DNA of 18,548 nucleotides, from assembly GCA_002453475.1 (NCBI GenBank), contig DKGY01000088.1:1-18548 (forward strand), given 5' to 3'. The translations under genes and the position numbers were made by a program. Numbering within the stretch: the first letter of the stretch is position 1; each line of letters begins with the position of its first letter. The stretch comes from Clostridium sp. UBA6758 (GTDB taxonomy: Bacteria > Bacillota > Clostridia > Clostridiales > Clostridiaceae). Shown here in pieces: positions 1 to 18,548 of this stretch. The notes under the pieces are model-generated. The model did no database searches, was not told the origin of the DNA, and saw only the letters and a program-made list of their open reading frames with translations.

Positions 1-86
1 AGCTAAGAACTCTATTTATGTCCATAATTTATTTCTAAAACTAACTTTGTATGAATATTAATTCTAATTATTAAATTTTTGTACTA

Positions 87-518
87 CTACTCTAAACTTT
101 GTAATAAATTATCTAAATTGCGTTTAAGTTCCTTTGCTTCATCATTAGATATATTTAATTTGCAAAATACTTCTCCTGGCACATCTAAAATCTCACCTTT
201 TAGCTTTAATCCAGCTCCTGTTAATTCTATTATGACTACTCTATCATCATTTACATCTCTATGTGTTGTAATTAACCCCATATATTCTAGTTTTTTTAAT
301 AATGGAGTTAAAGTACCAGAGTCTAAATGTAGTCTTTTCCCAATGTCCTTAACTGTCATCTTTTCTTCTTCCCACAGCACTAACATAGCTAGGTATTGTG
401 TATAAGTAAGATTATGCTTATCAAGAATAGACTTATACAACTTTATTACCTCTCTAGATGCTGCATATAAAGAAAAACATATTTGATTTTCTAGTTTAAT
501 ACATTCACAATTCTTCAT
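87..518 (-). CDS. ohrR: OhrR-like MarR-family organic peroxide sensor/repressor
   Basis: Predicted 143-residue winged-helix repressor of the OhrR branch of MarR proteins, which release DNA when a reactive cysteine is oxidised by organic hydroperoxides. The stretch KLENQICF followed by LYAASRE and YTQYLAMLVLWE matches my memory of Bacillus subtilis OhrR closely, and Cys14 is in the place of its sensing Cys15. Cys4 and Cys6 are extra. The winged helix follows, with the LDSGTLTPLLKKLE recognition region and the DDRVV wing. I chose the ATG at 518 because GGAG (526-529) lies at good distance; the in-frame GTG at 536 is upstream of that site. It lies behind trxA and the thioredoxin reductase on the same strand but has its own promoter. 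No ohr peroxidase gene is in the window, so targets may include the neighbouring thioredoxin genes (inference). No clear terminator is seen in 1-86. Confidence 0.88.
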   Translation of the reverse strand: MKNCECIKLENQICFSLYAASREVIKLYKSILDKHNLTYTQYLAMLVLWEEEKMTVKDIGKRLHLDSGTLTPLLKKLEYMGLITTHRDVNDDRVVIIELTGAGLKLKGEILDVPGEVFCKLNISNDEAKELKRNLDNLLQSLE

Positions 519-585
519 ATAAATTCTCCATTTCACAGAATGACTTATTAAAACTAATTTTTAACAAATCATATTGTTTGAGATT

Positions 586-614
586 ATTTTACAATTTTAA
601 AATTTATATGTCAA
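586..614 (-). promoter_or_regulatory. Consensus promoter of ohrR with palindrome in the spacer
   Basis: On the minus strand TTGACA (609-614) and TAAAAT (586-591) are separated by exactly 17 bases. The spacer holds a perfect 12-bp palindrome AATTTTAAAATT at 593-604. A dimeric repressor bound there would block RNA polymerase, so autoregulation by OhrR is a reasonable inference. The palindrome is only A/T and could arise by chance in this AT-rich DNA. Confidence 0.6.
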
Positions 615-668
615 TACAACAAATAATTTGAATAACATTATAAATAATTCATACAAATATCTCTTCCT

Positions 669-1532
669 TTATTTTTCCTTTGAATCTACATAGGAAACTG
701 CTGATAATGCAGCCACATTTCCTTCTCCTGCAGACTTTATATATTGATAAGGTCTGCCTACTATATCTCCTGCTGCAAAGCAACCTTTTAGGTTCGTTTG
801 CATTTGTCTGTCAACTTCTACATGATTGTCTACAATTTTTAATCCTGGAACTAATTGACCTGGAGATATACTATCTCTTAGTATAAATAAACCGTCAGTA
901 GTAATTTCTTTATTCTTTAAAACTACCTTTTCTACTTTATCTTCACCAGTTATTTCCATAGGTGTATCATTTACTACTTCTATAGATGCATGAACATTTA
1001 CAAACTCTTTATACATAGGAATGTAATATACCTTTGATGCTAAAGTAGCAATAAAGTTTGCCTCTTCCTCTTCTTTTTTACTATATGCAATTATTGTAAC
1101 TACTTTGTTTTTATAAAGCGGTGCATCACAGGTAGCACAATATCCAACCCCCTTACCTAAAAGTTTTTCTTCTCCAGGGAACAGCTTACCGTATTGAATT
1201 CCTGTAGCTAATATTACTGAAGTTGCTTCATACATTTTATCATTTACCATTAAAGCAAAGTAATCTCCCATAGCATATATATTATTTATTTTTTCTTCTG
1301 TTATTTTTATATCCATAGCTCTTAAGTGATTACTAAACGCTTCTTGAATTTCATTACCACTTTTACCATAGAAACCTAGATAATTATTAATTTCATGAGC
1401 CTTTACTAATTTATTTGAAAGTTCATTACTGCCAAATATCACAAAACTCTTATTTCTTATTTTTGCATTTAAAGCTGCTGATATTCCTGCTGGGCCACTA
1501 CCAACTATTGCAATATCATATCTTTCACTCAT
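669..1532 (-). CDS. Thioredoxin reductase-like flavoprotein lacking NADPH motifs (probable ferredoxin-dependent type)
   Basis: 287-residue flavoprotein that should reduce the thioredoxin encoded just upstream. FAD site GSGPAG at residues 11-16, redox pair CATC (Cys132, Cys135) in GYCATCDAPLYKNK, and the second FAD motif CFAAGD near 251-256 are intact. The central domain is abnormal: where NADPH-dependent TrxB has a glycine-rich GGGxSAxEEA loop this protein has AYSKKEEEEA (149-158), and the HRR-type phosphate-binding arginines are replaced by YIPMYK (170-175). This is the pattern known for clostridial ferredoxin-dependent flavin thioredoxin reductases (FFTR). Reduction by ferredoxin is therefore inferred from the family; flavoprotein and disulfide chemistry are read directly. 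The ATG at 1532 has GGAGG at 1541-1545; the TTG at 1547 overlaps that site and is rejected. It follows trxA with only a hairpin between. Confidence 0.9.
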   Translation of the reverse strand: MSERYDIAIVGSGPAGISAALNAKIRNKSFVIFGSNELSNKLVKAHEINNYLGFYGKSGNEIQEAFSNHLRAMDIKITEEKINNIYAMGDYFALMVNDKMYEATSVILATGIQYGKLFPGEEKLLGKGVGYCATCDAPLYKNKVVTIIAYSKKEEEEANFIATLASKVYYIPMYKEFVNVHASIEVVNDTPMEITGEDKVEKVVLKNKEITTDGLFILRDSISPGQLVPGLKIVDNHVEVDRQMQTNLKGCFAAGDIVGRPYQYIKSAGEGNVAALSAVSYVDSKEK

Positions 1533-1558
1533 AGCTCTATCCTCCAAATTTGCAGATT

Positions 1559-1588
1559 AAAAATATAGGAGTAATCTCCTATATTTTT
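1559..1588 (-). terminator. 13-bp perfect hairpin between trxA and the reductase (terminator or attenuator)
   Basis: Bases 1559-1571 pair perfectly with 1576-1588 around a TAAT loop, and the minus-strand arm ends in TTTTT. It begins two bases after the trxA stop codon and ends 14 bases before the Shine-Dalgarno site of the reductase. It has the shape of an intrinsic terminator. As no separate promoter is evident for the reductase, it more likely reduces read-through from trxA than ends it fully, or protects the trxA 3' end. Confidence 0.7.
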
Positions 1589-1589
1589 A

Positions 1590-1901
1590 TTATAGATAAG
1601 CTTCTACAATTTCTTTTATTCTTTCTTTTGGTATAAACCCTACTGTAGTATTTACATTGTTTCCATCTTTAAATACTATTATTGTAGGAATTGATGCTAC
1701 ACTATATTTCATCGCTATATCAGGACATTGGTCTACATCAACCTTAATAAATTTAACTTTACCTTCCATCTCAGTTGATAATTCTTCAAATATTGGGGCT
1801 AACATTTTACAAGGTCCACACCATGTTGCGAAAAAGTCTACTACTACAACACCATCTTTTATTTCATTATTAAATTCAGCTGAATTAACTATCTTTGCCA
1901 T
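1590..1901 (-). CDS. trxA: Thioredoxin
   Basis: 103-residue classical thioredoxin, a cytoplasmic dithiol carrier. The active site WCGPC is at residues 27-31 in the FFATWCGPCKMLAP context, the cis-proline is in VASIPTIIVFKDG, and the length is that of the family. The ATG at 1901 is preceded by GGAGG at optimal distance; the longer frame starting upstream near 1922 runs through this site and is not used. It is the first gene of a trxA-reductase pair, so the thiol carrier is made with its own reductase. Regulation may act through the inverted repeat in its leader. Confidence 0.97.
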   Translation of the reverse strand: MAKIVNSAEFNNEIKDGVVVVDFFATWCGPCKMLAPIFEELSTEMEGKVKFIKVDVDQCPDIAMKYSVASIPTIIVFKDGNNVNTTVGFIPKERIKEIVEAYL

Positions 1902-1944
1902 TTTTATTCCTCCTAAAATCAATTTACTTAGATATTATTTATAT

Positions 1945-1970
1945 AAATTAAATTTTGTTCAATTTAATTT
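1945..1970 (-). promoter_or_regulatory. 10-bp inverted repeat in the trxA leader
   Basis: AAATTAAATT (1945-1954) and its exact reverse complement (1961-1970) are separated by six bases. They start just downstream of the predicted trxA -10 element, where a repressor site or a 5' RNA stem would sit. The factor is unknown. Composition is nearly all A/T, so chance is possible. Confidence 0.35.
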
Positions 1971-1979
1971 GTTAATATC

Positions 1980-2008
1980 AATTTACATGTTTATAAATCA
2001 AATGTCAA
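1980..2008 (-). promoter_or_regulatory. Probable trxA promoter
   Basis: On the minus strand TTGACA (2003-2008) is followed after 17 bases by TAAATT (1980-1985, four of six consensus positions). The predicted start lies about 70 bases before the trxA ATG. The -35 box is perfect and the -10 is weak, which would suit a regulated promoter. Confidence 0.5.
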
Positions 2009-2256
2009 GTAATTTAAAAAAATTATTTTTATTATAATTATATAATGAAATCTTATTTTTTAGATTTAATAATAGTAAACCCTTTTAACTTATTATTTCA
2101 TACTTCAATAGGTTTTATTTATTTTAATGTTATTTTCTATTATGAAGTTTTTAACACTTAATAAAAATATATCTCATTTTTATAAAATATAATTATCTTA
2201 AAATGAACTACTATCATTAAAATTTTTTTATAATGTTTACCATATCACTAATAGTC
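2009..2256. other. AT-rich intergenic tail with no recognisable gene
   Basis: This is the upstream part of the 355-base gap between trxA and the nucleoside transporter (1902-2256). It is very A/T-rich. I see no GC-stabilised terminator hairpin behind the transporter, no RNA gene and no convincing small coding region. Confidence 0.6.
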
Positions 2257-3471
2257 TTATAATCCTATTAAAAGTCCTGCAATAGTTGCACTTAAAAGAT
2301 TTGCTAAAGTACCTGCAACTACAGCTTTTAATCCTAACTTTGCAACTTCATGCTTTCTCTTTGGTGCCATTCCTCCAATTCCACCGATTAAAATAGCAAT
2401 TGAGGATATATTTGCAAATCCACATAATGAAAAAGTCATTATGGCTGCAGTTTTTTGTGAAAGTTCACCTATTATGGGTCCTAATTTACTAAAGGCAACA
2501 AATTCATTTAAAATTATCTTTTGTCCTAGAAGAGACCCAGCTGTTAAAGCCTCATTCCAAGGAACTCCTATAATTGCAACTACTGGTGAGAATATGTATC
2601 CAAGTATCATTTCTAAACTTAATCCCTCTATCCCCGCAAGTCCACCAATAAATCCTATTATTCCATTTACTAAAGCTATAAGAGAAATAAATGCAAGTAA
2701 CATGGCACCTATGTTTAGCGCTAAACCTAACCCTTCTGATGCTCCCTTCGCTGCTGCATCTACCACGTTAACTGAATCATCTTTTCCTAATTCAATTTTA
2801 TCTTCTAAGGCTTTTGCATCACTTTCTGGAAATATCATTTTCGCCATTATAAGTCCTGCTGGAGCAGCCATAAAGCTTGCTGAGATAAGATATTCTAGTG
2901 GAATCCCCATAAGTGAATATCCAACCAAAACAGAACCTGAAACTGAAGCTACACCTCCAACCATTACAGTAAAGAGTTCTGATGTAGATAGTTTATTGAT
3001 ATATGGTTTTATTAAAAGAGGTGATTCTGTTTGTGATAAAAATATATTTGCAGCTGCTGACAAAGTTTCAAGCTTAGAAGTTCCTAAAAGTTTTGCTAAA
3101 GCTCCACCTATTATCTTTACAACAAATTGCATTATTCCAAAGTAGTACAATACAGAAACTAAAGATGAAATAAATATAATAACGGTCAATACTTGAAAAG
3201 CAAAAACCATTCCTCCATTAGTAGGTATAGCTGCTCCAAATAAAAAATTTATTCCTTCATTTGCATACCCGATAATTGACGTTGCCATTGTCGCTATCTT
3301 CTGTAAAACTTTTTTTCCAACAGCTGACTTTAAAACTATAACTGCAAAGCCCAATTGAATTAAAAATCCTATAATAATAGTTCTCCAGTTTATTTTCTTC
3401 TTATTATTTGATAGTAAGAATGCCACTATAAAAATAAATATAATACCTATAATGCTATTTAATATGCTCAT
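2257..3471 (-). CDS. nupC: Concentrative nucleoside transporter (NupC/CNT family)
   Basis: 404-residue polytopic membrane protein predicted to import nucleosides with a cation. Family features seen: the N-terminal hydrophobic helices, a [19 protein letters not shown] segment (around 170-190), [21 protein letters not shown] (around 310-330), and the C-terminal [22 protein letters not shown] stretch. Length is normal for bacterial CNT proteins. The ATG at 3471 is preceded by GGTGAT. Coupling ion and exact substrate cannot be read with certainty. It is a single-gene unit whose upstream region is unusual: the nearest promoter is a copy of the MarR-operon promoter, leaving a leader of about 140 bases with an unused ribosome site. 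Confidence 0.94.
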
Positions 3472-3564
3472 TGAATCACCTTTATCCTTTGTAATTTTTC
3501 TATTATATTGTTATCTTCAATATAATCTACTATTCATCAGTAAAAATACTTAATAATTAACCTC

Positions 3565-3568
3565 CTAT
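3565..3568 (-). other. Relic ribosome binding site in the nupC leader
   Basis: TAGGAGG on the minus strand matches the ribosome site of the membrane-protein gene in copy B, but the bases after it are TTAATTATTAAG, with no usable start codon at proper distance. It is what is left of the former first gene. Confidence 0.6.
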
Positions 3569-3579
3569 AAAATAAATTA

Positions 3580-3625
3580 AAAATAGTTCGCATTAGAACA
3601 CTCCATTTCCTCCGCAAACTATTTT
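3580..3625 (-). promoter_or_regulatory. 46-nt palindrome upstream of nupC (diverged operator copy)
   Basis: The outer arms AAAATAGTT and AACTATTTT and the adjacent GC step still pair, but the inner bases have drifted compared with copy B. It overlaps the end of the -10 and the start site, as an operator would. On the minus strand it is followed by a T-rich stretch, so it could also act as a terminator for read-through from marR. Confidence 0.6.
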
Positions 3626-3649
3626 ATGTTGAATCATTAAAAATGTCAA
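3621..3649 (-). promoter_or_regulatory. Promoter copy upstream of nupC
   Basis: Minus-strand TTGACA (3644-3649), 17-base spacer, TAAAAT (3621-3626): near-perfect housekeeping promoter, with both boxes and spacing identical to those at 4690-4718. The next intact gene is nupC, about 140 bases downstream of the predicted start. Confidence 0.78.
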
Positions 3650-3671
3650 TTTATCTTATGAGATAATTATT

Positions 3672-3725
3672 TTATTTAATAGATAAAGATATTGAGAATA
3701 CAGTTCCCTGTTTTTCTGATTTTAC
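3672..3725 (-). pseudogene. Remnant of the sensor kinase C-terminus
   Basis: Read on the minus strand, this piece encodes V, then KSEKQGTVFSISLSIK and a stop. The last residues of the intact kinase at 4741-5760 are KSKKQGTIFSIFLPIK and a stop. Thus 12 of 16 residues agree and the stop is in the same place. A one-base loss just before it breaks the frame, and the rest of the kinase is missing. It has no start codon or ribosome site, so it is a fossil and not a small gene. It overlaps the last bases of marR. Confidence 0.92.
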
Positions 3726-4144
3726 TTAATCTTATTTCTTATCTTTAGTAAATAATCTCTCATTTCTAGTACTTCTTCTTCTGTAAAATTTTTAAATATT
3801 TTATCAAAACCTTGATTAATTTGATTTCTAAATTCCTTAGCAAATTCTATCCCTTTATCTGAAAATGTAACATAGGTATTCCTCTTATCGTCTTCATTCT
3901 TAACCTTTTTTACATATCCAGAGCTCTCTAGTCTTGATACTATACCCGAAACAGTTCCCTTTGCTAAGGACATCTCATCACACAATTGAGATATATTAAC
4001 CTTCCCCTTATGTGCAATTAGTTTAATGACCATTATCTGTTGATGGGTAAGTCCACTATCTTTTAGATTCTCACTAACTATACCGATGGTGCTTGCATAT
4101 ATATCTTTTATGAGCATTGATATTTCAAACGAATCATATTTCAT
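3722..4144 (-). CDS. MarR-family transcriptional regulator
   Basis: 140-residue winged-helix repressor with the usual MarR layout: N-terminal dimer helices (1-30), HTH with LTHQQIMVIKLIAHKGKVNIS and LCDEMSLAKGTVSGIVSRLE (about 29-73), the wing around VKNEDDKRNTYV, and C-terminal dimer helices. ATG at 4144, with GGAGAGG upstream. It follows the membrane-protein gene by 17 bases and shares its promoter, where a 46-nt palindrome is a good autoregulatory site (inference). Ligand unknown. Its stop codon is oddly placed: the codons ATT AAG TAA lie in sequence that matches the sensor kinase gene, so the C-terminus was set by the duplication junction. Length is still normal for the family. Confidence 0.93.
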   Translation of the reverse strand: MKYDSFEISMLIKDIYASTIGIVSENLKDSGLTHQQIMVIKLIAHKGKVNISQLCDEMSLAKGTVSGIVSRLESSGYVKKVKNEDDKRNTYVTFSDKGIEFAKEFRNQINQGFDKIFKNFTEEEVLEMRDYLLKIRNKIK

Positions 4145-4161
4145 ATAAACCTCTCCTAAAT

Positions 4162-4626
4162 TTAACTATTATATTTTAGCTTGGTATTTTCGAAATTTAA
4201 TGAATTAATTAAGAAAGACACTCCAGCCATAAATAATGCTCCGCCTAATCCCATATAAAAAGTTCCCACATAAACAGGATTAAAAACTCCGAGATTTCTT
4301 ATAGTTATTCCAAAGAATATCATGAACACCATTATACAATAGCTCTTAAAATCGAAGAATGAGAATACACAATGTTTTTGTAAACTACTATTTATAATTC
4401 TTCTAGTGTGCTTTTTAGACATTTTACTAAATATGAATTTAAAGAATGCGTAAAACACTATGCTAGCAACAATTAAGCTAATAATCCAATTTCCATGATT
4501 TATTTGTACATCTCCTTGACCTAATGTAAATACTCTAAATCCTGCAAATCCCCAAACTAATCCTGCTATTAATAATAAAGTTTTCTTTCCTACCTTTAGA
4601 ATATATTTATCTAAATTTTTCATCAT
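4162..4626 (-). CDS. Small four-helix membrane protein of unknown function
   Basis: 154-residue hydrophobic protein I do not recognise. Four likely membrane helices: TLLLIAGLVWGFAGFRVF, WIISLIVASIVFYAFFKFIF, SYCIMVFMIFFGITI, and VYVGTFYMGLGGALFMAGV, with a basic loop KMSKKHTRRI between the second and third. A start at the tandem ATGATG (4626 or 4623) fits GGAG at 4632-4635. A longer frame from 4662 would begin inside the operator palindrome and is unlikely. It is the first gene of an operon with marR, so it may be the effector of that regulator, for example in transport or envelope stress, but nothing in the sequence proves this. Confidence 0.8.
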   Translation of the reverse strand: MMKNLDKYILKVGKKTLLLIAGLVWGFAGFRVFTLGQGDVQINHGNWIISLIVASIVFYAFFKFIFSKMSKKHTRRIINSSLQKHCVFSFFDFKSYCIMVFMIFFGITIRNLGVFNPVYVGTFYMGLGGALFMAGVSFLINSLNFENTKLKYNS

Positions 4627-4648
4627 ATCATCTCCTATAAAATAAATA

Positions 4649-4694
4649 AAAATAGTTCGCATTAGAACCTTTTAGTTCCTATGCAAACTATTTT
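4649..4694 (-). promoter_or_regulatory. 46-nt palindromic operator of the membrane-protein/marR operon
   Basis: Two 20-base arms (4649-4668 and 4675-4694) pair at 17 of 20 positions around a six-base centre. Each arm also holds a smaller inverted repeat of the type TAGTT-N8-AAC, the size of a site for a MarR dimer, so two dimers could bind. It begins inside the -10 and covers the start site. For transcripts reading through from the kinase it would form a stem followed by TTTTTATTT, so it may double as a terminator. Confidence 0.7.
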
Positions 4695-4718
4695 ATGCTC
4701 ATTTATTAAAAATGTCAA
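4690..4718 (-). promoter_or_regulatory. Promoter of the membrane-protein/marR operon
   Basis: Minus-strand TTGACA (4713-4718), 17-base spacer, TAAAAT (4690-4695). The predicted start near 4683 gives a leader of about 57 bases and lies inside the palindrome, a classic repressed arrangement. Confidence 0.8.
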
Positions 4719-4740
4719 CCAATCTTATAAGATAATTAAT

Positions 4741-5760
4741 TTATTTAATAGGTAAAAATATTGAGAATATAGTTCCCTGTTTTTTTGATTTTACTTTAAT
4801 ATATCCACCTTGTTTTGAAACAATTTTCCTTGCTAAATAAAGTCCTATACCAATCCCTTCAGCATCACCAACATTTTTCCCTCTATAAAACCTACTAAAT
4901 ATTTTAGGTAGTTCTTCTTCACTAATCCCTATACCATTATCCTCGATATCTATCCTTGCAAATATTTCATAACTTTGTATAGAAATATTAATTACTCCAT
5001 TTTCTTTTGTGTACTTTACTGCATTTTCTAGAATATTAAATACACTCTCTATAGTCCAGTTTCTATCATGTAAAATTGTAACCTTATCCTTTTCATTAAG
5101 CTCTAAAATTATATTTTTACATTCTGCCTTTTTACGTATTTGACCTATTGCTAATAATATAGTTTCATTTAAACTTTCATAATCTGGCTTTATCTGAATT
5201 ACTCCAATTTCTAGCCTAGACATTTTAATCATACTTTCTACCAGGAAACTAAGTTCATTTAAAGAAACCATAATTGTTTCTTGAAACTCTCTTCTCTCCT
5301 CTTCTGTCAAATTATCATATTGAAGAAACTCACCATACATCTTTAAATTTGTTAATGGTGTTTTTAATTGATGGGCTATATCAGAAATTAATGACTTTAT
5401 TTCATTCTTGTCATCTTCTATTTGTTTATTTTGAGCTTTTAAAACTCGATTTAACTTAATAGTTTGTGATTGAAGCTTTGAGAAAACCGAATCTTCAACC
5501 ATAGAGAATATTTCTTTGTCCTTCATATCAGCCATTATAGCTAACATATCTGAAAGCTTTATAAGTATTTCTTCCATATAGCTTTTAAATAGTCTTTCAT
5601 ACATATAAAATCCTAAAATAATTATTATTGAAAAAAGAGTTGAGATAATAGTTACGTTAAGATTTTTTACTGCAAAAGCTATGAAGGTAGTAAATACTAA
5701 ACAAATTAATATAATTGATATTTGAATCATATTTTTCATCTTATAAAAATTACTTTTCAT
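4741..5760 (-). CDS. Sensor histidine kinase with short extracytoplasmic loop
   Basis: 339-residue membrane kinase. Two membrane helices (about 11-31 and 37-54) are joined by only about five residues, so it has almost no external sensor domain, as in intramembrane-sensing kinases that take their signal from a partner transporter. Then a linker, the H box SDIAHQLKTPLTNL with phospho-acceptor His130, N box NILENAVKYT (Asn246), G1 DNGIG (274-278), F box IFSRFYRG and G2 GIGIG (302-306). All catalytic motifs are present. It starts three bases after the response regulator stop, so the two are co-translated. The ABC exporter just upstream on the same strand is the likely partner. Its 3' end is duplicated as a fossil at 3672-3725. 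Confidence 0.94.
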   Translation of the reverse strand: MKSNFYKMKNMIQISIILICLVFTTFIAFAVKNLNVTIISTLFSIIIILGFYMYERLFKSYMEEILIKLSDMLAIMADMKDKEIFSMVEDSVFSKLQSQTIKLNRVLKAQNKQIEDDKNEIKSLISDIAHQLKTPLTNLKMYGEFLQYDNLTEEERREFQETIMVSLNELSFLVESMIKMSRLEIGVIQIKPDYESLNETILLAIGQIRKKAECKNIILELNEKDKVTILHDRNWTIESVFNILENAVKYTKENGVINISIQSYEIFARIDIEDNGIGISEEELPKIFSRFYRGKNVGDAEGIGIGLYLARKIVSKQGGYIKVKSKKQGTIFSIFLPIK

Positions 5761-5763
5761 ATG

Positions 5764-6438
5764 CTACTCTCCAAACACATATCCAATACCAAAAACCGTA
5801 ATAATATACCTAGGGTTTTTAGAATCTTTTTCTATTTTCTTGCGTATACGTCTTATATTTACACTTAAAGTATTTTCATCTACAAAATTCCCCTTAACAT
5901 CCCAAAGCTTTTCTAGAAGCATTTCCTTAGTCATCACCTTCCCTTTATTTCTAACAAGTAATTCTAAAAGCTTATATTCAGTACTAGTTAAATTAATTTG
6001 ATTTTTTCCTTCAAAAACAGATTTTCTATCAAAATCTACTTTTAAATCTTTATATTGAAAAATATCTTTAGTATCAACTGATTGCCTTCTCAATATAGCA
6101 TTAACTTTATGTTTTAATATTTCCAAGGAAAATGGTTTTGCTAAATAATCATCACAACCACTTTCAAAACCTTGTAACATATCTTCATCTGTATCATTGG
6201 CAGTAAAAAATACAATAGGAAAATTGACGCTTCCTCTAATATCATCACATAGCTGCAACCCACTCCCATCAGGCAAGTTTATATCTAGCAATAAAAAGTC
6301 AATCTCATTATTTTGAATTAAAGTCTTTCCTTCATCTTTAGTATAAGCTGAAAGTATATTATATCCTTCTTTTCTTAATGCAAAGGTAACACCTTTATTG
6401 AGGATTTTATCATCTTCAATAATCAAAATTGTTGTCAT
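5764..6438 (-). CDS. OmpR-family response regulator
   Basis: 224-residue regulator: receiver domain 1-115 with acidic pocket EDD (8-10), phosphorylated Asp52 in LLLDINLPDGSG, the switch Thr in VFFTAND and Lys101 in AKPFS. The winged-helix DNA-binding domain follows (about 127-224) with LTSTEYKLLELLVRNKGKV and VDENTLSVNIRRIRKKIE. GAGGTG precedes the ATG at 6438. Paired with the kinase at 4741-5760. Its probable target is the ABC operon at 6499-9706, whose upstream region carries repeated TTGTMAGA-like boxes. Confidence 0.95.
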   Translation of the reverse strand: MTTILIIEDDKILNKGVTFALRKEGYNILSAYTKDEGKTLIQNNEIDFLLLDINLPDGSGLQLCDDIRGSVNFPIVFFTANDTDEDMLQGFESGCDDYLAKPFSLEILKHKVNAILRRQSVDTKDIFQYKDLKVDFDRKSVFEGKNQINLTSTEYKLLELLVRNKGKVMTKEMLLEKLWDVKGNFVDENTLSVNIRRIRKKIEKDSKNPRYIITVFGIGYVFGE

Positions 6439-6455
6439 TATATCACCTCTTTTTT

Positions 6456-6464
6456 ATTATAACA
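6456..6464 (-). promoter_or_regulatory. Possible extended -10 promoter of the response regulator
   Basis: Minus-strand TGTTATAAT (TG at 6463-6464, TATAAT at 6456-6461) fits an extended -10. No good -35 is seen. The predicted start would be right at the GAGGTG ribosome site, giving a leader of only about ten bases, so this is uncertain. Confidence 0.35.
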
Positions 6465-6492
6465 AAAGTGACAGATTGTATAAATCTGCCAC
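6464..6492 (-). terminator. Terminator between ABC permease and response regulator
   Basis: Bases 6468-6477 pair with 6483-6492 at nine of ten positions around a five-base loop, followed on the minus strand by TTTTGTT. It begins seven bases after the permease stop and separates exporter from two-component genes. The weak T-tract suggests partial read-through. Confidence 0.7.
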
Positions 6493-6498
6493 CTAAGA

Positions 6499-9030
6499 TT
6501 AATTTTCAGTTTCTCTTATACGTTCAGTCACACTTTTTTTTGAAGATGTTTTAAATACGACGCTAGGTGTAATTAAACATACTGCAAATATAAATACTAC
6601 TAAGATTAATAACGAAACTGTTGGAAATACAAACTCTGCATAATCTGCAATCTGTTTTGTTAATTCTGCCATTCCATATATAATTCCCATTCCTAATGTG
6701 AAAATAAATAAAGTAGTTATACTTGCATAATATAGACCTTCAAAGGTAAGCATTTTTTTAATTTGTTTTTTAGTCATACCTATACTTTCCATTACTGCAA
6801 GTTCCTTTAATCTAACATTAACTCCTGTAATCATCACATTTATGAAATTTAAAATTCCAATTAATATAAGAATACAAGAAATTCCTCCCCCAAGTATCTT
6901 CATTACCATTGATGTATTATTAAACTCTTTTATTGTATCACTTTTAGATTCAAACCATAGTCCACGACTATTTGTTAATGTCTTTAATTGCTGTTTAATT
7001 TTAGCTTCATATATCTCATCAACATTTACTTGTAATAAATAATGAGCTGCATCTTTATCTAACTTTTCCATAGCTGAATTACTAATATAAATTGTTGGTG
7101 CACCCAATACTCCACCTAATCCATAAGGTAAGTTTCCATTAGTATAACTGATAAATTGCGCTTTATAGTTGGCAATAACTCCGGTGTCTTTATCTTTAAT
7201 ACTAAAATTTTCACCTTTTAATTCACTATAAAGTGACTTATTCTTTCCGTCATAAAATATTGGCTTAATTAAAGCCAAGTTTCCTTTCTTAAATTCTTCT
7301 ATATCTATTTTCTCTTCAGCCTCTTCATTATATCTCTCTATAAGGTCATCATCTATTCCAAGAATCCAACTAAAATATATACTTGGATCTTCTTTAACTT
7401 TATTCAAAAATACATTTAATCCTTCTTGTGACATACCTTCCTTTATACTTGCTTCTTCAATTAAAGGTAAAAAGAAGTTATCTGTCATATCTAGCTCCGC
7501 TAAGCTTACTTTTGTAACAGCAACATTTTTAACTCCTTGCATACTTCTAATATTATCAACTAAAGGTTTATCTAATTTCTCCTTATCAGTATTAATATTT
7601 TGAACTTCAAAATCATTTTTCTTATATCTATTTATAAAATTATCTACACCAAGGCTATCTAGGAAAGTGTTTACGCTAAGAAATGTCATAATACCCATAA
7701 ATAATGAAAGAAATACAACTATTGCACGCTTTTTATCACGAAACACATTATACCAAGCCATCTTATAAAGCTTTCCTCCATTAGTTGACTTTCTATTTTT
7801 CTTTTGTTTCTTTATTTTTGCTCCTGAATATCTTAACGCTTCTGTTGGTGAGATACTACTAGCAACTTTAGCTGGCTTATTACAACTTAATATTACTGTT
7901 AATAATGCAAATAGCGCTGCTCCAACAAAAATCATGGGGTTAAAGGATATATCAGATGGCATTGCACTTCCATTGTATCCTCCATCCTTAAAAGTACCCA
8001 TAGTTATTGGTACAATTATAAAAGAAAATATAACCGCTAGTACTAATCCTATAGGAATACCTACTGTAGCTAGCCTTAAAACTTGGCCTTTAACTATCTT
8101 CTTTATTTGTCGTGGTGATGTCCCTATAGTTTTTATAAGTCCATAAAAATTAATATCCTTAGTAACTGATATATACATAACATTATAAATAAGTAAGTAT
8201 CCACTAAGTACTATGAATAAAGAAATAATTACTATTATAATTATAGTTACAATTGCAGTACTTGATGACTCTTCAGTTACATCATAGCTATATTGAAATT
8301 CTTGCCCTGTTTTACACCTGATCTCTGAATCTAATATATCTGGTGCATTATCTTTTTCCCTATTATTTAAAGTCATAAATACAGTTCCATTTTTCTCCAA
8401 TGTTAGATTCTTACTATTTATAAATTCTTCAGAAACCATTAAATATCCTGTATCTTGAACAATATCATAGTTAGTATAATAACCGCTTAAAATAAATTCA
8501 GATTCTTTTACCTCTCCCTTTATTGTATAAGAAATCTTTATTTTATCCCCTATTTTAGCATCTTTTAATCCCAAAAACTCTAGTGATTTCCTAGATGCCA
8601 TAACTTGATTTTCTTTAGCAGGATAATCTCCTTCAATATCACTTATACAAGGTGTTATTTGATTTTCCCAATCTATCCTGTCATGATATTCTATGTTTAT
8701 TTTTGTTTTATTCTTATCTAAAGAATCTGCCTTAACTCTACCTACATTAATTTGATATCCTACACTTTTGAAAATATCTAGTTTTTTTAATTTCTCATAC
8801 TGTCCATTAGTTGCTTCTTCTAAGGTTGTATTGGCCGTTGTACCTTGTATACGCAAATTCATCACCATATAGTTTTTTGCAAAACTAATTCCTATACTAA
8901 ATACAGTTGAAATCATAAAGGTAGTTAAAATTATAGCTACAATAGCAAATATATTCCTTGTTTTATTAGCTCTAATGGATCTCTTAATTATTCTCTTAAC
9001 TACTTCCTTATTATTATTTTCAAACATCAT
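6499..9030 (-). CDS. ABC transporter permease with two FtsX-type halves
   Basis: 843-residue permease of the MacB/FtsX superfamily. About eight membrane helices in two halves: helix near 30-55, a first external region of about 200 residues, three helices (about 258-388), then a second helix (435-460), a second external region of about 250 residues, and three C-terminal helices. The motifs NVMYISVTKDINFYGLIKTIG and NVMITGVNVRLKELAVMESIGM are the two paired FtsX signatures. This layout differs from BceB, which has ten helices and one external domain. ATG at 9030 is chosen because GAGGTG (9037-9042) is six bases away; the GTG at 9039 lies in that site. It overlaps the ATPase gene by 11 bases. 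Probable export or removal of an amphipathic substrate such as an antimicrobial peptide (inference). Confidence 0.9.
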   Translation of the reverse strand: MMFENNNKEVVKRIIKRSIRANKTRNIFAIVAIILTTFMISTVFSIGISFAKNYMVMNLRIQGTTANTTLEEATNGQYEKLKKLDIFKSVGYQINVGRVKADSLDKNKTKINIEYHDRIDWENQITPCISDIEGDYPAKENQVMASRKSLEFLGLKDAKIGDKIKISYTIKGEVKESEFILSGYYTNYDIVQDTGYLMVSEEFINSKNLTLEKNGTVFMTLNNREKDNAPDILDSEIRCKTGQEFQYSYDVTEESSSTAIVTIIIIVIISLFIVLSGYLLIYNVMYISVTKDINFYGLIKTIGTSPRQIKKIVKGQVLRLATVGIPIGLVLAVIFSFIIVPITMGTFKDGGYNGSAMPSDISFNPMIFVGAALFALLTVILSCNKPAKVASSISPTEALRYSGAKIKKQKKNRKSTNGGKLYKMAWYNVFRDKKRAIVVFLSLFMGIMTFLSVNTFLDSLGVDNFINRYKKNDFEVQNINTDKEKLDKPLVDNIRSMQGVKNVAVTKVSLAELDMTDNFFLPLIEEASIKEGMSQEGLNVFLNKVKEDPSIYFSWILGIDDDLIERYNEEAEEKIDIEEFKKGNLALIKPIFYDGKNKSLYSELKGENFSIKDKDTGVIANYKAQFISYTNGNLPYGLGGVLGAPTIYISNSAMEKLDKDAAHYLLQVNVDEIYEAKIKQQLKTLTNSRGLWFESKSDTIKEFNNTSMVMKILGGGISCILILIGILNFINVMITGVNVRLKELAVMESIGMTKKQIKKMLTFEGLYYASITTLFIFTLGMGIIYGMAELTKQIADYAEFVFPTVSLLILVVFIFAVCLITPSVVFKTSSKKSVTERIRETEN

Positions 9031-9706
9031 AATTATCACCTCTCACTGCAACCCTACCATCTTCTATTCTAATAATTCTGTCAGCAAGCTGTGCAATTTC
9101 TTCATTATGGGTAATCATAACCATAGTTTGATTAAATTTATTGCTAGTCATCTTTAAAAGTCCAATAACATCCATACTTGTTTTACTATCAAGATTTCCT
9201 GTTGGCTCGTCCGCTAATATTATTGCAGGCTTTGTTGCTAATGCCCTTGCAATTGCAACTCTCTGCTGCTGTCCTCCAGATAAGTTATTAGGCATATTAG
9301 TAAGTTTTTCTTTTAAACTCAACGTGTCAATAATTGAGTCTACATATTCCTTATCAATCTTAACACCATCTAACTCTATAGGGAGAACTATATTTTCATA
9401 AACATTTAAAATTGGAACTAGATTATAGTTTTGAAATATAAATCCTATATTTCTTCTCCTGAAAATTGTAAGTTCTTCATCCTTCATATCACTTAATTTC
9501 TTTTCTAATATATAAACATCACCACTAGTAGGTCTATCTAGTCCTCCTAGCATATTAAGCAACGTAGACTTACCACTACCCGATGTGCCTATTATCGCTA
9601 TGAATTCACCTTCATTTATATCTATACTTACATCGTCTAAGGCATTAACTACATTAGGTTCTTCCCCATAAATTTTAATTAGCTTATATGTCTTTAATAT
9701 ACTCAT
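9020..9706 (-). CDS. ABC transporter ATPase (MacB/LolD type)
   Basis: 228-residue ATPase energising the FtsX-type permease that overlaps its 3' end. Walker A GTSGSGKST (40-48), Q-loop in FIFQNYNLVP, signature LSGGQQQR (142-149), Walker B IILADE (162-167), and switch His200 in MITHN. Length and the LDRPTSGDVYI segment are typical for this family of peptide, lipoprotein and macrolide exporters. ATG at 9706 with GGAGTGAT upstream. First gene of the exporter operon. Confidence 0.96.
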   Translation of the reverse strand: MSILKTYKLIKIYGEEPNVVNALDDVSIDINEGEFIAIIGTSGSGKSTLLNMLGGLDRPTSGDVYILEKKLSDMKDEELTIFRRRNIGFIFQNYNLVPILNVYENIVLPIELDGVKIDKEYVDSIIDTLSLKEKLTNMPNNLSGGQQQRVAIARALATKPAIILADEPTGNLDSKTSMDVIGLLKMTSNKFNQTMVMITHNEEIAQLADRIIRIEDGRVAVRGDNYDV

Positions 9707-9746
9707 TCTAAATCACTCCACAATAATTATTTGCTATATCTTGTAT

Positions 9747-9778
9747 ATTATCATCAACGTCTTACAATCTTCTGACAA
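9747..9778 (-). promoter_or_regulatory. Candidate response-regulator boxes and -10 of the ABC operon
   Basis: On the minus strand TTGTCAGA (9771-9778) recurs as TTGTAAGA (9760-9767), 11 bases on, and more weakly as TTGATG (9752-9757). Tandem direct repeats at about one helical turn are how OmpR-type regulators bind. GATAAT (9747-9752) directly follows and is a fair -10; there is no good -35, as in activated promoters. The link to the regulator at 5764-6438 is inference. Confidence 0.5.
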
Positions 9779-9860
9779 AATAATAATATTATTTACTCGT
9801 ATAGATATATATATATTTGTATACACTAATTAAAACTTAAACTAAAAAGGAGTGTATAAA

Positions 9861-10514
9861 ATGAAAAATTTTTTTAAAACTTCATTATTTGTCTTATTTT
9901 TATCCATTATATTCTTATTTCCTACTCAGAGTGAAGCTACAGAATATATATCCTTAAAAGACAAATTATATACAAAATCCATGGCTGACTTACAAATGGC
10001 AGAAAGAAGACTTTGGATGGATCATGTAGCATGGACTAGAAGTTTTCTTATAAGTGATTTAGCTTCTCTAGAAGATAGAGATGATGTATTGGAAAGACTT
10101 CTTAAAAATCAAGATGATATTGGTAATTCAATTAAGCCTTATTACGGTGAAGAAGCTGGAAATCAGCTTGCATCATTATTAAGAGAACATATAACAATTG
10201 CTGGTCAAGTTGTTAATGCAGCTAAAAGTGGATCCAAAGAGGATTTTGAAAAGTATAATAAGTTATGGTACGAAAATGCAGATAAAATAGCTGATTTTTT
10301 AAGCAGCGCTAATCCTAACTATTCAAATAAGACTCTAAAAGATATGTTGCATAAACATCTACAACTACTTACAGATGAAGTTGTTGCAAGAGTAAATAAG
10401 GATTGGAAAGCAGATATTAAAGCATATGATCAAGGTGTAGATCATATCATTAAGCTGGCTGATACACTTTCAGATGGCATAATCAAGCAATTTCCAGAGA
10501 AGTTCAAACAATAA
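9861..10514 (+). CDS. Secreted helical protein with conserved histidines (family often labelled acetylglutamate kinase)
   Basis: 217-residue exported protein. Signal peptide about 1-26 (basic KNFFK, hydrophobic core, then SEA before TEY). The mature part is all-helical, with histidines at equivalent helical contexts: His55 in WMDHVAWTR, His110 in LLREHITIA, His164/166 in LHKHLQLL and His195 in VDHIIKLAD. From memory, close relatives in Bacillus and clostridia share WxxHxxWTR, IGNxIKPYYG and FLSSANPN, and are often called acetylglutamate kinase; there is no amino-acid-kinase motif here, so that name looks wrong. Metal or haem binding is possible but unproven. ATG at 9861 follows AAGGAGT; the GTG at 9852 is inside that site. 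Divergent from the ABC operon and 80 bases ahead of the prenyltransferase gene. Confidence 0.85.
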   Translation: MKNFFKTSLFVLFLSIIFLFPTQSEATEYISLKDKLYTKSMADLQMAERRLWMDHVAWTRSFLISDLASLEDRDDVLERLLKNQDDIGNSIKPYYGEEAGNQLASLLREHITIAGQVVNAAKSGSKEDFEKYNKLWYENADKIADFLSSANPNYSNKTLKDMLHKHLQLLTDEVVARVNKDWKADIKAYDQGVDHIIKLADTLSDGIIKQFPEKFKQ

Positions 10515-10550
10515 TTATATAAAATGAAAATTCATGTTTATTTTATGTTT

Positions 10551-10574
10551 TTATGGAAACCATAACATTATAAT
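10551..10574 (+). promoter_or_regulatory. Possible -10 and inverted repeat before the prenyltransferase gene
   Basis: TTATGG-AAA-CCATAA (10551-10565) is a perfect 6-bp inverted repeat and TATAAT lies at 10569-10574, 20 bases before the ATG. No convincing -35 is present. It could be a weak regulated promoter or simply a small stem between two co-transcribed genes. Confidence 0.35.
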
Positions 10575-10594
10575 TAAAATTTTATGGAGGTCAT

Positions 10595-11236
10595 ATGAGA
10601 GTACCAAATCATATTGGAATAATTCCTGATGGCAACAGACGCTGGGCTTTATCAAATAACCTAACCAAGGATAGAGGATATAAACATGGCATAAATCCTG
10701 GTCTTGAAGTATTTAAACTTTGCCAAAAAGAAAATATAAAAGAATTAACATTCTACGGTTTTACTATAGATAACACAAAACGTCCCTCTGATCAAAAGCT
10801 TGCTTTTATACAAGCTTGCATTGATTCTGTAATGCTTTTAACAAAAGAGGATTGTGAAATATTAGTTATTGGGAATACTGAATCAAGTGCTTTTCCCAAA
10901 GCTTTAATTCCCTTTACAACTAGAAAAAAATTTGGTAATGGTGGTATTAAGGTAAACTTCCTAATCCATTATGGATGGGAGTGGGACTTAAATCTATTGA
11001 AAAAATCCAATTCCTCTAATAAACATATTCTACCTTTCATACATTCAGAGGATATTTCTAGAATTGATCTAATCATAAGATGGGGAGGTCGAAGAAGGCT
11101 TAGTGGTTTTTTACCAATTCAGTCTGTATACTCTGATTTTTACGTAATAGACACCTATTGGCCTGATTTCACTTCTACAGAATTCTATAATGCTTTAAAC
11201 TGGTATAATGAACAAGATGTTACCCTTGGTGGTTAA
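10595..11236 (+). CDS. Divergent short cis-prenyltransferase (UppS-like)
   Basis: 213-residue member of the undecaprenyl diphosphate synthase family. The hallmark PDGNRRWA with catalytic Asp12 is intact, and LTFYGFTIDNTKRP, DLIIRWGGRRRLSGF and YSDFYVIDTYWPDF correspond to the canonical YxFSTENWxRP, DLxIRTGGExRxSNF and YxELYFxxxxWPDF. Several key positions are changed: the metal-binding Glu of RTGGE is Arg166, Asn of SNF is Gly171, and NYGGR is HYGWE (125-129). The protein is also about 30-40 residues shorter than housekeeping UppS. It is therefore probably not the main UPP synthase, and chain length or even activity is open. GGAGG lies at 10586-10590. Its place between two envelope-stress modules hints at a lipid-cycle role (inference). 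Confidence 0.87.
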   Translation: MRVPNHIGIIPDGNRRWALSNNLTKDRGYKHGINPGLEVFKLCQKENIKELTFYGFTIDNTKRPSDQKLAFIQACIDSVMLLTKEDCEILVIGNTESSAFPKALIPFTTRKKFGNGGIKVNFLIHYGWEWDLNLLKKSNSSNKHILPFIHSEDISRIDLIIRWGGRRRLSGFLPIQSVYSDFYVIDTYWPDFTSTEFYNALNWYNEQDVTLGG

Positions 11237-11250
11237 AATAAGCTCAGTAA

Positions 11251-11289
11251 AAAAAGATATTTAAAGTGAATCACTTTAAATATCTTTTT
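11251..11289. terminator. Perfect 19-bp bidirectional terminator
   Basis: Bases 11251-11269 pair without mismatch with 11271-11289. Arms start with AAAAA and end with TTTTT, so each strand shows stem plus T-run. It lies between convergent genes, the prenyltransferase (plus) and the BceB-like permease (minus), and should end both transcripts. Confidence 0.9.
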
Positions 11290-11372
11290 AATCTATTCAA
11301 AAACTTTACTTCTACTATATAAAACTAACACTCTCTATTAATAAATAAACTGAAAGTTATAAGCAGAATATT

Positions 11373-13283
11373 TTATACCCTGACTATCTTTTTAAATGTC
11401 TTCATTGAGATAATTGCACTAACTCCAAATATAAGTATACTTACTAATACACTTATATTATAAGTACTATTTAAATCTAGAGATAGAAATTTCCCTAGAG
11501 TTCTAATAGCAAAGTAACTATGAATTAAGCCTACTACTACTGGTATTACATAAAATAATGCAACCTCTTTATTTATAGATTTTCTTAACTCTTTATTAGA
11601 TGCTCCAATGTTCAATAATATTTTATACTTACTTTTATCTTCCTTTGCATCACTGTATATCTTAATATAAATTATACTAGCTTCTGCTAAAATAAATACT
11701 AAAAATAAGAATGCTCCTATTGCATAAATACCTTTCATCCATTCAATTCTCTTACTTTCATATATTCCTAGTGTGGCATGAGTTGTTTCTATATCAATAT
11801 ATTTACTTATTTCATTTATGATAGATTCTAATTTTTCCATATTAAGAAGCTCTTCTTCATTATTTATCTTAATGCCATAGAAATTAACTAATTCACTCTT
11901 AGCTTTTATTTTCTCATAATTTTCATCATTTACAACAACAGTTATATAATTTAACTCTGATCCAAAGGTACGTAGCCTAATACTACTTTCACTTACTTTA
12001 AACTCCATGTCATTTACAGTTATGCTATCATGGCTACGGAGACTAGCTATTGTTCCTGGTCTCTGGATGAAAATTGCTTGATCATCCTTAACCATATCTT
12101 CATTTATTTTGCTTAGGCTATCTTCATTCCCATTTATCTTTAAAATATCAATTAATTTATTATAAGATAATACTATATAATCATCATTATTATAATTTGG
12201 TACATCTTTAAATGTACTTTTAGCCTTTAAAACCTGAGTGCTTAATTCATATTTTTCTTCTCCAATACTAGATAAAACTTTCTTAATATCTTCTTTATTG
12301 TTTATTTCATTTAATGAAGAGAAAGATATTGAATATAATCTATTATTAGCATCTGATTCATCATATGATGCCTTCATTGCAACTGACGTACCTAATACTG
12401 TTACTGTACATGCTGTAAGAATTGCTATAGTTGCATATGTTGTATAATTTTTTCTTAATCTATAAGCTAAATTATTAATAGTTATTATGTTTTCCCCATT
12501 GTATAAAATAGATTTTCTTTTAATAAAGAAATTAAATACTACTGGTAGCACAGTTCCAAACAATCCGTAAGTACCTGCACAAACTAAAAGTAATGCAGTA
12601 AATGCATTCATTTTATCTTTAAGTATTAGATAATATGCAATTATAACTAAGACTAGTGATATAAATGAAATTATATATATCTTCCAATTTATCTTAGGCA
12701 TTTTTTCTGTTTTCTTACTATCATTTAAAAGGTCTATCACATTACTTCTAATAATACTTATAAATCCTTTTAAACTCATAAATAGAAATATTCCAAGAAA
12801 TATTAAAACCGTATATATTATCGAATTTACTGTTACATTAAAATTAACGTTTATATCAAATTCAGCTATCTTAAATACTATCATTTGAAAAAATTTAGAT
12901 AATGCAACACCTATTCCTGTACCTAGTAAACATGAACTTAATCCTATAAGCATAATTTCGATAAAATAGATTCTACCTATTGTATTAGAGTCTAACCCCA
13001 TAAAAGTATAAATACCAATCTCTTTTTTTCTATTTCTCAAAAATACATTTGATGAATACCATATAAAGAAAAACATAAATATTATAAGTATCGACGTTAA
13101 CATCTGTATTACAAGTTTTGCATACTCTTCATTTAAATCACCCAAATACTTCAAAGCATTTCCATCCATCAGTATCATAAAGTTACTTAGGATAACTACT
13201 GAAAATACCATTGAAATAAAGAACATAGTATACACTTTTATGTTGTTTTTAAAATTATTATAGGCTATCTGGAAAACACTCAT
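11373..13283 (-). CDS. BceB-like ABC transporter permease
   Basis: 636-residue permease with the BceB layout: ten membrane helices and one large external domain of about 210 residues (about 303-515) between helices 7 and 8. The cytoplasmic SSNVFLRNRKKEIGIYTFMGL segment (77-97) and the closing FtsX-like helices near 518-540, 573-592 and 608-627 fit this family. BceB-type permeases free or sense peptide antibiotics bound to lipid-cycle intermediates and pass the signal to their kinase. The ATG overlaps the ATPase stop by one base (TAATG) and GGAGGTG lies upstream, so the two are translationally coupled. Substrate cannot be told from sequence. Last gene of the module, ending at the shared terminator at 11251-11289. 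Confidence 0.93.
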   Translation of the reverse strand: MSVFQIAYNNFKNNIKVYTMFFISMVFSVVILSNFMILMDGNALKYLGDLNEEYAKLVIQMLTSILIIFMFFFIWYSSNVFLRNRKKEIGIYTFMGLDSNTIGRIYFIEIMLIGLSSCLLGTGIGVALSKFFQMIVFKIAEFDINVNFNVTVNSIIYTVLIFLGIFLFMSLKGFISIIRSNVIDLLNDSKKTEKMPKINWKIYIISFISLVLVIIAYYLILKDKMNAFTALLLVCAGTYGLFGTVLPVVFNFFIKRKSILYNGENIITINNLAYRLRKNYTTYATIAILTACTVTVLGTSVAMKASYDESDANNRLYSISFSSLNEINNKEDIKKVLSSIGEEKYELSTQVLKAKSTFKDVPNYNNDDYIVLSYNKLIDILKINGNEDSLSKINEDMVKDDQAIFIQRPGTIASLRSHDSITVNDMEFKVSESSIRLRTFGSELNYITVVVNDENYEKIKAKSELVNFYGIKINNEEELLNMEKLESIINEISKYIDIETTHATLGIYESKRIEWMKGIYAIGAFLFLVFILAEASIIYIKIYSDAKEDKSKYKILLNIGASNKELRKSINKEVALFYVIPVVVGLIHSYFAIRTLGKFLSLDLNSTYNISVLVSILIFGVSAIISMKTFKKIVRV

Positions 13284-14035
13284 TACTTTGCACCTCCTAA
13301 AGATGCTAATAAATCTATTATCCTTCCATAAAACTCTTTTCTATCAGTTCCCTTATTAAGTTGACACTTTATTTCTCCATCACTTAATATATAAACTCTG
13401 TCTGAATAGCTGGCACTTAGTGCATCATGAGTAACCATTATAATAGTTGCCTTCTCTTCCTTGTTTACCCTATTCAAACATTCTAGTAAATCTGAAGATG
13501 ACTTTGAATCTAAAGCTCCTGTTGGCTCATCTGCAAATATAACCTTAGGATTTGTTATTAAGGCTCTAGTGGCAGCCCCTCTTTGCTTTTGTCCACCTGA
13601 TAACTCATAGGGATATTTTTTCAAATGGTCTTTAAGACCAAATAAGTCTGCAATTTTTATAACTCTGTCCTCTATGTCCTTACTTTTTTTCTTACCTAAT
13701 GCAAGAGGTAATGCTATATTATCCATTAAGTTCATATTATCTAAAAGGTTATAGTCTTGAAATATAAATCCTATATTATCTCTTCTGAGTTTAGATAGCT
13801 CTTTATTTTTAACTTTAGTTATATCTACTCCATCTAGTATTATTTCACCTTTAGTTGGTTTATCTAATGTAGATATCAGATTTAATAAAGTACTTTTTCC
13901 AGATCCTGAAGGACCCATTATAGAAATAAAATCTCCTTCATTAACTGTAAGAGAAACTTTATTTAAAACTTTATTCCTAAAACCTTTAATTCCATACTCT
14001 TTATCAACATCATTTAATTTTAATATTTCTTTCAC
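13283..14035 (-). CDS. BceA-like ABC transporter ATPase
   Basis: 250-residue ATPase partner of the BceB-like permease. Walker A GPSGSGKST (41-49), Q-loop in FIFQDYNLLDNMNL, signature LSGGQKQRGAA (145-155), Walker B VIFADE (165-170), and switch His203 in MVTHD. I chose the GTG at 14035 because GGAGG (14043-14047) is seven bases upstream and the protein then begins MKEILKLNDVDKEYG, as BceA proteins do. The ATG at 14080 would add 15 atypical residues and has only a poor ribosome site. Separated from the kinase gene by 224 bases with a possible regulator site, so it probably has its own inducible promoter. Confidence 0.94.
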   Translation of the reverse strand: MKEILKLNDVDKEYGIKGFRNKVLNKVSLTVNEGDFISIMGPSGSGKSTLLNLISTLDKPTKGEIILDGVDITKVKNKELSKLRRDNIGFIFQDYNLLDNMNLMDNIALPLALGKKKSKDIEDRVIKIADLFGLKDHLKKYPYELSGGQKQRGAATRALITNPKVIFADEPTGALDSKSSSDLLECLNRVNKEEKATIIMVTHDALSASYSDRVYILSDGEIKCQLNKGTDRKEFYGRIIDLLASLGGAK

Positions 14036-14155
14036 TTTTTTTCCTCCAATATAATCACACTTAATTTTTATTAGATTCATACCTAACCCTAATTTAATTC
14101 TAATAGTTTTTATATTGGTTTTCCCTCTCTTAAAGTTACTTTTAAAGCTCTAACA

Positions 14156-14169
14156 TTACATTTTAGTAA
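14156..14169 (-). promoter_or_regulatory. Candidate BceR-type binding site upstream of the ABC genes
   Basis: Minus strand TTACT-AAAA-TGTAA (plus strand TTACA-TTTT-AGTAA). The published BceR-type consensus I recall is TnACA-N4-TGTAA, so this fits in spacing and all but one base. A possible -10 (TATAAA) lies further downstream near 14110. Position between kinase and transporter genes is where Bce-type target promoters usually are. Confidence 0.45.
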
Positions 14170-14259
14170 CATTGAAGTTTAATCATAACATTTTTTCATA
14201 AATAATTAATCTTGTAACTAGCACATCATCTATCTACCTTTACATAGGTACATCTTTAA

Positions 14260-15282
14260 TTAGGTCAAACTTTTTAGATAATCTGATATTTTATAAAATC
14301 TTATTTTAAAGACTGTAAATTCTCCTTGAATTGATTCAACTTCTATTTTATGCTCTAACCTTTCTATAATTTTTTTAGAGAAGTATAAGCCCATACCAGT
14401 AGATTTATATACTGTATTTCTTCCATTAGTTCCTGTAAAGCCTTTATTGAAAATTCTATCTATATCCTCTTTAGCTATCCCTATTCCATTATCCTTGATG
14501 TATAACTCTATATACTTTCCTTCATCTTTAGCATAAAATTGTAACTTCCCAAAATCTTTTATATATTTAATAGAATTATTAATAATTTGATCTAAAATAT
14601 AAGCTAACCACTTTTTATCAGTGTAAATATTATAACTTAAATCTTCTATTTCAATTTCTATATTATTTTTAATAAGGAAAAAAGCATTATTCTTTACACT
14701 TTGTTTTACTATTTCTTTTAATATTTCCTCTTTAATGAATATATCTTCAGCTGAAGCTGTGGATCGACTTCCATACATAACTGAATTCACCAAAAAATTA
14801 ATCTTCTCAACTTCATTTTTTACACTATGGCCTATATCCTCATCCTCTATTCTCTCTGATATGATATTTAAAGCACTTATAGGAATCTTTATTTCATGAA
14901 TCCATTTAGAAATATATTCTTCCATATCCCTTAAATTTTCTTCATATAATTTAACATTTTTATACTTGTCATATTCTTTGCTCCTAATAATATAAGTCAT
15001 TATTTCTTCTTCTAACGATTCCCCATTAATATCATTAATGGCAATCCCTTTATTATCATCCATCAACTTATATAAATCTCCATATACTTTTTTCCACTTG
15101 CTATATTCCATAAATAGAAACACTAAGTATATCACTGTAATAATAAAATCTATATAGATTAAATCTCCTAAATTATTCTTGAATGAAGTTAGGCAAAATA
15201 AAAATAAATTTACTACTATAAATGTAGTTACAAAGCATACTATACTTAATGATTTCTCTTTAATAAATCTTCCTATGTCCAT
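14260..15282 (-). CDS. BceS-like intramembrane-sensing histidine kinase
   Basis: 340-residue kinase. Two membrane helices (about 12-32 and 40-58) with a loop of about eight residues and no sensor domain, the mark of BceS-type kinases that are controlled by their ABC transporter. H box KWIHEIKIPISAL with His129, N box QIINNSIKYI (Asn235/236), G1 DNGIG (264-268) and G2 STGMGLY (294-300). The WIHEIK form of the H box is typical of this class. It starts on the stop codon of the regulator (TAATG), so they are co-translated. A weak inverted repeat TACCT-N6-AGGTA (14235-14250) follows its stop codon and may be a small attenuator. Confidence 0.95.
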   Translation of the reverse strand: MDIGRFIKEKSLSIVCFVTTFIVVNLFLFCLTSFKNNLGDLIYIDFIITVIYLVFLFMEYSKWKKVYGDLYKLMDDNKGIAINDINGESLEEEIMTYIIRSKEYDKYKNVKLYEENLRDMEEYISKWIHEIKIPISALNIISERIEDEDIGHSVKNEVEKINFLVNSVMYGSRSTASAEDIFIKEEILKEIVKQSVKNNAFFLIKNNIEIEIEDLSYNIYTDKKWLAYILDQIINNSIKYIKDFGKLQFYAKDEGKYIELYIKDNGIGIAKEDIDRIFNKGFTGTNGRNTVYKSTGMGLYFSKKIIERLEHKIEVESIQGEFTVFKIRFYKISDYLKSLT

Positions 15283-15950
15283 TAAACCATGTAACCTATA
15301 CCTTTCTTTGTTTTAATAAAATCATCAAGTCCAATTTCTTTAATCTTATTCCTAAGCCTTGTTATATTAACTGTTAATGTATTATCACTGACAAATTCAT
15401 CATCATTCCAAAGGCTCATCATAAGCTTATCTCTAGATACAACCTTTTCTCTATTCTTAATTAAAACAGACAATATCTTAATTTCATTTTTAGTTAACTC
15501 TATAGTATTATTACCGTATTTAAATGTACATTTTTCTATATCTAAAACTGCATCATTGTAATAAATTATAGACTCACTCCCTGCATAATCATATGTCCTT
15601 CTAAGCAATGCATTTATTTTGGTTATTAAAACTTCTATGGAAAATGGTTTTGTAATATAATCGTCTCCTCCATTATTAATCCCCATAATTAAATCCATAT
15701 TAGAATCCCTTGATGATAAAAATATAATAGGTACTTTTGAAACCTCTCTAATTTTCTTACACCAATAAAAACCATCATAATAAGGTAAGTTAACATCCAT
15801 TATTAACAACTGTGGCTCTTTTTCTATAAACTCTTTTAGTATGCTATCAAAATTCTCTATTAAATTTACTTCAAATCCCCATTTATTTAATGATGATGAT
15901 AACACCTTTGATAAATCTAAATCATCCTCTACTAATAATATTTCTTTCAT
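15282..15950 (-). CDS. BceR-like OmpR-family response regulator
   Basis: 222-residue regulator. Receiver with EDD (8-10), phosphorylated Asp52 in LIMDVNLPYYDGF, switch residues around IIFLSSRDS, and Lys101 in ITKPFS. DNA-binding winged helix about 125-222 with LTKNEIKILSVLIKNREKVVSRDKL split across helix and turn, and DNTLTVNITRLRNKI as recognition helix. The ATG at 15950 has GAGGAG upstream; the longer frame to 15983 crosses this site. First gene of the kinase pair. Expected to switch on the BceAB-like genes at 11373-14035 when the permease detects a peptide antibiotic. Confidence 0.95.
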   Translation of the reverse strand: MKEILLVEDDLDLSKVLSSSLNKWGFEVNLIENFDSILKEFIEKEPQLLIMDVNLPYYDGFYWCKKIREVSKVPIIFLSSRDSNMDLIMGINNGGDDYITKPFSIEVLITKINALLRRTYDYAGSESIIYYNDAVLDIEKCTFKYGNNTIELTKNEIKILSVLIKNREKVVSRDKLMMSLWNDDEFVSDNTLTVNITRLRNKIKEIGLDDFIKTKKGIGYMV

Positions 15951-16239
15951 ACTTTCTCCTCTTATCTTTTTACATTTAAACATTAAACACTATATTACAT
16001 TTAATACATTATACAATAAAAAACAAATACATAAAAATATACCTTATTTAATTTTATTACACATACATATTAACTTTAATTTTCATTATTCTGTAACTTA
16101 AATTCAATATCTTCATATAGTAATATTGAGATACATTAATAAACCATATATAATTTATTAATGCATTTAAAATCTCCTTTATATTACATACTCCCAAAAC
16201 ATAAACTTAGGAGTAAATATAAAAAGTGAGGTAATATAT
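15951..16239. promoter_or_regulatory. Divergent 289-base intergenic region
   Basis: Lies between the BceR-like gene (minus) and the cysteine-rich gene (plus). Minus-strand TATAAT at 16008-16013 is a possible -10 for the regulator, with no strong -35. Inverted repeats: TCAATAT/ATATTGA (16104-16110 and 16123-16129), a 10-bp perfect pair CATTAATAAA/TTTATTAATG (16134-16143 and 16154-16163) and TACTCC/GGAGTA (16189-16194 and 16210-16215). I find no confident promoter for the plus-strand gene; a sporulation sigma factor is possible. Confidence 0.4.
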
Positions 16240-16482
16240 ATGAGTAGTCATAGGAGACGTCATTCTAATTGCAAATGTGATTGTAATTGTTGCTGTAATA
16301 TACATTCATGCTGTGACAGATGTCCAACCTCTTGTTGTACAGGATTTACAAACTGTAATTGTAATTCTAATTTTGGTTGTGATTGTGGTAATAACCAATG
16401 GTTAATATGGTTAATATTATTTGGTTGTGGCGGTTTCGGTGGTTTTGGAAACAATTGCTGTAGACGTGGATTATTCTGGTAG
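16240..16482 (+). CDS. Cysteine-rich small protein with hydrophobic C-terminal segment
   Basis: 80-residue protein with 18 cysteines. The N-terminal basic-His stretch SSHRRRHSN is followed by dense CxC, CC and CCC clusters (11-49) rich in Asn, then a hydrophobic helix QWLIWLILFGCGGFGGFG (53-70) and a CC-RR end. No signal peptide. It has no family I can name with certainty; the composition resembles small spore-coat or membrane-anchored sporulation proteins of Bacillus and Clostridium, and metal binding by the thiols is also possible. GAGGTAA before the ATG supports translation, and a strong terminator follows, so it is a single-gene unit. Codon use matches the surroundings. Confidence 0.8.
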   Translation: MSSHRRRHSNCKCDCNCCCNIHSCCDRCPTSCCTGFTNCNCNSNFGCDCGNNQWLIWLILFGCGGFGGFGNNCCRRGLFW

Positions 16483-16528
16483 TAACTTAGGGAATTTCAC
16501 CCTTGGAGTAAATCATATATTTAATATA

Positions 16529-16568
16529 AAAAACACCTGATTAGTTAAAATACTATTCAGGTGTTTTT
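16529..16568 (+). terminator. Terminator of the cysteine-rich gene
   Basis: AAAAACACCTGA (16529-16540) pairs perfectly with 16557-16568, and an inner TAGT/ACTA stem extends it. The plus strand ends in TTTTT followed by CATTTTT. Confidence 0.9.
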
Positions 16569-16652
16569 CATTTTTCTCTTTCACATTTCAATTATAACTA
16601 TTAACCCATTTTATTTAAAATATAAATTAAAAAATTTATTAGAACTATATTA

Positions 16653-16681
16653 TTGTAATAATCTTTATATTCTAATATTAT
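16653..16681 (+). promoter_or_regulatory. Promoter of the ThrE-like exporter pair
   Basis: TTGTAA (16653-16658), 17-base spacer, TATTAT (16676-16681), predicted start about 30 bases before the ATG at 16719. Good housekeeping-type match. Confidence 0.6.
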
Positions 16682-16718
16682 AAATATGGGAATATAAACT
16701 AACTTAAAGGAGACATTT

Positions 16719-17501
16719 ATGAAGGAGAATGAAATTATAATTGAAGCGTCCAAAATACTAAGCCTTTCCCTAGACATTGGTGAACATATGTTACGGGTTG
16801 GTGGTGAGACTAGTCGCGTTGAAGATACAATTATTCGTATTTGTAAGGTTTATGAAATTGACCGCATAGATGTATTCTCAATCAGATCATTAATTATAGC
16901 TACTATAAAAACTGGTAATGAAGAAACCTTAACACAAACACGAAGAATTTACTCCTATGGAACAGATCTTAGTCAACTTGAGAAGCTAAATTCCTTATCT
17001 AGATATATTTGCCAAACTAAACCTTCTTTCAATGAAATAAAGGAAAAAGTACAACAGCTATCAGTAAATCAACACTGTACAAAGTGGAGTTCCTGTCTAG
17101 GATACATATTAGCTTCTAGTGGCTTTGCTGTCTTTTTTGGTGGTAATCTCCTAGATGCTATTGCAACTGCAATTATTGGTATACTTATATTCTTTATTGA
17201 TACTTTTATCAAAAGAGAAAGCATTAATCAATTAATATATACTTTTGTTTGCTCAATTATCACAGGATTAGCTGCAATTTTATTTGCTAAAATAGGAATA
17301 GGAGCTAATGTTGACAAAATTATTATTGGAGATATTATGCTTCTTATTCCAGGAATTGCATTAATAAATTCTGTTCGTGATATGCTTTGCGGCGATATTA
17401 TAGCTGGCTTATTGCGGTTAACTGAATCAATATTAATTGCCATAGCTATTGCCTGTGGTTTTGCTATTTCATTGATTATATTAGGAGGTATATTACAATA
17501 A
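16719..17501 (+). CDS. Threonine/serine exporter family protein, N-terminal component (YjjP-like)
   Basis: 260-residue protein of the ThrE/YjjP family. Cytoplasmic N-terminal domain carries the hallmark GEHMLRVGGETSRVEDT (about 21-37) and DVFSIRSLIIATI; the second half has about five membrane helices from WSSCLGYILASSGFAVFFGG onward. In this family the full transporter is either one chain (ThrE) or two genes, as here. Proposed to export amino or dicarboxylic acids such as threonine, serine or succinate; the substrate is not readable. AAGGAG precedes the ATG. The stop overlaps the next ATG by one base (TAATG). Confidence 0.92.
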   Translation: MKENEIIIEASKILSLSLDIGEHMLRVGGETSRVEDTIIRICKVYEIDRIDVFSIRSLIIATIKTGNEETLTQTRRIYSYGTDLSQLEKLNSLSRYICQTKPSFNEIKEKVQQLSVNQHCTKWSSCLGYILASSGFAVFFGGNLLDAIATAIIGILIFFIDTFIKRESINQLIYTFVCSIITGLAAILFAKIGIGANVDKIIIGDIMLLIPGIALINSVRDMLCGDIIAGLLRLTESILIAIAIACGFAISLIILGGILQ

Positions 17502-17947
17502 TGAAGTACTTAATTCAAATTATTACTGCTTACATAGGTAGCCTCGGATTTGCCTTATTATTTAATATAAAAAAGGAAAGAATACTTTATGCATCTATTG
17601 GTGGTATTATTACTTGGTGTATCTATTTACTTTCTTTTTATTATTGTGAGGATATATTTTTATCTAATATGATAGCTGCAATTTTGGCTACTACATATTC
17701 CGAAGTTTTAGCTAGACTTCATAAAGCACCTACAACTGTATTTCTATTGCCATCTATCGTACCCCTTGTACCTGGTGGTAGCTTATATTATTCCATGAGT
17801 TATGCTGTAATGGGCAATAAAACAAATTTTGATATTTATGCTCTTAGTACACTTAAAACGGCCTTAGGTATCGCTGTTGGAATCATTGTTGTTTCAGTTA
17901 TTGTATATCATTTCACCAATTATAAGTGTAAGCGTAGTAAAATATAA
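17501..17947 (+). CDS. Threonine/serine exporter family protein, C-terminal component (YjjB-like)
   Basis: 148-residue membrane protein, the small partner of the gene before it. Four to five helices, with the family stretch TTYSEVLARLHKAPTTVFLLP and the LVPGGSLYYSM turn. Translation is coupled through the TAATG overlap. Together the two genes correspond to the split form of ThrE. Confidence 0.92.
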   Translation: MKYLIQIITAYIGSLGFALLFNIKKERILYASIGGIITWCIYLLSFYYCEDIFLSNMIAAILATTYSEVLARLHKAPTTVFLLPSIVPLVPGGSLYYSMSYAVMGNKTNFDIYALSTLKTALGIAVGIIVVSVIVYHFTNYKCKRSKI

Positions 17948-17976
17948 ATTACATACTTAAAAAATAGTAAAATAAA

Positions 17977-18017
17977 AAAAGTCCGTTGAAGTTAGTTATT
18001 TACTTCACCGGACTTTT
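17977..18017. terminator. Bidirectional terminator between convergent genes
   Basis: AAAAGTCCG-x-TGAAG (17977-17991) pairs with 18003-18017 with one mismatch around an 11-base loop. On the minus strand the stem is followed by seven T's, so it is strongest for the gene at 18051-18548; on the plus strand the T-run is only four. Confidence 0.9.
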
Positions 18018-18050
18018 ATGTGTATACGCAGGTGCATATATATTTATATT

Positions 18051-18548
18051 TTAATTTGCTGAACTTGCTGCTGCTGAGGTTGCTGCCATAGTTGCGGCAA
18101 TGGTCGCCATCTGCTGTGCAATAATAATATTAGTAATATTATTAGATATAGTTCCTTCTAATAGATTATTCTTCATATCACCAACATATTGAAGTGCTAC
18201 AAAGTTTGCAGAAAACATAGCACGTTGCACTTTACCAATGGAAAATGCTCCAAACCCTTTTTTATCTTTTAAATATTCTGCACCATTTACTAATTCTTCT
18301 GCTATGAGGTACATATCACTAGATGTCATGGCAAGAACTCCAAGAGTTGACATTGTTCCGTTATAGTGTAATTTATATTTTTTATCCTTTAAGCATTTAT
18401 AAAGCTCTAAAACTTTCCTACATAATTCATCATCATCATTATCCGCAAGAAGTAACACAAGTGCCAAGGCTTGCATATCATTTCCACCACCAAGGGTAGG
18501 CTTTAGTCTATCTTCTATAGTTACTACACGTCTGATAGCCAAATCCAA
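18051..18548 (-). CDS. DUF4003-like protein, 3' part (start outside window)
   Basis: 165 residues visible, open through the window edge; the first visible codon TTG is not a supported start, so the N-terminus is missing. The sequence GGGNDMQALALVLLLADND, KVLELYKCLKDKKYKLHYNGTMSTLG and KGFGAFSIGKVQRAMFSAN fits my memory of the DUF4003 family of Firmicutes, whose function is unknown. Relatives are about 320 residues, so roughly half is present. The tail IIIAQQMATIAATMAATSAA is a low-complexity Ala/Thr/Ser segment, probably helical. Ends at the terminator 17977-18017. Confidence 0.72.
   Translation of the reverse strand: MDLAIRRVVTIEDRLKPTLGGGNDMQALALVLLLADNDDDELCRKVLELYKCLKDKKYKLHYNGTMSTLGVLAMTSSDMYLIAEELVNGAEYLKDKKGFGAFSIGKVQRAMFSANFVALQYVGDMKNNLLEGTISNNITNIIIAQQMATIAATMAATSAAASSAN

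Follow-up and report, generated by a model that had tools for sequence, protein, structure and literature searches.

Organization of the locus

The window, that is the whole stretch of 18,548 nucleotides analyzed here, carries the locus on its minus strand. Read along that strand, the genes of an ABC ATPase, an ABC permease, a response regulator and a sensor histidine kinase are followed by a repeat designated copy B, the genes mem and marR, a second copy of the repeat (copy A), and the nucleoside transporter gene nupC (Table 1). The mem protein matched no Pfam or NCBIfam family at 1e-3, its Pfam matches all being sub-threshold, and one of its relatives is named DUF3278 in UniRef.

Table 1 Positions of the genes, repeats and putative regulatory sites of the locus in the window.
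Feature	Position	Strand	Basis
Nucleoside transporter gene nupC (TIGR00804), preceded by a ribosome site of its own	2257..3471	-	sequence and family match
Copy A: dead kinase tail, promoter/operator and mem ribosome site, between marR and nupC	3562..3727	-	repeat search, alignment
Copy A distal half-site TAGTTCGCATTAGAAC, identical in copy B	3584..3599	+	sequence comparison
Eroded proximal MarR-type site of copy A, differing from TAGTTYGCATNNNAACTA at 4 positions by visual count	3604..3621	-	comparison
Copy A -35/-10, TTGACA-17-TAAAAT, putative nupC promoter	3621..3649	-	promoter scan
Kinase-tail relic (KSEKQGTVFSISLSIK, stop) in copy A	3672..3727	-	alignment, homologue ends
marR, 140 aa	3722..4144	-	ORF, comparison with L001
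mem, 154-aa predicted membrane protein	4162..4626	-	ORF, family search
Copy B: live kinase end, promoter/operator and mem ribosome site	4632..4796	-	repeat search, alignment
Copy B distal half-site TAGTTCGCATTAGAAC	4653..4668	+	sequence comparison
Copy B proximal MarR-type site, perfect TAGTTYGCATNNNAACTA match	4673..4690	-	pattern scan
Copy B -35/-10, TTGACA-17-TAAAAT, putative mem-marR promoter	4690..4718	-	promoter scan
Sensor histidine kinase, source of the tail	4741..5760	-	ORF
Response regulator	5764..6438	-	ORF
ABC ATPase, leading gene of the ABC-regulator-kinase set; start kept as a stub in G009	9020..9706	-	family match, comparison

The repeat and the kinase-tail relic

The repeat search paired positions 3570–3727 with 4639–4796 at 85% identity and an offset of 1069. 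Over their full extent the two copies are ~85% identical, far above chance: their local alignment scored 224, while random segment pairs from the window (≤300) gave a mean of 20.9, an SD of 3.3 and a maximum of 36, which rules out the chance-level similarity of AT-rich DNA. The initial annotation had described two 169-bp copies offset by exactly 1070 bp. The repeat is real, but the offset is 1069 through most of it and becomes 1070 only past a 1-bp indel. The agreement between the offset and the length of the mem-marR unit had been taken as a sign of a tandem unit; it follows simply from the position of the copy A start at the marR end, and therefore provides no separate evidence for such a unit.

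Copy A overlaps the final codons of marR at its start and extends to the mem ribosome site AGGAG, past which the copies diverge. It contains KSEKQGTVFSISLSIK with a stop, TTGACA-17-TAAAAT, AGGAG, and two inverted operator-like sites. The sequence and the ends of 10 kinase homologues agree with its earlier description as a dead kinase tail with the mem-marR promoter/operator, lying ahead of nupC. In the relic, serine occupies two positions that are phenylalanine and proline in all 10 homologues whose ends were compared, and the tail is therefore considered dead. Over 17 codons, the relic differs from copy B by four nonsynonymous and no synonymous changes. Had 20% of the synonymous sites diverged, finding no such change would have a probability of 0.08, falling to 0.004 at 38%. 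This speaks for the tail having doubled recently. Slower divergence of the kinase tail (4/52 differences) than of the promoter (18/118) between the copies was also considered and is not significant (Fisher p 0.22).

Comparison with related genomes

A genome scan with MarR yielded 26 loci, the closest being L001 (Clostridium sp. UBA1056). L001 has the order LP, promoter, mem, marR, a 92-base spacer and nupC, with copy A and the ABC, regulator and kinase genes absent from the locus; the initial annotation had named a relative without copy A as informative, and L001 is one. The family search with the kinase gave no match in the L001 genome at 1e-50. Since the L001 marR-nupC spacer contains neither a terminator-like site nor a strict sigma-70 match, nupC is probably the third gene of the operon there. 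Upstream of mem in L001, a kinase-tail relic, which would show loss of the kinase, was rejected as a candidate (1419/2000 shuffles scored as high), and so was an ABC ATPase start in the same gap (904/2000).

Six of the seven genomes in the genus of L001 match positions 2257–4800 of the window, among them G009, and L001 and G009 are the only two close relatives found. G009, which is nearer to the window than L001 is, has the copy A promoter directly before nupC with 93–95% identity, whereas mem, marR and an adjacent kinase are absent. The promoter was therefore in place before nupC by the time the window and G009 split. No MarR orthologue was found in G009, where MarR relatives are at most 27% identical save for a 55-residue match at 35%. 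In the family kinase search, 57 genomes matched and G009 was not one of them, although the searched set need not include G009. What G009 retains upstream of its promoter is the region preceding the ABC ATPase together with the first codons of that gene (92 bp, 85%); from there the sequence passes into the promoter near the position of the kinase stop. This stub indicates that the ABC-kinase genes were probably once present and were lost by deletion. The initial annotation had held that a copy A without any kinase gene nearby would speak against its history; G009 literally provides such a copy, without a kinase tail, but the case is not a clean one because the ABC start is retained.

Comparison with L001 also locates the joint between marR and copy A. 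The window MarR (140 residues) lacks the last three residues, ENQ, of the L001 MarR (143 residues), being cut at the joint. Among 18 other relatives compared, about 6–9 have a MarR of 143 or more than 142 residues (143 in L002, L004, L005, L007, L008 and L011) and the rest have 136 to 142. With L001 as a proxy for the ancestral marR end, the joint shows microhomology between marR and the kinase tail, AAG[G/T]AAAATCAA, matching at 11 of 12 bases with an exact run of 8; in the window sequence, a random joint would show an exact match of 8 bases with a probability of ~0.0004. This left joint, from the marR 3' end to the kinase tail, is novel and is read directly from the DNA, and a tandem duplication and both rival histories discussed below would produce the same one. 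At the other end, the 27 bases past copy A showed no significant homology to L001 (1147/5000 shuffles scored as high), and the right joint is therefore not located with single-base precision. Exact retention of a 27-base spacer was accordingly discarded: the lengths match, with similarity at chance.

Putative promoters and operator

The promoter scan of positions 2000–6500 detected 26 sites, a number at the level of shuffled sequence (29.3), and the sites of copies A and B score best, each with 11/12 matches. The pattern TAGTTYGCATNNNAACTA, allowing up to 2 mismatches, lies within 220 bases upstream of mem/marR in 18 of 21 MarR loci (L001–L021, at least 53% identity; the scan covered L001–L022 of the 26 loci found), and L022 (31% identity) has a weak match only. 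The three loci missing it upstream (L012, L014 and L015) have a similar copy elsewhere in the locus. Of 30 MEM loci, 15 also carry the pattern upstream of mem, among them every one of the 13 loci L048–L060. A reversed-pattern control gave 0/21 in the MarR loci and none in the MEM stretches. With this conservation upstream of mem/marR and its absence with the reversed pattern, TAGTTYGCATNNNAACTA is likely a MarR site, at which MarR is predicted to bind. No report of AGTTTGCATA as a bacterial MarR operator appeared in the titles and the opening parts of abstracts among the papers listed, and nothing linking DUF3278 with MarR was found in the literature.

In L014 (10481–10527) and L015 (5671–5717), the same operator lies between marR and the next ABC transporter gene and not upstream of marR. 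In G007, a member of the genus of L001, marR and mem are found on different contigs, with perfect operator matches close to each gene (C2:89940-89977, C5:165633-165650), which suggests control of mem in trans.

A genome-wide regulon was sought with the operator at up to 2 mismatches. Matches against the reversed control were 16/4 in G001, 4/7 in G002, 10/2 in G003, 8/7 in G004 and 10/2 in G005 in a first scan, and 10/2 in G009, 9/6 in G001, 10/4 in G003 and 9/2 in G007 in a second. The excess is present in some genomes and absent in others, and for this reason no regulon was drawn.

The G009 copy shows the same erosion of the proximal site as copy A. Between the window and G009, 81 consecutive bases around the -35, -10 and operators are identical, within a stretch down to nupC that is generally well conserved. 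In the window, neither a terminator-like site between marR and nupC nor an RNA element ahead of nupC at Rfam gathering scores was found. Copy A is probably the nupC promoter with its main operator eroded, the promoter activity being predicted; G009 has neither a mem-marR promoter further upstream nor a MarR orthologue left. MarR may still touch the distal half-site of copy A in the window, so that weak control of nupC is possible. As a separate observation, operator erosion in copy A (3577–3613, minus strand) created GGAGG-AA-ATG and a 9-codon frame, MECSNANYF, with a spacing that looks too short for a usual start.

Sequence divergence and exchanged segments

The dS values between the window and L001 fall at very different levels. 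They are 0.531 for nupC, 0.539 for uppS, 0.554 for trxB and 0.625 for marR2, as against 0.159 for mem, 0.162 for marR, 0.165 for LP, and 0.10–0.13 for RR2, HK2, ABC2a and ABC2p. Intermediate values were obtained for trxA (0.301) and for a small Cys-rich gene (0.209), although the latter is present in G009. Between the window and G009, dS is 0.20–0.33 over the eight genes common to both. The seven genes with dS below 0.17 (mem, marR, LP, RR2, HK2, ABC2a and ABC2p) are all missing from the G009 stretch. The low dS together with this absence indicates that mem-marR, LP and RR2-ABC2 have been recently exchanged between the lines of the window and L001, as judged from the sequence comparison. Gain by the window is a simpler reading than exchange in the other direction or allelic replacement, though allelic replacement of a never-lost mem-marR or transfer towards the L001 line could also produce the low dS.

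Other parts of the region have patterns of their own. A second ABC transporter and two-component system (RR2-HK2-ABC2) at 11373–15983 has 93% DNA identity to L001 and is absent from the same place in G009. The uppS-like gene (10595–11236), with core-level dS of 0.54, is flanked by ABC2 and LP at 0.10–0.17, a mosaic of exchanged and resident segments. The segment 9852–10514 encodes a 220-residue protein without a Pfam family at 1e-3; its dS to L001 is low, and divergence is higher in its 5' part and upstream region than elsewhere. Insertion boundaries of RR2-ABC2 that seemed to differ between the window and L001 were dismissed on closer comparison, which aligns the region through with gaps, and gain and loss are therefore not told apart there.

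Site patterns were compared in 118 aligned promoter columns of window copies A and B, G009 copy A and L001. In the left 30 columns, A agrees with B against L001 at 6 sites and B with L001 against A at 1; in the right 88 columns, the numbers are 4 and 9 (Fisher p 0.057). The pattern hints at a crossover near the -35 in copy B, and promoter constraint could give the same result.

History of the locus

From these comparisons we infer an order of events and a direction of transfer to which we give close to an even chance, namely that mem-marR was deleted from the operon, leaving its promoter on nupC, and was later regained from a relative and joined at the kinase tail. The ancestral operon would have been P-mem-marR-nupC, with the copy A promoter as its old promoter. 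In the ancestor of the window and G009, mem-marR would have been deleted, presumably at the short ATAG homology at its ends, which would have left the promoter on nupC as in G009 today. With the regulator gone, the main operator would have eroded while the -35 and -10 were kept; loss of MarR would thus explain the eroded operator. In the window line, mem-marR would have been reacquired from a donor closely related to L001, by recombination within the shared promoter on the left and by joining of the marR end to the kinase tail at the microhomology on the right; the latter would have doubled the tail and shortened MarR by three residues. At present, copy B would drive mem-marR under MarR, and copy A would drive nupC largely free of it. 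Points in favour of this loss and regain are the eroded operator common to copy A and the G009 copy, the G009 arrangement, the dS pattern around mem-marR, the one-operon appearance of the L001 spacer, the shorter MarR of the window and the kinase-tail relic without synonymous change. Against it, the same genes must leave and return, one site just before the -35 joins copy B with L001 and not with copy A, the dS of trxA lies between the two classes, and the Cys-rich gene, at 0.209, is present in G009. In addition, no more than ~30 bp of the ancestral spacer separate the marR joint from the right end of copy A, a closeness that is a coincidence under loss and regain and natural for a single insertion.

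Such an insertion, which we regard as possible but unlikely, would have occurred in one templated step: before the window and G009 split, repair of a break or stalled fork at the marR end would have entered the template at AAAATCAA, copied ~165 bp spanning the kinase tail through the mem ribosome site, and switched back at ATAG. G009 would then have lost the segment from the ABC gene through the tail, and the window mem-marR would have been replaced by an L001-like allele. The two ends of copy A, lying close together at the marR end, and the 8-base exact match, with its chance of ~0.0004 at a random joint, both fit this course, and no gene has to be regained. On the other hand, the dS of 0.16 demands a separate replacement of mem-marR, and the kinase tail (4/52 bases, 0 synonymous) is little diverged for an event older than the split, albeit not significantly so.

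The initial annotation considered the simplest history to be a tandem duplication of the segment running from the kinase tail through the promoter and mem to marR, with loss of the second gene pair, so that copy A remained. We judge this rather improbable. It would yield the observed joint between marR end and kinase tail as its expected product, and tandem duplication with promoter capture has been documented in laboratory evolution (PMC11111574). However, a search for MEM in 206 family genomes matched 36, of which 35 have one match each and one (G122) has a second match that overlaps the first and contains stops; no genome with two mem-marR pairs, which the annotation had envisaged, is among these 36, although such an intermediate may be extinct or unsampled. 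The loss must also have ended within ~30 bp of the duplication joint, and duplication alone leaves the dS pattern unexplained. It is not clearly the simplest history, given the G009 promoter before nupC without mem-marR and the different dS of mem-marR and the adjoining nupC.

Finally, it is very improbable that copy A is inert debris without function and that nupC is transcribed by read-through out of mem-marR or from some other promoter: the lack of a terminator-like site between marR and nupC, the eroded operator and the dead kinase tail would suit this, but the -35/-10 are intact, the 81-base identity with G009 is retained (though the whole stretch is well conserved), and G009 has no mem-marR left to supply read-through.

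Relation to known systems and implications

In homology-facilitated illegitimate recombination, homology joins one end and microhomology the other. The regain of mem-marR proposed above would resemble it, with microhomology at one end and a possible homologous crossover at the other (site-pattern change at the -35, Fisher p 0.057), and differs in that it is reconstructed from two relatives. The locus is also like a MarR-family autoregulated operon, as marR and a membrane-protein gene appear to lie behind a conserved palindromic site overlapping the -10, and unlike one in having a second, partly eroded copy of the promoter and site before nupC.

Promoter capture by deletion or tandem duplication has been described (PMC11111574). 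As there, a gene falls behind a neighbour's promoter by deletion or illegitimate duplication with microhomology at the joint: the same promoter precedes the source operon (copy B) and nupC (copy A), and L001 has nupC without an adjacent copy A promoter. In contrast to those cases, the event here is old and natural, and before it nupC was probably a member of the source operon and not a silent gene. The literature search found no promoter capture with nupC. The locus adds a natural case to the known examples of promoter capture and does not constitute a new kind. Regulatory switching and horizontal regulatory transfer (PMC5890482, PMC9944727) likewise involve differing upstream regions of a gene in related genomes, but here the upstream region is the promoter of the neighbour operon.

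We tentatively propose that mem-marR was lost and regained in place, with the promoter as homologous anchor and microhomology at the other end, that this took a core transporter out of the MarR regulon, and that repeated exchange scars the promoters of neighbours. The locus also cautions that a direct repeat needs comparison with relatives before it is called a collapsed tandem duplication, as the copy that appears to be the fossil may in fact have been in place longer. Conservation of the MarR-type operator extends over several genera, and the operator could help to predict the targets of that regulator. The locus provides a readable natural case of a transporter gene changing its promoter and regulator, with relatives that show the states on both sides of the event.
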